Source: Halostagnicola kamekurae
Lineage (GTDB): Archaea > Halobacteriota > Halobacteria > Halobacteriales > Natrialbaceae
Length of the DNA: 64,000 bases
Assembly: GCF_900116205.1 (NCBI RefSeq)
Contig: NZ_FOZS01000004.1
Coordinates: 372,001-436,000 of the forward strand
Reading direction: 5' to 3'
The first letter of the stretch is position 1, and each line of letters begins with the position of its first letter. The position numbers and the translations under genes are program-made. Positions 1 through 64,000 of this stretch are shown piece by piece. The notes under the pieces are model-generated. The model was given only the letters and a program-made list of their open reading frames with translations. It searched no databases and was not told the DNA's origin.

Positions 1-1016
1 CGGCCGTCCTCGCCGGTCACGGGCGGCCTCTCGCCCGCCCGAATCGCCTCGACGAAGTCCGCGAGGGCGTCGTAGTGCGCCTGAAGGTAGAACGTCGGTC
101 CGTACACGTCCGGCTCGCCGCCGGTCACGCGACTCACGACGTTCGAGAGCGCCGAGAGCGCAGCGCTTCCGTAGAAGTTCGTGGGCAGGAACTCCTCGCT
201 TTCAATCGTCCCCGTGATCCCCTCGAGGCGAACGTTGGTGTTGACCTCAGGGAGTTCCTCCCACTGGTAGGAGCCACAGTGAAGCGTGATCGCCGTTCCC
301 GTCTCGGACGCCTCGAGAAGGACCGTCGCGGCGTCCTCGACCGGAACCTCGAGCGTCGAGTCCACCGTCGCGTCCCTGATCTCGAGCGGCCCGAAGGTCC
401 ACTCGAGGTAGTCGAAACAGTGGACGCCCAGTTCCATCAGCGACCCGCCGCCGGCCGCGTCCGGATCGAGCGGCCAGGCGGGCGGCGCGTCTTCGACGGG
501 CGGCCGACCGAGCGGGCCGTCGTTGACGCGAACCATCGATGCGTGGGGAACGTGACCCACCCGCCCGTCGTCGTAGGCACCCTTGAGTTCGCGGAGGTCC
601 GGCTGGTAGCGCAGCGTGTGATCGACGCCGACGCGAATCCCCGCGTCGGCGGCTACCTCGAGCATTTCGTCCGCCTCTGTCGTCGACCGAGCGAACGGTT
701 TCTCGACGAAGACGTCGACTCCCACGTCCGCCGCGGCTTCGACCGCATCTCGGTGCAAAAACGGCGGTAACGCGACGACCACCGCGTCGAGCGTCTCCGC
801 CTCGATCAGTGTCTCGTAGTCGTCGTACACGCGGGTCGCGCCCGCCGCGGTCGCCCGATCGCGATTCGCCGGGACCGCATCGGCGGCCGCAACGACGTCG
901 ACGCCCGCCATCGCGTGCGCCGATTTGAGGTGAACAGTACCGATGTTGCCGACTCCGAGCACGCCGAGTCGAACCGGATCGGCGCCGAAGAATCGTCGTC
1001 GAATGAAAGCGCGCAT
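1..1016 (-). CDS. Gfo/Idh/MocA family oxidoreductase (3' end outside window)
   Basis: The minus-strand frame is open from an ATG at 1016 to the window edge, so about 338 residues are visible and the C-terminus is missing. The N-terminus has a Rossmann dinucleotide-binding motif (GVLGVGNIGTVHL, about residues 20-32). The EKPF motif typical of the family is at residues 105-108. Downstream is the usual alpha/beta substrate domain with a GGGSLMELGVHCFDYLEW segment. Members are NAD(P)-dependent sugar or inositol dehydrogenases in the cytoplasm. Beside a polysaccharide deacetylase and glycosylation genes, a nucleotide-sugar or sugar-acid substrate is likely, but the exact substrate cannot be read from the sequence. 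Confidence 0.9.
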   Translation of the reverse strand, partial: MRAFIRRRFFGADPVRLGVLGVGNIGTVHLKSAHAMAGVDVVAAADAVPANRDRATAAGATRVYDDYETLIEAETLDAVVVALPPFLHRDAVEAAADVGVDVFVEKPFARSTTEADEMLEVAADAGIRVGVDHTLRYQPDLRELKGAYDDGRVGHVPHASMVRVNDGPLGRPPVEDAPPAWPLDPDAAGGGSLMELGVHCFDYLEWTFGPLEIRDATVDSTLEVPVEDAATVLLEASETGTAITLHCGSYQWEELPEVNTNVRLEGITGTIESEEFLPTNFYGSAALSALSNVVSRVTGGEPDVYGPTFYLQAHYDALADFVEAIRAGERPPVTGEDG

Positions 1017-1098
1017 CTCCTCGAAAACGGACCGCAAGCGGGCTTTGTTATCGCTCGCTTACCGTTTGTCGACTCGAGGTAGGAATCGGTTTCTGCGG

Positions 1099-2043
1099 TT
1101 ACGGGCTCGACTGCGTGGACGCTGGCCGGCTTGGCTGGGCCGTCGGCGCCGACTCACGAAAACGGTCGGCGATGTCACCCATCGTCTCGACGACCAGGTC
1201 CGTCTCGCTGCGACGCCGCTCGACGTACTCGAGAATCGCTCGCATCCGCCGGTCGTCGCGCTCGTGCGTGAGGTTGTTCGGGTGCAACCACATGTGAAAG
1301 ACGCCGTCGCGGCTGGCCGCCTGATCGATACCGCGTCTCGCCAGGACCACCATCGGATCTGCCCACACCGACTCGGCGATCGTCCTGGCCGACCCCTCGA
1401 AGCCGAAACAAAACAGCGACGCCGGAATGTCGACCAGCCCGTACTCGTCGATCGACGGCTTGACCAGCAGGGATCGGTCGGTCAGGACCGAGTCGACGAC
1501 GCCGCGAGCGCCGTCGGCCGTCGGCGACCGTCCACGGTACGCCGCGATCCCGTGTTCAGCCAGTACGTCCCGATGGCCGACGCCGTTTCGCGGGTAGATA
1601 AACGAGTCGATCGTCTCTCCCCACTCCGCCGCGATCTCGACGCTGCGAGCGATTTCCGCCTCGGCGAGCGTCCTCGAGGTGGCCGGATTGTCGAACAGCA
1701 CGTGCGAAAACGAGTGGCTCGCGAACTCGTGGTCCGGCCCGCTCGAGAGGATACCCTCGACGAGGTCCCGGCCGTATCTGAGATCGGGGCGGTCGCGCCA
1801 CTCGGTTCGCTCGCGCTCGAACCAGCCCGCCGGCGCGGGATGGTCCGCGTGCTCGCCGTCGCAAGACTCGAGCATCAGGTGGCCGACGACCGCCCACGTC
1901 GCCGGAATATCGTACTCGGCGAACGAATCGAGCATCGCGCGCCAGCCGCTTCGCCCCGACTCGAGGCGAGTCGTCGGCGGGGACTCGAGGTCGTGGAATC
2001 CCCAGCCGAGCTCGGCGTCGAGCGAGATTACGACGCTTCCCAT
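1099..2043 (-). CDS. polysaccharide deacetylase family protein
   Basis: A 314-residue protein of the NodB-homology type. The sequence begins with the metal/catalytic aspartate motif SLDAELGWG and carries the H-x-x-x-S-H zinc-binding signature (HEFASHSFSH, about residues 112-121). A later FIYPRNGVG segment and a C-terminal MWLHPNN segment match other deacetylase motifs. I chose the ATG at 2043; a GTG at 2055 would add four residues. There is no signal peptide, so it probably acts on cytoplasmic glycolipid-linked sugars, removing N- or O-acetyl groups. It lies in the same orientation as the oxidoreductase, about 80 bp upstream of it, suggesting an operon. Confidence 0.88.
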   Translation of the reverse strand: MGSVVISLDAELGWGFHDLESPPTTRLESGRSGWRAMLDSFAEYDIPATWAVVGHLMLESCDGEHADHPAPAGWFERERTEWRDRPDLRYGRDLVEGILSSGPDHEFASHSFSHVLFDNPATSRTLAEAEIARSVEIAAEWGETIDSFIYPRNGVGHRDVLAEHGIAAYRGRSPTADGARGVVDSVLTDRSLLVKPSIDEYGLVDIPASLFCFGFEGSARTIAESVWADPMVVLARRGIDQAASRDGVFHMWLHPNNLTHERDDRRMRAILEYVERRRSETDLVVETMGDIADRFRESAPTAQPSRPASTQSSP

Positions 2044-2301
2044 CCACTCCACCAACCGGAATTCATACGTGTTCGTTCCCGTCCGACGGTATTGTTATGG
2101 AGAACCTGTATTCGTCCTGTGCCGGGCGAGTAGCGTCGTCGAGAAACTCCGGCCGATGGTCTGCTGTTCGGCCCGGTACGTCCGGTTCAGCCGCTCCCCT
2201 CGCACGCGTTCGCCGTCGTTTCCCGGTGCAATCCGCACATAACAAAACCGTCGTCTCACCACCACACCCACAGCGGGCGTCAGTGACGCCTCAATATCAT
2301 C

Positions 2302-3891
2302 ATGAGCGGACACACTTCGACATCTCAGCGAGCGTTCGTACTCGGTCTCGACGGCGTTCCCTGGAGACTCATCGAACGGTGGACGGACGACGGCGAATTG
2401 CCCAACTTCGAACGGATGCGAACGGAGGGTGCGGCGGGCACGCTCGAGAGTACCCGCCCGCCCACGACGCCGCTCGCCTGGCCCTCGATCGCCACCGGAG
2501 TCTGGCCCGACAAACACGGCATCTACGGCTTTCAGAACCTCTCTCGTGGCTATTCGCACGAAATGTACACGAGCAGGGACTGCAAACAGCCGCCGCTCTG
2601 GGAGCAGCTGTCCCCGGCCCACGTCGGTAACGTCCCGTTGACGTATCCGGCCACCGAGATCGACGGGACGATGGTTACGGGGATGATGACGCCCTCGACG
2701 GAAAAGGAGTTCACGCACCCGCCCGAACTCGGCGACGAGATCGCCAGTCGCATCCCCGGCTACGAGATCAGCCTCGACTACCCCGAGTACGCCGATCGCC
2801 TCGATGAGTTCGAAGTCGCCGTCACCGACATCCTCGAGAAGCGCCGGAACCTCATGCGCCTCCAGATGGAACACGCGGACGACTGGCAGCTTTTCTTTTT
2901 CGTCTACACGGCGCCGGACCGGTTCCAGCACCTCGTCTGGGATATGGACAGGCTATGCGAACACTACAAGAAACTCGACGACATGCTCGGCGAGGTGATG
3001 GCGTACACTGACGAACACGACGCGGATCTGTACGTCGTCTCCGATCACGGCTTCGGGCGGATCGATCGGCTGGTCTACGTCAATCACGTCCTCGAGCAGG
3101 CCGGCTACCTCTACAGACGCGAAGACGAGGGCACTCGCGGCGCGCTCGCGAACCTCGGAATCTCCCGCGAGAAAGTCACGGGGCTGCTCGACCGGGTGGG
3201 CATCTCCGAGGAGCGACTCGTCCAGTCGCTGCCGCGGACGCTCGTCGATTCGGTCGCCCAGCAGATCCCCGGGGACCACGCGCTCTACGACGTCGACTAC
3301 GAGCGGACCGTCGCGTTCGTCCACGACGCCGGCAACTGCTACATCAACGACACCGAGCGCTTCGAGAAGGGGATCGTCGATCCGGCCGACGTGCCCGCGT
3401 TGAAAGCCGAGCTGATGGACCTCTTCGAATCGGTCACGAACGAGCGCGACGAACAGGTGCTCCGAGTCTTCGACGGCGACGACTTGTTCCCCAACGACCC
3501 GGGCTCGCCGAACTTCATCGTCAACGGGAAAGACGGCTACGAATCCCGAAACTCGATCACCGACGAACCGTTCGGCGACACCGGATCGACCGCGGCGAGC
3601 CACCGAAGCACGGGTATCGTCCTCTGTCGTGGTCCGTCGATCGAACCCGGCGGCGAACTGCGGGGCGCGCGCGTCGTCGACATCGCGCCGACGCTGCTTC
3701 ACGGCATCGGCGAACCCGTTCCAGCCAACGCCGACGGACGAGTCCTCTTCGACGCGTTCCGCGACGATGCGCCCGCCTCGAGAACTAAAGTAGAGCGTTC
3801 CGACGTGACGCGCTCGACGGACGGCGAGGCGGTCGACGACGACTTTACCGACGTCGAGGATCGTCTCAAGGGCCTCGGATACATGGAGTGA
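2302..3891 (+). CDS. alkaline phosphatase superfamily / type I phosphodiesterase
   Basis: A 529-residue protein of the alkaline phosphatase superfamily. LGLDGVPW near residues 14-21 supplies the first metal aspartate, PPTTPLAWPSIATG near residues 53-66 holds the probable Thr/Ser nucleophile, and VVSDHGFG near residues 247-254 supplies later metal ligands. There are no membrane segments or signal peptide, so it is predicted cytoplasmic. In haloarchaea such proteins occur often in glycosylation or exopolysaccharide loci, where they may cleave phosphodiester bonds in nucleotide-sugar or lipid-phosphate intermediates; that role is inferred from context. It is divergent from the deacetylase, with 258 bp between the starts. 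Confidence 0.87.
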   Translation: MSGHTSTSQRAFVLGLDGVPWRLIERWTDDGELPNFERMRTEGAAGTLESTRPPTTPLAWPSIATGVWPDKHGIYGFQNLSRGYSHEMYTSRDCKQPPLWEQLSPAHVGNVPLTYPATEIDGTMVTGMMTPSTEKEFTHPPELGDEIASRIPGYEISLDYPEYADRLDEFEVAVTDILEKRRNLMRLQMEHADDWQLFFFVYTAPDRFQHLVWDMDRLCEHYKKLDDMLGEVMAYTDEHDADLYVVSDHGFGRIDRLVYVNHVLEQAGYLYRREDEGTRGALANLGISREKVTGLLDRVGISEERLVQSLPRTLVDSVAQQIPGDHALYDVDYERTVAFVHDAGNCYINDTERFEKGIVDPADVPALKAELMDLFESVTNERDEQVLRVFDGDDLFPNDPGSPNFIVNGKDGYESRNSITDEPFGDTGSTAASHRSTGIVLCRGPSIEPGGELRGARVVDIAPTLLHGIGEPVPANADGRVLFDAFRDDAPASRTKVERSDVTRSTDGEAVDDDFTDVEDRLKGLGYME

Positions 3892-3971
3892 GTGCGCTCG
3901 AGGCGCGATCGAGGTAGTGATCCCGAGTACTCGCGCTGGGACGAAATCACAGTACTTCTCAACAGATAGTA

Positions 3972-4076
3972 TTACGCGACTGCGCGGAGGTGCGCGCGTA
4001 CAGCGCGGTAGAGATCGTCGTAGGAACGGAAGTCGTCGGTCGTCACGTGCCACCGACTCGAGACGGCGTCGATCAT
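3972..4076 (-). CDS. possible small protein of 34 residues
   Basis: An ATG at 4076 opens a 34-codon frame (MIDAVSSRWHVTTDDFRSYD... ending LRAVA). Third positions are mostly G or C, as in the neighbouring genes. It follows the PP-loop gene on the same strand by 65 bp and could be co-transcribed with it. A GTG 12 nt upstream would add four residues. I do not recognise it; it could also be the remnant of a longer gene. Support is compositional only. Confidence 0.35.
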   Translation of the reverse strand: MIDAVSSRWHVTTDDFRSYDDLYRAVRAHLRAVA

Positions 4077-4141
4077 CGAGCTGTCCACGTTCGATTCTTC
4101 CGAAGTGTGTTGCAGTTTTATCGTTCGGAGTGACAGAGCGA

Positions 4142-5455
4142 TCACCGCACCCGTCGAGCGCCCGCCTTCGCCGCGTTCCAGACGGGATAAACCGTATTGT
4201 AGACGCTGTTCGGTGCGTTTCGCGCGCCCGCTCGGAGGAGTCGGTGGTGGAGCGGCGATCCCGACTCCGCGACCAGTTCGTCGAGGTCGGCCTCCGAGAG
4301 CCACGCGAAGAAAGCCCGCTCGGCGGGACTCGAGGGGGCGGTTTCGCGAACCGTCTCCCGAATGTCTTCCCACATGTATCGCTCGTCTAAGCCCAGTATC
4401 CAGTTGCCGTTTTCGAATGCCGATCGAACGTCGTGGTAGTCCTCGTCCGCGAACGGGTAGCCGTGGGCGGCTGGATCGAGTCCGGCCAGACGAAGCCCGA
4501 CCGCGGTTCGATAGCACTTCTCGCATTCACCGCAGTTTCCGTCCATTCGGACGTTACAGGTCTGTAACTCGAGTCGGGAGGCGTCCGGATCGGCGGTGGG
4601 GTCGTCGACGTACGAGGCGATCAGTTCGAGTCGTTCCTGACGGGTGAGGTCGTAGCAGTCGTGGTGACAGCCGGTCCCCGTCCAGCGGACGTAGTCGTCG
4701 ATGTCCGGGCGAGAGCCCCACTCGAGGTCGATACCCTCCCAGTGGGTCGCGGCGACGTAGAGGTCTTCGATCCCGCGCGCGTAGGCCATCGGTGCACAGA
4801 GGCCGAGCAAGCCGAGTCCGTGGCCGACGGAGCTGTACCACGCGCCGTCGACGTGGCGTTTGTAGTGGGCGAGCAACATCGGGTGATCGAGCGCCGAGAG
4901 CATGTTCGATTCGATAAAGGCCGTCTCGAGGTCGCGCTCGGCGGCGAAATTCCCGACGCGCGAGCGCAGGGTCTCCCAGTCCTCGTCGTCGCTCGCGTCG
5001 GGCGTGATCGTCCACCCTCGGATGCTGATAAGCGTGGGATCGTCCGCCCGGTGACCGACGTAGGAGGCGGTCGAATCGACGCCGCCGGTGAACAGGAGCC
5101 CTGACTCCTCGCCCGCTGGCGGATCGACGGTCGTCGCGTTTCGCGCGTAGAGCGTGCCGCCCTCGAGAAAGTCGTGCATCGAGAGCAGCGAGGCTTTGAC
5201 GTCCTCTAATGCCCGCGCGAAGGTCGCGTCGACGTCGTCGACGTAGACGTCGGCTCCCTGGGCCCACGCGACCGGACAGACGTGTGCGAGCACCGGAACG
5301 GCGAGGATCCCTTCGGGGACGGCCTCGATCGAACAGTCGTACTTCGTTCGAAACGACTTACCGGTGAAAAACCGCTCGAGGTCGCTCGAGGGCCGAATCG
5401 AGGCCTCGAGCGTGTCGTCTTCGGCGGTCACCGAGTCGATGATGATGGCGGACAT
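4142..5455 (-). CDS. QueC/ExsB-like PP-loop ATPase in glycan locus
   Basis: A 437-residue protein with the PP-loop ATP-pyrophosphatase motif LLFTGGVDSTASY (roughly residues 116-128). A cysteine cluster near residues 309-325 (TCNVRMDGNCGECEKCYRT) resembles the zinc site of QueC. Chain length and N-terminal region differ from true QueC, which is about 230 residues, so it is probably not the queuosine/archaeosine enzyme. PP-loop enzymes adenylate a carboxyl or carbonyl group for amination, amidation or thiolation. Among sugar genes here, amidation of a uronic acid or a similar sugar modification is a reasonable inference. I chose the ATG at 5455 (MSAIIID...); an in-frame upstream start at 5509 adds an unstructured extension. 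Confidence 0.72.
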   Translation of the reverse strand: MSAIIIDSVTAEDDTLEASIRPSSDLERFFTGKSFRTKYDCSIEAVPEGILAVPVLAHVCPVAWAQGADVYVDDVDATFARALEDVKASLLSMHDFLEGGTLYARNATTVDPPAGEESGLLFTGGVDSTASYVGHRADDPTLISIRGWTITPDASDDEDWETLRSRVGNFAAERDLETAFIESNMLSALDHPMLLAHYKRHVDGAWYSSVGHGLGLLGLCAPMAYARGIEDLYVAATHWEGIDLEWGSRPDIDDYVRWTGTGCHHDCYDLTRQERLELIASYVDDPTADPDASRLELQTCNVRMDGNCGECEKCYRTAVGLRLAGLDPAAHGYPFADEDYHDVRSAFENGNWILGLDERYMWEDIRETVRETAPSSPAERAFFAWLSEADLDELVAESGSPLHHRLLRAGARNAPNSVYNTVYPVWNAAKAGARRVR

Positions 5456-5930
5456 TGTTGGGTAGTGACGAGACCGTTGAGTCCCGTTCGAGTCGATAAC
5501 TGTCACCACAACTGGCTACTAAAACAGCCAGTATCGTTACACAGTCAACAGATCTGAAAGACGATCGTAGCATTCGATGGGGCGACGTACAGGCGGTTCA
5601 ATACCGACCTACAGCGGACAACGTAGTCGGGGAGAAACGAACGGTAACTGAAATCAAACGGGTGCCGTACTGTTCTTTTTATTGATGCATCTGTGGTAAC
5701 AGTGTGTCAGAGCGACGCCCGCCCGGCGGGAACCGACGATCGAATCGTCGCAGTTCGTCGCCGGATTCGGTGACGAACGGCCTGACGTCACCCATTCCTT
5801 TCGAGAGAGTGTGTTCGCGCTGACTATCATCAGGTATGAGCCCTATAACAAACCAGTCATCCCTGTTCAACTCGCCACCGATGGCGCTCCATATGGAAAG
5901 CAGCGACCGAATCGAAACGGGCGATCGACG
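5456..5930. promoter_or_regulatory. divergent intergenic region with inverted repeat
   Basis: This 475-bp region separates the divergent PP-loop and membrane-protein genes, and I see no convincing gene in it. A perfect 7-bp inverted repeat, ACTGGCT at 5511-5517 and AGCCAGT at 5526-5532 with an 8-nt AT-rich spacer, lies about 56 bp upstream of the PP-loop start and could be an operator. A TTCTTTTTATTG stretch near 5672 and a CCCTATAAC element near 5839 are possible promoter or terminator signals. Confidence 0.4.
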
Positions 5931-7721
5931 ATGAAACGAGCCGCACTCGAGATCGTCCTCGCGATCGGATATCTCGCCGTTGCTGGGGCCGCGCTCGTCG
6001 CTCGAGCGAACCCCGCAGACAGCTACGAAGTGTCTCTCTACGCGGCGACGCCGGAACTGACCTGGATCGGGGTCGGGATCGCCCTCGCGATCGCGGTCAG
6101 TACGACGCTCGCGTGTCGGGGACGGTACCAGGGAGTCGCGATCGGACTGGGTGCCTGTGCCGTGACGACGATCGTCGGGCTTCCGCTGATCAGAAACTAC
6201 CAGTTCGCGGGGGTCGGCGACGCCCTCTCGCACCTTGGCTGGACGCGTGACATCGTCACGGGCAACCTGTTCCCGCACGAACTGCTCTATCCCGCGTTGC
6301 ACTCGATCGCATCGACGATTCACTTCGTCGGCGGGGCCCCGCTCGAGCGCGCCGTCCTCTTGATGGTCGTCGTGTTCTTCGTCCCATTCCTGATTTTCGT
6401 TCCGTTGACGGTTCGCGAACTCTCGGGGAACGGACTCGCGATCGGTATCGCGGCGATCGTCTCGTGGGTCGTCCTGCCGATCAACAACGTCGGCACGCAC
6501 ATGGGCGCCCACACGAACTCGAACGCGCTGTTTCTCGTCCCGGTCGTTCTCTTCGCGCTCATCGCCTACCTGCGACGCGGCGACGACCTCGAGCGACTGC
6601 CGTTCGGTCTCTCGTCGTTCAGCGCGTTGCTCATCCTCACGAGTCTCGCATTGCTGTTCGTCCATCCCCAGCAGCTCGCGAGCGTCGTCGTCCTCATCGG
6701 CTCGGTTAGTGTCATCCAGTATCTGGCCCGGTGGCGATTCGAGGATCATCCGATGGTCGATCATCCGACGACCTACGCGCACACGATCGTACTCGGGCTG
6801 ATCGGCGGCGTGTGGGCGTTGAGCAACGAGCGGTTTCGCGACGCATTCGGTGGGCTCGTCAGCGGAATCATCTCCCAGGACGTCGGCGCCGGATCGACGG
6901 TGGCCCAACGAGGGTCGTCGTTGACCGAAGTCGGCGGGAGCCTCGCCGAACTGTTCGTCAAAATGTTTCTCGAGGCCGCCATCATCGGCGCGGTCGTCGG
7001 TATCTTCCTGCTCGTTATGTGGTTTGGGTGGACGAACATCGATCGCGAGACGAAGGCGTTCTGTACGTACTTCGGGCTGGCGCTGATTCCGCTGGGCGGC
7101 ATGTTTCTGGTGTATTTCGTCGGGACGCCGACGATGGCGTTCAGACAGGTCGGCTTCATCTACGTCGTCATCACGATTCTGTCCGGCGTCGCGATCGCAC
7201 ACGTGACGACCGGGCTCTCGAACGTCGTCACGACACCCGGTGCGAACGCGCTGGTCGCGACGCTGCTTGCGGCGTTCGTAATCCTCGGTTTGATGACGGT
7301 CTACGCTTCGCCGCTCATCTACCAGCCGAACCAGCACGTGACCGACGCGCAGATGAACGGCTACGAGTCGAGTTACGTCCACGAGGTCGAGGATCGCCCA
7401 CACGCCGGCTTCGGGGCCGATCCGTTCCGGTTCGATCACGGGATCAACGGCGTCGAGTCGGACCGGGTCTCCTCGTCGCCGTTCGAGAGCGGCGTCGTCA
7501 ACGGAAGTGCGTTCGAAAGCGGGAATTACAGCGGGGCCTACGACGGCCACGACTACTACTTCGTCGTCTCCGAGTACGACACGACGCGCGAACTCGAGGT
7601 GTACGACGAACTCGACTACAGCGAGGAGTCCCTCGAGGGAATCGAGCGGTCGCCGAGTGCGAACAAGGTCATCTCGAACGACGAGTTCCGGATGTATGCC
7701 GTCACTGCGGGCGGTGAATAA
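5931..7721 (+). CDS. polytopic membrane protein, glycosyltransferase-like
   Basis: A 596-residue protein, with the start placed at the ATG MKRAALEIV because the first membrane segment follows at once. The first ~460 residues hold about 12 hydrophobic segments with short loops. The last ~130 residues are a hydrophilic, Tyr/Asp/Ser-rich extracytoplasmic domain. An acidic loop with His/Asp (VGDALSHLGWTRDIVTG) after the first helices recalls the loops of GT-C type lipid-linked-sugar transferases, but no defining catalytic motif is certain. Among flippase and GT4 genes it is probably a glycan polymerase or transferase acting on lipid-linked sugars; that assignment is inference. Confidence 0.7.
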   Translation: MKRAALEIVLAIGYLAVAGAALVARANPADSYEVSLYAATPELTWIGVGIALAIAVSTTLACRGRYQGVAIGLGACAVTTIVGLPLIRNYQFAGVGDALSHLGWTRDIVTGNLFPHELLYPALHSIASTIHFVGGAPLERAVLLMVVVFFVPFLIFVPLTVRELSGNGLAIGIAAIVSWVVLPINNVGTHMGAHTNSNALFLVPVVLFALIAYLRRGDDLERLPFGLSSFSALLILTSLALLFVHPQQLASVVVLIGSVSVIQYLARWRFEDHPMVDHPTTYAHTIVLGLIGGVWALSNERFRDAFGGLVSGIISQDVGAGSTVAQRGSSLTEVGGSLAELFVKMFLEAAIIGAVVGIFLLVMWFGWTNIDRETKAFCTYFGLALIPLGGMFLVYFVGTPTMAFRQVGFIYVVITILSGVAIAHVTTGLSNVVTTPGANALVATLLAAFVILGLMTVYASPLIYQPNQHVTDAQMNGYESSYVHEVEDRPHAGFGADPFRFDHGINGVESDRVSSSPFESGVVNGSAFESGNYSGAYDGHDYYFVVSEYDTTRELEVYDELDYSEESLEGIERSPSANKVISNDEFRMYAVTAGGE

Positions 7722-7794
7722 CGCCGTACTGCGGCCCGGATATCGAAACGCGTGCATAACAAAGCCGGAATCGGCCTTCCACGGTGATACGACA

Positions 7795-9015
7795 ATGCCT
7801 GCTCTTGAGGACGTACGCGTGTTGGATTTGACGAGGGTCCTCGGTGGCCCGTACGGGACAATGTTGTTGGCCGACCTGGGCGCCGACGTCATTAAAATCG
7901 AACCGCCCGGCGGCGATTTCGTCAGGGAAACGCCGCCGTTTCACTCCGACGACGACGAGTTCGGCGGGTACTTTCAGAGCATCAACCGCGGCAAACGCAG
8001 CCTCGAGTTGGACTTCACCGAGGAGGACGATCGAGACGAGTTCCGATCCCTCGTCGAAAAGGCCGACGTCGTCGTCGAAAACTTCCGCGTCGGAACGATG
8101 GAGAAGTTTGGCCTCGAGTACGAACGCCTCGCCGAGATCAACCCGCAACTGGTCTACGCGTCGATGCGCGGCTTTGGCGACCCACGAACCGGCTCGAGTC
8201 CGAAGCAGGCCGAACCGGCGTTCGACCTCGTTGCCCAGGCGCTTGGCGGCGTGATGCACCAGACCGGCTCGGAGGACGGACCGCCGATGAAAGTCGGCTT
8301 CGGTGTCGGCGACATCTTCACGGGCGTGTTACACACCGTGAACATTCTCGCGGCGCTGCACTATCGCGAACGCACCGGCGTCGGCCAGTTCGTCGATACC
8401 GCGATGTACGACGCGATGGTGAGCCTCGCAGAGCGGGCCGTCTACCAGCACTCCTACACGGGAGAGGTCCCAAAGCGGCAGGGAAACGCCCACCCGACCC
8501 TGTTTCCCTACAACGCGTTCGAAGCCGAAGACGGTTACGTGGTCATCGCGGCCCTCGGCGACAACCACTGGCGCGGGCTCTGTGAGACGATGGATCGACC
8601 GGAGTGGATCGTCGACTATCCACACGCAAACGATCGATTGGCGAATCGGGACGACCTCAGAGATTCGATCGAGAAGTGGGTCTCGACGCGAACGACCGAC
8701 GAAGTCCTCTCGGCGCTCGAGGGGGACGTGCCCTGCGGCCCCGTACAAGACATTAGCGACGTCTACGAGTGCGAACACGCCCAGCGCAGAGAGATGCTCG
8801 TCGAGGCGGACCTCCCACACACCGACGAGACCGTTACGATCGCAGGCACGCCGATCAAGATGGCCAAAACGCCCCCCGAGCCTGGAGACCGGGCCCCGCT
8901 TCTCGACGAACACCGATCGGAACTGCTCGAGGCCGACTCGCTCTCGAACGCGGACCTCGAGGATATCTACCCCGGACGCGTCGAGGTGTCGGACGGGAGC
9001 AGTCACGACAGATAA
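7795..9015 (+). CDS. CaiB/BaiF-type CoA-transferase (family III)
   Basis: A 406-residue protein starting at ATG 7795 (MPALEDVRVLDLTRVLGGPY), the classical family III CoA-transferase N-terminus. The following LGADVIKIEPPGGD and the SINRGKRSLELDF segment are conserved. A VDTAMYDAMVSL segment matches the region bearing the catalytic aspartate. These enzymes move CoA between acyl groups (for example formyl-, carnitinyl- or bile-acyl-CoA) in the cytosol. Substrate cannot be told. It is unusual between two glycan-type genes, and it may supply an acyl-CoA to the acyltransferase encoded 7 bp downstream, with which it probably forms an operon. Confidence 0.92.
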   Translation: MPALEDVRVLDLTRVLGGPYGTMLLADLGADVIKIEPPGGDFVRETPPFHSDDDEFGGYFQSINRGKRSLELDFTEEDDRDEFRSLVEKADVVVENFRVGTMEKFGLEYERLAEINPQLVYASMRGFGDPRTGSSPKQAEPAFDLVAQALGGVMHQTGSEDGPPMKVGFGVGDIFTGVLHTVNILAALHYRERTGVGQFVDTAMYDAMVSLAERAVYQHSYTGEVPKRQGNAHPTLFPYNAFEAEDGYVVIAALGDNHWRGLCETMDRPEWIVDYPHANDRLANRDDLRDSIEKWVSTRTTDEVLSALEGDVPCGPVQDISDVYECEHAQRREMLVEADLPHTDETVTIAGTPIKMAKTPPEPGDRAPLLDEHRSELLEADSLSNADLEDIYPGRVEVSDGSSHDR

Positions 9016-9022
9016 TATACGT

Positions 9023-10312
9023 ATGGCCTCGAACGACCCCCAGACCGACGAGCAAGACGAGACCGCGAACACAGGAACCGATCGAGTCGCCGGCGGGTCG
9101 ATAGAATCCGACGACGGCCGTGGCGACCGCGACGAACGCAGGGGACGCGAGAACCAAGCGACGGACGATCGAACGACCGGCAGGTCCGATCGCGAAACCG
9201 CGAGCGAGGACGGAGACGACGATCCGTACGAGATTCGGCTCTACGAACCGTCGGACCGCGCCGGTTTCCTCGAGTTGTACGACCTCGTCTTCGGCGACGT
9301 CGACGGGGAGTGGTTCCGCTGGAAGTACGAGGACAACCCCTACGTCGACCACGTCCCGATCGTGCTCGCGACCCATGAGGGGTCGATCGTCGGGACCAAG
9401 CCCTGTTTCGTCCTCGAGTTGCGCGCCGACTCGAAGACGTTTCGCGGCTACCAGCCGGCGGACGTTATGGTCCATCCGGACCACCGTCGACGCGGCCTCT
9501 ACTCGCGGACGACCGAGCGGATGAAAGAGTACTACCGCGCACGCGATCCGGAGCTGTTTTTCAACTTCCCGAACCCGGCGACGCTCTCGGGAAGTCTCAA
9601 ACACGGGTGGGAGATCGTCGAGCGCGTGCCGACCTACTACCGGATCCAGCGGCCCGAGTCGATGCTCGAGATGACGGAATCCGAGCGAGTGGCGACGCTG
9701 ACGAGCGTCGCGACGCCGGTCGTTGAGCGGTATCTCGACGCGCAGACGCCGCGCGAGTCGGGCGTTCGCGGCGTCTCCGTCGAACGATACGACGAAGTCC
9801 CCGCCGAGGTGTTCGCGGAGATCTACCGCCGTGCGATTCCGGGAACGATCCACGCCAATCGAAACGAGACGTTCTACGAGTGGCGGTTCGAGAATCCCAC
9901 CCGCTCGTACGAAGCCTACGTCGCTCGAAAACGTGGGGAGGCGATCGCGGGGATCGTGACGGGCACCGCGATCGAAGACGGGTCGCGCATCACGAATCTC
10001 ACCGACGTGGTCCCGCTCGCGACGACGGCGGATCGGCGGGACGGTATCCGGGCGCTGCTGTCCCGAATCGTCGACGACCGGCGCGACGACGCGATCCTCG
10101 CCGTCAGCGGCGACGGGATTCCAGAATCGATACTCTCGGAGTTCGGCTTTTACTCTGATCTCGCCGTTCCGCTGTCGCACGTGTCACAGCCGACGACGCA
10201 GGTTACGTACCCGATCAGTTCCGAGGGAGGCCACGAGTGGACAGTCGGCGGCCGAGCGGTCGCAGACGCCGCGAACTGGACGATTACCTTCGCCGAGCAG
10301 GACACGCGATAA
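9023..10312 (+). CDS. GNAT/FemAB-like acyltransferase
   Basis: A 429-residue protein. The first ~68 residues are acidic, polar and probably disordered. A GNAT fold follows: YEIRLYEPSDRAGFLELYDLVFG opens it and DVMVHPDHRRRGLYSRTTERM (about residues 150-170) is the acyl-CoA pyrophosphate-binding motif with R/H-R-R-G. A second half repeats GNAT-like strands around YEWRFENP. Such double-GNAT proteins transfer acyl or aminoacyl groups, often in polysaccharide loci. The start at 9023 lies 7 bp after the CoA-transferase stop, implying coupled transcription. The acyl donor made by that enzyme might be the substrate (inference). Confidence 0.78.
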   Translation: MASNDPQTDEQDETANTGTDRVAGGSIESDDGRGDRDERRGRENQATDDRTTGRSDRETASEDGDDDPYEIRLYEPSDRAGFLELYDLVFGDVDGEWFRWKYEDNPYVDHVPIVLATHEGSIVGTKPCFVLELRADSKTFRGYQPADVMVHPDHRRRGLYSRTTERMKEYYRARDPELFFNFPNPATLSGSLKHGWEIVERVPTYYRIQRPESMLEMTESERVATLTSVATPVVERYLDAQTPRESGVRGVSVERYDEVPAEVFAEIYRRAIPGTIHANRNETFYEWRFENPTRSYEAYVARKRGEAIAGIVTGTAIEDGSRITNLTDVVPLATTADRRDGIRALLSRIVDDRRDDAILAVSGDGIPESILSEFGFYSDLAVPLSHVSQPTTQVTYPISSEGGHEWTVGGRAVADAANWTITFAEQDTR

Positions 10313-10443
10313 CTTCTCGAGCCGTCCGTTTCTCCGAAGTCGATTGTTTTCCTCGTTATCGTATTTTTCGACAGATACTCTCTATATCGTGAACGAACTG
10401 GTGTGTACTAAATATATTCTGTAAATTTAAAGTAGGCTCCTAA

Positions 10444-10456
10444 GGAAAGATTTATG
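10444..10456 (+). promoter_or_regulatory. core promoter element of first beta-helix gene
   Basis: GGAAAGATTTATG is shared, with one mismatch, with 11798-11810, and in both cases its end lies 27 nt before the chosen ATG. This fits a BRE/TATA pair driving an almost leaderless transcript. A more AT-rich tract (TAAATATATTCTGTAAATTTAAAG) precedes it at about 10409-10432. Confidence 0.55.
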
Positions 10457-10482
10457 GCTCCAAGGTCGTGTTTCCAAGATGC

Positions 10483-11427
10483 ATGACGCAGAATTCCCGC
10501 ACTAACGATTCGAACCCTCCAGTTACGAACCGTAATTCCGGATTATCGCGGCGCTCGTACGTCCGATCGCTCGCAGCGGTCGCTGCGGCGACGACCTCGC
10601 TCGGCGCCGTCGGATCGGCTGCAGCCGACGACGAGTACGAGCGGATCGAAGCACAGGGACAGACGATCCAGATCGGTTCCGGCGAGACCTGGGCGAACAA
10701 GTACATCGACATGACCACCGGCCAGGACATCACCATCATCGCCGAGGGGTCGGGCTGGTCGATACGAAACGTCGGCTTCGAGGGGAAGAACACCTCCGGA
10801 ACCGGCTCCGCGACGTTCGGGATCGCGGACACCGGCGGCGAGACCAGTACCATCGAGAACGTCTACCTCGGCGACGGCTCCGACGGTCGCAACGCCAGTT
10901 CGACGGGCCACGGGCAGACGGCGTTCTGGGTCAATCCAAAACACTCCGGCCAGCTCGAGCTGAAGAACCTCAACATTCAGGGATTCGCCGACAACGCGAT
11001 CTACGGCTCCGCACCCGGCAACTCGGGCGGTGGAACGGTTCACATCGACAACTGTTTCGCGGCGAACTGTCGGGTTTCCCACTTCCGGGTCGCGACTGAA
11101 GGAAGCTCCGTCAAAAACTCGAGCGTCTACGTCGGCGATAACGGGTTCAGCGGCCGCGGCATCTGGGCCTGGGCGCCGGGAACGATCGACGTCAGCAACT
11201 GTCAGATAGAGACCAACGGTTCGAGCCCGTCGATCGTCGCCGGAGCGAACGGGAAAGGGACGAACGTCGTCGTCTCCGAAAGCGACTACACCGGCGGTGC
11301 GAGCAGCGGAATCAGCGAAAAGGCCGGCTCGAACGTCCGGCTCGGTGACGACGTCGGCACCAATCCTGACGCCGTCATCCCCGACGGCGTCCCGACCTCG
11401 CCCGAAGCGGCTGCCGGCAACGAATAA
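10483..11427 (+). CDS. Tat-exported right-handed beta-helix protein
   Basis: A 314-residue protein. The N-terminus has a twin-arginine signal (LSRRSYVRSLAAVAAATT, about residues 20-38) ending near SAAADDE, so it is folded in the cytoplasm and exported. The mature part shows short repeated strand-turn units with GG, NN and NS turns (IENVYLGDG, IRNVGFEGK, HIDNCFAANC, ISNCQIETN) typical of parallel beta-helix proteins such as polysaccharide lyases. No lyase catalytic triad is evident. It ends in PDGVPTSPEAAAGNE, as the paralogue's helix domain does. It probably binds or cleaves surface glycan. The ATG at 10483 fits the shared promoter spacing. Confidence 0.8.
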   Translation: MTQNSRTNDSNPPVTNRNSGLSRRSYVRSLAAVAAATTSLGAVGSAAADDEYERIEAQGQTIQIGSGETWANKYIDMTTGQDITIIAEGSGWSIRNVGFEGKNTSGTGSATFGIADTGGETSTIENVYLGDGSDGRNASSTGHGQTAFWVNPKHSGQLELKNLNIQGFADNAIYGSAPGNSGGGTVHIDNCFAANCRVSHFRVATEGSSVKNSSVYVGDNGFSGRGIWAWAPGTIDVSNCQIETNGSSPSIVAGANGKGTNVVVSESDYTGGASSGISEKAGSNVRLGDDVGTNPDAVIPDGVPTSPEAAAGNE

Positions 11428-11836
11428 CTCCTTCTCGTAGACACGGTTATTTCGCGGCGTTCGCATCGGCCGCGATTGATTCGTCGTCGGTTCGAGCCCA
11501 TTTCCTTTCACGGACGACTAGGGACTGTCGAGCAGCCGAGCCCTCGAGCGTCGCTTCTCGAGTCGTCCAACCAAAGCCGACGGACGGCGAACTGAACCGT
11601 TTCTACGCGTAACGACGTATTACGACCAGTTCCTCGGTGCGAACGTTCCGTTCGTGTAACCGTTTCGCGAGTAATTCGAAATTATCGTTCGACACGCTCG
11701 AGACGGATATATTAGAATTCGTGAATTGAAGTAGAAAGTATACTGAACGAACGTTCCAATCAAAGCGTACCTAAGTTTATTTTATACATTTTTCGTTGGA
11801 AAGGTTTATGCTGGTATGTTTGGATTACCTGAATGC
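11428..11836 (+). promoter_or_regulatory. intergenic region with promoter of second beta-helix gene
   Basis: I see no gene in this 409-bp gap between the two beta-helix paralogues. Its right half becomes AT-rich (TTTATTTTATACATTTTT near 11776-11793). It contains GGAAAGGTTTATG at 11798-11810, matching the element before the first paralogue at the same 27-nt distance from the start codon. Both genes also share ATGCATG at the start codon, so the paralogues appear to have been duplicated with their promoters. Confidence 0.5.
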
Positions 11837-13642
11837 ATGGCACGCGAACCTTCGGTACTGAATTCGAGCGACGCGGATAGAGCGGACGATGACTTCCCCG
11901 ATAGCGGGAGTAACGACGGCTTACTGCACAGACGATCGTATCTCAAACTGGCCGGTTCGACGACCGTGGCCGCCGCGCTGGGATCGCAGACGGTCGGCGC
12001 GGACGAACAGGAGTACGAAGTGATCGAGGCCAACGGCCAGACGATCGACATCGGCGACGGCGAGACGTTCGAAAACAAGCTCATCGACGTCTCGAACGGG
12101 AATTCGATCACGATTTATCCCTACGGAAGTTCGAACGTCACCATCCGGAACATCGGCATCAAGGGAGTCTACCGCGGAGAGGGATTCATCATCTCGTGTG
12201 CGGACCCCGACCCGTCCGGTGAAAACGTAATCGAAAACGTCTATATCGCCGACGGAGCCACCAAAGAGGGCGAATCGTTCGTACACGGCCCCGGCGCAGT
12301 CTTCCTCCACAAGGACAACGAAGGCCACTGGGACATTCGCAACTGCAACGTCCAGGGGTACCCGAACAACGGGTGGTACTTCTCGAACACCGCCAGCGGC
12401 GGCAGCGTGCGATTCGAGTCGTGTTACGGGAAGAACAACGGCGTGACTACCTACCGCGTCGGCGGCGCCGACGACAAGATCGTTGACTGTGTCGCGTACA
12501 ACGACGACACCGACTACGGGCAGGGCTACGGCGGATACTCCGAAACCAACGGTCGGCCCGTCTGGGTCTGGGAACCCGGCGGAGTCGAAATCATCGACAG
12601 CCACTTCGCGGCGGGGCCGTACCCGTCCGCGCTGGTGGTCGACCGCGGAAACGGAGCGACCATGCGCGGCGGCGCGTACTCCGGCAACGCTCAGGGGAGC
12701 TTAGAGGAGATCGACGTCGGCTCCGATCCGGTGCTCGAGCCGCCGGAGGGCGTCCCGACGAGCGCGGAGGAAGCGGCCGGCGGCGGGAGATCAAGCGCGC
12801 CCTCATCGGGCGAGGACGAGTCGGAAGAATCGGACGAGAAAGAAGCGCAACTCGAGAACCTCCTGCTGTTCGACGGGAGCGACGAGGACGTGAGCCGGTA
12901 CGAGTTCGTCGTCGATGGCGAGATCGAGAAATCGGACGCCAACGGGGCGACGCTCGACGACGGGGACGCGATCGAGGACGGCACCGCTCACGGGGTCGTC
13001 GCCGACTGGAAAGACGCGTTCCGATTCTCGGGGTCGCTCGAAGAACTCACCGTCGACGGGCCGGCGACGGTCTACTGTAACGACGAGAAGATCGACCCCT
13101 CCGACTACGGCGAAGAACTTCCACACACACTGGAGGTCGACGGCAGCGGCACGCCGACGAGTTTCGAGATCACCGTCGACGGAACGGTCGAACTCGCGGG
13201 TGACGCGGATCCGGGAGACGAAGTGACGGCGATCTCCGGGTCGACGGTCCAGAGTTCGGTCACCGACGGCACTCAGACGTTCGACTTCTCCGGGACGCTG
13301 ACCGACGTGAGCTTCACCGACGGCGAGGCGATGGTTTCGCTCGACGGCGAGCGGATCGACATCTCGGAGTACGGCGATCAGAGCCTGCTCCCACACGCGC
13401 TCGTCATCGACGGCACCGACGCCGAGGGGCCGAGCAGCTACTCGTTCGAGGTCGACGGCCGCGTCGTCCAATCGGGCTACAGGGAGGCGACAATCGACGA
13501 CGAGGACGTGATCGACGACGGCGCCGTTCGCGGCGCGGTCGCCGGCTGGCTGGACGCCTACTGGTTCGACGGCGACATCCAGAGCCTGACGATCATCGGC
13601 GACGCGTCGGCGGACATCCAGTACAACGCACGGGATCAGTGA
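11837..13642 (+). CDS. Tat-exported beta-helix protein with three C-terminal VDG modules
   Basis: A 601-residue paralogue of the preceding gene. It has a Tat signal (LHRRSYLKLAGSTTVAAALG), then a beta-helix domain to about residue 310 with the same opening (YEVIEANGQTIDIGDGETFENK) and closing motif (EGVPTSAEEAAGGG). A Ser/Glu/Asp linker follows. The last ~260 residues hold three imperfect repeats of about 85 residues, each with a hydrophobic-VDG-x-V strand and a later FxFSGxLxxLTxxG-type strand. The same module occurs alone at 20648-20953. The modules may be surface- or carbohydrate-binding (inference). A T6 run at 13679-13684 lies in the short convergent gap to the flippase gene. Confidence 0.8.
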   Translation: MAREPSVLNSSDADRADDDFPDSGSNDGLLHRRSYLKLAGSTTVAAALGSQTVGADEQEYEVIEANGQTIDIGDGETFENKLIDVSNGNSITIYPYGSSNVTIRNIGIKGVYRGEGFIISCADPDPSGENVIENVYIADGATKEGESFVHGPGAVFLHKDNEGHWDIRNCNVQGYPNNGWYFSNTASGGSVRFESCYGKNNGVTTYRVGGADDKIVDCVAYNDDTDYGQGYGGYSETNGRPVWVWEPGGVEIIDSHFAAGPYPSALVVDRGNGATMRGGAYSGNAQGSLEEIDVGSDPVLEPPEGVPTSAEEAAGGGRSSAPSSGEDESEESDEKEAQLENLLLFDGSDEDVSRYEFVVDGEIEKSDANGATLDDGDAIEDGTAHGVVADWKDAFRFSGSLEELTVDGPATVYCNDEKIDPSDYGEELPHTLEVDGSGTPTSFEITVDGTVELAGDADPGDEVTAISGSTVQSSVTDGTQTFDFSGTLTDVSFTDGEAMVSLDGERIDISEYGDQSLLPHALVIDGTDAEGPSSYSFEVDGRVVQSGYREATIDDEDVIDDGAVRGAVAGWLDAYWFDGDIQSLTIIGDASADIQYNARDQ

Positions 13643-13678
13643 ACTGGCGCTCGGAGAGCGGTCGCAGCGTCTCGAGTC

Positions 13679-13684
13679 TTTTTT
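13679..13684 (+). terminator. T-run terminator between convergent genes
   Basis: Six T residues on the plus strand follow the beta-helix gene by 36 bp, in a 46-bp convergent gap. Archaeal transcription commonly stops at such U-runs without a hairpin. Confidence 0.4.
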
Positions 13685-13688
13685 CGGC

Positions 13689-15155
13689 CTAGGTGAGCAT
13701 CCCGACCGTTTTTCGGAGATCGAACAGGCCGCTGATCGAGGCGAGTCCGGCCCAGATACCGACGCCAAGTGCGATGACGCCGGCCAGCGACGGAATGGTC
13801 GAAACGTACGGCACCGCGACGAGGACCGACAACCCCATCGCGGCGGACACGACCGTCGTGAGCGCGAGCGATCGGGCGATTTGCCAGCCGTCGAGCGACA
13901 GCTCGAGGTGCATCACGTAGACGTTGATGAGCGTGTAGATGCCGAACGTGATTACGGTCGCGTACGCGGCGCCGACCACGCCGTAGATCGGTATCAAGAC
14001 GACGTTGAGAGCTACGTTTCCGAGCGACGTAACTAGTTTCGCGATCGCTCGGTCTCTGGCCCGACCGAGGTAATCCAACCCGTTCGTCGTGACGGAGGTG
14101 ATCGCCTGGAAGACGACGTACACGCCGAAGACCTGCAACACGGGAGTGGCACCGGCGTAGGCCGTTCCGAAGACGAGGTCGACGGCCGGCCCCGCGACGA
14201 GCACGATTCCGATCGCCGCCGGAACGTAGAGAATGAGGACGGATCGCAGCGTCGCCTCGTAGATCCGCGCCGCCTCCTCGAGCGAATCGTTGGCCTTCTG
14301 TTCGCCGTACGTCGGCGAAATCGAGAATCCGAGCGACCCTGCCGGGACGAGTACGAACTCCGAGATCTGTTTCGCCAACACGTAGTAACTCACCGCGACG
14401 GGGGTCAAGAAGTACCCGACCAGAACGGTGTCGATGCGCCGGTCGAGGACGTTCGCGCTGTGGGAAGCCGTCATCGGAATGCTGTACTTGAGCATTCGAT
14501 TTCGGAGCGATTTGCTTCCGCCGGTATCCTCGTGGGTCGTGTAGAAACGTCGATAGAGGAGAACGGCACCGACTATCGATGCGAGTGCGGCACCCGCAGC
14601 GTAGCCGATCAACGCACCGGCGACGCCGAATCCGAGCGCCGTCAGCGCGACGACCGCGACGACCCGGAGTACGGCATTGGCCGTCTCGACGACCGCGCTC
14701 AACTGGACGCGGTTGAACCCCTGAAAGACGGTGTTGTGATAGGAGTAAAGCGACTGGCAGACAAGATACCCCGCCCCGAACACGAGCAGCGTCGAGAGCT
14801 CCGGCGTGTCTAACACCGCCGCGATGAGATCGCGTCCGAAGACGATCCCCCCGGCGACGAGCGCCAGCATGAGAACGCGATAGCGCAGCGAAGTCCGGAT
14901 GAGAAACGGGATCGATCCCGGATCGGTCTCCTTGCGGTCCGAAATGTACCGCGCGACCGATCTCGAGAGCCCGAGATCCGCGACCAACTGAAGGACGGCG
15001 ACGATTGCGATGACGAGAAAGAGGAGGCCGTACTCGTCGGGCGTGAGTAACACCCGGGCTAGCAGTAGCATCAACAGGCCGTTTGCGACCGTGTTGACGA
15101 CGCGCGCACCGAGAGTCTCCTTGAACCCGTCGAGGAGTTTCTCCGTTATCGACAT
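13689..15155 (-). CDS. oligosaccharide flippase, Wzx/MOP family
   Basis: A 488-residue polytopic protein with about 12-14 hydrophobic segments. The N-terminus (LLMLLLARVLLTPDEYGLLFLV) and DLGLSRSVARYIS segment are characteristic of the polysaccharide biosynthesis (PST/Wzx) branch of the MOP exporters. It should move lipid-linked glycan repeat units across the cell membrane. It is the transport gene of the locus and is divergent from the GT4 glycosyltransferase. The chain length is normal for the family and no break is seen. Confidence 0.92.
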   Translation of the reverse strand: MSITEKLLDGFKETLGARVVNTVANGLLMLLLARVLLTPDEYGLLFLVIAIVAVLQLVADLGLSRSVARYISDRKETDPGSIPFLIRTSLRYRVLMLALVAGGIVFGRDLIAAVLDTPELSTLLVFGAGYLVCQSLYSYHNTVFQGFNRVQLSAVVETANAVLRVVAVVALTALGFGVAGALIGYAAGAALASIVGAVLLYRRFYTTHEDTGGSKSLRNRMLKYSIPMTASHSANVLDRRIDTVLVGYFLTPVAVSYYVLAKQISEFVLVPAGSLGFSISPTYGEQKANDSLEEAARIYEATLRSVLILYVPAAIGIVLVAGPAVDLVFGTAYAGATPVLQVFGVYVVFQAITSVTTNGLDYLGRARDRAIAKLVTSLGNVALNVVLIPIYGVVGAAYATVITFGIYTLINVYVMHLELSLDGWQIARSLALTTVVSAAMGLSVLVAVPYVSTIPSLAGVIALGVGIWAGLASISGLFDLRKTVGMLT

Positions 15156-15567
15156 CGGCGGATGCGTCCTCGTCGTCCACCCGGCCGACCGGTAACGAGA
15201 CTCACCATCGCTTGGAGACCGGCGGGCCGACTCACCACATCGCTCGAGACCTGTGCTCCCGCGAACCTACGACGACCGCCCGATCGAACCCACCGTGTGG
15301 GCCGAGTTCGGGGGCGGGTACGGCGTTCGATCACTGGCTCGAGACAGTGTGCAACGGCGTATTGTTATCCCGTTCGTACCGTTCCGATCGAACCGCGTTC
15401 GCTCGAGCGCGCCGTCTCTTCGACGAATCGCTAGGAAACGGGTTTTTCGATCGCCACAGACGATCACGGTGGTATGCGAATCCTGACCGTCAGTTACGGC
15501 GACGTATCGCAGGGCGCGGTTTGGTAAGACGAGTATAACAATTCGCTTCCCAGAGTGTATCTGCGGT
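15156..15567 (+). promoter_or_regulatory. divergent promoter region, TATA for the GT4 gene
   Basis: I see no coding sequence in this 412-bp divergent gap. AGTATAACA at 15532-15540 is a good TATA element centred about 31 nt upstream of the glycosyltransferase ATG, implying a near-leaderless mRNA. The rest has ordinary GC-rich composition and holds no repeat I can support. Confidence 0.5.
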
Positions 15568-16728
15568 ATGAATATCGGGTTCTATCACGACGCCGCCGGA
15601 ACGCGCGAATCCGGCGGAATCGCGGTGTATACCCAGCGAATGGCGACGGAGTTGGCGCGAAATCACGACGTCTATCTCTACACCCGTTCCGGCGAACGCG
15701 CTGCGGTCCTCGAGGGATCCGACGTGACGGTCGTAGAGACGCCGCCGATCGACAGCGCGCTGACGTCGGCGCTCGAGCGGGTCGCGCCGATGACGACACA
15801 GGACGTACAAAAGCTAGAGATGACGGCCTGGGGCGTTCGAAACGGCGTCTTCGAGCACATCGACGCGACGCTCGACGTGCTGTTCACGTTTCAGTTTCTC
15901 GACGATCTGTTCGTCTCGAACCTCGTCGACGTGCCGACGGTGTACGCGTTTCACAGCCTGTCGACGGTGGGTCTGGGATCAGCGCTTCGAGAGCGGTTCT
16001 CGCAGACGGATCTGGTTCTGGCGAACTCCGATCCGACGGCGCGCCAGATCAGCGAAAAATTCGGATACGACGTCGACGGGATCGTCTACCCCGGCGTCGA
16101 CCACGAGCAGTTCACGCCGACCGCCCCGCCGGCCCTCGAGAGCGACGATCCGATCGTCCTCTTCGTGGGCCGTCTCGTGGCTGGAAAAGGCGTCTTCGAC
16201 CTGCTCGAGGGCGTCTCGAAAATCGAGAAATCCGTCGAGCTTCGCCTGGTCGGCGGCGGAGAGGCTGACGCCGTCCGAGCGCGCGCTCGAGACCTCGGGA
16301 TCGCGGACTCGGTCACCGTCGACGGCGTCGTCCCCCACACCGCCCTCCCCGGCTACTACACCGCCGCGGACGTGTTCTGTCTCCCGACCCACGACGAGAG
16401 TTTCGGCATGGCGACCGTCGAGGCGATGGCCTGTGGCACCGTGCCGGTGACGACGGCGATACCCGGCGTGCAGACCTACGCCGTCGACGGGGAAAATTCG
16501 CTGCTCGTCGACCCCGGGCGGCCGGCCGATCTCGCCGACGCGCTCGAAACCGTGCTCGACGATCCCGTGGCTCGGCAAGCGCTCGGACGGCGGGCCGCCG
16601 AAGATGCGCGCCGGTACAGTTGGCGCGAGCAGGCCCGCACGCTCGAGCGGTTTTGCGCCGAGACGCTCGACGTGGAGGTCTCGAGCGAGAGCGAACCGGC
16701 ACGGCCCGTCGAGCTACAGACGCCATAG
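15568..16728 (+). CDS. glycosyltransferase family 4 protein
   Basis: A 386-residue GT-B fold enzyme. The N-terminal domain begins MNIGFYHDAAGTRESGGIAVYTQRM with the glycine-rich acceptor-side loop. The C-terminal domain carries ILFVGRLVAGKGVFDLLEGV-like and LRLVGGGEADAVRAR strands. The nucleotide-sugar motif PTHDESFGMATVEAMACGTVPV (E-x7-E region, about residues 272-293) is intact. It transfers a hexose from an NDP- or dolichyl-linked donor with retention, at the cytoplasmic membrane face. Its last codons and stop lie inside a perfect 22-bp tandem duplication. Confidence 0.93.
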   Translation: MNIGFYHDAAGTRESGGIAVYTQRMATELARNHDVYLYTRSGERAAVLEGSDVTVVETPPIDSALTSALERVAPMTTQDVQKLEMTAWGVRNGVFEHIDATLDVLFTFQFLDDLFVSNLVDVPTVYAFHSLSTVGLGSALRERFSQTDLVLANSDPTARQISEKFGYDVDGIVYPGVDHEQFTPTAPPALESDDPIVLFVGRLVAGKGVFDLLEGVSKIEKSVELRLVGGGEADAVRARARDLGIADSVTVDGVVPHTALPGYYTAADVFCLPTHDESFGMATVEAMACGTVPVTTAIPGVQTYAVDGENSLLVDPGRPADLADALETVLDDPVARQALGRRAAEDARRYSWREQARTLERFCAETLDVEVSSESEPARPVELQTP

Positions 16729-16756
16729 GAGGGGGCTACAGACGCCATAGGAGGGG
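16713..16756. repeat. perfect 22-bp tandem duplication over the GT4 stop codon
   Basis: Positions 16713-16734 and 16735-16756 are identical. The unit includes the last codons (LQTP) and the TAG stop of the glycosyltransferase, then a run of G. The second copy carries a second in-phase-looking CCATAG beyond the stop. It looks like a recent replication-slippage duplication. Confidence 0.9.
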
Positions 16757-17066
16757 GTTTCAGCGTCCGTTCGATCCGAGCCAGCGAACCGCGAACGGGT
16801 TGACTCTCGGCAGTCTATCGGCGCTCGTCTCCGGAAAGAATGGCCCCCGCCCCAGAACAGATGCTGGCACGCGAACTGTTCCAGTACTGAATACGATTGC
16901 CGGGAGCCAGTTGAATGTACGCGGTCGTTCCCTAAAAGTCCTTCTCGAGTGTCACTCGGTGCAACCGGTGACTATGCCGTCGTTTCGGAGGAATCGTGTG
17001 ATATCGATCTACTGCTCGGATTCAAACCGAGGACGCCAGAACCAGGTGAAACCGGGCGATATCGGT
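16757..17066. other. convergent intergenic region, no gene seen
   Basis: About 310 bp between the GT4 gene and the convergent winged-helix gene. I find no ORF with neighbour-like codon usage and no further repeat beyond the 22-bp duplication at its left edge. Confidence 0.5.
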
Positions 17067-17663
17067 TTATTCGATTCGCGAAAGCTTGCCGTCGACGGTC
17101 TGTTGTTCTCGTCGGTTCGAGAGGACGTGAACGAGAGAGAGCGCGCAGAAGGCGACGACGACCGACCCGGCCAGCGCCATCGTCGGAATCGCGGTCAGCA
17201 GGGGGAGCTCGAGGAACGCGGCGGAGAGGACGCCGATACCGACGACGCTCAGAACCGCGTAGAATCTGTCCCAGCGGTCTTGCTGGTGCGTATCGGTGTC
17301 GAGATACATCATCAGCAAGTCGGCGTTCTCCGAGAGGTCGATCAGGCCGCGGTCCTGGTCGTACTCGACGATGCCAGCGTCGTCCATCTTGGGTAAGTGC
17401 GTCTGATATAACGCGACGTACACGCGCTTTCGTTGATCGGAACTCAGCGCGTTGATGTCCGTGTCGTTCTCCCAAGCGGCGATCTGTTCGGCGAGTTCGC
17501 CGAGGGTCACCGTTCCCTCGGTCTCGAGCAAGTAAGAGAGGACTTCTCGACGACGCCGGTTTTTCAGTAACTCGAAAATGACATCTTTCGAGAGGCGAGC
17601 GTTCTGCTCCGACTCGGTTACCGCGGTTATTTCTTCGGGTAATGACGTGTCTACTGAGGACAT
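17067..17663 (-). CDS. winged-helix regulator with two C-terminal membrane helices
   Basis: A 198-residue protein. The first ~110 residues form a winged helix: DVIFELLKNRRRREVLSYLLE opens it, GTVTLGELAEQIAAWE is the HTH core, and KRVYVALYQTHLPKMDDAGIVEYD is the wing region. This is the common haloarchaeal DUF7344-like domain (family naming from memory). Two hydrophobic helices follow (FYAVLSVVGIGVLSAAF and ALAGSVVVAFCALSLVHVL), so it is anchored in the membrane. The gene may couple an envelope signal to transcription, possibly of the adjacent glycan locus (inference). I chose the ATG at 17663; a start at 17774 would add a Gly/Asp-rich extension. Confidence 0.8.
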   Translation of the reverse strand: MSSVDTSLPEEITAVTESEQNARLSKDVIFELLKNRRRREVLSYLLETEGTVTLGELAEQIAAWENDTDINALSSDQRKRVYVALYQTHLPKMDDAGIVEYDQDRGLIDLSENADLLMMYLDTDTHQQDRWDRFYAVLSVVGIGVLSAAFLELPLLTAIPTMALAGSVVVAFCALSLVHVLSNRREQQTVDGKLSRIE

Positions 17664-18422
17664 TACCGTCCGCCTCCACGGATCGAGCGATTCGATTCGA
17701 ATCTGTCCGTCAGGTTTTCGAAAGATCTGCGAGACGGTCCCGTCGTCATCACCCACTGTCCCGATGTACGGCAAGTCGCAATCACGATTGACACACCAAT
17801 TTGGAGGGCAACGGTGAGACTCTTAAACACGGCCACGTTTTGCACCGATTGCAAAGGGTGTACGGTGTCACTTCGTCGCCGTCGGGACCGATCGCTCACG
17901 GCGGGAGCACGACCGGCCGACTGCGTCGAATCGACCCGGCCGCGGCCCGACCTCGTTCCGCGATTGAATGTGCGTATCACCGCCGTAGGCACTGAGTTCG
18001 AACGATCGACTGGGTTCGCTCGAGGCGAAAACCAACTGGATCGGCGGACTGGGGTCACTGGAACGGAACGTTCGATGGCGTCGACATTAACTAACTCGAC
18101 AGTTCGGTGGTGAAAGCTTCCTTTACGTCCGTAGTCGGTTGCTTCTCTCTCGACGGTTACCTTCCCCGAGGGCTCTCGTTCGTCCCGTCAACGCGCTTTG
18201 CCGGTCGAGACCTTGACTGCTCGTACGGGCTCGAGGGGAAGTGTCGTAGATGACCGGCGCGACCCGTCGTCGGCAGTGAGCGTTCGAACGTCTCGATACT
18301 CATTCGACAGTTCGAAACGCCCCGTCCGGCCCGCTGTGGCCGTCAGGGCCGGCAGTAAGTCGGTATTTCCATCGAAACCATGCGAGCCCCTTACAGTCGT
18401 GCCACGGGTTTTTCGACCACTG
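17664..18422. other. long divergent intergenic region upstream of TFB
   Basis: This 759-bp gap is the longest gene-free stretch outside the ParA region. Several open frames cross it but all have Arg/Ser-rich antisense-type composition, and I support none of them. The TFB frame is open upstream to 18198 but lacks a plausible start before 18423. A TTTAAGAG element on the minus strand near 17823-17830 could be a distal promoter of the winged-helix gene. The length suggests a regulatory leader or a lost gene. Confidence 0.4.
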
Positions 18423-19385
18423 ATGAGCCGGTCTACCATACATCGCGTCGAAGACGAAACACAGGAGAAAGAGGGCGAAGAACTGTGTCCCGACTGCGAG
18501 ACCGCGACGATCGTCCAGGATCCGGATCGTGGCGAGCGCGTCTGTCGCGACTGCGGGCTCGTCTTGAGCGAAGACCCGATCGATTACGGACCGGAATGGC
18601 GGGCGTTCAACGCGCAGGAACACGACCAGCTCTCGCGGGTCGGGGCACCGCTCACGCAGTCGATGCACGACCGCGGGTTAACCACAACCATCGACTGGCG
18701 CAACCGCGATGCGAAGGGGCGTTCGATGTCGGCGGACAAACACGGACAGCTCCACCGACTGCGGGTCTGGCAAGAACGCATTCGAACCAAGAACGCCGGC
18801 GAGCGAAACCTCAAGTACGCCCTCTCCGAAATCGATCGCATGGCGAGCGCGCTGGGCGTTCCAAAGCCGGTCAAAGAGACGGCGTCGGTCATCTACCGGC
18901 GGGCGCTCGAGCGGGACCTCATCCGCGGTCGCTCGATCGAAGGCGTCGCGACAAGCTCGCTCTACACGGCCTGTCGAAAAGAAGACATCCCGCGAAGCCT
19001 CGAGGAGGTAACCGCCGTCGCCCGCGTCGATCAACGAGAGATTGGGCGAACGTATCGGTATATTGCGGACGAACTCGACATCAACCTCGAGCCGACAGAC
19101 CCGAGCCAGTTCGTTCCGCGATTCTGTTCGGAACTCGACGTGGGAACTGAAGTCGAATCGAAAGCGGTCGACATTATCAGGGAAACGACCGCACAGGGAC
19201 TTCACTCCGGAAAATCACCGACCGGGTTCGCTGCGGCGGCCATCTACGCCGCCGGGTTGCTCTGTGATGAGACGATTCCACAACGAGCGGTCGCCGAAAC
19301 CGCACAGACGACGGTCGTCACGGTACGAAACCGATACCGCGAGCAACTCGAGGCGATCGACGAACAGCCGAAAGCGGCTACATGA
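18423..19385 (+). CDS. tfb: transcription initiation factor IIB
   Basis: A 320-residue TFB. The N-terminal zinc ribbon is complete (CPDCETATIVQDPDRGERVCRDCGL, about residues 20-44: C-x2-C ... C-x2-C). It is followed by the B-finger/linker (GPEWRAFNAQEHDQLSRVG) and two cyclin-like repeats (SEIDRMASALGVPKPVKETASVIYRRAL and the later KSPTGFAAAAIYAAGLL). It recruits RNA polymerase to TBP-bound promoters. Haloarchaea carry several TFB paralogues used for condition-specific transcription; which one this is cannot be told. TBP lies 1.8 kb downstream on the opposite strand. Confidence 0.97.
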   Translation: MSRSTIHRVEDETQEKEGEELCPDCETATIVQDPDRGERVCRDCGLVLSEDPIDYGPEWRAFNAQEHDQLSRVGAPLTQSMHDRGLTTTIDWRNRDAKGRSMSADKHGQLHRLRVWQERIRTKNAGERNLKYALSEIDRMASALGVPKPVKETASVIYRRALERDLIRGRSIEGVATSSLYTACRKEDIPRSLEEVTAVARVDQREIGRTYRYIADELDINLEPTDPSQFVPRFCSELDVGTEVESKAVDIIRETTAQGLHSGKSPTGFAAAAIYAAGLLCDETIPQRAVAETAQTTVVTVRNRYREQLEAIDEQPKAAT

Positions 19386-19554
19386 TCGAGCGCTCGTCCT
19401 CGCTGTAGACCTCCTCGTTGAGCAGCGCATGTAAGTTTGAGTACGGAACGAACGCGATGAAATCGTCGTTCTCGTCGTACAACTCGAGCCCGTTTTCGGC
19501 CTCGTCGTATCGTTCGCAGATGACCTGGCCTTCCGGTAGAATCGCACGGAACAT
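19378..19554 (-). CDS. small conserved-looking acidic protein (58 residues)
   Basis: MFRAILPEGQVICERYDEAENG... with a FIAFVPYSNLHALLNEE segment and a strongly acidic end (EVYSEDERSIM). It reads as a compact alpha/beta domain and has normal haloarchaeal codon bias. It overlaps the TFB stop by 8 bp tail to tail. A GTG at 19575 would add seven residues. Function unknown to me; the overlap suggests a fixed association with this tfb gene. Confidence 0.6.
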   Translation of the reverse strand: MFRAILPEGQVICERYDEAENGLELYDENDDFIAFVPYSNLHALLNEEVYSEDERSIM

Positions 19555-19670
19555 ATCTACCAGTAGGGCTTCCACCGAGAAATACTGTGTGGAACATTCA
19601 AGGTAACTAATATCTCGAGTCCGGAATCGTGCGAATCTCGGTATGCACTCGGAAGATCGATCGCGGTAGG

Positions 19671-19840
19671 GTAACGGGGTCGACTGTGACGAGACAGCTG
19701 TGTCGGAGACAAACTGTGACGGGGTCGACTGTAACGAGGCAGCTGTGTCGGAGACAAACTGTGACGGGGTCGACTGTAACGAGGCAGCTGTGTCGGAGAC
19801 AAACTGTGACGGGGTCGACTGTAACGAGGCAGTTATGACA
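19671..19840. repeat. 45-bp tandem repeat array
   Basis: About 3.75 contiguous copies of a 45-bp unit: a slightly diverged copy at 19671-19715, two identical copies at 19716-19760 and 19761-19805, and a partial copy from 19806. There is no spacer between units, so it is not a CRISPR. The period is a multiple of three and one plus frame is open through it, encoding repeats of ETNCDGVDCNEAAVS, but no start, ribosome site or flanking domain supports a gene. It fills the gap (19555-19898) between the 58-residue gene and the MaoC gene. Confidence 0.9.
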
Positions 19841-19898
19841 AGAGACAGCCGTGGGCCGGAACCCGCTCGCTTCCCTCGAGAACTCTCGTTCGTGTCCT

Positions 19899-20300
19899 CT
19901 ATCCGTCCGAATGCTGTCCGTCTTTCCAGACGAGCCCGTCGATCGTCGCCTTCAGTACGACTTCTCCGTCCGCTTTTTCACAGACGACACGCGACGTGAA
20001 CTCGTACCGATCGTCCCGTTCGTCGACCGTCTCGTACGTGGACGTACAGGTAATCGATTCGCCGGTGTAGACGGGTCTCAAAAACTCGAACTCCATCCCG
20101 TGGGCGAGGACTTCGTTGTCGCTCCCGATCTTCGTCGGCAGCGTCGCGGTCAGCAACCCCTGTACCATCACCCGGCCGTCCGCATCTGGTTCGGTGTGTC
20201 TCGGCTGCGTATCGCCGGAAACGGCCGCGAACTGGCGAACGTCGTCGACGGTAAACGTTCGCTCGAACGTCTGTGACTCGCCCGCAACTGGCGGATTCAT
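19899..20300 (-). CDS. MaoC-like hot-dog fold dehydratase
   Basis: A 133-residue single hot-dog domain: FERTFTVDDVRQFAAVSGDTQPRH matches the MaoC/R-hydratase signature in which Asp and His are catalytic (here D...H with D at SGD and H at PRH). The GRVMVQGLLTATLPTKIGS segment forms the central helix. The usual reaction is hydration of (R)-enoyl-CoA, linked to fatty-acid or polyhydroxyalkanoate metabolism. The start is the ATG at 20300 (MNPPVAGESQTF), just inside an array of diverged 30-bp repeats upstream. Substrate unproven. Confidence 0.88.
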   Translation of the reverse strand: MNPPVAGESQTFERTFTVDDVRQFAAVSGDTQPRHTEPDADGRVMVQGLLTATLPTKIGSDNEVLAHGMEFEFLRPVYTGESITCTSTYETVDERDDRYEFTSRVVCEKADGEVVLKATIDGLVWKDGQHSDG

Positions 20301-20647
20301 GAGAGTTAAGTATCCTACCGAACGTTCGGTACGCGAAAAAAGTTTGGGCGGTCGAACGATCGGATCGCCGTTCGAGCAGCCGAATCGGGCGCGACATGCC
20401 TCCGAACGGTCTGGAACGCAATCGATACGCCTCCACCGGTCCGGAGCGCCATCGGAACGCCCCCAGCGGGCCGGAACCCATTGGCACACCTTCGGGCGGA
20501 TTCGAACGCCACTCCGCGTTTCACCGTGCTAGTCTGTATACCATCACACCAGGGACGCGTCGCTACCGCCTCGGTGACGTTTCGCTCGCGCTCGCAGGTC
20601 GAGAAATCGGAGACTACCGTCGCCGAGGATAGAAGCGACGAGCGGCG
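20301..20647. other. intergenic region with diverged 30-bp periodic repeat
   Basis: The 347-bp gap upstream of the MaoC gene contains four diverged copies of a 30-bp unit at about 20398-20517, with a recurring GGxxxGGAACGCxATxGxxAC-like pattern. Every frame through it therefore shows a 10-residue period (for example GSGPLGAFRW / RSGPVEAYRL on the minus strand). No frame has a convincing start or downstream domain, so I treat it as noncoding repeat. Left of it, a TTAAGTATCC tract at 20306-20315 may hold the MaoC promoter. Confidence 0.65.
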
Positions 20648-20953
20648 TTAGCCGTCGTCTCCCCGCGTCGAGACGCCGTAGTCGACGTGAACGCGCGGTG
20701 TGTGTGGCGACTCCGGCGCTGGAACCCCGTTCCAGTCGACGAGTCGGACGTTCGCCATCTGTCCGGAGAACCGAAAGCGGCGAACGCCGGTCTCGATCGC
20801 GCCCTCTGCGGTCTGTGAGGAAACGACCGTCGCCTCCTCGAGCGGGTTTCCATCGATCATCTCGATGGTCCCATCGACGCTGATTTCGTAGTTGGCCGGA
20901 ACGCCGCGGCCAACGATCGTCACAAGATTCGGTCGACTGTCTTCAGTCGGCAT
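20648..20953 (-). CDS. stand-alone VDG-module protein (101 residues)
   Basis: A 101-residue protein without signal peptide. VPANYEISVDGTIEM, then TGVRRFRFSGQMANVRLVD, reproduces the core of the repeats at the C-terminus of the beta-helix protein at 11837-13642 (PTSFEITVDGTVEL ... FDFSGTLTDVSFTD). It is therefore one such module as a free protein. A TATA-like GTATAAGCC at 20978-20986 lies about 30 nt upstream of the start. Function unknown; a ligand-binding beta domain is plausible. Confidence 0.7.
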   Translation of the reverse strand: MPTEDSRPNLVTIVGRGVPANYEISVDGTIEMIDGNPLEEATVVSSQTAEGAIETGVRRFRFSGQMANVRLVDWNGVPAPESPHTPRVHVDYGVSTRGDDG

Positions 20954-21151
20954 ACTGTGATGACCTTATTCCGCCAGTATAAGCCTTCTTATCGCCGAAA
21001 TAGTAGGAATACGTGAGGGTTTCGCCGTCGAATCGTTCGGCCGGGGTCACGACGGTAGCGAGTCGAAACGGTCCCGCGCTCGGAGGCTACGAACGGGCGG
21101 TCCCCGCAGTTCGAGACGAAGGAAAGAGAGTCGAACGAAATCGACGCGCAA

Positions 21152-21712
21152 TTACTCGAGGAGGCCGAGTTCCTCGAGACGGTTGGAGATCACGTCGACG
21201 GCCTCCTTCGCGTCTTCGACCTGCTTGCCGCCGGTGATGACGAGTTTGCCGGAGCCGAACAGAAGGGCGACCACTTCGGGGTCGTCGAGCCGGTAGACCA
21301 GCCCGGGGAACTGTTCGGGTTCGTACTCGATGCTCTCGAGACCCAGGCCGATCGCGATCGCGTTCAGGTTGAGGGTGCGCCCGAGGTCGGCGCTGCTGAC
21401 GATGTTCTGGACGGTGATTTCGGGATCGTCCTCGACCTGAATGCTGAGATCGCGGAGTTCGTCGAAGACGATAGCCAAGCTCTCGTGGACGTCGTCGGTG
21501 CTTTTCGCGCCAGTACAGACGATCTTGCCCGAGCGGAAGATCAGTGCGGCGGACTTGGGATCTTGCGTGCGGTAGACGAGACCGGGGAACTGCTCTGGGT
21601 CGTAATCGGCGCCCACGAGGTCCATCGCGACGCTCTCAAGGTCGAGTTCCTGTCCGATACCGGTCGAGGCCACCACGTTTTCGATGGTGATAGATTCCTT
21701 CGGGTCCGTCAT
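21152..21712 (-). CDS. tbp: TATA-box binding protein
   Basis: A 186-residue TBP made of two imperfect ~90-residue repeats. ITIENVVASTGIGQELDLESVA and ITVQNIVSSADLGRTLNLNAIA open them. PEQFPGLVYR occurs in both, followed by LIFRSGKIVCTGAKS and LLFGSGKLVITGGKQ, the DNA-contacting strands. It binds the TATA box and recruits TFB. Haloarchaea often have more than one TBP; this one has the length and motif set of the principal type. Confidence 0.98.
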   Translation of the reverse strand: MTDPKESITIENVVASTGIGQELDLESVAMDLVGADYDPEQFPGLVYRTQDPKSAALIFRSGKIVCTGAKSTDDVHESLAIVFDELRDLSIQVEDDPEITVQNIVSSADLGRTLNLNAIAIGLGLESIEYEPEQFPGLVYRLDDPEVVALLFGSGKLVITGGKQVEDAKEAVDVISNRLEELGLLE

Positions 21713-21739
21713 AGTCAGGTAAGAAAAGGTATCTAACGC

Positions 21740-21748
21740 TTATAAATA
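21740..21748 (-). promoter_or_regulatory. TATA box of tbp
   Basis: On the minus strand this reads TATTTATAA, a strong archaeal TATA box centred about 32 nt before the tbp ATG. The predicted mRNA therefore starts within a few bases of the start codon. Confidence 0.6.
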
Positions 21749-21920
21749 CCTGCATTCCTGCCGGTGCCGTCCGAATCGACCATATATTGGACAGAGAGAG
21801 ACTGAAGCGGCGTTTAAACCCGATACCGCGGTGTCGACCGGGGGGACGTTCGTTTCGGTCTGGAACGGCGTGCGGTCGTAGCGTCAGAACGATACTTGGG
21901 ACGGACTCCGCAGGAGCTAT

Positions 21921-23240
21921 TCAACCGGCCGTCGGGTCGGTTTCGTCGATCGCCGCCGCGAGGAGATCAGTTGCGATGTCGAGTTCGCGATCGGTCACGT
22001 CCAGCGGAGGTAACAACCGAAGCGATCGGTGGCCACAGCCGAGCGTGAGCAGGCCCCGCTGCAGTGCGGCCTCGAGAACGGCATCGCGTCGCTCGGCGCT
22101 CTCGAACTCGATCGCGGTCATCAGTCCGAGTCCGCGCGCGTCGACGACGGACTCGGGACGAGTACGTTGAATCTCCTCGAGTTGACTCAAGAGCCGATTC
22201 CCGGCCCGCGTGGCGTGCTCGAGGAGGTCGTGTTCCCGAATCGCTTCGATCGTGAGGGTCCCCAGGATCGACGACAGGACGTCGCCTGCGCCCCACGTCG
22301 AGGAGAGCCGACCCGTTTCGTCGGGAAACAGCTCCGACGTCGAAATCGTCGCGCCCACACGGAGCGCTTTCGCGCTCGTGATGACGTCGGGTTCGAACTC
22401 GTAGTGATCTGCCGCCCACAGCTCGCCCGTCCGGCCGAGCCCCGACTGGATCTCGTCGGCGATCAGCGGAATATCGTGGGTCTCACAGAGGTCGTTTACC
22501 TCGCGCATGAACTCGGGTTCTGGAACCGTGTAGCCGCCCTCGCCTTGGATCGGCTCGAGGATGAGAAAGGCCACCTCCTCCGGCGGTACGTGCCCGCTAT
22601 CGTGATCGAGCTTCTCGCGTAGAGTGCGGACCCCCTCGAGCGAGTGGGGGACGTCGTGGATCCCGCTGAGTTCGGGAAACGAGCGTCGGTGGACCGATTT
22701 CGAGCGATTCAGCGACAGCGCGCCGAGCGTTCGCCCGTGAAACGCGCCCTCGAACGTGAGGCCGTACTTCGGCGTCTCACAGTGGTCGTAGCAGATTTTG
22801 AGGGCGTTCTCGACCGCCTCAGCGCCGGAGTTCGAGAGGAAGACGGTGTCGAACCCGTACTGCTCGGTGATCTCCGTCAGCGTGTTCATCAGGTGGGCCG
22901 GGCCCGGCAGCGCCGTGTCGTCCGGCGTCCCGCCCGTGCTCAGATAGAAGTCCTGACCGGCGATCTTCAGCGGGTCGACGAGATCGAACGTCGATAACTT
23001 GTCGAGCAATTTCGGATTGTTGTAGCCGAGGGGAGCCGACGCGACGTGGCTCGTGAAATCGAGCAGGACGTTTCCGTCCGGGTCCGTACAGAACGGACCG
23101 ACGGCGTCTTCCGTGATATCCCAGACGAAATCGTAGACGGATGTGCTGGGCGCGGCCGCGTTCCGGTGGAAGTCGACCCACTCGCGGGCGTTGGGTCCCG
23201 GCAACTGCTCGACGGTCGGCTCCGCAGTTGGTCGCCGCAT
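21921..23240 (-). CDS. class III aminotransferase (GabT/ArgD-like)
   Basis: A 439-residue PLP enzyme. Motifs include FLSNSGAEAVENALKIC (cofactor phosphate binding), FEGAFHGRTLGALSL, LIADEIQSGLGRTGELWA (Asp of the pyridine-nitrogen contact) and ITSAKALRVGATIS with the Schiff-base lysine. The family moves an omega-amino group to 2-oxoglutarate (4-aminobutyrate, ornithine, lysine or related donors); which one is not clear. I chose the ATG at 23240, because the upstream extension to 23354 has no family-like sequence. It stands alone, with no pathway partner beside it. Confidence 0.93.
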   Translation of the reverse strand: MRRPTAEPTVEQLPGPNAREWVDFHRNAAAPSTSVYDFVWDITEDAVGPFCTDPDGNVLLDFTSHVASAPLGYNNPKLLDKLSTFDLVDPLKIAGQDFYLSTGGTPDDTALPGPAHLMNTLTEITEQYGFDTVFLSNSGAEAVENALKICYDHCETPKYGLTFEGAFHGRTLGALSLNRSKSVHRRSFPELSGIHDVPHSLEGVRTLREKLDHDSGHVPPEEVAFLILEPIQGEGGYTVPEPEFMREVNDLCETHDIPLIADEIQSGLGRTGELWAADHYEFEPDVITSAKALRVGATISTSELFPDETGRLSSTWGAGDVLSSILGTLTIEAIREHDLLEHATRAGNRLLSQLEEIQRTRPESVVDARGLGLMTAIEFESAERRDAVLEAALQRGLLTLGCGHRSLRLLPPLDVTDRELDIATDLLAAAIDETDPTAG

Positions 23241-23517
23241 ACGTTGTCTCTTCCGTATCGCTTGATAAAACTTGGCGAGCGACGAATACCGGATAGGACA
23301 GAACGCATGTCGAAGGTGTGAGTCGCTCCAAACCGTCCTCGAGATCGGTCGCACTCTCCTCAGCCGTCGAGCGATGGAACCACGTGAGAGTAACGAACGA
23401 TTTACCGCGCGAAACGATCGACAGCGGAGAGTAAGACGATAGTCTCGTCGATAACATCGGACTGGGAGCGTAATGACGCAGAGTACCTATCACATCACGG
23501 TGCCACGAGGTGGGTGA

Positions 23518-24891
23518 GTGGCAGTGGTGACCCGAAATCGGCTTCGGCTTGGACTGGCAATACTCGTCGTCGTCTCCGCCGCAATCGTCGCGAGCGCCGC
23601 AGGGAGCGGTCCCGAGACGGGATCCGCCGACGTCGTTCCGGACGCCCCGCCGACGGAAAACCACACGGTCGTCACCGAGTCGGGACGGGCCGGAACGATC
23701 ACCGCCTACGCGCCGGACGGCGACGTTCGCTACTACAACAACTCGCGGACGAAGTACTTCGACGTCGACCCCGTCGAAGGCGAGCCGATGACCGTCGAGT
23801 ACGCGGCGACCGATACGATTCACACGGCGGGCCCAACCTGCGGCGAACCGCCCTGCGCCCGGAACGTCATCGAACGGGCGAACCTCTCGACCGGCGACGT
23901 CGAGGTGGTTTACGAACGGTACGACTACACAGAGAACGCCGCCGAGTGGCACGATTCGACCCGCATCAACGAAACCCGCGTTGCGGTCGCGGACATCGTC
24001 GACGATCAGGTCTTCGTCGTGAACACGGAGACGGAAATCGTCGAGTGGCTCTGGGACGCCCAGAGCGATTTCGCGCTCGAGAGCGGGCACTCGTTCCCGA
24101 ACGACTGGACCCACATCAACGACGTCGAGTACGTCGAACGCGGCGAGATGGCCGGCCGGATTATGGTGAGCGTCCGCAATCAGGACCAGGTCGTCTTTCT
24201 CGACAGGGACGAGGGGGTACTCGAGAATTGGACGCTCGGGAGTGAAAACGAGTACGACACCCTTCACGAACAGCACAATCCGGACTACATCCCCGAGTCC
24301 CGTGGCGGCCCGGCGATCCTCGTCGCAGACTCCGAAAACGGTCGGATAGTCGAATTCCAGCGCGAAGACGGCGAGTGGGCACAGAGCTGGGAGTGGCAAG
24401 ATGACCAGGTCCAGTGGCCACGAGACGCCGACAGACTCCCCAACGGAAACACGCTCATCACTGACAGCCACGGCAAGCGCGTTATCGAAGTCAACCAATC
24501 GGGCGACATCGTCTGGGAGGTCGAATCGACGATGCCCTACGACGCAGAGCGCCTCGAGACGGGCGCCGAGAGCGCGGGCGGCGAAAGCGCTGTGGCGCTC
24601 GGTCTCGACTCCCGGACAGGCGGTGAGGGCGGCGGCGACGAGAACGGCGGCTCAGGCGGCATCGAACTCGACGTCTACGCGTTCCTCGGGGAGATGGCCG
24701 AGTCGATTCTCCCCCACCGAATTTACAACGCGCTGATCTTCGTCGCCCCCGTCTGGGTCGGTGAACGGGAAGCCGCGGCTATCGGAGTCGGGGTGCTTGC
24801 AGCGCTGACGTGGATCGGTCTCGAGGCCGTCTGGCGGATCCGCGATGCCGGCGTTACGGTGCAGTCGCCGATCAGGCGCGACCGAAAGTGA
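23518..24891 (+). CDS. arylsulfotransferase (ASST) family membrane-anchored protein
   Basis: A 457-residue protein beginning with a GTG codon. A signal or anchor helix (LGLAILVVVSAAIVASAAG) precedes a beta-propeller built of repeated strands such as EWLWDAQSDF and VQWPRDADRLPNGNTLITDS, the latter a hallmark of ASST/PQQ-like propellers. A Gly-rich linker and a C-terminal helix (AAIGVGVLAALTWIGLEAVW) end the chain, so the propeller faces outside and is tethered at the C-terminus. Whether it is an enzyme is doubtful; many haloarchaeal members are unstudied. It is convergent with the Mn catalase gene. Confidence 0.82.
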   Translation: MAVVTRNRLRLGLAILVVVSAAIVASAAGSGPETGSADVVPDAPPTENHTVVTESGRAGTITAYAPDGDVRYYNNSRTKYFDVDPVEGEPMTVEYAATDTIHTAGPTCGEPPCARNVIERANLSTGDVEVVYERYDYTENAAEWHDSTRINETRVAVADIVDDQVFVVNTETEIVEWLWDAQSDFALESGHSFPNDWTHINDVEYVERGEMAGRIMVSVRNQDQVVFLDRDEGVLENWTLGSENEYDTLHEQHNPDYIPESRGGPAILVADSENGRIVEFQREDGEWAQSWEWQDDQVQWPRDADRLPNGNTLITDSHGKRVIEVNQSGDIVWEVESTMPYDAERLETGAESAGGESAVALGLDSRTGGEGGGDENGGSGGIELDVYAFLGEMAESILPHRIYNALIFVAPVWVGEREAAAIGVGVLAALTWIGLEAVWRIRDAGVTVQSPIRRDRK

Positions 24892-24951
24892 GTGAGTCGA
24901 CTGGAAACGGGCGCGATCGGTCCGGTGAGACCGTGCCGAATGCCCGGTCGA

Positions 24952-25785
24952 TTATTCGTCGGGTTGGGCAGATCGGTTCGGTTCGTCGTGCGTTATCGAA
25001 TCCGGCTCGGGCGCGACGACTTCGCCGCCGCCCGGTTGTTCGGCGGCGTAGGAGAACTGCCCCTTGCCGTCCGGTGACTCGCCCTGGGTCCACGGATACG
25101 ATGGATCCGGCTGCTGGTCGCGCCTGGTCGAGATGAACGTGTAATTGACGTCCTGATTCTCCTGTTCCTGCGGGAAACTCGCGGGGACCGGGACGGGGTC
25201 CTCGAGGCTGTCGAGGGCCTCGATCCACTGGTTCTGGTGCATGGTGTCTCGAGCGATGAGGTAGGAGAGCATGTCTTTCATGCCCGGGTCGTCGGTGTAC
25301 TCCCAGAGGCGGGTTGCGAGGGTGCGACCGGTCGCCTCCGCCATCACGTTCGCGTAGAGGTCGCCCGCGAGGTTTCCCGAAGCGGCGATATAGCCGCCGG
25401 TGAACGGAACCCCGTTGCTGTCGACCGGCATCGCCGACTCGCCAGCGGAGAGGAACTGGCGTGGGTTCTGGCGAGTCATCGCTTCGGCGGTCGCCGCGGT
25501 TTCCTGAGCTTCTTCTCCCATCTCCGTCGGTGAGCCCCGGAGATTCTTCGTGACGGCCGACGCGAGCATCTCGATGTGTCCCAGTTCTTCGGCCGCGGTT
25601 TCCATCAACAGGTTCCGGTACTCTTCGTACCCCTCCGGGAGCGCCCACGCCTGGAACATGTACTGCAGGGCGACGCGCATTTCGCCTTCTTGCCCGCCGA
25701 TCGCCTGCTGGAGCAGTTTCGCGAAGTGCGGGTCCGGGTTCTCGACGGTGACCTCGTACTGCAGTTCGGGTTCTTGGAAGAACAT
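24952..25785 (-). CDS. manganese catalase family protein
   Basis: A 277-residue non-haem catalase. The ferritin-like four-helix core supplies dimanganese ligands: GGQEGEMRVALQYMFQAW (first Glu), ETAAEELGHIEMLA (E-E-x-x-H), and later NVMAEATGRTLATRL with DTMHQNQWIEAL (Glu and His). It converts hydrogen peroxide to water and oxygen in the cytosol. The C-terminal ~70 residues (VNYTFISTRRD... PDSITHDEP) are the extended tail seen in long members. A GGTTTATCC element on the minus strand near 25812-25820 is a likely TATA. Confidence 0.95.
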   Translation of the reverse strand: MFFQEPELQYEVTVENPDPHFAKLLQQAIGGQEGEMRVALQYMFQAWALPEGYEEYRNLLMETAAEELGHIEMLASAVTKNLRGSPTEMGEEAQETAATAEAMTRQNPRQFLSAGESAMPVDSNGVPFTGGYIAASGNLAGDLYANVMAEATGRTLATRLWEYTDDPGMKDMLSYLIARDTMHQNQWIEALDSLEDPVPVPASFPQEQENQDVNYTFISTRRDQQPDPSYPWTQGESPDGKGQFSYAAEQPGGGEVVAPEPDSITHDEPNRSAQPDE

Positions 25786-26120
25786 GCACTGGCCACTGCC
25801 GATGCCAAGCGGGATAAACCACTATTAGGGCTCTAACAGAGAGTTGCTCTGGGATAGAAGACTGGCTACGACTAGATTCAGGGCAACCGCACGTTCAACG
25901 CCGACGGGAGAGCAGACGAGAGACGAACGACGATCGACCGACGGGCGTACACCGCGGTGATGACGACGATCTACACCTCGAGTGAGGAAATACACCACTG
26001 TGTATTTATTTAATTAAATTTAAATATTTTATTTCATTTAAAACTAGTAATTAACACTAGTCATCTATATAGTACTACTAGTAATCATTTTCAGCGAACG
26101 ACATCGAATCGTGTGATGTA
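25786..26120. other. AT-rich intergenic island with three ACTAGT sites
   Basis: In this 335-bp gap the stretch 26001-26092 is almost pure A/T, against a background of about 60-65% GC. It begins TATTTATTTAATTAAATTTA and contains ACTAGT at 26043-26048, 26056-26061 and 26077-26082. I see no gene. It lies directly upstream of a lipoprotein gene of lower GC than its neighbours and may mark horizontally acquired DNA or an unusual promoter. Confidence 0.7.
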
Positions 26121-26579
26121 ATGCCCTCCATTCGCCGACGCGTACTCCTTGCCAGTACGGGTGGGGTACTAACTGCCGTCAGCGGCTGTAATGCCCTAAG
26201 TTCGTCCACCAAATCGAGCGAGACTGGATCCGATCCCCATTGGGTGAAGATGTATCTTGGTGACCGTGACGAGACTCACCACGTTACGGTCATGATTACG
26301 AACAAAGGCAGTGATACTCTTTTCGAGAGGGAATACCAATTGTCAGACAGTAACGAGGCTGACGAGGATGCGACGTTTCCGGCATCGACTGACCCCGAAA
26401 CAATCGTTGTGACTGTTTCCGGAACTCGATTTGAACGAGACTGGCCGGGCTTTGAGCAACCGGCACTTCCCTGCGATGGCCCGAATGAGTCTGGTATCGC
26501 GATATACGTAGAGAATGCTCAGGACGGGACACCGGACGTTCGACTCGAAGCAGACTGTCAGTCCATTAGTGGAGAGTGA
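26121..26579 (+). CDS. putative lipoprotein (152 residues)
   Basis: The N-terminus has a short positive segment, a hydrophobic stretch (VLLASTGGVLTAVSG) and a lipobox ending in Cys24 (AVSGC), so it is exported and lipid-anchored. The mature part has beta-strand-like sequence (THHVTVMITNKGSDTLFEREYQL) and two further cysteines (LPCDG and EADCQS) that could form a disulfide. It resembles the small Ig-like haloarchaeal lipoproteins, function unknown. Codon use is noticeably more A/T-rich than that of flanking genes, in keeping with transfer. Confidence 0.75.
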   Translation: MPSIRRRVLLASTGGVLTAVSGCNALSSSTKSSETGSDPHWVKMYLGDRDETHHVTVMITNKGSDTLFEREYQLSDSNEADEDATFPASTDPETIVVTVSGTRFERDWPGFEQPALPCDGPNESGIAIYVENAQDGTPDVRLEADCQSISGE

Positions 26580-26725
26580 TATCACGTCTAGCTTCCGAAG
26601 TTCTCCACGCAAGGCGTCTCAGTCATACCCTGTATTCAAACTCGCCCGGCTCTATTCGTCCAAACAGAACGGGTTCCAGCACACGCACGGCAGCCGTTTT
26701 TGTCATCGCAGGCGAAAGAGAACTC

Positions 26726-27160
26726 ATGGCCACGCACGTTCTCGTCCCGGTCGACGAATCCGAACAGTCCGACGAGGCGCTCGAGTTCGCGCTCTCCGAG
26801 TATCCCGATGCGCGGGTCACGGCGTTGCACGTCGTCGACGCGGCCGAGATCCGGGGCGGCGTCGCGCTCGAGTCCTACAGCCCGGAGTCCTACGGAAACC
26901 TGCAGGACAAACGAGAAGAACGCGCAGCGAGGACCTTAGAGCGAGCGCAGGCGCGTGCCGATCGCCGCGATCGCGACCTCGAGACGGTACAGATGGTCGG
27001 CACCGTCGTTCACTCGATCGTTTCGTACGCGTCGGGACACGGCGTCGATCACATCGTCATCGGCAGTCACGGCCGTACCGGCGCGAGTCGCGTCCTCCTC
27101 GGCAGCGTCGCCGAGAAGGTCACTCGCCGGTCGCCGGTTCCGGTGACGATCGTTCGGTAG
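26726..27160 (+). CDS. universal stress protein (UspA family)
   Basis: A 144-residue single Usp domain. It begins MATHVLVPVDESEQSDEALEFAL and has the ATP-binding loop GSHGRTGASRVLLGSVAEKVTRRSPVPVTIV near the C-terminus (G-x2-G-x9-G-S/T pattern). Such proteins bind ATP and act in stress survival, often as dimers; the target is unknown. The ATG at 26726 fits the family N-terminus. Confidence 0.95.
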   Translation: MATHVLVPVDESEQSDEALEFALSEYPDARVTALHVVDAAEIRGGVALESYSPESYGNLQDKREERAARTLERAQARADRRDRDLETVQMVGTVVHSIVSYASGHGVDHIVIGSHGRTGASRVLLGSVAEKVTRRSPVPVTIVR

Positions 27161-27290
27161 TGCCGGTCGGGCCCGTCGACCTTTGGACGATGCCCGCACT
27201 GGCGTTCGATGGGAATCCTGCCCGCGCCCCTCCGACGCGGGGAGCGTACGCTGCTGTGTGAAATCACGTCCACAACCGAACGGCTCGAAA

Positions 27291-27959
27291 TTACGACCGT
27301 TCGTTGCCGGTCGCGACGCCGCTCGTGATTATCGTTCGGATCCCCTCCTCGACGGTCAGGTCGACGTCGTAGACGTTCTCTCGAGCGACGTGGATGACGA
27401 ACCCGCCCATGACCGGGTTCGGTGCCATCGGCATGAAGAGCGTGATCATGTCGTCGTTGCCGATCTGTTCTGCGATGCGTTCGGGCGGAACGGACGTCTT
27501 GAACGCGATGACGTAGGAGTTCTGCTGGGGGTACTCGACGAGTTTGACCTCCTGAAAACTATCCGTCCCCGATTCGAACATCACCTTGCTCATCTCGTCG
27601 AAACTCTGGTAGACGCGGCCGAAGCCGGGAATCGAGCACATGAACTCGTCGTAGTGGGAATTGATCCGCGACATGCTGGATGCTTTCTCGGAGAGAAATC
27701 CGATCATGAACACGAGCGCACAGAACAACACGCCAGTAATCGCGATGGTTAGCCAACTACTCAACGGATTGAGATACGGCGCCTGGTTGAGGACCTCGAG
27801 CAGCGGCGCGAGCGCGTTCGAGATGAACCGAAAGACGAACGCGATGATAAGCAGCGTAACGACCAGCGGGAACAGCGCCGCAAGCCCCCTCACGAAGAAA
27901 TGTTGACTCTTATCTTTGACGAGCGACGGCGATCGGTACTCATCCGGCGGATATACCAT
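27291..27959 (-). CDS. DUF502 family membrane protein
   Basis: A 222-residue protein with two N-terminal transmembrane helices (GLAALFPLVVTLLIIAFVFRF and WLTIAITGVLFCALVFMIGFL). A soluble domain follows with IPGFGRVYQSFDEMSKVMF and MITLFMPMAPNPVMGGFVIHV, both conserved in DUF502 proteins. The start is ATG 27959 (MVYPPDEYRS); an upstream start at 28016 has no family support. The family has no established function; it occurs in bacteria and archaea as an envelope protein. Confidence 0.88.
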   Translation of the reverse strand: MVYPPDEYRSPSLVKDKSQHFFVRGLAALFPLVVTLLIIAFVFRFISNALAPLLEVLNQAPYLNPLSSWLTIAITGVLFCALVFMIGFLSEKASSMSRINSHYDEFMCSIPGFGRVYQSFDEMSKVMFESGTDSFQEVKLVEYPQQNSYVIAFKTSVPPERIAEQIGNDDMITLFMPMAPNPVMGGFVIHVARENVYDVDLTVEEGIRTIITSGVATGNERS

Positions 27960-28073
27960 GTACACTCGTTTCGAGACCGCCCTATTGAATCTCCCGGTAA
28001 ATTGACAAGACAACAATGAGTGTCGAAGGTGGGTAGCGCGACGAATTATAGGTTATATATCACGAAGTGTGTC

Positions 28074-28286
28074 TCAAGCGCTACTCGAGAAATACGAGCG
28101 GTAGTCCCGTCCGTGCTTAAAAATCGAGCCGTGATCTTTCAGAATCCGGTCGACGTCGTCGTATCGAAACACGTCCCACGTCTCCCGCTGCTCGTCGTAG
28201 TGGACTGGCCGCTCCTCGCGCATCTCGGCGTACCAGCCGAACGGCGATAGTTGCCCGTCCGGACTCCGGATGGGGTCCGGTGGCCG
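28074..28286 (-). pseudogene. cytochrome P450 N-terminal remnant
   Basis: The minus-strand frame between stops at 28287 and 28074 reads SPFGWYAEMREERPVHYDEQ, then TWDVFRYDDVDRILKDHGSI, which is the N-terminal substrate-recognition region of prokaryotic P450s. It stops after about 70 codons, with no I-helix, ExxR or haem-Cys region, and the only internal ATG is within the conserved part. It is therefore a truncated relic; the remaining ~340 residues of a P450 are absent. The surrounding 28017-28431 gap shows nothing else. Confidence 0.6.
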
Positions 28287-28431
28287 TCAGACGCCGACGA
28301 CTAAATCGGGTGACTGTATCGATTAATCGATCGTTTAATCAGTTGTAGTTCTTTTGTTTATGTTCATCGTACACGGCGGGAAAGACGGAAAGCGTCGGCA
28401 AGGAGCAGCTCGTCTGAAATCGCTTCGGTGG

Positions 28432-29049
28432 CTACGCTCGAGAGATGTCGTCGATAATTTCGTCTATGAGCGTCTCCGCTCGGTCGATGGCGTCGTCTCG
28501 ATTGGTCGTCGTGTGCGTGTGTACTCCCTGTTTGAGTACGAAGAGGATGTGATCCGCCGTCAGTTCCGGATCGACCGGCCGAAAGTGCTCGCGTTCGATT
28601 CCGTTTCGAATCGTCTCGGCGAGCGTCTCGTGGAGGCGCGACTCGACCGCCGTCGTTTTCTCCCGGAAGTCCGGATCCCACTGGGCGTGGCCCCACAATT
28701 CGACGAAAAGCCGCGAAACCGCAGCCTCGGTTTCCGACGGCGGCCCCGAAACGATCCGTTCGGCGTGCATCGGTTCTGGATGCAGGATCTGGTCGACGAA
28801 CGCCCGCAGTTCTTCGGTGGGATCGTCGAACTCCCGTTCGGCCTGTCCGTCCATGAATAGTTCGACGAACACCTCGAGCATCGACAGCAACAGATCGTCC
28901 TTGCTATCGAAATAATGGTATATGAGAGAGGGGTTTTGGCCGAGTTCGTCGCCGATATCGGTCATCGAGAGGTCCGCGTAGCCGTGTTCGACCAGCGCGC
29001 GAAATGCCGCTTCTCTGATTCGTCGTTCCGTCTCGGGATGCCCGGTCAT
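28432..29049 (-). CDS. TetR/AcrR family transcription regulator
   Basis: A 205-residue regulator. Residues 8-55 are the TetR DNA-binding domain (RRIREAAFRALVEHGYADLSMTDIGDELGQNPSLIYHYFDSKDDLL) with the typical YHYFxSKDDLL end. The helical C-terminal ligand domain is about 145 residues. In haloarchaea such regulators usually repress a neighbouring transporter or oxidoreductase. Here the next gene on the same strand is the P450 remnant, so the original target may have been lost. Ligand unknown. Confidence 0.93.
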   Translation of the reverse strand: MTGHPETERRIREAAFRALVEHGYADLSMTDIGDELGQNPSLIYHYFDSKDDLLLSMLEVFVELFMDGQAEREFDDPTEELRAFVDQILHPEPMHAERIVSGPPSETEAAVSRLFVELWGHAQWDPDFREKTTAVESRLHETLAETIRNGIEREHFRPVDPELTADHILFVLKQGVHTHTTTNRDDAIDRAETLIDEIIDDISRA

Positions 29050-29169
29050 CGTCCGGGCTATGCAATCGTCCCATAAGCCAGTATCGAGTCAAGCGTTCCA
29101 CCGTTGAGCGTTCCCACGTCGAACGGTCCGATATCATCGCTTCCCGTCGAACCGTCCCTGAGACCCTGA

Positions 29170-29808
29170 ACAAACCCTATACGGTGCCTGTCGAATGAAA
29201 GTGGCATAGGAACGATATCGCTTGCCGGCCCGTGGGACCTTCGACTCGAGGTGACCCTCGCGAACGCGACGGCAAGCGAGTACATCGGAACGCTCTCGGC
29301 CGACACACGGAGCACGAACACCGACCAGATTCGCGACGCGGACGTCGTCGATCACCCCGTTTTGATCTCCGCCGGCGACGGTTCGGTGCCGAATCGGACG
29401 ACCCTCGAGTTCACCTACGACCTCGGACCCGACGTGCTCACCTGAGACGAGTTCTCGCCCGCGATCGGCGACGGAAACCTCGCCGTCTGTACGCTGGACC
29501 TCTCCAGAAACGAACCCGTCACGAGACAGTTTCGCCGCAATCTCGAATCGTATCTCACCTCGAAAGCGTTCGATCCGGAGCCGGCGCTCTCGACGGGCGT
29601 CTTCGAGAGCCTGTTCGACGCCGGTTCGGACGACGACCGGAGCTACGGCGACGACGCCGGCGCGTGGGTCGACACCGAGTGGTTCGGGACTGACACGAAT
29701 CCGTCCTCGGACTGGGGTGGTACTCGAGTTGGGCCCGTTCTCGAGTCGGTCACACCCTCGAGTCAGCCCTATCTCTCGAGTCAGTCCCGTCCGAGATCAC
29801 ATATGTGA
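29170..29808 (+). pseudogene. decayed exported/glycoside-hydrolase-like gene with in-frame TGA
   Basis: One plus frame is open from 29170 to the TGA at 29806-29808 except for a TGA at 29443-29445. The beginning (GTISLAGPWDLRLEV) recalls the start of the GH2 sugar-binding domain. The part after the stop (IGDGNLAVCTLDLSRNEPVTRQFRRNLESYL) resembles the C-terminal segment of haloarchaeal GH2/beta-galactosidase-like proteins. The whole catalytic centre is missing, so an internal deletion as well as a nonsense change is likely. There is no start codon in a sensible context. The 29050-29877 gap holds nothing else. Confidence 0.5.
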
Positions 29809-29877
29809 CTTCAGTGACGCGATGGGAGTTGAACCGGGAGCCTTACGTGTCCGTTCACCCGATTCTCGAATAAGCGA

Positions 29878-30708
29878 ATGCCAGCGTGGACGCTTCAGGC
29901 CGCCATCGACCCGCTCACGATATTCTTCGTGCTCACCACGATGCTCTCGGTGGGGCTCGATCTGACGTTCGACGAGATTTTCGCGTCGTTGAAGCAGCGG
30001 CGGCTCCTCTCGAGGGCACTCCTCGCGAACCTCGTACTCGTGCCGCTGTTAGCGGCGGGACTCGTCCGCGCCGTTCCGATGGAGACCGGTTACGTGGTCG
30101 GGATCCTGTTGATCGCCATCGCGCCGGGAGCGCCGTTCGGACCGAAATTCGCCGAGATTTCGAAGAGCGACATCGCGTTCGCGAGCGGTCTGATGGCCGT
30201 TCTCGGCATACTTTCGGTCGTCACGATACCGATTTCTGTCACGGCGCTCATGCCGGGTGACGTGGCGGTCGATCCGATCGCGATCGCTCGCATGATACTG
30301 CTCGCCCAGCTCGTCCCGCTCGTGGTCGGTCTGGTGATACAGGCGCGCTATCGACCGTTCGCTACGCGGCTCTCCGCGCCGCTCCAGCGGCTCTCGACGT
30401 ACTCTCTGGTCCTGTTGATCGGCCTGTTAGTCGCGACCAATTTCGACGGATTGGTGGGGCTGGCCGGGACCGGATCGATAGCGATTTCGACGCTCGTCGT
30501 CGGCGGTTCGCTGCTGGTCGGGTACGGCTTCGGCGGTCCGGCGCGACCGACTCGCGAAGTGCTCGCGACGACGACCGCCGCTCGAAACGCCGCCGTCGCG
30601 TTGCTCATCGCGACGACGTTTTCTAGCCAGCGAGTGCTCACAGTGATCGTGGCCTTCAGCCTCGTCAGCGTCGGGATGGCGGGACTCGTCGCGGGCAAGT
30701 GGCGATAA
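29878..30708 (+). CDS. BASS family sodium symporter-like transporter
   Basis: A 276-residue protein with about eight to nine hydrophobic helices. FFVLTTMLSVGLDLTFDEI and LLIAIAPGAPFGPKFAEISKSDIAFASGLMAVLG match the two discontinuous-helix substrate regions of bile acid:sodium symporter family proteins. The length is slightly short of the ~300 usual, lacking perhaps one terminal helix. It would import an organic anion with Na+; the substrate cannot be told, and bile acids are not implied. It stands alone on the plus strand. Confidence 0.85.
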   Translation: MPAWTLQAAIDPLTIFFVLTTMLSVGLDLTFDEIFASLKQRRLLSRALLANLVLVPLLAAGLVRAVPMETGYVVGILLIAIAPGAPFGPKFAEISKSDIAFASGLMAVLGILSVVTIPISVTALMPGDVAVDPIAIARMILLAQLVPLVVGLVIQARYRPFATRLSAPLQRLSTYSLVLLIGLLVATNFDGLVGLAGTGSIAISTLVVGGSLLVGYGFGGPARPTREVLATTTAARNAAVALLIATTFSSQRVLTVIVAFSLVSVGMAGLVAGKWR

Positions 30709-30815
30709 GAATGATTTTCGCCTCGCCGCTGCCTGCCCCCGAGCCGACCGCCACAACGGCGCTTTTCCATCCCCGAACGAAATCGGTTTAGTCGTACCGC
30801 CGCTACCCTGGGTCA

Positions 30816-32741
30816 GTGACCGACAATAGTTCCTCGAGTGTCGGCTCCGACGACGGCATCGACGCCGACGAGACGACGGCGCCGGCCGACGACCGGTCGG
30901 ACGCGAGTCAGCCGGAGACCGAATCCGACGACGAAACCGAGCGCTCGCTCACGCTGGCTGGCTTTCACGACGCCTGCCAACGAGCGGGGCGGCCGGTGCT
31001 CACTGCGGGCGGGGTCGCTCGAGCGCTCGAGTACCCCCGCGAAACCGTCGACGAGCAACTCGAGGCCCTCGAAGCCGCGGGCGAGGTCGAATCGCTCTCG
31101 GTCTCGACGGACCCCGTCGTCTGGTACCCCAGCGAACTCGAGGATCTGACCGACAGGGAGCGGGTTGTGGTCTTTCCGAAGCGACGCGAGATCGTCGTCG
31201 ACCGACCCGAACAGTTCACCCGCGCACAGCTCTCGCAGTTCGCCCACCTCGCCGATACGAACGGCGAGAACGGGTACCGATACGAGGTTCGACCGGAGGA
31301 CGTCTGGCAGGCTCCGCACGATTCGTTCGACGCGCTCGCGCGGACGATGCGACAGGCGCTCGGCCAGCGCTCGGACGAGCTCGAGGACTGGGTCGAGAGC
31401 CAGTGGGACCGCGCCAGACAGTTCCGGCTCGTGACCCACGATGACGGCTACACCGTGCTCGAGGCACAGAGCGCGGAGATAATGGGCAACGTCGCTCGAC
31501 AGAAGCTAGACGAAGAACACGTCCACGCGCCGATCTCCGAGACGGAGGATTGGGTCCGGGAGGGCGCCGAGGCCGCGATCAAACGAGTGCTCTACGAGGC
31601 GGGGTATCCGGTGGACGATCAGCGGGAACTGGCGACCGGCGAGGAGCTGTCTATCGAGCTACAGGTGCGCCTTCGAGACTACCAGCAGACGTGGGTCGAC
31701 CGATTCTCCGAAGCCGGGGAGGGCGTCTTCGTCGGCCCGCCGGGAAGCGGGAAAACCGTCGCGGCGATGGGTGCGATGGCCCACGTCGGCGGCGAGACGC
31801 TGATACTGGTCCCCAGTCGCGACCTCGCGAGACAGTGGAACGAGGAACTGCTCGCACAGACCTCCCTCGAGGCCGACCAGATCGGCCAGTACCACGGCGG
31901 CCAGAAGAACGTCCGCCCGGTGACGATCGCCACCTACCAGATCGCGGGGATGGACAGACACCGGTCGCTGTTCGACGACCGCGAGTGGGGGCTCGTCGTC
32001 TTCGACGAGTGCCAGCACGTTCCGAGCGACGTCTACCGGCGGAGCACGCACCTCCAGTCGCGCCACCGGCTCGGCCTCTCTGCGAGCCCGATTCGAGAGG
32101 ACGACCGCCAGACCGAGATCTTCACGCTCGTCGGACCGCCCATCGGCACCGACTGGGAGGCGCTGTTCGAGGACGGCTTCGTCGCCGAACCGGAACTCGA
32201 GATCCGGTACGTCCCCTGGGGCGACGACGAGCAGGCGAACGCCTACGGCTCGGCCGACGGCCGGGAGAAGTACCGCATCGCGGCGCGAAATCGAGGGAAG
32301 GTCGACGACGTTCGATACCTCCTCTCGGCCCACCCCGACTCGAAGGCGCTGGTGTTCGTCGACTACTTAGAACAGGGTCGCGCCATCGCCGAGGCGGTCG
32401 ACGCACCGTTCCTGAGCGGGGAGACGCCCCACCACGAACGCCGGCGGCTGCTCGAGGAGTTCCGGCGAAACGAACGCGAGTTGCTCGTCGTCTCTCGAGT
32501 GGGCGACGAGGGGATCGACCTACCGACGGCCGACCTGGCGATCATCGCCTCCGGACTCGGCGGCTCCCGTCGGCAGGGTACCCAGCGGGCGGGCAGGACG
32601 ATGCGGCCGGCTGGCGGAGCGCTCGTCTACGTCCTCGCCACGCGAGGCACTCGAGAGGAGGATTTCGCCCGTAAACAGCTCCAGCACCTCGGACGAAAGG
32701 GGATGACGGTCCGCGAGCAAAACGTCGATATCGAGGACTGA
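30816..32741 (+). CDS. XPB/Rad25-like SF2 DNA helicase
   Basis: A 641-residue helicase with a GTG start. After an acidic disordered N-terminus comes a ~230-residue domain with a winged-helix-like part (GGVARALEYPRETVDEQLEALEAAGEV). The helicase core begins near residue 285: RLRDYQQTWVDRF (Q-like), FVGPPGSGKTVAAM (Walker A), VVFDECQHV (motif II as DECQ), LSASPIRED (motif III), VVSRVGDEGIDLP (motif V) and GTQRAGRTMRP (motif VI). XPB-like helicases open DNA in repair and recombination. DECQ in place of DEAH is usual in this archaeal group. Confidence 0.9.
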   Translation: MTDNSSSSVGSDDGIDADETTAPADDRSDASQPETESDDETERSLTLAGFHDACQRAGRPVLTAGGVARALEYPRETVDEQLEALEAAGEVESLSVSTDPVVWYPSELEDLTDRERVVVFPKRREIVVDRPEQFTRAQLSQFAHLADTNGENGYRYEVRPEDVWQAPHDSFDALARTMRQALGQRSDELEDWVESQWDRARQFRLVTHDDGYTVLEAQSAEIMGNVARQKLDEEHVHAPISETEDWVREGAEAAIKRVLYEAGYPVDDQRELATGEELSIELQVRLRDYQQTWVDRFSEAGEGVFVGPPGSGKTVAAMGAMAHVGGETLILVPSRDLARQWNEELLAQTSLEADQIGQYHGGQKNVRPVTIATYQIAGMDRHRSLFDDREWGLVVFDECQHVPSDVYRRSTHLQSRHRLGLSASPIREDDRQTEIFTLVGPPIGTDWEALFEDGFVAEPELEIRYVPWGDDEQANAYGSADGREKYRIAARNRGKVDDVRYLLSAHPDSKALVFVDYLEQGRAIAEAVDAPFLSGETPHHERRRLLEEFRRNERELLVVSRVGDEGIDLPTADLAIIASGLGGSRRQGTQRAGRTMRPAGGALVYVLATRGTREEDFARKQLQHLGRKGMTVREQNVDIED

Positions 32742-32796
32742 CCGACGCGAGCGGGGACGTCGATCTCCCGTAGACTACCGTCGAACTCACACCGCC

Positions 32797-33144
32797 CTAT
32801 CGATCACTACCCTCCGTCTCACGAACGGCGATCGGCGGTTCCGGATCGGATCGGTGTAACTCGAGACGATCGACGGTCAGCACGCCGACGCCGGTCTCGA
32901 GTCTGCGCCTCACCAGCGCGGTGTCCTCACCTCGATCACCGACGGCGATCTCGAGATCGGTCCGAAGTTCGACTTCGATGTCGTTCAGTCCGGGTTCGAT
33001 ACCCCGTACCTGCGGTTCGTCGACAGCCTCGACGACCTCGACTCGCTCCAAGACGCCTCGCGCTCCATCGACGAGACTACCGGATGCGTTGATTGGCACT
33101 CGAACGACCAGTTCCACTGCGACCGAGTGGACGGTGCGGTCCAT
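32797..33144 (-). CDS. hypothetical protein (115 residues)
   Basis: MDRTVHSVAVELVVRVPINASG... with alternating hydrophobic strands (LERVEVVEAVDEPQVRGIEPGLNDIEVELRTDLEIAV) and a strongly acidic character. It looks like a small alpha/beta or all-beta cytoplasmic protein, and its codon bias matches true genes. A G-rich ribosome-site-like GGGGGAG lies just upstream of the ATG. It is convergent with the helicase gene. I do not recognise the family. Confidence 0.65.
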   Translation of the reverse strand: MDRTVHSVAVELVVRVPINASGSLVDGARGVLERVEVVEAVDEPQVRGIEPGLNDIEVELRTDLEIAVGDRGEDTALVRRRLETGVGVLTVDRLELHRSDPEPPIAVRETEGSDR

Positions 33145-33360
33145 ACTCCCCCGCCGAGAATCGAACTCGGCGCTCGAGCGACTGCCCGCGTGTTGACCGG
33201 CGCTGAAGCGGACTCGCCCGCCCAGCGTACACTACGGGGGAAGACCGCGTAGTTCTGACTGGCCGGACGGACGAGCCACGAGAACGAGGAATCGGCGGCG
33301 CGTCGAGCGCGACGAGCGAAAATCCTCGAGGAGACGACATCCATCCGGCCGGCGTCGAAC
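33145..33360. other. intergenic segment with tRNA-like inverted structure
   Basis: On the minus strand a T-arm-like hairpin (CCGAG TTCGATT CTCGG) is followed by CGGGGGA, which pairs perfectly with TCCCCCG 88 nt upstream. The 95-nt element (about 33147-33241) thus has an acceptor stem and T arm, but I cannot form normal D and anticodon arms. No other feature is seen in the segment. Confidence 0.3.
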
Positions 33361-33600
33361 TTACGCGGCGCGGATGGATGCGATGTCGATCGAATTCGAC
33401 AGCGACTGCATCTCGATCCACCCACGACCAATCGGCCCGAGGCCGATCGCCGGCCCCGGTCCATAGCCCCCACTCGCTATCTGGCGAGTGAGGTCGAGCG
33501 GGGCCGCGGTGGTCGTGAGCGAGATCATGGGTGTGTCGATCACGTTCTCTACGCGGTGGCGACAGTACCACGTCGAAACGCGATCAGGTACTCGTATCAT
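33361..33600 (-). CDS. possible small protein (79 residues)
   Basis: An ATG at 33600 opens a 79-codon frame (MIRVPDRVSTWYCRHR...) with a Gly/Pro stretch (SGGYGPGPAIGLGPIGRG). GC at third positions is moderately high, but no family is recognised and no promoter is clear. The rest of the 33601-33846 gap has nothing I can support. Confidence 0.3.
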   Translation of the reverse strand: MIRVPDRVSTWYCRHRVENVIDTPMISLTTTAAPLDLTRQIASGGYGPGPAIGLGPIGRGWIEMQSLSNSIDIASIRAA

Positions 33601-33846
33601 GTTCGCCACCCCACATAACCGTTTCTGCAGTGTGTTACTGTCTAACACTACTCGGGAGCGGGCGGGACTCGGTCGTAGCAAAAACGATATCGGAGACCGG
33701 CACCGGCATTCCAGCGGAAAACGCATACGTGCCATCGGAACGCGCGGCGAGGTATCGTTCGAAGCGGTCGATGCCGGTGCAAAATTCAAACTCCGACCAC
33801 AGCAAGGAACCTACGACGGCAGCAGGGAACCCCACTATCGAGCGGG

Positions 33847-34773
33847 CTACCGTTCGAGACGACCGGACTCTTCGAGATCGGTAATCGTCTCCTCGAGCGC
33901 GTTCATCTCCGACTGGTCGAAACCACAAAGCGGACGCCGGATCGGTCCCGGATCGAATCCTCGTAGGTCGAGAGCCGCTTTCACCCCCGCGAGCGTCGGG
34001 CCTTGCTCGATAGCCGCTCTAAGTTCGTACAAAACGCGTTGGCGCGTCAGTGCGGACTCGCGATCTCCATCGACGGAGGCGTCGTAAAGGTCGACCACGA
34101 GACTCGGGAAGACGTTCGCGATCGCGCTGACCACGCCGGAACAACCGAGTTGGAGACTCGAGAAGACCAGCGCGTCCGACCCGCCGACGAAGGTTCGGGA
34201 CGGATTTCGGTCGATCGCCTGCCCGAGCCAGACGAGGTCGCCACTCGAGTCCTTGCACCCGACGACCGAATCGATCTCCAGCAGTTCCGAGAGCGTCTCG
34301 AGCGAGAGTTCGATGCCGGTTCGACGCGGGATATGATAGAGATAGATCGGGCTCTCGGTGGCCGCTGCGACGGCTCGATAATGCTCTCGAAGGCCGTCGC
34401 TCTCAAGGTCATAATAATAGGGGGTGACGACGATAAGGCCATCGGCACCAAGGCGTTCCGCACGAGTCGCGTTTCTGACCGTCTCGCGCGTGCTCGGCGC
34501 CCCCACGCCGGCGAAGACGGGCACGTCATCACCGACTTCGTCAGCGACCGCCTCGACGACTCGGGCGCGCTCGTCGGACGAAAGGAGGGCGAACTCGCCG
34601 TTCGTTCCCAGAGGAAAAACGCCCTGAGAGCCTGCATCGACGACGAATCTGGCGAGTGCGGCCGTCGTCTCGAGGTCGAGATCCTCGTTTTCGTGAAAGG
34701 CCGTCACCGTGGGCGGAATGACGCCGTGGGCCCCGAGTGGATCTGCCTCTCCCGGCGTATTGCGATCGTTCAT
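33847..34773 (-). CDS. DapA/KDG-aldolase family lyase (DHDPS superfamily)
   Basis: A 308-residue class I aldolase. GVIPPTVTAF at the N-terminus, FPLGTNGEFALLS (GTxGE substrate-binding motif), YLYHIPRRTGIELS (catalytic Tyr) and SVVGCKDSSGDLVW (Schiff-base Lys) define the family. Members make dihydrodipicolinate or cleave 2-keto-3-deoxy sugar acids or N-acetylneuraminate. The motifs alone do not separate these, and no lysine-pathway gene is adjacent. A role in sugar-acid breakdown is more likely than lysine synthesis (inference). Confidence 0.92.
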   Translation of the reverse strand: MNDRNTPGEADPLGAHGVIPPTVTAFHENEDLDLETTAALARFVVDAGSQGVFPLGTNGEFALLSSDERARVVEAVADEVGDDVPVFAGVGAPSTRETVRNATRAERLGADGLIVVTPYYYDLESDGLREHYRAVAAATESPIYLYHIPRRTGIELSLETLSELLEIDSVVGCKDSSGDLVWLGQAIDRNPSRTFVGGSDALVFSSLQLGCSGVVSAIANVFPSLVVDLYDASVDGDRESALTRQRVLYELRAAIEQGPTLAGVKAALDLRGFDPGPIRRPLCGFDQSEMNALEETITDLEESGRLER

Positions 34774-34983
34774 CGGGATGCCCCCGGCGCAAAGCCATAC
34801 GTTCGACCGGATGGGTAACGACGTCCTACAACGGGCGATTCGAATCCGGAGGGGCGATCGTGATCCATATCCCTTCTCCGAGATAGCTGTCCCTAAAGTT
34901 GCGGCCTGCTAGGGGCGATCGCACCGACGGTTCACACGAAAGGCGGTCTTTGACGGTCGTGTCGGTCGTCGTTCGTCGTGGCG

Positions 34984-35409
34984 ATGCCAGTACGCAAACT
35001 CGGACCAGAAGATGTCGCAACGACGGATCGGGAGACCGAACTCGAGGAGATAACGGAGACGTTGGCCGCCGAAGGAATCGGTGCAGTCGTCGTTACCGAA
35101 GACGATGCACCAGTCGGTATCATCACGGATCGGGACGCCGCGCTCGCGATTCACGAACACGACGACATCGCCTCGGTGTCGGTCGAGGAAGTCATGACCG
35201 AGGAGCCGGCGACGATACACGAGGACGAGGAGTCGATCGAGGTCTCGCGCGCGATCGAAGAGCACAACGTTCGACGGTTCCCCGTCGTCGACGACGACGG
35301 CACCCTCACGGGAATCGTCACGCTCGACGACCTCGTCGCGACGATCGGCGAACAACTCGAGAACGTCTCGGAGACGATCGAAGTCCAATCGCCGGAGTAC
35401 AGCCCGTAG
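34984..35409 (+). CDS. CBS-pair domain protein
   Basis: A 141-residue protein with two CBS repeats: the first ends in GAVVVTEDDAPVGIITDRDAALA, the second in RRFPVVDDDGTLTGIVTLDDLVATI. A conserved SVEEVMTEEPATIHEDEES linker opens the second. CBS pairs bind adenine nucleotides and usually regulate a partner protein, which is not evident here. ATG 34984 is preferred; GTG 34978 would add two residues. Confidence 0.93.
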   Translation: MPVRKLGPEDVATTDRETELEEITETLAAEGIGAVVVTEDDAPVGIITDRDAALAIHEHDDIASVSVEEVMTEEPATIHEDEESIEVSRAIEEHNVRRFPVVDDDGTLTGIVTLDDLVATIGEQLENVSETIEVQSPEYSP

Positions 35410-35464
35410 ATCGGAAAAACCGAAGGGAGTCGATCGGGTCCGTACGAAGAGAATCGGCCGGTTT

Positions 35465-36028
35465 CTACGATGATTCCGCTTCGAACTCCTCGACAATCGC
35501 GTCGCAGAAGGCAGGCAGATCGTCGGGATCACGACTCGTAATCAGCCCGTCGTCGATCACGACTTCCTCGTCGACCCATTCGCCGCCGGCGTTTTCGATG
35601 TCGGTTCGGAGGCTCGGATACGAGGTTACCGTTCTCCCGTCGACGACGTCTGCCTCGACCAGCGTCCAGGGACCGTGACAGATGACGCCGATCGGTTTAC
35701 CGGCGGCTTCGTGTTCGCGAAGCAGTTCTACCACATCGGCGTTCGATCGGAGGATATCCGCGCCGACCGCGCCGCCGGGGACGATCAGCGCGTCGTACTC
35801 CGAAGCCGAGGCTTCCGAAACGGTTTCGTCTACCGCGTACGAGTCGCTGGCCTCGAGGTCGTTGTTGACCGTCCGTGCCTCGCCGGTATCCGTTCCGAGA
35901 ACCGACACGGTGGCCCCGGCGTCGGAGACCGCTCGCTTCGGTTCCGTGAACTCGATTTCCTCGGTGCCTCGTTCGGCGATCAGAATACCGACGGATGTTC
36001 CCTCGAGAGACTGTTGGGTGTCGCTCAT
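35465..36028 (-). CDS. DJ-1/PfpI family protein (type 1 glutamine amidotransferase-like)
   Basis: A 187-residue protein. YDALIVPGGAVGADILRSN and GKPIGVICHGPWTLVEADVV carry the nucleophile elbow with Cys in ICHGPW. Members are reported as proteases, glyoxalases or deglycases acting on stress-damaged molecules. The start is ATG 36028 (MSDTQQSLEG). It is convergent with the CBS gene and close to a two-winged-helix regulator, with no clear operon. Confidence 0.93.
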   Translation of the reverse strand: MSDTQQSLEGTSVGILIAERGTEEIEFTEPKRAVSDAGATVSVLGTDTGEARTVNNDLEASDSYAVDETVSEASASEYDALIVPGGAVGADILRSNADVVELLREHEAAGKPIGVICHGPWTLVEADVVDGRTVTSYPSLRTDIENAGGEWVDEEVVIDDGLITSRDPDDLPAFCDAIVEEFEAESS

Positions 36029-36116
36029 CAGTAAGGGAGCCCATCGGCGATCGAATAAAACGCGCGCCTGTGTGTGCAACTTCGAACCGAATCCCCGCCG
36101 TTCACAGCGAATACAG

Positions 36117-36641
36117 TCAGTCGCCGGAAGACGACTCGAGCAACCCGTCGACGAGTCTCGTGAAGCGATCGACGAAGCGGTCGGGGACGGTCGGGGTGAC
36201 CACCGTCAGTAACGGACCGATCCGGTCGGGATCAGTGAGCCGCAGGGTGACGTGTCGGTGCTGGTCGTACCGTTTTTCGATAACCTCGTGAGCCAGGAGT
36301 CGGTCGAGGTGGTGCTCGAGAGTACTCCGGGCAATTCCGAGTGCATCGGTTACCTCCCCGGGAGTAGCCGGCTCGTGTTCGATGAGATAGACGACGATTT
36401 CGCGGACCGTCTCGCGACGGAACAGCGCTAACGTTTCGCGCTCCCAGTCGTCGTATTCCGGCGGGTAATAGTGGGTTCGACCGTAGAATTCGCTTCGGAT
36501 CAGCTGTCCCTCGTCGATCAATCGGCGAACGTGGTACTGGACCTGCCCGGTCGCAAACTCCGACTCTCTGACGAGTTCGTTGAAGTGGATTCCGGCGTTC
36601 GCATGAACCTGTCTTCGTATCTGTTGGCGAGTGTTGGACAT
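36117..36641 (-). CDS. double winged-helix transcription regulator
   Basis: A 174-residue protein with two winged-helix domains. The first spans about residues 1-62 (HFNELVRESEFATGQVQYHVRRLIDEGQLIRSEFYGRTHYY), the second about residues 78-145 (TPGEVTDALGIARSTLEHHLDRLLAHEVIEKRYDQHRHVTLRL). Haloarchaeal genomes hold many proteins of this layout, most uncharacterised. It is divergent from the small membrane protein at 36863, which it may control (inference). Confidence 0.88.
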   Translation of the reverse strand: MSNTRQQIRRQVHANAGIHFNELVRESEFATGQVQYHVRRLIDEGQLIRSEFYGRTHYYPPEYDDWERETLALFRRETVREIVVYLIEHEPATPGEVTDALGIARSTLEHHLDRLLAHEVIEKRYDQHRHVTLRLTDPDRIGPLLTVVTPTVPDRFVDRFTRLVDGLLESSSGD

Positions 36642-36862
36642 TGTATTGATCGAGATCGGTGGGATGGCGCAGTTGTTACAGATCCCTATTCAGACAGTAT
36701 AACCCCTTTCGACCGTTCCTGATAACTAAGAACCGGTGATATCCGTAGGCGCTACTTCCCTCTCGGCGTGACGCACAGAACAGCCCTCGCTTGCGCTGTT
36801 TCTCCCAGTCACTGGCACCGAAGCATATAGATAGGGTTCCAACCAATCCGTGATAGAGCCGT

Positions 36863-37204
36863 ATGCTCGTGCTTAGTGCGTTCGACAACGCGTGGCTAAA
36901 CCCACAGCTAGCGCCGGTTCTCATCGCGATAATTCTCCTCGCGGCCGCCGGAACGGTCGTGCTGTTCGGTGCCGGCCTGCTCGCGTACTCGAGACGCGGA
37001 ACGACCCGGTACCTACTGATCACGGTCGTCCTCGGACTGCTCGTCGGTCGGTCGGTCGTCGGGCTCGGCACCGTCTTCGGTCTGGTACCGATGACCGTCC
37101 ACCACCTCGCCGGACACACCATCGATTTCCTCATCGCGGTTACGGTACTCTACGTCGTCTATCAAAGCGGGACAAAAACGGAGAGATACTCCTTCGGAGA
37201 CTAA
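36863..37204 (+). CDS. small membrane protein (113 residues)
   Basis: Three hydrophobic helices: APVLIAIILLAAAGTVVLFGAGLLAY, RYLLITVVLGLLVGRSVVGLGTVFGL and HTIDFLIAVTVLYVVYQ. The TVHHLAGHTIDF segment contributes three His residues, possibly metal-binding. The family is one of the conserved haloarchaeal membrane proteins of unknown function, often beside a winged-helix regulator, as here. Confidence 0.75.
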   Translation: MLVLSAFDNAWLNPQLAPVLIAIILLAAAGTVVLFGAGLLAYSRRGTTRYLLITVVLGLLVGRSVVGLGTVFGLVPMTVHHLAGHTIDFLIAVTVLYVVYQSGTKTERYSFGD

Positions 37205-37266
37205 CAGATTAGGTTGCGGATCGCTCGAGCGTACGGGAAGAGATACACCTGGTGGCGTTCCACGTT

Positions 37267-37713
37267 TTAGATGGACGTGCTAAGTTCGTCGAAGAGCGCG
37301 GTGACTCGACGCTCGATTTCGTCTCGAACGGTTCGTACCCGATCGAGATCACGTCCGTCGGGGTCATCGAGGTCCCAGTCACGAATATCGACCTGAGTTC
37401 CAACCGATCCGACATCGAGCGTCGAACAGCCCATCGTCGCGACGTAATCGCAGGAGCGTACCTCCTCGCTCGTAATCTCGCGCGGGGTTCTATCAGAAAG
37501 ATCGAACCCCGCTTCGTCCATCACTTCGATCACCTCCTCGTGGACGCTGTCGGCGGGATGAGTTCCGCCGGTCAGTATCTCGACGCGGTCCTCAAGGCCA
37601 CGTCGCGCCCGCTCGCGTTCTGCGAACGCGGTCGACATCTGGGAGCGACCAGCGTTCTGAACGCACACAAAGGCGATACGAGTCGGACCGCTCGACTCAG
37701 TGGCGATGGGCAC
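37267..37713 (-). CDS. ArsC-like low-molecular-weight phosphatase
   Basis: A 148-residue LMW-PTP fold protein. IAFVCVQNAGRSQMSTAFAE is the phosphate loop (C-x-x-N-x-G-R-S), and DVDIRDWDLDDPDG near the end resembles the DPxG catalytic-acid segment. Family members are arsenate reductases using thioredoxin, or protein tyrosine phosphatases. No other ars gene is near, so the arsenate role is uncertain. I chose GTG 37713, close to the first strand; a TTG at 37746 would add 11 residues. Confidence 0.85.
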   Translation of the reverse strand: MPIATESSGPTRIAFVCVQNAGRSQMSTAFAERERARRGLEDRVEILTGGTHPADSVHEEVIEVMDEAGFDLSDRTPREITSEEVRSCDYVATMGCSTLDVGSVGTQVDIRDWDLDDPDGRDLDRVRTVRDEIERRVTALFDELSTSI

Positions 37714-38233
37714 AGTGAATACGCGTTCGCAGTCATCACCTATCAATTGTGGCTTACGACGTCGATACGATCCGCAGAACGAACGGGACTGACAGACTGC
37801 GAAACGGTTCTCACCATACAGCCTGTTCCCGTCGTTTCGGACTCCGAAGACGCCTCGTTATCGATGGAGGCAGTTGTTTGAACCGTTCGAAGCCGACGTT
37901 TTGGTCGGGTATAGACCATCGCTCGCCCGGACGGCCTCGAGATCAGTTCTTCCCGGACCGACACAACCAGACAAAGATATAGCGTTATAGGATTTATTAA
38001 TTAGGGAGCAGCGTTGGACGGCTCCTACCCACGATATCCTCGCCAGTAGGCTCACCGGGAGAGGAAGAACCATTTTAAAAGACCCTACGATATTAGAAAC
38101 TGATGTAAGAAGCGTTGATCAGCGGGGACGGCGTAATCCAAAAGAAGGACGACGGAAAACTGCGGCTACCCGACGTGCTGACGACCGAATCGGGAGGAAA
38201 CGGCCCTGTTAAAACCCGCAGAGATTCACAGCT
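37714..38233. other. intergenic region, GC falling to the right
   Basis: About 520 bp between ArsC and the 54-residue membrane protein. I support no gene. GC content drops from about 37970 on (TTATAGGATTTATTAATTAGG). A short plus-strand frame at 38115-38237 (TTG start, LISGDGVIQKKDDGKLRLPD) looks somewhat coding but has no proper start and overlaps the end of the next gene; it may be a relic. Confidence 0.4.
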
Positions 38234-38398
38234 TTAGTCTTGCTGTGCTTCTAATTCTTCGACCTGTTGTTTCAACTCTTCTATCTCATCGTCTGTATCT
38301 TCTCCCGTATCACGGTTAATGAACGCAATTACACCGAAGAATATGGGTACCGTAACGACCATGATCAGTAAGAGAGTGAACCACACATCAGGGCCCAT
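38234..38398 (-). CDS. small membrane protein with C-terminal coiled coil (54 residues)
   Basis: ATG at 38398 reads MGPDVWFTLLLIMVVTVPIF with one transmembrane helix running to GVIAFIN. A 26-residue acidic helix (TDDEIEEL KQQVEELEAQQD) with heptad spacing of Leu/Val/Ile ends it and is a likely coiled coil. So it is anchored by the N-terminus with the coil probably in the cytoplasm. The hydrophobic/charged pattern gives strong support for coding despite its size. Codons are more A/T-rich than average, like the adjacent ParA upstream region. Partner unknown. Confidence 0.75.
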   Translation of the reverse strand: MGPDVWFTLLLIMVVTVPIFFGVIAFINRDTGEDTDDEIEELKQQVEELEAQQD

Positions 38399-39446
38399 AT
38401 ATAGGTATTATTCAGACGATCAGTTGATTCTTTCCTATCACTATCAATATCAGTCAATCGGTGAATATGGCAAACCAATAGGGTTCAACAGGCAGAGGAA
38501 ACCTGTTTGCGCGACCCGAGGCTACTCGAGAAAACGTGTAACTGAGTAATAGCTACCCCACGTAGAGTAGCTACTCGAGCTATCGAACCACAGGTACCTA
38601 TTGTATCTATCACGACTACCTTCGGGTATGTCTACTCTACAGGCCCAGATCCCCTGAATAATTCTCTACCACTCCCATGGTAGAGACACAACACAGCATC
38701 GAGCCAACTACGGACTCGAACAGTGATAGGCAAGACACCAATACCAAGGTACCGACAACTGAGGCGATCGGCCGGAATCTGGGCCAGCGATCCGGCATTT
38801 AGTGAATCGATAGATATCTCGACGACAACTCACCTGATTTGTTCGGCCATAACCCCACCAAAATCGAATACGAATCGAGCGATCGGACGACCGCATCCCC
38901 ACACTTGATGAACGGACCAATAGTTGAGGAAAGCAGCCTCTCTTGCCACACACTCTGCGGGTAGTCACTCGCTCGTCTTCGAGCTGGCTCGTACACAGCG
39001 GACCGGATCAGAGCCGCACTAACAACAATAGTTGGGATAGGAAGAATAGTCAGACCAGGTACAATAGATACAGAAGCCACAATGCAATAGGTAGCTGAAA
39101 CGGGAGCCCAAAATCCGGTAGTCGAGGAGATAACCCCCAAACAGTCAGGAGACATACCTTGAAAAGACGAGGGAAGCACAGTAGAAAAAACAGATTCCGT
39201 AGGAAAGAGAGATACACCAGCCAAAATAGAGGCGATAGAGAAGATACACCAGATAGATAGAATAGCTTATGGAGAAGGGGCAGACAGGACAGGTGAGATA
39301 GGAAGAATAGGTGAGTTATCCACAATAGGTATGATAGGGGCTATAGGAGAGCTATCTAAAGTCCCTATTGTATCTATTAGACCTACCCCAGCTACTTGAC
39401 CCATTTTACCTATTCCACCTATTGTTCCTCGAGTAGCTATCTTCGG

Positions 39447-39456
39447 TATTTTTAAG
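39447..39456 (+). promoter_or_regulatory. probable TATA element of the parA operon
   Basis: TATTTTTAAG is centred 100 nt upstream of the parA ATG. It would place transcription start near 39478, so the mRNA leader would contain the 18-bp palindrome at 39507-39524. Confidence 0.4.
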
Positions 39457-39506
39457 CCTTTCAACTTCCATGATACTCCTATTCACAACGAAGGCTCGTG
39501 AGAGAA

Positions 39507-39524
39507 ACAATAGGTACCTATTGT
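39507..39524. promoter_or_regulatory. perfect 18-bp palindrome before parA
   Basis: ACAATAGGTACCTATTGT is a perfect dyad ending 27 nt before the parA start codon, and it contains both orientations of the repeated 7-mer. A dimeric DNA-binding protein, perhaps the downstream partner, would be expected to bind here for autoregulation and/or partition. Confidence 0.7.
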
Positions 39525-39551
39525 CCGAGCGAGTACACAACGAAATCACCC

Positions 39552-40442
39552 ATGGAGCCAAATACAGACACACCACAGGCAGTAAGCGTCGTTATTCTCA
39601 AAGGTGGCGTCGGAAAATCGACGACGTCGATGAACCTCGCCCGACAGCTCTCGGAGCGCGGTAAAACGTTGTTCGCGGATCTCGATCCGAACGGCCACGC
39701 GACTAACGGATTGGGATACGAAAAAGCGTATCAAAGCGAGACGAACCTCGGCGACGTAATTCTCGAGGGGAACGCCACGCCCGGTGATATCATACGGTCG
39801 ACCGATCACGGGTTCGATCTCCTCCCGTCGTCGAATACGCTCGAGGACGTCGAAAAGGACCTGGCCGGGGCGATGCAAGGCTCGGCCAGAGTCAAATCGA
39901 AAATCGTCGACCCGCTACTGGGCGAGGAGTACGACTACGTGGTGTTCGACTGCCCCGCGTACCCCGGCATGCTCAACAACAACGCGCTCGTGGCGACGGG
40001 AAACGTCATGATACCGATCGAACCCGGCTCGAGCGCTATCGGCGGATACAAACGGACGATGGAACGGCTCATCGAGCCGGCCCGCGAATACATCGACGTC
40101 GACGTGTTGGCGGTGGTGCCGAACAAACTCTCCGATCGGATCGACCAGCAGACCGAAGACCGGGAACTGCTCGAGAACCTGAATACGGCGAGCTACGAGG
40201 TTAACGACGGCCAACCGCTGCAGGAAGTCGTTCCATCGTTCGCCCGCATTACGGCTGCGGAGTTCGACCGCATCGACGCCGGTGAGATGCAGGCACCGAA
40301 ACCCGGAATTCGACATCGATCTGCGCTGTCGCGTTCACTCCAGGAAAACCAACCGTTGCAGGAGTACGACCCGGAGAGCGACCAAATCGAACACTATCGC
40401 GAGCTCGCCGATATCGTCGCGAACGGAGGGGTCGACGCATGA
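39552..40442 (+). CDS. parA: ParA-family partition ATPase
   Basis: A 296-residue ParA/Soj ATPase. VVILKGGVGKSTTSMNLARQL holds the deviant Walker A motif (KGGVGKST), FADLDPNGHATNGLG is the Walker A' region, and YDYVVFDCPAYPGMLNNNAL is Walker B. There is no N-terminal HTH, so it is the small-ParA type, usually needing a separate site-binding partner. ATG 39552 is chosen; GTG 39498 would run through the palindrome. Its stop overlaps the next start by ATGA. The C-terminal ~40 residues are variable and polar. It may segregate a chromosome, plasmid-derived region or other cargo. Confidence 0.93.
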   Translation: MEPNTDTPQAVSVVILKGGVGKSTTSMNLARQLSERGKTLFADLDPNGHATNGLGYEKAYQSETNLGDVILEGNATPGDIIRSTDHGFDLLPSSNTLEDVEKDLAGAMQGSARVKSKIVDPLLGEEYDYVVFDCPAYPGMLNNNALVATGNVMIPIEPGSSAIGGYKRTMERLIEPAREYIDVDVLAVVPNKLSDRIDQQTEDRELLENLNTASYEVNDGQPLQEVVPSFARITAAEFDRIDAGEMQAPKPGIRHRSALSRSLQENQPLQEYDPESDQIEHYRELADIVANGGVDA

Positions 40443-40906
40443 GTAACCCGTTCGACGATCTCGATAGCGACGACGACGGGAACGTCGACGGTGGAAACGT
40501 TGACGACGGGAACATTGACGCCGGAACCACGGAACAAACGACCAACCCGACCGGTGAACCCGCTACGGAATCCGCTTCGACAACTCAAACGGCGAAACAA
40601 GCGACGAAACCCCAAACGACGGGCGAAGAACAGAAGTCACCATCAGCGGAGGCGACGTCGCCCGCAGACGCGGGACCGGGATTCGAATACAGCGACGTTC
40701 GCCAGAAGCCGCTGTACGCGCGCGATGAAACGTGGAACGAACTCGAGGACAAACTCGGGATCGAGGTCACACCGGAGCTTCGGCGGATGGAGATTCGGGA
40801 CGAAGAAACTCGTGAAGTCCATGACGCTATACTCAAAGTCGCGCTAGAGCACATCGACGAGGTCCCTGAGCAGATCCACAGGACGCGAGAGGATTCGCTC
40901 GAGTGA
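40439..40906 (+). CDS. acidic ParA-partner protein (155 residues)
   Basis: The start overlaps the parA stop (ATGA at 40439-40442), indicating translational coupling. Residues 1-75 are Asp/Thr/Glu-rich and disordered (FDDLDSDDDGNVDGGNVDDG). Residues ~78-155 form a compact, probably helical domain (FEYSDVRQKPLYARDETWNELEDKLGIEVTP ... ELRRMEIRDEETREVHDAIL). It has no ParB nuclease-like or KorB motif. By position it would be the site-binding adaptor. A small conserved domain of this type occurs in other haloarchaea, as I recall. Confidence 0.72.
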   Translation: MSNPFDDLDSDDDGNVDGGNVDDGNIDAGTTEQTTNPTGEPATESASTTQTAKQATKPQTTGEEQKSPSAEATSPADAGPGFEYSDVRQKPLYARDETWNELEDKLGIEVTPELRRMEIRDEETREVHDAILKVALEHIDEVPEQIHRTREDSLE

Positions 40907-41094
40907 CGGGCATCCGGGAGAGCGTCTCTCGATCCAAAAGTTGAGGCGCTGATAATTCGGATTTCGATCGACTTCGAAGTCGACGAGCCCATTTTCGAAC
41001 CGATTGACAACCGTTTGATCGTAGATAGTGCGCACTCGTCTCGCTAATGATCGATGTCTATTACGTCCGTAACCAACACTCCGTATAGCGTCGG

Positions 41095-41958
41095 TCAGAC
41101 CTCGCGAAACGGACCGAGACGGGTTCCGTCGAGGAGGAACGCCTCCCCGTCTGCGATACCGTCCGGAAGAAACGGCGCGAGAAACGACTGCCCGGGAACG
41201 TTCACCCACGTCCCGCCGACTAGATCGTTGAAGGCGGGTATTCCAACCATTCGAGGCGGTTCGCCAGTATCGAGCCACGAGAGGTCTCGATACTCCTCGC
41301 GGGCGGCGAACGGTTTCGGATCGAGTCGGCCGCGGAGCCAGATCGGTTCTACGCGAGCACCGCCGACCTCGTCCTCGAGTCGGATACAGGGATGTTCGTG
41401 ACCGAAACAGACAACCTCCGCCTCGAGCACGTCGGCTGACGGCCAAGTGTGGCCGTGACAGACGCCGAGCGGACCCAGTCGAACGCCGGTTCCGGCGTGA
41501 ATATCGAGGCGAGCGGAGTGACTCTCGCTTCCGATAACGTCGACGACGCCTGGGTCGTCGTGCTCGCTCGAGTCGGCCTCGAGCCACGTTTCGATCGCCC
41601 CGTCGTGATTGCCCTTGACGAGGGTGACCGACACCGAATCGAGGACCGATTCGAGTAAGACCTCGAGTTCGCCGCGTTCGGCGCCGCCCGGTTCGCCGAT
41701 GGCGTGCATCAAATCACCGCAGACGACAAGTCGGTCGACCCCAGTTCGTTCGAGCAACTCGAGCAACCGTTCCCGGCGGTCGGGCGCCTGGCTCGGAACG
41801 TCGACGCCCCGTTCGTACCGCAGTCCGGCTTCGTAGCCGGCGTGGTAATCCGCGATCACGAGCGCCCGTTCGTCCGGGAGCGTTGCCACCGCTGCCGGAG
41901 CTCCCGGAATCGGCTCGAGAATCGGCGCGTCGGAATCGTGCCGGGGTGGTGTGTCCAT
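41095..41958 (-). CDS. rpe: RPA-associated calcineurin-like phosphoesterase
   Basis: A 287-residue metallophosphoesterase. The metal-binding motifs are complete: ADYHAG (D-x-H), VVCGDLMHAIG (G-D-x-x-H), VKGNHDG (GNHD), GVCHGHTWP and CFGHEHP. It follows rpap on the same strand by 30 bp, as rpe does in the rpa1-rpap1-rpe operon described in Haloferax. Members of this operon act together at single-stranded DNA in replication and repair; the phosphoesterase substrate is not established. It is the last gene of the operon. Confidence 0.88.
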   Translation of the reverse strand: MDTPPRHDSDAPILEPIPGAPAAVATLPDERALVIADYHAGYEAGLRYERGVDVPSQAPDRRERLLELLERTGVDRLVVCGDLMHAIGEPGGAERGELEVLLESVLDSVSVTLVKGNHDGAIETWLEADSSEHDDPGVVDVIGSESHSARLDIHAGTGVRLGPLGVCHGHTWPSADVLEAEVVCFGHEHPCIRLEDEVGGARVEPIWLRGRLDPKPFAAREEYRDLSWLDTGEPPRMVGIPAFNDLVGGTWVNVPGQSFLAPFLPDGIADGEAFLLDGTRLGPFREV

Positions 41959-41988
41959 TCAGAAAAGAGGATTTGCGAGCGGGTCGAC

Positions 41989-43812
41989 TCAGATCGCTTT
42001 GAGCGTTTCGTCGTCGGGTTCGTAACACTGACCGCCCATCAGCGCGTCCTGAATCGCGTCCTCGACGGCGTCGGGAGCCGCGCCCGTCTCGTCGACGACG
42101 GACGAGACGACCGTCGATCGGTCCGCGCCGTCGCCGTCGTCGAGCCGATTCATCGTTTCGATGACCTGGGCCTGAACGTCGATCGGTTCGTCGGGTTCGG
42201 CGGCTTCGTCGACCGATTCTGCCGCCTGCTCCGTGTCGGTCGTGCTCTCGGACTGTGCGTCGGCGTCGGTTTGGTCGTCCTCCGCGAGCGACTCTACAGA
42301 GTCCGATCGTGCCGACTCGTCTCCCTCAGATTGTTCGGCCGGTTCTGAGGCGGCTTCTTCCCGTTCGACCGAATCACTGTCGACGTCGATGTCGGCCGAT
42401 CCGGGTTCGTCGACTTCGGCTCCGGTCGAAAACTCCGTTCCGAACTCGGCCTCGAGTTCTTCGCGTTCTTCGTCGTCCATCTCGTACATACCCTCGTCGA
42501 ATCCGTCGCTATCGAAATCGCCGAGGTCACCGTCCGAAGCGTCGTCAGAATCGGACTCCGTACTGATCTCGGTGCTTGAGGCCTCGCCGTCGGACTCACT
42601 AGCGCTTGTGGCTTCGTCGAGTTCGGTCGTAACGTCGCTTTCGACGGTCGTCTGCTCGCCGGTTGAACCGTCACCCGAAGTCTGACTCTCGGCGACAGCC
42701 GATCTCCCGTCCGACTCGGTCGCACTCTCGGCATCCGCTGGCACTTCCGTCGCGTCCGCCGTCGGATCGGTACCGTCAGTATCCGTACTCGAATCTCGAG
42801 CGGTCTGCGCAGCGGCCGGTTCGTCATCGGTGAGCGTATCGTCGGTCGGTTCGTCACCGATCGGTTCGTGAGTGGCCTGTTCGTCATCGGTCGGCGACGA
42901 TTCGCCCGAAAGCGTCGCCGTCTCGGGCTCCGATCCGGTCGCCGAACCGACGACCTCGTCCGTAGACTCCTGACCCGACGCCGAGGCCGTCGACACAGCC
43001 GGTTCGTCCGCGGGTTCTCTCTCAGCGTCCGGAGAGTCTGCGAGGTGGGTTTCCAGGCTCGAGGCGTCAATATCGACAGTTCCGGCTGCCGCGATTTCCT
43101 CGAACGATCGACTGTCGGGCGCCGTCTCGTTCGGTCGGGCGTCGAACTCGGCCGCGTCCTCCCGGTCCCCGGCGATGACCTCGAGGGCCGCAACCGATCG
43201 ATCGCGGAGTCCCTCGAGATAGGTCGGCGTGGTTCCGTAGTGACCCTGTGCGAGCGAGATGCCCTGTGCGAGCGGGTCGTCGACACCAGCTTCGACGAGG
43301 GCATCGCGGAGGCCGGATCCGCGGGCGTCGATACCCGACGCCGCGGCGTACGCGTCGATCCGTTCGATCGTCTGTTCAGCCGCGCTCGCGACCCAGCGGT
43401 CGCGCGTCTCGGCGTCGACCGTGGCGATGCTCTCCGGGCGGACCGACGTGTAGACCCGTTCCGAGTCCTCGGGCTGGAAGGTCCGCGCTTTCCCCGTGAT
43501 CGCGACGAACTCGGGCGGGTCGAGCTGTTCTAACGCGGCGAGTTCGTCTGGCTGATACTGACCAGCATAGACGACGAACGCGCCCGTGGGGTCGACGACG
43601 CGAGCCCGGAGCATCTCATCGTTGACCGGCGAGACTTCCGTGAGCGTCCCGACGACGAACAGGCGGTTGAGCCGCGCGCCCGTCGGCGTGATGACGTAGT
43701 TCGGTGCGCGCTCCTCGTCGCTCTCGGCGTGCGAGAGCGTCGCGTCGTCGTACTCGGTCGCGAACAGGCGGTAGGCGATCTCCCTGTTCGGTCGCGGGGA
43801 TTCGGCGCTCAT
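41989..43812 (-). CDS. rpap1: RPA-associated protein with long acidic linker
   Basis: A 607-residue protein in three parts. Residues 1-~210 hold an OB-fold (NREIAYRLFATEYDDATLSHAES ... RLFVVGTLTEVSPVNDEMLRARVVDPTGAFVVYAG) and an adjoining helical region. Residues ~220-535 are a very acidic Ser/Thr/Asp/Glu linker with short repeats such as TDDEP. The last ~65 residues (VQAQVIETMNRLDDGDGADRSTVVSSVVDETGA ...) form a small winged-helix-like domain that ends the family. The start overlaps the rpa stop by four bases. It probably binds RPA and DNA. The linker is longer than I would expect. Confidence 0.88.
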   Translation of the reverse strand: MSAESPRPNREIAYRLFATEYDDATLSHAESDEERAPNYVITPTGARLNRLFVVGTLTEVSPVNDEMLRARVVDPTGAFVVYAGQYQPDELAALEQLDPPEFVAITGKARTFQPEDSERVYTSVRPESIATVDAETRDRWVASAAEQTIERIDAYAAASGIDARGSGLRDALVEAGVDDPLAQGISLAQGHYGTTPTYLEGLRDRSVAALEVIAGDREDAAEFDARPNETAPDSRSFEEIAAAGTVDIDASSLETHLADSPDAEREPADEPAVSTASASGQESTDEVVGSATGSEPETATLSGESSPTDDEQATHEPIGDEPTDDTLTDDEPAAAQTARDSSTDTDGTDPTADATEVPADAESATESDGRSAVAESQTSGDGSTGEQTTVESDVTTELDEATSASESDGEASSTEISTESDSDDASDGDLGDFDSDGFDEGMYEMDDEEREELEAEFGTEFSTGAEVDEPGSADIDVDSDSVEREEAASEPAEQSEGDESARSDSVESLAEDDQTDADAQSESTTDTEQAAESVDEAAEPDEPIDVQAQVIETMNRLDDGDGADRSTVVSSVVDETGAAPDAVEDAIQDALMGGQCYEPDDETLKAI

Positions 43813-45083
43813 GCTCTCACCTCCGCGAGAACGTCGGTCGCACGGGTCGCCGGATCCGCGTCGCTCTCCTCAAAGCGCTCGGCGTCGAGGTTTGCGCCGT
43901 ACTCGTCAACCGACAGATGACCGCGGATGGAGTACTCCCGGCCGACGATCTTCTCCCGGATCGTATCCGCGACGACCTCCTGATCCATGGCCTCGCGGGC
44001 CTGCTCGAGGGCGTCCTCGAGGGTCCCCTCGTAGACCTGTTCGGTCAGTTCGTCGTCGAGGATGACGGTGACTGCGCCCGTCCCGTCGTCGAGGATCGCC
44101 TTGACGCGCAGATCGTCGACGCCCTCGACGGAGCCGTGCGTTCGGCACTGTCCCTTCTGGACGACGCGGTTACACTCCGGACAGCGCTGAATCAATCCGG
44201 ACCCGTCGCGGACGGCGAGGACGTTCCCCACCAGTTCGACGTCGTAGACGCCGCCGGTCGCGACGGCCTCGCCGACCCCCATCGTGGTCGTGTCGGTCCC
44301 GACCTCGACGTCGGTCTCGAGCGTCGAGACGACCGAAAACTCCGAGACGTTGACCTCCGGAACGCCGCGGAACTCGCGGACGTACGCGTTCTCGATACGA
44401 ACCGAGACGCCGGGTTCGATCGCGGGATCGGGGTCCCAGCAGGTGAAGGGGAGGCGTCCCGATTCGTCGCCCAGGACGCCGCTGAGTATTTCAGTTTCGC
44501 CGTCGCGGCCGTCAATCGTCCGCCGCTCGGACTCGAGGATTTGCACGTCGACCGTCACCGCTCGGTCGCCGGTTTCTACGTCTGCAATCGACGCTTCGCC
44601 CCCGATTTCGAAGGGGACTTCGAGCGATTCCTCTACGAACGAAAGGGACGTACTCTCGCCGAGGTTGAGTTCGGGTTCGCCGTCCCACTCTCTGACACTG
44701 GCGTTGCCCGCGGTGATCGCATCGCCCGCTGAGAGGCCGAAGTCCTCCCAGGCGGTGTAGTCGATCGCTCCCGTTTCGTCCGCCAGTCGCCCCTCGACGA
44801 TGACGTGATCGTCGCCCTGATATCGGATCGAGCGTTCGCCCGCGGTCAGGACGACGGCGGTGACCGTGACGTTGCCATCGTCGGTCGTGATGTTGCCGAT
44901 ATCTTTCGACGACGGCGTTCCGCCGCCACCGCCGGTATCGTCGCCGTACTTTCGTCGAAGGCTCTGTTTTGCCTCGTCGATCGGAACGCTGTACTCCACC
45001 AGGTTCTGCAGGTCCGCTTTGACCTCCTCTTTGTCAATACCGAGATCGGAGGCGAGATCCTCGGCATGGTTATCGAGTTCCAT
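43809..45083 (-). CDS. rpa1: replication protein A, three OB folds and zinc finger
   Basis: A 424-residue single-stranded DNA-binding protein. The N-terminus (MELDNHAEDLASDLGIDKEEV) precedes three OB-fold segments, around VTVTAVVLTAGERSIRYQGDD, VDVQILESERRTIDGRDGETE and VELVGNVLAVRDGSGLIQRC. The zinc finger RCPECNRVVQKGQCRTHG (C-x2-C-x8-C-x2-H) is complete. It coats ssDNA in replication, repair and recombination. ATG 45083 fits the family N-terminus; an upstream in-frame start at 45188 does not. A TATA-like AATATATTATTAAC lies at 45202-45215 on the other side of the divergent ATPase promoter. Confidence 0.93.
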   Translation of the reverse strand: MELDNHAEDLASDLGIDKEEVKADLQNLVEYSVPIDEAKQSLRRKYGDDTGGGGGTPSSKDIGNITTDDGNVTVTAVVLTAGERSIRYQGDDHVIVEGRLADETGAIDYTAWEDFGLSAGDAITAGNASVREWDGEPELNLGESTSLSFVEESLEVPFEIGGEASIADVETGDRAVTVDVQILESERRTIDGRDGETEILSGVLGDESGRLPFTCWDPDPAIEPGVSVRIENAYVREFRGVPEVNVSEFSVVSTLETDVEVGTDTTTMGVGEAVATGGVYDVELVGNVLAVRDGSGLIQRCPECNRVVQKGQCRTHGSVEGVDDLRVKAILDDGTGAVTVILDDELTEQVYEGTLEDALEQAREAMDQEVVADTIREKIVGREYSIRGHLSVDEYGANLDAERFEESDADPATRATDVLAEVRA

Positions 45084-45294
45084 CACCGGATGCTTCGAGT
45101 GGGGGGCTAAAAAGCGTTCCCGCAATAGAGTGAAAGTGAACGGGCGACGAATCGGGATCATGCGGCGACCTCCGAGACCGCTCGTCAATCAGCGCGGGTT
45201 AATAATATATTGGGAGTTTTCTAGTAAGGATTTGTGGTAAAACGCCGTTTTATAGCAGATGGATTAATAAGGTTGTGACCACTATCGAGTAGTA
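45084..45294. promoter_or_regulatory. divergent promoter region between rpa and the metal ATPase
   Basis: A 211-bp divergent region. TTTTATAGC near 45248-45256 suits the ATPase TATA box (about 45 nt before its ATG) and AATATATTATTAAC at 45202-45215 may serve rpa. I see no dyad that clearly marks a metal-sensor operator. Confidence 0.4.
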
Positions 45295-47952
<2,658 letters not shown>

Positions 47953-48367
47953 ACCGCTCGAGCGAATCCGGAAATAGATCGCTCGAATGAGACGCGTTGG
48001 ATAGCAATAGTCGGTTACACGTCGAGTCACGTACGCTCCGGACGGATCTGAACTTTTAGGCCATCTCGAGAATCGCAGCGCTTGAGTCGCTGGATCTTTC
48101 TTTGAGTTGGTGGAGAATAGTGAGTTGAAAGTTTTAATGTTTTCTCTCTTAGTGGAGATAGCTGGGAGCGGATATTCGGTATGACCGGGTTTCTCGAGCC
48201 CTCGATAGTGGCTGTGACAACCAGGTTCTTGCGCTCTCAAAAAGAGTCGCGGACACGAGAAAACAAACGGAGGGCGCTCTACCAGTTGCCCTCAAGTTCA
48301 AGAAGAGCCTCGAAAGAGCAAACAGCGCGTCAACGGACTCCCGCGAGTTCACTCGAGCGGCGATCGA
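47953..48367. other. convergent intergenic region, no gene seen
   Basis: About 415 bp between the metal ATPase and the convergent ABC ATPase gene. I find no coding sequence or repeat I can support. A mildly AT-rich tract (GTTTTAATGTTTTCTC near 48131-48146) may be a terminator region for the genes converging here. Confidence 0.4.
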
Positions 48368-50464
48368 TCACCCATCGAGGTCGTGCTCGCCGACCGCTAT
48401 ATCGTCGTTCGAAGCCGACGAATCAGTCGCGATCGATTCCGTCTCGTCCGTCGGGAAGTAACACGCTGCACGGTGTGTCTCGTCTCCCGTCGCGTCGATT
48501 CCCGGTTCGCTCTCTCGGCACGACTCCTTGGCTTTCGGACACCGCGGGGCGAACGCACAGCCGGACGGGAGATCGACCGGGTCCGGTGGCTCGCCCTCGA
48601 GCAAAACTCGTGTTCGATCCGCCGTTGGATCCTTTTCCGGCGCAGCAGACAACAGCGACGCGGTGTATGGATGCTTGGGTTGGGTCGCGAGACTGTCGAT
48701 CTCTCCCTCTTCGATGACGCGCCCGAGGTACATGATCGCGAGCCGATCTGACACTTGCGTCAGGCTCGCCAGGTCGTGGGAGATGTAGATGATCCCGATA
48801 TCCTCGGTGTCGGCCAGTTCTCGGAGCAAGTTCAACAGGTTGACTTTAAGAGACACGTCCAGCATCGAGGCGGGTTCGTCACAGATCAGGAAGTCCGGAT
48901 CCAGAACGAGCGCCTTCGCGACTGCGACGCGCTGGCGCTGGCCGCCGGAGAGTTCGTGTGGATACTGGTCGAGGAACTCGTCGGCGGGTGTGAGCCCCAC
49001 CGTCTCCAACGTTTCGACGATCGCGCGTTCTTTCTGGTCGGTTCGATAGTCGTGGATCGAAAGCGGTTCACCGACGAGTTGGCGAACGGTGTGGCGAGGG
49101 TTCAGCGAATCGAACGGATCCTGGAAGATGATCTGGACGTTTCGCCGGAACTCCTGTAGATTCCCGTCCTGATAGTACTCGTAGGACTCGCCATCGAACG
49201 TTAGTTCACCACCGGTCGGGTCCTCGAGTAAGGCGATTGTTTCGCCGAGCGTGGACTTCCCGCAGCCGCTCTCGCCAGCGACGCCGAGGACTTCGGATCG
49301 ACGGACCGAGATCGAGATGCCGTCGACGGCCTTGACGTACTCGGGGTCAGTTCCGCGAATTTTGTCGAGCAGCGATTGGCTCTGTCCGTAGTGTTTCTCC
49401 AGCTCGTCGGTCTCGAGAATTACCTCGCCGCGGTCCGAATCGGTTGCGGTAGTTTCGGGGAGATCCCACGTCTCAGGTTCGGTAGCCGTCCGTCGCATCT
49501 GTGCGGCCTCCTTGACGCGGTGACAGGCCGACCGGTGATTTCGATTCGGCAGATCGACTGGGTCCGGGTGCGATTCGCGACACGCATCCGTTTCGAACGG
49601 ACAGCGGTCTCGAAACACACAGGCGTTCGGTTCCTGGTTTAGATTCGGTGGCGAGCCGGGGATCGAAACAGGATCGACGTCATCTGTCTCGATTTCGGGG
49701 AACGAGTTTTTCAACCCCATCGTGTAGGGGTTAGTCGGATCGACCAGCACGTTTTCGACGCTGCCCTGTTCCATTACCTTGCCGCCGTAGAGAATCGATA
49801 GCTCGTCGCAGGTTTCGGCGATGACACCGATCTCGTGCGTGATCAACAACAGCGAGCTATCCATTCGCTCTTGAATCTCGAGGATCTTGTCGATGATCTT
49901 GTCCTGAACGATGACGTCTAACCCGGTCGTCGGTTCGTCCGCGATGATCAGGTCGGGTTCTAGCGCGAGCGCCATCGCGATGGTGACCCGCTGGCGCATC
50001 CCGCCGGAGAACTCGTGTGGATAATCGTCGGTCCGATCGGGATCCAGGCCCACGATTTCGAACAGTTCGCGGACGCGATCCTGTGCTTTCGCATCCGTGA
50101 CGTTTCGGTGCGTGTGGATCGCCTGTGCGATCTGGTCGCCGGTCGGCATCACCGGATCGAGCGAGTCCATCGCGCTCTGTGGGATGTAGGCGATGTCCTC
50201 CCAGAGGATATCGCGGAGTTCGCCATTGGAAAGCGAAGTGAGATCCGTTCCATCGAACTCGATCGTTCCGTGCTCGACCGTTCCATTGCCTGGGAGCAAT
50301 CCAAGCAACGCCTCCGCGACCGTGGACTTTCCGGAGCCGGACTCGCCGGCGAGACCGTAGTTGATCCCCTCCTCAATCGCAAAGGAGACGTCGTTGACGG
50401 CGTGGACTGGTTCGTCGTCGGTCTCGTACGTGACTTTGAGGTCTTCGACTTGGAGTAGCGTCAT
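48368..50464 (-). CDS. fused DppD-DppF type oligopeptide ABC ATPase
   Basis: A 698-residue protein with two nucleotide-binding domains. The first has GESGSGKST (Walker A), FSGGMRQRV (signature) and LIIADEPTTGLD; the second GESGCGKST, LSGGQRQRV and LICDEPASMLDVS. Each is followed by a Cys-rich oligopeptide-type C-terminus (CVFRDRCPFETDAC and CAFAPRCPKAKESC). Fusion of the two usually separate ATPases into one chain is seen in other haloarchaea. Its start overlaps the permease stop. ATG 50464 is chosen; upstream codons to 50575 have no family sequence. Confidence 0.93.
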   Translation of the reverse strand: MTLLQVEDLKVTYETDDEPVHAVNDVSFAIEEGINYGLAGESGSGKSTVAEALLGLLPGNGTVEHGTIEFDGTDLTSLSNGELRDILWEDIAYIPQSAMDSLDPVMPTGDQIAQAIHTHRNVTDAKAQDRVRELFEIVGLDPDRTDDYPHEFSGGMRQRVTIAMALALEPDLIIADEPTTGLDVIVQDKIIDKILEIQERMDSSLLLITHEIGVIAETCDELSILYGGKVMEQGSVENVLVDPTNPYTMGLKNSFPEIETDDVDPVSIPGSPPNLNQEPNACVFRDRCPFETDACRESHPDPVDLPNRNHRSACHRVKEAAQMRRTATEPETWDLPETTATDSDRGEVILETDELEKHYGQSQSLLDKIRGTDPEYVKAVDGISISVRRSEVLGVAGESGCGKSTLGETIALLEDPTGGELTFDGESYEYYQDGNLQEFRRNVQIIFQDPFDSLNPRHTVRQLVGEPLSIHDYRTDQKERAIVETLETVGLTPADEFLDQYPHELSGGQRQRVAVAKALVLDPDFLICDEPASMLDVSLKVNLLNLLRELADTEDIGIIYISHDLASLTQVSDRLAIMYLGRVIEEGEIDSLATQPKHPYTASLLSAAPEKDPTADRTRVLLEGEPPDPVDLPSGCAFAPRCPKAKESCRESEPGIDATGDETHRAACYFPTDETESIATDSSASNDDIAVGEHDLDG

Positions 50465-51381
50465 TGGTCTGTCTGAATTTCTGGATTGATGACTTCCTCG
50501 TAGGCGCGGCCGATGAGGAACACCGAGGTAGTTATCGCGGCGATACCGATCGCGGGCGGCAACACCCACCACCACGCGACGCGCATGTTGCCCGAGGCGA
50601 ACACCTGTCGAAGCATCCGACCCCAGCTCGTCATCGTCGGGTCACCGAACCCGAGGAAGGCGAGACTCGCCTGCGCAGCGATCGCCCAGGCGACCCCGTA
50701 AGCGGTGTACAGGAATCCGATTGGCAACACGTTCGGCGCAACGTGGTAGACCATCGTCCGAAGATTGCTCGCACCGCTAGCTCGAGCCGATTTGACGAAC
50801 GTGCGTTCACGAACCGAGAGCACCTCCGAACGGACGACTCGAGCCGGCATTTTCCAGAGGAACGCAGCGATGATAGCCGTTATCAGCCAGATGTTTGGCG
50901 TCATGAACGTGAGCAACAGCAACGCCATCGGCATGAACGGCAGCGAGAAGGTGAGGTCCGTCAAGCGCATCAACACTTCGTCGACCCACCCGCCGTAGTA
51001 CCCGCTGACGACGCCGACCGTAAACCCGAGTGCGCCGGTCCCGAACCCGCCGAACAGACCGACGATGAGCGTCGGCCGTGCGCCGGCGAGGAACTGACTC
51101 AGTACGTCCTTTCCGTAGGAGGTCGTCCCGAAAAACGCCTCAGCGCTCGGGGCCGAGAGTCGAAGGACGGACCCGCCGTCACCGCGGACGGTGTGTGCGA
51201 TCGGTTCATGTGGAGCCAGAAGCGGCCCGAATAGCCCGAGGAACACGAACGTGGAAACGATGATCATGCTCGCGAACGCGAGCGGATCCCGTCGCAGGAA
51301 CGCGAACTGATTCCGGAGGGTCGTCCACAGGGCGTCGATTCGGCTGTACACCGCTGCTTTTGGCGTCGTTTCGGTACTCAC
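50461..51381 (-). CDS. oligopeptide ABC permease, DppC/OppC type
   Basis: A 306-residue permease with about six helices. The N-terminal LRRDPLAFASMIIVSTFVFLGLFGPLLAPHEP and the EAA-like loop (VRERTFVKSARASGASNLRTMVYHVAPNVLP) are diagnostic of DppC. It overlaps both the DppB gene (4 bp) and the ATPase gene (4 bp), so the transport genes are translationally coupled. Confidence 0.94.
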   Translation of the reverse strand: MSTETTPKAAVYSRIDALWTTLRNQFAFLRRDPLAFASMIIVSTFVFLGLFGPLLAPHEPIAHTVRGDGGSVLRLSAPSAEAFFGTTSYGKDVLSQFLAGARPTLIVGLFGGFGTGALGFTVGVVSGYYGGWVDEVLMRLTDLTFSLPFMPMALLLLTFMTPNIWLITAIIAAFLWKMPARVVRSEVLSVRERTFVKSARASGASNLRTMVYHVAPNVLPIGFLYTAYGVAWAIAAQASLAFLGFGDPTMTSWGRMLRQVFASGNMRVAWWWVLPPAIGIAAITTSVFLIGRAYEEVINPEIQTDQ

Positions 51382-52373
51382 GCAGACTCACCCCCGTTAG
51401 CCGAGATGGTCGGATCGAAGTACGCGTAGAGAACGTCCGCGACGAGGTTCGCGATGATAACAGCCAGCGCCATGATGAACACTGCGGCCTGTACGAGCGG
51501 GTAGTCCTGTTGCTGGATAGCTAACACCAGTTCCCGGCCGATACCGGGCCAGCTAAAGACCACCTCGAGCAGGATCAGTCCCTGGAATATCATCCCCAGT
51601 CGGAGCGTGAAGTACGTCAAGATGGGGAGCATCGAGTTCCGGCCCGCTCGAGCCAGTTGTTGGGTCTCCGTGAGTCCCTTCGCCCGATGAAGCTTGAGGA
51701 ACTCGGAACCTCGCTTCTCGACGACCCCGTTGCGAGCTAACAACAGGAAATCGCCGCTGTAGTAGAGGACGGCGATGGCGAAGGGGAGCATGTAGTGATG
51801 CAAGAAGTCGAGCGAGACGAACGTCTCGAAATAGCCCTCGGGAGTCGCCCGAATCGAACGCATTCCGAGCGCCGGGACGATCTCCAGATTGTACGCGAAG
51901 ACGATAATGAAGAATATCGCCGTGATGAACACCGGCGTCGAGCGTAACAGCGTCGTCGAAACGATACTTGCCTTTTCGAAGCGGCTACCGCGATTCCAGC
52001 CGGCGTACATGCCCGTCAGGGAACTGAGGACTGCCGTCGTCACCAGTGCCGGCACGAGCAGGATGAGCGAGTTGATCAACCGCGGCTCGAGGACCGTCCA
52101 AACCGGCTGACTGCGCAGGATCGAGTAGCCAAAGTTGAATGTCAGTAGGCTCGTGAGATAGCTGACGTACTGGCTCCACATCGGCTCGTCGAGACCGTAC
52201 GTCGAGCGGATTTCAGTAATCTGTTCCTGATTGAGGTTGCCAGAGGTGACCAGAGCCTCGAAGGGACTTCCCGGTAGCAGCCGCAGAACGACGAATATCA
52301 CCGAGACGGCGACGAGTGTCAGCAATATCGAAATTGCCAGACGCTTGAGGAGGAACCGCTGGAATTTCGTCAT
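51378..52373 (-). CDS. oligopeptide ABC permease, DppB/OppB type
   Basis: A 331-residue permease with about six helices. LLKRLAISILLTLVAVSVIFVVLRLLPGSPFEAL opens it, and the EAA loop is KLHRAKGLTETQQLARAGRNSMLPILTYF, typical of DppB. Its start overlaps the end of the preceding 61-codon ORF by ATGA. With DppC it forms the transport channel in the membrane. Confidence 0.94.
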   Translation of the reverse strand: MTKFQRFLLKRLAISILLTLVAVSVIFVVLRLLPGSPFEALVTSGNLNQEQITEIRSTYGLDEPMWSQYVSYLTSLLTFNFGYSILRSQPVWTVLEPRLINSLILLVPALVTTAVLSSLTGMYAGWNRGSRFEKASIVSTTLLRSTPVFITAIFFIIVFAYNLEIVPALGMRSIRATPEGYFETFVSLDFLHHYMLPFAIAVLYYSGDFLLLARNGVVEKRGSEFLKLHRAKGLTETQQLARAGRNSMLPILTYFTLRLGMIFQGLILLEVVFSWPGIGRELVLAIQQQDYPLVQAAVFIMALAVIIANLVADVLYAYFDPTISANGGESA

Positions 52374-52555
52374 CGATCTCCCTCCATCGCGTTAATTGGA
52401 ATCGCGACGGCCGAATCATGCGCAGCAATTCGTACAGCAGAGGCCGGTTCAGTATCGGGGGAGACCCGTGTCAGGTCGGGCGCGTGATTCGCGCCGAGAC
52501 GGTTCCGCTGCCATTGGCATTGTCGTAGTGTCGTCTGCTCCATCGTCGAGTTCAT
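52370..52555 (-). CDS. 61-residue ORF coupled between binding protein and permease
   Basis: ATG 52555 overlaps the TGA of the binding-protein gene (ATGA), and its own TGA overlaps the permease ATG (ATGA). The 61-residue product (MNSTMEQTTLRQCQWQRNRL ...) is polar and basic at the start with no membrane segment or known motif. The junctions at both ends argue that it is translated, perhaps only to carry ribosomes to the permease. Whether the peptide itself functions is unknown. Confidence 0.5.
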   Translation of the reverse strand: MNSTMEQTTLRQCQWQRNRLGANHAPDLTRVSPDTEPASAVRIAAHDSAVAIPINAMEGDR

Positions 52556-54462
52556 GAGAAATCCGCCTGTTCGAGTTCTTCCCTGCGCTTGTAGGTGTTT
52601 TCGGGCTGAATACGATCGACGAACGCGCCCCACGCCTCACCGTTAGGATAGCGGAGGTTGTCGTTGCCGTCCCAGGTGTACCCCGCCCGCTCGAGGATGT
52701 GCCGCGCCTCCTCGATGTCGGTTGTGTATTCTGTCGTCTCCGGGTTGTGCCACTGGGTGAGCGGCGAGATCGGGTTCTCGCCCGGCGGGACCGTCGCTTC
52801 TCCCTGCAAGAAGTCGTCGATGAACGCCTGTGAGTCGATCGACTTCGCCAACGCCACGCGAAACTCCTTGTCGCGGACGAGCGGACATGAGAACATGAGC
52901 TTCCCGTCGAGCGGGGCGTAACTTCCGGCTGAAACCTGTTCGATCCCGTTTTCGTTCGCCGCGCGCTCGGCCTGCAGCGTCGACAGGTTCGTTCCGATCG
53001 CGTGAATCGACCCGCTCTGGAGCGAACCGATCAGGGCGTCGACGTTGCTGACGTTGATCCAGATGACCCGATCGACGCCGGGCCCGCGTTCGACTTGATC
53101 GCCGAGCGCATCGGCCCGCCAGTCGTCGTCGAACATCCAGTGGTCGTCGTTACGCGAGGCGGAAAATCGTGTACCTTGCTCCCATGTTTCGAACTCGAAA
53201 GGGCCAGTTCCGACGGGTTCATCCGGGTTGTGCTGGGACGGGTTGTCGACGTCCTCCCACCGGTGTTTCGGGAGGATAACGCTCCGGACGACTCGCTGGG
53301 TCATAAACGCCGCATCAGGGTTCGACAGGTTGAACCGCACCTCGAGATCACCGAGCACCTCGACCGATTCGATCGGATCGTAGAACGGGACCTGACTCGA
53401 GGACGCGTATTCCTGATAGAGATCGACTGTAAACGCCACGTCCTCGGCGGTGAACGCTTCGCCGTCGTGCCATTCGACGCCCTCGCGGAGTTCGAGTTCG
53501 ACCGTCGTTTCGTCGACGAATCCGCCGTCAGTCGCGAGCGCGGGAACCACATCGAGATCCGGCGTTGCGTCGAACAGGCCGTCGTAGATGAACGTGAGAC
53601 GTTTCGCCTCTGCACCGCCTGCAGCCCACGGCAAGTTCAGCGAGTTCATCGACGTCGAAACGCCCTTGACGTAGGTCCGGTTATCCGTCTCGGGTTGGAG
53701 GTTGACCTCCGTCCAGACGAACGAGTCCATCGTCGGACCGTTACCGGGCGTCTCCACGTAGCCGCTCCACATCTCCGTGTTCACCGCCGTGACGATGTTC
53801 GGAAAGAGCGTGATCAACGCGCCGACGTCCTCGGCGAATAGCTCCTGTGCCCGATCGACGAGTTCCTCTCGTTCGTCCCGATCAGTCGTCCGAGCCTGTT
53901 CGATGAGTATTTCCTGAAGTTCGGGGTGATAGTAGTTGTCGTAGTTCGAGAGCGATCCCTTCGTCCGGCGCATCAATAGCGGATTCGGATCGAGCCCTCG
54001 CTGCGGATCAGGTCCATGGGTGCTCATCGAGATTACCGCCTCGAGTCCCTTCGTCGACCAGCTTTGGGCGTAGAGCTGATTCATCGGCCGGTCGTTGAGC
54101 TGCACTGCGATTCCCAGGTCGTTGAGCCTTCGTTGTACCATGAATGCGTGTTCGCGCATCCACGGGTCGTCCTCACTCGAGAACTCGACCGGAAGCGGGT
54201 CGAGTACCGCACCCCCAGTCGCGCTGTACTCGAGTGGCGGGGAATCAGCGTCGATCGTTTCCCAATCCCGCCAATACTGAGTCTCGACAGTTTTTGGTAC
54301 GCCGTCTGGTATATCTGGCTCGAGACTCTGGCCACGGCTGTCAGTACAACCGGCGAAGGTACCGGCACCGACTACGGACGCGGCCGTGGCGAGGTAGCTG
54401 CGTCTCGTGAGTCGGTTGGGTTGATCCCGAGCCGAACCTTCATGGTTTTTTCTCAGCGTCAT
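52552..54462 (-). CDS. oligopeptide ABC substrate-binding lipoprotein (family 5)
   Basis: A 636-residue solute-binding protein. The N-terminus has a twin-arginine signal and lipobox (NRLTRRSYLATAASVVGAGTFAGC), so it is exported folded and lipid-anchored. The mature chain has the family-5 features FIYDGLFDATPDLDVVPALAT and WHDGEAFTAEDVAFTVDLYQEY. It binds peptides or similar ligands outside the cell and passes them to DppBC. It starts the transporter gene group and lies downstream of the Bat-type regulator. Confidence 0.93.
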   Translation of the reverse strand: MTLRKNHEGSARDQPNRLTRRSYLATAASVVGAGTFAGCTDSRGQSLEPDIPDGVPKTVETQYWRDWETIDADSPPLEYSATGGAVLDPLPVEFSSEDDPWMREHAFMVQRRLNDLGIAVQLNDRPMNQLYAQSWSTKGLEAVISMSTHGPDPQRGLDPNPLLMRRTKGSLSNYDNYYHPELQEILIEQARTTDRDEREELVDRAQELFAEDVGALITLFPNIVTAVNTEMWSGYVETPGNGPTMDSFVWTEVNLQPETDNRTYVKGVSTSMNSLNLPWAAGGAEAKRLTFIYDGLFDATPDLDVVPALATDGGFVDETTVELELREGVEWHDGEAFTAEDVAFTVDLYQEYASSSQVPFYDPIESVEVLGDLEVRFNLSNPDAAFMTQRVVRSVILPKHRWEDVDNPSQHNPDEPVGTGPFEFETWEQGTRFSASRNDDHWMFDDDWRADALGDQVERGPGVDRVIWINVSNVDALIGSLQSGSIHAIGTNLSTLQAERAANENGIEQVSAGSYAPLDGKLMFSCPLVRDKEFRVALAKSIDSQAFIDDFLQGEATVPPGENPISPLTQWHNPETTEYTTDIEEARHILERAGYTWDGNDNLRYPNGEAWGAFVDRIQPENTYKRREELEQADFS

Positions 54463-54565
54463 CCACCCCCATGTTATGAGGTGACTAGAATCGTATTATC
54501 CCCTATTGGGATCGATGAGGATCATTTATTAAATGGGGGCAGATATTTTGGTCGCTGATCGGCCG

Positions 54566-55219
54566 TTAGTTCCGTGGACCATAGATGAGTTCGAGGAGGG
54601 TTCGTTCCGCGGTTCGGAGTCGCTCGCTCACCGTCGATTGTGCGATGTCGAGTTCGGCGGCGAGGTCCGTCGCGGATGTTTCTCGAGGAATGTCGAAGTA
54701 GCCATTGTCGTAAGCCGTCTCGAGGACTGCCAGTTGCTCGTCGGTAAGCTTCGAGACGAGAACCTCCGTCAGTCGGCCACTGTCGAGCGGTTCACCCGGC
54801 TCCTCGTTTTGCGTGACAGAGAGCAGTTCGAACTCGCCAAGTGTGTCCTGAATCTCGTCTGCCAGCGACCGGAACTGATCCCAGTCCCGGGCGGTAACGA
54901 CGACCTCGAAGACGCCGTTTTGCAACACGATTCGGTTCGGGATCGCTTCCTGTCGCAACACGAGGCTCAAGATAAACGGATACGATTCGTTCGCCAAGAT
55001 GGTGAGTCGCCTGATCTCGAGGTCGTCCGACTCGGTCGGAACTTCGCTGCTGTAGAACAACGACACGCCGGAGATCTCCTCGAGGACTCGCTCCGGCGTA
55101 AACGGATCGTTCGATGCAACTGTCAGTGACTCGATCCACGTTCCGTCCTCGACGTAGAACGCGTTGTCCAGTTCGATACTTCGAATGTTGCCCAGCGCCC
55201 GGCAAAGCTTAGCCAGCAC
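54566..55219 (-). CDS. Bat-type HTH-10 transcription regulator
   Basis: A 217-residue protein. The first ~150 residues are the sensor-like N-terminal domain common in haloarchaeal Bat/HTH-10 proteins, ending in VTARDWDQFRSLADEIQDTLGEFELL. The C-terminal KLTDEQLAVLETAYDNGYFDIPRETSATDLAAELDIAQSTVSERLRTAERTLL is the HTH_10 domain. The annotated GTG at 55219 may be internal: the same frame continues upstream with RVEFTTATTGVLAK-like sequence but lacks an ATG. It lies directly upstream of the binding-protein gene and probably controls the transporter. Confidence 0.87.
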   Translation of the reverse strand: MLAKLCRALGNIRSIELDNAFYVEDGTWIESLTVASNDPFTPERVLEEISGVSLFYSSEVPTESDDLEIRRLTILANESYPFILSLVLRQEAIPNRIVLQNGVFEVVVTARDWDQFRSLADEIQDTLGEFELLSVTQNEEPGEPLDSGRLTEVLVSKLTDEQLAVLETAYDNGYFDIPRETSATDLAAELDIAQSTVSERLRTAERTLLELIYGPRN

Positions 55220-55321
55220 ACCAGTCGTCGCGGTCGTAAACTCAACGCGTAGGATCGGTACCCCTCCGTACGGAGAGAGGAAAACCCAGCCACATATACT
55301 TCACGCTGTTCGGCCGCTCAC

Positions 55322-55744
55322 TCAATCCCCCTCGGACGAGTATGCTCTCTCGGATGCCGCGGAAGCGCCAGCGGAATCCCCATCGATCCGTTCCAGTACG
55401 GCGAGCGTGCCAGTCGCGTACGCGACGAATCCAGCCCCGGTGATCAAGAATCCGAGTCCGAGGCGCAGTTCGTCGGAAACATCTAACAACGGGCTGACAC
55501 CGATGAGCGCAGCCAGCGTAACGAGTCCGACACTGAGCCCCGTCCAGCGTTTGTCGTTCCAGGTCTCTCCGGTCGCGTACGCCGGGTAGCGATTGCCAAT
55601 GTGGAGGGTGAGTTTGAGCCCACAGACCCAGCAAAGCCCCGTGACGAGCGCGAGACTGGGATATCGGCCGATCCAGTACAGACCGATGGACACTGCACAT
55701 CCAACGAGAAGGGCGACGAGCGTGTCTCGAGCGGTTCGTTGCAT
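55322..55744 (-). CDS. small membrane protein (140 residues)
   Basis: Four hydrophobic segments (TLVALLVGCAVSIGLYWIG, LALVTGLCWVCGLKLTL, TGLSVGLVTLAALIGVSPLL and GLGFLITGAGFVAYATGTLAVL) with short loops and a polar acidic C-terminus. No known motif. Same strand as the transporter genes and 102 bp upstream of the Bat-type regulator, so probably part of the same transcription region. Function unknown. Confidence 0.7.
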   Translation of the reverse strand: MQRTARDTLVALLVGCAVSIGLYWIGRYPSLALVTGLCWVCGLKLTLHIGNRYPAYATGETWNDKRWTGLSVGLVTLAALIGVSPLLDVSDELRLGLGFLITGAGFVAYATGTLAVLERIDGDSAGASAASERAYSSEGD

Positions 55745-55918
55745 ACGTTACCTAATGCTATACTACCGGAAAAATATTTGTGAACGGTTTATCAGTAATG
55801 GACGGACCACCGTCTATCATCGCATCTCGGTATTGACCTCGCTGGCGGACCGGTTCAAGAATCGGCAACGGAATCAGCGTTCTCGAGGCATCGATACGAC
55901 GGACGACGAGTCCGTATT

Positions 55919-57190
55919 CTAGTCGCTATCGAGCAAAGACAACGCGGTTCGTGAGAGCACTGAAACGCCGATCGGGAGACACTCCTCGTCGACGTCGAAC
56001 GTCGGCGTGTGATGACCGCCCGGATTGCTCGCACCGATACCGACGTACGTGGCTTTGCCGCCGTTTTCGGCGACGGTCTTCATCAGATACGTGGCGTCTT
56101 CGCTCGCATCGAGCGTCCCGCTGCGACGGGGAGACTCGACCGCCTCGAGTTCGGTCGCGCTTTCGTATACGGCATCGACCATCTCTTCGTCACAGTCTTG
56201 CCGTATCGATTGTCCGATGACTCGGACGTCCATCTCACAGCCGTGCATCTCCGCGGCGTGCTCGAGGCAATCGTACACGGATTCTTTCATATACTCCATC
56301 AGCTCGGTCGACCCGCCCCGTACTTCCGCTTTCGCGGTCGCCGAGTCGGCGATGACGTTCGCCGCGTTCTCCGATCGGATCTCGCCGATATTCACTCGAG
56401 TCGTCCCATCACCGTGGCGGGGAATCGCGTACATGTTGTTCGCCGCGGTGATCAAGGCTTGCACAGCGTTGTGGCCGTCGTGTGGTGCGGTACCGGCGTG
56501 TGCCGACGTTCCGTCGAAGGAAATGTCAAACCGGCAGAGTGCGAGCGCTTCGTCGAGTCCGGCGACGACTTCGCCGGCCGGCAGGTCGAGTCCGACGTGG
56601 GTACCCATCAGATAGTCAATATCAGAGAGATGATCGGTGTTTGCCATCGCCTTTCCACCGCCAAGGAGTTCTTCGGAAGGTTGGAAGAAAACTTTGAAAG
56701 TACCACTGAAATCGCTCTCCGAGACCTCCTTGAGAACCCCAAGTCCAATTGTTATGTGCGCATCATGGCCACAAGCGTGCATAAATCCGTCATTAGTTGA
56801 CTGGAAGTCGTTTGCGCTCGGAAAATGGCTCGCATCAGTGGATTCAGTTATCGGGAGGGCATCGATATCCACCCGGAGACCGACGCAGGGACCGTCGCCG
56901 TTGTCGACGACCGCGGCCGCGCCGGTATTGCCACCGGCTATCTTCTCGAACACGTCGGGCCGGTCGATATCGTTCCGAGCGCGCTCCAGCCACGTGGCTA
57001 ACTCCCGTTCGTCCGGAACGCCGAGTCTCTCGTTCGGGTCGATAGCGTCGGGACCAACGTGGATTTCGTCCGCACCGATTCGCTCGATCTCGTCGACGAT
57101 TTTCGCGGTCGTCCAGAACTCGCACCAGCCCGGTTCGGGGTGTTCGTGAAACGCGCGTCGCAACTCGACCAGTTCACTCGCCTCTGCCAT
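55919..57190 (-). CDS. M20 amidohydrolase (AbgA/AbgB-like)
   Basis: A 423-residue zinc amidohydrolase. Metal motifs are intact: VGLRVDIDALPI (Asp), FMHACGHDAHITIGLG (His), FKVFFQPSEELLGGGKAM (Glu) and MGTHVGLDLPAGEV (His). The FEKIAGGNTGAAAVVDNG region suits the aminobenzoyl-glutamate/aminoacyl hydrolase subgroup. It cuts N-acyl or aminobenzoyl amino acids or small peptides. It lies just downstream of DUF5058-type membrane genes and upstream of the oligopeptide transporter, suggesting it hydrolyses what they import. Confidence 0.88.
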   Translation of the reverse strand: MAEASELVELRRAFHEHPEPGWCEFWTTAKIVDEIERIGADEIHVGPDAIDPNERLGVPDERELATWLERARNDIDRPDVFEKIAGGNTGAAAVVDNGDGPCVGLRVDIDALPITESTDASHFPSANDFQSTNDGFMHACGHDAHITIGLGVLKEVSESDFSGTFKVFFQPSEELLGGGKAMANTDHLSDIDYLMGTHVGLDLPAGEVVAGLDEALALCRFDISFDGTSAHAGTAPHDGHNAVQALITAANNMYAIPRHGDGTTRVNIGEIRSENAANVIADSATAKAEVRGGSTELMEYMKESVYDCLEHAAEMHGCEMDVRVIGQSIRQDCDEEMVDAVYESATELEAVESPRRSGTLDASEDATYLMKTVAENGGKATYVGIGASNPGGHHTPTFDVDEECLPIGVSVLSRTALSLLDSD

Positions 57191-57293
57191 AGAGTAACAT
57201 GGCAATACCAACTATTTATAATTTCCCAAGGCGGCGTTACAGAAAGACGGCCGAAATCGAGTTAGACCGCAGAAAGGTGCCGGAACGGGCGTC

Positions 57294-58013
57294 TCACGAA
57301 CTCGTCTCGATCATACCGCGTTGCCACATGAGTTTCGCAGCGTAGATCGTGCCGAACACGGAGACGACGATCACGGCGTAGATCGGAAGGCCGGGGAGGA
57401 ACGCGAAGTATCCGAGATCCATCAACACCGTCATCACCAGCGCGATAGAGAAAGCGACCGCGGCTATCTTCGGGTAGTCCCGTCCGAACTGCGCGAAAAT
57501 CGCACCGAAGATCGCAGGCACCAGGTAGGACTCGAGGGCGTTCCGGACGAATTCGGGAAGCGCCTCGAACACGGGAACGAGCGCGAGGGCACCGACGGTC
57601 AATATCGTGATGTTCACGAAAATCGACCCGGCGATCGCGATGGTCGAGATGATGCTCCCGCGGGGGGTCCCCGCTTCGACATCGGCGCTCTCCTGTGCTG
57701 CAGCAGCACACGGTAAGCGGAGGTTCGAGATGTTACCCGACAGGAACGCCATGTACGTCCCGGGAATACCGAGAACCGGATAGTACGAGATGGGTTCAAT
57801 GAACCAGATGATCCCGAACGTGGTCGCGACGGACACGAATCCGCCGACTATCGCCCCCGTCGGCGGGATAATCTCGAACACGGCGAGCAAGACGAGCGCC
57901 GGCCCGAACGAAAAGGCGACGGCGAGCAGACTCGTTATTCGCCCCCATTTGTTGATATATGGGATGAAATCCGATTCGTAGACGCTCTCACCTGAACCCG
58001 ACGGTGGCGACAT
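57294..58013 (-). CDS. membrane protein, partner of DUF5058 protein
   Basis: A 239-residue protein with about six helices. The signature YYPVLGIPGTYMAFLSGNISNLRLPCAAAAQ (about residues 82-112) is conserved in a family that I recall beside DUF5058 and M20 genes in bacteria. Its ATG is only 2 nt after the stop of the DUF5058 gene, so the two are surely co-transcribed. Together they look like a two-component transporter. The exact function is unproven. An earlier start at 58106 runs inside the DUF5058 gene and is rejected. Confidence 0.75.
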   Translation of the reverse strand: MSPPSGSGESVYESDFIPYINKWGRITSLLAVAFSFGPALVLLAVFEIIPPTGAIVGGFVSVATTFGIIWFIEPISYYPVLGIPGTYMAFLSGNISNLRLPCAAAAQESADVEAGTPRGSIISTIAIAGSIFVNITILTVGALALVPVFEALPEFVRNALESYLVPAIFGAIFAQFGRDYPKIAAVAFSIALVMTVLMDLGYFAFLPGLPIYAVIVVSVFGTIYAAKLMWQRGMIETSS

Positions 58014-58015
58014 CG

Positions 58016-58765
58016 TCACCACCCCCCTCCGGCGACCATGTGAACACCTATTCCGACGACGAGGCCGACCGCCATCGACGTCCCCAGCGCCCATTCTCTG
58101 ATCCACTGAACGTCGTTCTCATCAGCTATCTTCAATAGCGACAGCATGACTAACCCTCCGATCGCAAGGGATCCCGTTTCGGGAGCCCCGGCCGTGACTT
58201 CCCCGGAGACGAAATACGCGAACGCCCCGAGCATCGCGCCGGAGGTGACGATCGGGAGCAGTTTCTCCCGCCCGCCGACGATTTTCTGTCTCGCCTTCTC
58301 CATGTGCGGCGTCCCGACAGCCGCGACGATCAACCACCCGATACCGCCGAGGGTCATCGTCCAGACTGCAGTCGCGAACGCTCTCTCGGTAATTCCCTCG
58401 TCGCCAAACCCGAATCCGAGCTGGGAAACCCCCAGTTCCGCGGCCGGGAGTTCGAAGGCGACGGATCCGATGACGGACAGTCGCATCCAGGCAACTGGCC
58501 CGCCGACGACCGCGATAAGTGCGAGCATCGCCGCGAGCACTGCTATTGCAGGGCCGACCGCCGAAATGACCCCAGTTTTCAGCCCGGTTTTGAGCTGCTC
58601 GTCAGATAACCCCATCTTTTTCCCGTTTTTCCACGACCGTCGAAGGAACAGCCCCGCTTGCACTAACACCATCGAGACCACTGGAATCGCCGAGATCCAG
58701 AGCCAGTTGCTGTTGGCCACATCCATGTAAGCCGGTGCCGCGGCTGTGTTGAGATACCATCCCAT
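58016..58765 (-). CDS. DUF5058 family membrane protein
   Basis: A 249-residue polytopic protein with about six helices. The conserved core VISAVGPAIAVLAAMLALIAVVGGPVAWMRLSVIGSVAFELPAAELG and TAVWTMTLGGIGWLIV match DUF5058. ATG 58765 (MGWYLNTAAAPAYMDV) is chosen. It heads the minus-strand group with its partner and the M20 hydrolase, so a role in uptake of the hydrolase substrate or its products is inferred. Confidence 0.82.
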   Translation of the reverse strand: MGWYLNTAAAPAYMDVANSNWLWISAIPVVSMVLVQAGLFLRRSWKNGKKMGLSDEQLKTGLKTGVISAVGPAIAVLAAMLALIAVVGGPVAWMRLSVIGSVAFELPAAELGVSQLGFGFGDEGITERAFATAVWTMTLGGIGWLIVAAVGTPHMEKARQKIVGGREKLLPIVTSGAMLGAFAYFVSGEVTAGAPETGSLAIGGLVMLSLLKIADENDVQWIREWALGTSMAVGLVVGIGVHMVAGGGW

Positions 58766-58921
58766 GGTAATCAATAGCTACTACCGAGAACATATATATC
58801 TGATGTATACAGAACGCGAATACGAACTGAGTTATCCGCTTGACCGTATTGAGAAGGCAGATGGTCAAAACCAGCGGAACCGGCACAACGGAGTACGATT
58901 TCGCGAATCGGAACGTTAAAT

Positions 58922-59599
58922 ATGTCGAGTCCGCAGTGTGCAGTCATCATGGGAGGACTACTCGAGCAACTGCTCGGCGACCCGTTTACCGTGATGAACG
59001 CCGTCGGGCTGATCGCGTTCGCTCTCGTGGGCGCAACGAAAGCGATCCGCGAGCGATTCGATATCTTCGGCGTTACCGTCGTGGGGCTCGCAACAGCCTT
59101 CGCAGGTGGGGCGACCCGGGACATTTTGGTCGACCGAGTCCCCCTTGCGCTTCGTTCGCTGGGGGAGGTTAGTCTCGGTGTGTTCGGTGTCGCCCTCGCG
59201 ATCGGGCTCAGTATGGCCCTCGAGTCGCCCGACGATCACCCCTTTACCGTAGTGGCGGACGCGGTCGGACTCGCCGCGTTTACCACCGCCGGGGCCATCG
59301 TCGCGGCGGACAGCGGCCTGCCGGGTTTCGGAGTGGTCGTCATCGCGACCATCAACGCCGTCGGCGGGGGTGCGATTGCAGATATCCTGTTGGACCGAAC
59401 GCCGTTTATCATGATCGACGACTTCTACGCGAGCTGTGCGGTACTCGGCGGAACGACCTACTGGCTACTCGATACCGCAGGGATTGGTGGCGGAGCAGCG
59501 GCGCTGTGTGCCACAGTCACCGTCGGAACGAGGCTGGCCGCCGTCTACTGTCAGTGGGCGCTTCCGACCCCCCACAACGGTAACGAACAGTTCGAGTAA
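58922..59599 (+). CDS. TRIC cation channel family protein
   Basis: A 225-residue membrane protein with the two-fold repeat of TRIC (UPF0126) proteins: GLIAFALVGATKAI ... FGVTVVGLATAFAGGATRDILV and GLAAFTTAGAIVAA ... FGVVVIATINAVGGGAIADILLD. Prokaryotic homologues form trimeric monovalent-cation channels. ATG 58949 (MGGLLEQLLGD) is an alternative start nine residues in. Divergent from the DUF5058 gene. Confidence 0.9.
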   Translation: MSSPQCAVIMGGLLEQLLGDPFTVMNAVGLIAFALVGATKAIRERFDIFGVTVVGLATAFAGGATRDILVDRVPLALRSLGEVSLGVFGVALAIGLSMALESPDDHPFTVVADAVGLAAFTTAGAIVAADSGLPGFGVVVIATINAVGGGAIADILLDRTPFIMIDDFYASCAVLGGTTYWLLDTAGIGGGAAALCATVTVGTRLAAVYCQWALPTPHNGNEQFE

Positions 59600-59718
59600 C
59601 GGTTCGCGACGAACTCGAGTCGGAGAGAAACTCAGATACTGGACTCCGCCGACCGTGTCCCGCTGGTTTCCCGGAAGGTTCGAGGCGACAAGTGACGATG
59701 GTGATCGGGCGAACCGCG

Positions 59719-61149
59719 TTACTCCGTGTCCGAGAGCGCGTGCCAGGACAGGCGCGGCGTCCGTGCGGCACTCGTCTGATCGATGTACCGCGCGCTGGTT
59801 CGCTCGGGTGCGGATTCGAGTGCGTCCTCGTCGTCGGCGACGGCGTCGAACGCGGCGGCGAGCCGATCGAGCGATCGCTTGCTCTCGGCCTCGGTCGGCT
59901 CGGTCATCAGCGCTTCCGGAACGATCTCCGGCCACTTCGTCGTCGGCGGGTGGACGCCGAAATCGAGCATGCACTTTGCGAAGTCGGCGGCGTCGAGGTC
60001 GCCGGCGCTCGCGACGAACTCGTGATGGAAGGGGCCGAAGGGCACCTCGAGGTCGATCTGGCTGGCGAGGTAGTTCGCATTGAGCACCGCCTTCGCGCTC
60101 GCGTCCTCGAGACCCTCGTCACCGAGCCGGCGGATGTACGCGTGGGTCTTGAGCAGCACCAGCCAGTTGCCCATCGCGCCGTGGACCTTGCCGATCGACT
60201 CCGACGGCTCGAACAGTTCGTAGCCGTCCGAACCCTGACGGACCTGCGGAGACGGCAGGAACGGCGCGAGCTCCTCGGTGACGCCGATCGGACCAGCGCC
60301 CGGTCCACCGCCGCCGTGGGGCGTCGCGAACGTCTTGTGGACGTTGTAGTGCATGATGTCGAAGCCCATGTCGCCCGGTCGCGCGTGCCCGAGCAGCGCG
60401 TTCAGGTTCGCGCCGTCGTAGTACAGCAGACCGCCGGCGTCGTGAACGATGTCGGCGATCTCCTCGATATCGCGCTCGAACAGCCCGAGCGTGTTCGGGT
60501 TCGTCAGCATCAACGCGGCGGTTTCGCTACCGACGGCGCTCGAGAGCGCCTCGAGGTCGACCCGACCGTCGTCGGTGGCCGGTAACTCGACGACGTCGTA
60601 GCCCGCCATCGCGGCGCTGGCGAAGTTCGTCCCGTGCGCGCTCGCCGGCACGATGACCTCGGTTCGCTCGTCGCCCTCGCCGTTTCGCTCGTGGTAGGCC
60701 GCGGCGACGAGAATGCCCGTGAACTCGCCGGCTGCTCCCGCCGGCGGCTGGAGCGTCACCGCGTCCATCCCGCCGATGCGCCCGAGATAGTCCTGGAGTT
60801 CGGCGTAGAGCTGGAGCGTCCCCTGAACGCTCTCCTCGAGGCGGTCCGGATGGACGGCTGCCGACGCCCGCGCCGCGATGTCCTCGGTGAACTTCGGGTT
60901 GTACTTCATGGTGCAGGAACCGAGCGGGTAGGGACCGCTGTCGATCCCGTAGTTCATCTGCGAGAGGCGCGTGTAGTGGCGCGCGGCTTCGGGTTCCGAA
61001 AGCGCCGGCAGGGATATCGAGTCTCTGGTGAGGTCCTCGGGCAACCCGTCGTACTCGACGTCGACCGTCGTCCGATCCTTCTCGGCGAGTAACGGCTCGT
61101 ACCCGTCCGATTCCGGATCGTTCCAGACGGCCTGCTGATGGCCGGCCAT
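59719..61149 (-). CDS. gcvPB: glycine dehydrogenase (decarboxylating) subunit 2
   Basis: A 476-residue P-protein subunit. YDGANLNALLGHARPGDMGFDIMHYNVHKTFATPHGGGGPGAG bears the PLP Lys in NVHKTF and the Gly-rich loop. PLGSCTMKYNPK near the start is also conserved. With GcvPA it decarboxylates glycine and loads the aminomethyl group on lipoyl-GcvH. Its start overlaps the gcvPA stop by one base. It is the last gene of the operon. Confidence 0.97.
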   Translation of the reverse strand: MAGHQQAVWNDPESDGYEPLLAEKDRTTVDVEYDGLPEDLTRDSISLPALSEPEAARHYTRLSQMNYGIDSGPYPLGSCTMKYNPKFTEDIAARASAAVHPDRLEESVQGTLQLYAELQDYLGRIGGMDAVTLQPPAGAAGEFTGILVAAAYHERNGEGDERTEVIVPASAHGTNFASAAMAGYDVVELPATDDGRVDLEALSSAVGSETAALMLTNPNTLGLFERDIEEIADIVHDAGGLLYYDGANLNALLGHARPGDMGFDIMHYNVHKTFATPHGGGGPGAGPIGVTEELAPFLPSPQVRQGSDGYELFEPSESIGKVHGAMGNWLVLLKTHAYIRRLGDEGLEDASAKAVLNANYLASQIDLEVPFGPFHHEFVASAGDLDAADFAKCMLDFGVHPPTTKWPEIVPEALMTEPTEAESKRSLDRLAAAFDAVADDEDALESAPERTSARYIDQTSAARTPRLSWHALSDTE

Positions 61150-62510
61150 CAGTCGAGCACCTCCGCTATCGCGACCACAAACGCATCGATCTCGCGCTCG
61201 TTCGCGTCGGTCACGCAGATCTGGACCGTCTCCTCGTCGACGGCGTGGACAGCGAAGCCTTCCGCGTAGAGGTCCGAAACGAACTCCGAAGCGGGCGGTT
61301 CGACGGTCGCCCTGAACTCGCGGAAGTTGTGGTACTCGGCGGCCGAGGCCTCGATGCCGTCAATCGCATCGATCTGAGCTGCGAGACGCTGCGGGAGTCG
61401 ATGACAGGATTTCGCGAGTTCGACGAGTCCGTCTGGACCGAGCAGCGTCGCGTGAATCGCGGCTCGCAGCGCGACCCACGCCTGGTTGGTACAGATGTTC
61501 GACGTCGCTCGCTCTCGGCGAATGTGTTGTTCTCGAGTCTGGAGCGTCAGCGTGTACGCCCGCTGGCCACGATCGTCCTCGCTGGCGCCGACGAGACGGC
61601 CCGGAACCTGCCGGAGATACTCCTCGCGGCAGGCGAACAGGCCGAGTCCCATTCCGTAGGCCGAACCCAGCCCGAGGGTGCTCGCGTCGCCGACCACGAC
61701 GTCGGCACCGACCGACGCCGGCGTCTGCAACAGCGACAGCGCGACCGGGTCTGAGCCGAGGCAAAACAACACCTCGCTGTCAGCGAGGTGGGTCCCGACC
61801 TCCTCGAGAGCGGGCTGGATTCGACCGCTCGTCGTCGGGTTTTCGACGTACGCGAACGCGACGTCGTCGTCGACGGCGGCGGCGATCTCGTCGGGATCGA
61901 CCACACCACCGTCGGTCGGATACTCCGCGACGACGAGGTCGGCCCCGGAAACGTAGTTTTCGAGGACTGCCCGTCGCTCGTCGAGGAGCGTATCGGGGAC
62001 GAGTACACGATCACCCGTAACGGCCCTGACGCGCTGGGACAGCGTGGCCGCCTCGCCCAGCGCGGTGGCGGCGTCGTACATCGAGCAGTTCGCGACCTCG
62101 AGACCGGTCAGTTCCACGAGCAGCGACTGGTACTCGAACAGCGCCTGCAGGAATCCCTGCGTGATCTCGGGCTGGTACTGCGTGTAGGAGGTCAGAAACT
62201 CCGAGCGATCGGCCAGGTGGTCGACGAGCGACGGGACGTAGTGATCGTAGTGGCCGCGCCCGAGGAACTCGGTTACGGAGTCGTTTCGGTCGAGGATCTC
62301 CGTCAACCGCCGTCTCACGTCTCGCTCAGATGCGGCGTCGATCCCGAACGAACCGTCGAACCGCACCGATTCCGGAACGTCGAATAGGTCCTCGACCGAG
62401 TCCGCGCCCACCGCCTGAAGCATCGCATCGACGTCCGCTTCGGAGTGGGGTGCGAACGGCGTTCCGGACCGACTCGTCGCCGTCGATAGCGTCGTCTCGT
62501 GCTGACTCAT
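61149..62510 (-). CDS. gcvPA: glycine dehydrogenase (decarboxylating) subunit 1
   Basis: A 453-residue subunit. [69 protein letters not shown] is the diagnostic N-terminal segment of GcvPA. It forms the heterodimer with GcvPB as in many archaea and Gram-positive bacteria, unlike the single-chain P-protein of enterobacteria. The start overlaps the gcvH stop by four bases. Confidence 0.96.
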
Positions 62511-62884
62511 TTGATCTGGTCCTCGTACTCGTCCGGGCCGAGAAGGTCATCGAGCGAGTCGTCCGTCTCGAGTTCGATCATCCACCCCTCGCCGTACGGG
62601 TCCTCGTTGACGAGTTCGGGGCGATCGAGTATCGTCTCGTTGACCGCGGCGATCGTTCCCGAGACGGGCGCGTAAACGTCCGAGATCGCTTTGATGCTCT
62701 CTACGACCCCGAACTCCGTCCCTTCCTCTAGTGTCTCGCCGGCGGCGGGAAGTTCGACGAAGACAATGTCACCCAGTTCGTCCTGTGCGAAGTCGGTGAT
62801 GCCCACTCGAACGACGTCGTCCCGTCGCAGTATCCATTCGTGCGATTCCGCGTACCGCCGTTGTGCTGGTATGTCGAATTCCAT
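62507..62884 (-). CDS. gcvH: glycine cleavage system H protein
   Basis: A 125-residue lipoyl carrier. [20 protein letters not shown] carries the lipoylated Lys (ESIKA), and the chain has the usual [16 protein letters not shown] start and [13 protein letters not shown] end. It shuttles the aminomethyl group between the P and T proteins. It lies 3 bp after gcvT, in one operon. Confidence 0.97.
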
Positions 62885-62887
62885 CGG

Positions 62888-63988
62888 TTACGTGTCTCCC
62901 TCCTGGGTCCCCAGAAATCGTTGATCGACGATCGTTGCATCCACCACGTTGTCGCGAACCTCGACTCCGACCTCGGTCCCCTCGTCCGCATACGCCGCGT
63001 CGACGTAGCCGAGCGCGATGGGAACGCCGAGCGTCGGACTCATCGTGCCGCTGGTCACGGCACCGATCTCCGCCCCGTCGGCGACGATCGAGTAGCCGGC
63101 GCGCGCGATCGCCCGCTCGTCCACTCTGAGTCCGACGAGGCGCTCGTCGACGCCCGCGGCCTCGAGTTCCCGAAGCGCGTCCGCGCCGACGAACGGCGTC
63201 GAGAAGTCGACGACGAACTCCAGCCCGGCCTCGAGCGGCGTTCGCGGCTCGTCTTCGGGGTCGAAATCCTCGCCGGAAAGGAGGAGACCGGCTTCCAGTC
63301 GGAGCGTGTCTCGAGCGCCCAGACCGCACCGCTGGATATCCTCGAACGCGCCCCAGACGGACTCGGCGTCGGTCGCCGGAAACACGATCTCGACGCCGTC
63401 CTCACCGGTATACCCGGTTCTGGCGACGAGACAGTCGACACCCTCGATCGCGACGCGGCGCGCGCAAAATCGACCGAGATCCGACACCGAATCGCTCGCG
63501 ACCGAGGAGACCGCGTCGACCGCTTCGGGGCCCTGTATCGCGATCATTGCGGTTTCGTCGGTTACGTTCTCGACGGTGGCGTCGAGGCCCTCGTCCGCCC
63601 CAAAGCGGCGCCATCTGTTCGCCAGTTGCTCGTCGTGACCGGCGTTCGGGACGAAGAGGTAGTCCTCCCGTTCCGGACGGCGGTAGACGACCGTATCGTC
63701 CAGTAGGATGCCGTTCTCGTCGAGGACACAGGAGTACTGGGCGTCTCCTGGTTCCAGTTCGTCGACGGCGTTCGTCGTGAGCCGATCCATCAGTTCCGTC
63801 GCGTCGGGCCCCCGAACGACGACTTCGCCCATGTGACTCACGTCGAAGCGGCCGGCCGTTTCCCTAACTGCCGTATGCTCCGTACGTATCGAATCGAACG
63901 TAACGGGCATCTCCCACCCACCGAAGTCGGTGAAGTCCGCGTCGGCAGCACGATGGGCCGAGTATAAAGGTGGCTTCTGTAACGTCAC
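62888..63988 (-). CDS. gcvT: glycine cleavage system aminomethyltransferase (T protein)
   Basis: A 366-residue T protein. YSAHRAADADFTDFGGWEMPVTFDSI at the start, FDVSHMGEVVVRGPDATELM and the later TGYTGEDGVEIVFP are typical, with the folate-binding residues in the C-terminal part (RPGLE-like LEAGLLLSGEDFDP). It releases methylene-tetrahydrofolate and ammonia. It is the first gene of the gcvT-H-PA-PB operon; its promoter lies outside the window, as only 12 bp precede the start. Confidence 0.97.
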   Translation of the reverse strand: MTLQKPPLYSAHRAADADFTDFGGWEMPVTFDSIRTEHTAVRETAGRFDVSHMGEVVVRGPDATELMDRLTTNAVDELEPGDAQYSCVLDENGILLDDTVVYRRPEREDYLFVPNAGHDEQLANRWRRFGADEGLDATVENVTDETAMIAIQGPEAVDAVSSVASDSVSDLGRFCARRVAIEGVDCLVARTGYTGEDGVEIVFPATDAESVWGAFEDIQRCGLGARDTLRLEAGLLLSGEDFDPEDEPRTPLEAGLEFVVDFSTPFVGADALRELEAAGVDERLVGLRVDERAIARAGYSIVADGAEIGAVTSGTMSPTLGVPIALGYVDAAYADEGTEVGVEVRDNVVDATIVDQRFLGTQEGDT

Positions 63989-64000
63989 ACTGGAACCATC

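Follow-up and report, generated by a model that had tools for sequence, protein, structure and literature searches.

A probable type Ib-like plasmid partition locus with a 9-bp-phased putative centromere in the haloarchaeon Halostagnicola kamekurae

What does a ParA-type ATPase with a small coupled partner do in Halostagnicola kamekurae, and which feature of the DNA in front of it does the pair act on? The preliminary description of a 64,000-nucleotide stretch of contig NZ_FOZS01000004.1 (the window; all positions below count from its first letter unless stated otherwise) saw here a candidate partition cassette of type Ib-like layout, consisting of a ParA that lacks an N-terminal helix-turn-helix (HTH), a small coupled adaptor and an upstream centromere. 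Conservation of the array, a pattern almost confined to the locus and plasmid carriers support this core reading. We consider it very probable that the locus is a type Ib-like plasmid partition locus on a haloarchaeal megaplasmid, and that its phased-iteron centromere is also used for autoregulation.

The starting point was a cluster of eight copies of AATAGGT or its complement ACCTATT, all of which are present (38596, 39086, 39306, 39324, 39408, 39417, 39509 and 39516). The cluster exceeds chance, since the density in the genome predicts only about 0.02 copies per 930 bp, and the window as a whole has 10 copies against 1.6 expected, a number reached in 0 of 100 shuffles. Equal density elsewhere can be dismissed: the 4.1 Mb of the genome contain 107 copies, compared with 122 for a reversed-pattern control, and as the 7-mer is thus not enriched genome-wide, its clustering before parA is local. 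The eight copies are real, but they are only the best-preserved rungs of a degenerate 9-bp lattice, which the preliminary description had missed.

A weight matrix built without the window, together with autocorrelation, delimits this lattice as a main array at 39026-39439 (no strand assigned), a putative centromere (parS) of about 46 lattice positions in a single register with the consensus nAATAGSTR. Strong units from 39031 to 39436 share the register, with one exception at 39090, and a fraction of 0.92 of the array score at this locus falls into one phase. The units are oriented forward up to about 39350 and mostly in reverse beyond. The highest score of a six-unit block is 32.2 in the main array; a distal mini-block of phased units in another register (38547-38602, no strand assigned, first centre 38552), which includes the ACCTATT at 38596, reaches 29.9, and no block in the rest of the 64 kb exceeds 12.6. 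A four-unit phased pattern, with at most 3 mismatches allowed, has 10 matches in the 4.1 Mb genome, 9 of them at the locus and 1 on the same contig. An isolated intergenic three-unit phased mini-site of the array motif lies on the same contig as well (L163:3051-3095, contig C4:153550-153594) and is possibly a secondary site. Strand asymmetry is strong over 39000-39300, with an AT skew of 0.52, because the array units there share one orientation.

The neighbourhoods of 78 perfect copies (about 33 bp on each side) yield the unit nAATAGSTR and show that its conservation is strongest at TAGSTR. As this core, TAG|STR, is a near-palindrome with a pseudo-dyad, inverted copies are predicted to be in step when measured from dyad to dyad, and opposite-strand copies are indeed in phase, with 26 of 34 pairs within 150 bp at multiples of 9. 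In a larger set, drawn from 31 of 34 loci, neighbouring units on opposite strands are in phase in 40 of 51 cases, compared with 1 in 9 by chance (binomial p about 1e-28, to be taken as a guide only, since the loci are related).

The array is followed by parA (39552-40442, forward strand), which encodes a 296-residue ATPase identified by its family match (AAA_31) and by profile matches to solved ParA/Soj structures. Its deviant Walker A motif, KGGVGKST, comes as early as residue 17, leaving no room for an N-terminal HTH, as had been claimed. The partner gene (40439-40906, forward strand) encodes an acidic adaptor of 155 residues that is translationally coupled to parA through an ATGA overlap; the reported overlap and the reported lack of a ParB motif both hold, the partner having no match in Pfam or NCBIfam. 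The operon consists of these two genes only, and the next genes are on the opposite strand. Across the family, the partner lies immediately 3' of parA in 72 of 80 loci, and in most cases the two genes overlap by a few bases.

On which replicon does the cassette reside? Among named relatives, Halostagnicola larsenii XH-48 is the nearest, and its parA orthologue is located on a plasmid of 464,581 bp. The first 20 kb of the window match a 131-kb plasmid of this species, kilobases 41 to 48 a 173-kb contig, and kilobases 48 to 55 a 465-kb plasmid. As the DNA of the window thus matches three H. larsenii plasmids, the contig is best read as a mosaic or fused megaplasmid; a terminal overlap that would indicate circularity of contig C4 was not found. 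The earlier suggestion of a chromosomal locus becomes unlikely in the light of flanks that match three different plasmids. Synteny as a sign of a chromosomal locus was discarded too, since no flanking gene block is common to the orthologues and the plasmids matched in H. larsenii differ; a single orthologue (L037) has RPA-like genes nearby, at 29-37% identity. ParA relatives are found on 150 plasmid records, with only haloarchaea among the organisms listed, and the five contigs of H. larsenii all have a match to the ParA superfamily. The resemblance of the contig to a fusion of sequences from three H. larsenii plasmids might also be taken to mean that the cassette no longer functions and is what remains of a plasmid that was integrated or fused. 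We regard this as very improbable, since both genes are intact, identity between the ParA and its orthologue is 92%, and the register of the array has been kept, as seen in the large share of its score in one phase.

Several other features of the genomic surroundings are recorded here. A cluster of genes for an RPA-like protein, an RPA-associated protein and a phosphoesterase occupies 41095-45188 on this plasmid-like contig, and this genome has related sequence on contig C2, as does H. larsenii on its largest contig. The sole tRNA gene of the window, a tRNA-Leu with anticodon cag (33145-33242), is located on what is apparently a plasmid. Broken or fragmentary relatives of parA are present in other genomes and on contig C9 of this one (G015:C54:909-1428, G036:C3:84013 and L152), which suggests turnover of partition cassettes.

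Comparison with relatives shows that the rhythm of the array is kept while its letters change. The array is present in the 15 closest orthologues (ParA 72-92% identical to that of the window), so that its expected conservation together with parA is confirmed. In the window and these 15 orthologues, autocorrelation upstream of parA peaks at multiples of 9, with mean z values of 5.1, 5.1, 3.9, 3.2, 2.9 and 2.3 at 9, 18, 27, 36, 45 and 54; the signal is weakest in L039-L041. Controls, which are mostly coding, show ordinary autocorrelation at all multiples of 3. Upstream DNA within clade A is unalignable, with a median coverage of 0% at E 1e-3 against 98% for parA, and hence it is the architecture that is kept, not inherited letters. 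Over 102 distinct upstream regions of haloarchaeal loci, whose ParA proteins are 37-92% identical to the query, the mean 9-bp score is 4.4, compared with -0.05 (sd 0.9) in 918 control segments from the same loci. The periodicity exceeds the 95th percentile of these controls in 88 of the 102 loci and the 99th in 75, and about 14% fall short of the 95th.

With the period constant, the unit varies with the clade of parA and adaptor, taking the form of acAATAGGT, GAATAGC or the palindrome ACACnGTGT. Arrays of clade A score 39.5 with the clade A matrix and -23 with the clade B matrix, and those of clade B score 40.4 with their own matrix and -16 with that of clade A; the baseline from shuffled sequence is about -20 to -27. 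Versions of the cassette also occur in Halobacterium salinarum NRC-1 and Haloferax mediterranei: pNRC100 has a GAATAGC-type unit, and for more distant cassettes, inspection by eye or phased words gave the units ATTGTAGAM on H. mediterranei pHME505 and GTCTACTGT on pNRC200. Contig C5 of the genome studied here carries another ParA (L147, 29% identical to the query) with upstream 9-bp arrays whose unit, obtained in these ways too, is AACGAAnnn; the 9-bp signal is found downstream of this parA as well, and its partner contains the segment RTIYIPDNVLDEMED. A second haloarchaeal ParA family, with the Walker A motif EAGGVGKTT and an acidic overlapping partner of its own (L148, L150, L155, L158 and L160), has upstream repeats with a 13-bp period and peaks at 13, 26, 39 and 52, and is probably a sister partition class. 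Halobacterium sp. KA-4 (L141) likewise has a 13-bp period.

Between the main array and parA lies the 18-bp palindrome ACAATAGGTACCTATTGT (39507-39524, no strand assigned), which is perfect, as the preliminary description had it, and ends 27 bp before the ATG. It is operator-like, and an inverted unit pair about 40 bp upstream of the ATG scores well in most of 41 clade A loci. The two unit dyads are merely 4 bp apart and off the 9-bp lattice, an odd spacing that fits the lattice explanation poorly, though the inverted pair recurs in most orthologues. A TATA-like element, TTTTTAAG (39449-39456, forward strand), read from the sequence between array and operator, is the putative parA promoter; many orthologues have a similar element, often GTAGAATTAAG, at the equivalent position. 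The phase between operator and array is constant in most loci, but we do not use it as evidence, since a constant promoter length explains it equally well.

Units that abut a promoter raise the question of whether the array is a transcriptional operator and nothing else, with the partner repressing parA and ParA positioning some other component of the cell. Positioning of other cargo by ParA/MinD proteins is indeed known, in haloarchaea among others (PMC11588486). However, about 400 bp and 46 lattice positions far exceed what repression needs, the carriers are plasmids, and H. larsenii has AATAGGT-type and ACACnGTGT-type cassettes on two different plasmids; we therefore think this explanation improbable. 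Only marginally better are the prospects of an explanation in which the array is a replication origin, its units being iterons for an Orc1/Cdc6 initiator, and parA and the partner are mere neighbours. The array region is AT-richer than the surrounding DNA, and relatives of parA on pHTUR02, pNRC200, pNRC100 and pHME505 have orc1 nearby, so that the absence of Orc1/Cdc6 genes reported earlier stands for the DNA adjoining the array here, but does not extend to these plasmids. With no orc1 beside the array in the window, a unit that tracks the clade of parA and adaptor, and a unit pair placed as an operator right before parA in most clade A loci, the origin explanation is unlikely in our judgement. 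Moreover, the sites that Orc proteins are known to bind are longer and rich in G.

If the array is a centromere, as the partition reading holds, the partner is the candidate to bind it. The partner begins with MSNPFDDL (40439-40462, forward strand), a candidate ParA-contact peptide in which P4, D7 and L8 are invariant across an alignment of 41 relatives. Family members share the N-terminal motif PxxDL (NPFDDL or DPFADL), with NRFAGL in a more distant clade, followed by an acidic linker that varies greatly in length. The C-terminal domain then spans about 75 residues, and its F, Y, R, RE and R positions are invariant. For this candidate DNA-binding domain (40673-40903, forward strand), AlphaFold2 predicts a strand-like segment and three helices (18-38, 46-59 and 61-76) at a mean pLDDT of 94.7. 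The segment before the helices has no assigned structure in the monomer model, at the place expected for a strand that pairs with another chain. The order of elements in the model is that of ribbon-helix-helix (RHH) adaptors plus an extra helix, and would suit an RHH-like fold. Foldseek, used with full-length and trimmed models of the partner, gave no significant match, and a match to a TCP domain at an E-value of about 5 was left unused; VIA-align gave none with Z >= 2. Sequence searches of Pfam, NCBIfam and PDB with the partner yielded no meaningful match, whether to an RHH protein or to any other, and weak matches such as those to Lin-8 and TFIIE were discarded because they stem from the acidic linker. 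Clades with AATAG-type units share the adaptor strand motif KPxYAR/RPFYAR, and the ACACnGTGT clade has TKKTVYVR, a covariation with the unit that fits a strand reading the DNA without being proof of it.

How does the locus relate to partition systems already described? RHH adaptors bind contiguous short repeats, whether direct or inverted, and contact ParA with their N-terminus (PMC9499535; PMC5016525). The locus shares with type Ib systems a small ParA without HTH, an adaptor directly downstream in the same operon, and upstream direct and inverted repeats, here in the inferred role of a centromere. Type Ib adaptors have an arginine finger in the N-terminus (PMC5016525), whereas residues 1-80 of the window partner contain no arginine at all, and PFxDL is the conserved motif there. 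Since this finger is absent and the RHH fold is one that we infer, we use the term type Ib-like and do not claim membership. A close parallel can be drawn with delta-omega-parS of pSM19035, which combines a ParA with an RHH adaptor (omega) and contiguous repeats in both orientations that overlap promoters, and where contiguity matters (PMC9499535). The differences are the period (7 bp, in 7-10 heptads there; 9 bp, in about 46 lattice positions here) and the adaptor, the haloarchaeal one being not detectably related, with an acidic linker and a third helix and without the basic N-terminal peptide of omega. The centromere repeats of pCXC100 ParB reportedly measure 9 bp. This system resembles the present one in having a direct-repeat centromere upstream of the par operon and a small RHH adaptor (PMC5016525). 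It is, however, bacterial, the adaptors are not detectably related, and the haloarchaeal units, built on a pseudo-dyad, are found in either orientation.

Among archaeal systems, SegAB of Sulfolobales likewise has a ParA homologue, an overlapping downstream adaptor and upstream binding sites (PMC5120986), and SegB is an RHH protein that wraps DNA (PMC9178275). Yet SegB binds near segA at single imperfect palindromes that do not form a phased array, and SegAB acts on the chromosome, whereas flanks and carriers are plasmids in our case. A profile of the partner domain, run against PDB sequences, retrieved no chain of SegB at E <= 10, which leaves room for remote homology. AspA-ParB-ParA of pNOB8 also partitions an archaeal plasmid with a ParA ATPase, but comprises three proteins including a ParB-like adaptor, and the operon in the window has no aspA or parB genes. 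Type Ia and chromosomal ParABS systems share the ParA motor; here, the partner, which has no Pfam match, is not a ParB of the HTH/CTPase kind, and ParA lacks the N-terminal HTH. By these tests, the locus is not SegAB, AspA-ParBA or a ParB-type ParABS system.

Together, our data suggest a model in which the partner acts as the adaptor that binds the centromere. Each 9-bp pseudo-palindromic box would be bound by the C-terminal domain of the partner, probably as an RHH dimer, and cooperative packing of neighbouring dimers would build an unbroken helical filament along some 400 bp and set the 9-bp period. Full activation of ParA by omega of pSM19035 requires at least 4 contiguous repeats (PMC9499535; PMC5016525); such a requirement, with either orientation permitted, would explain selection for an unbroken register. 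The acidic linker and the N-terminal PFxDL peptide may then reach out to nucleoid-bound ParA-ATP and set off ATP hydrolysis, in a diffusion-ratchet cycle that would move the plasmid and share it out. Binding at promoter-proximal units and at the operator palindrome would repress transcription of parA and the partner. Array unit and adaptor presumably diversify together, and we propose that, as a result, plasmids in one cell differ in their centromeres and stay compatible.

The recurrence of such cassettes on haloarchaeal plasmids points to an undescribed family of archaeal centromeres. We found no haloarchaeal centromere, of 9-bp period or otherwise defined, in the open-access literature; subscription journals, largely uncovered by this search, could hold one. 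Which partition systems archaea encode and what their plasmid centromeres are have been listed as open questions (PMC5120986). We tentatively suggest, though the odds are somewhat against it, that haloarchaea have a segregation class of their own, in which an undescribed adaptor family (PFxDL, acidic linker, strand and three helices) recognises long centromeres; filament geometry would fix their 9-bp period, and the unit would be free to diversify, providing replicon addresses and incompatibility. Haloarchaea are polyploid and rich in megaplasmids, and since Halobacterium salinarum NRC-1 and Haloferax mediterranei carry versions of the cassette, segregation, incompatibility and the design of stable vectors can be tested in model strains now. 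The cassettes also offer a natural set of adaptor/DNA pairs for asking how one fold switches its DNA target at a fixed spacing.
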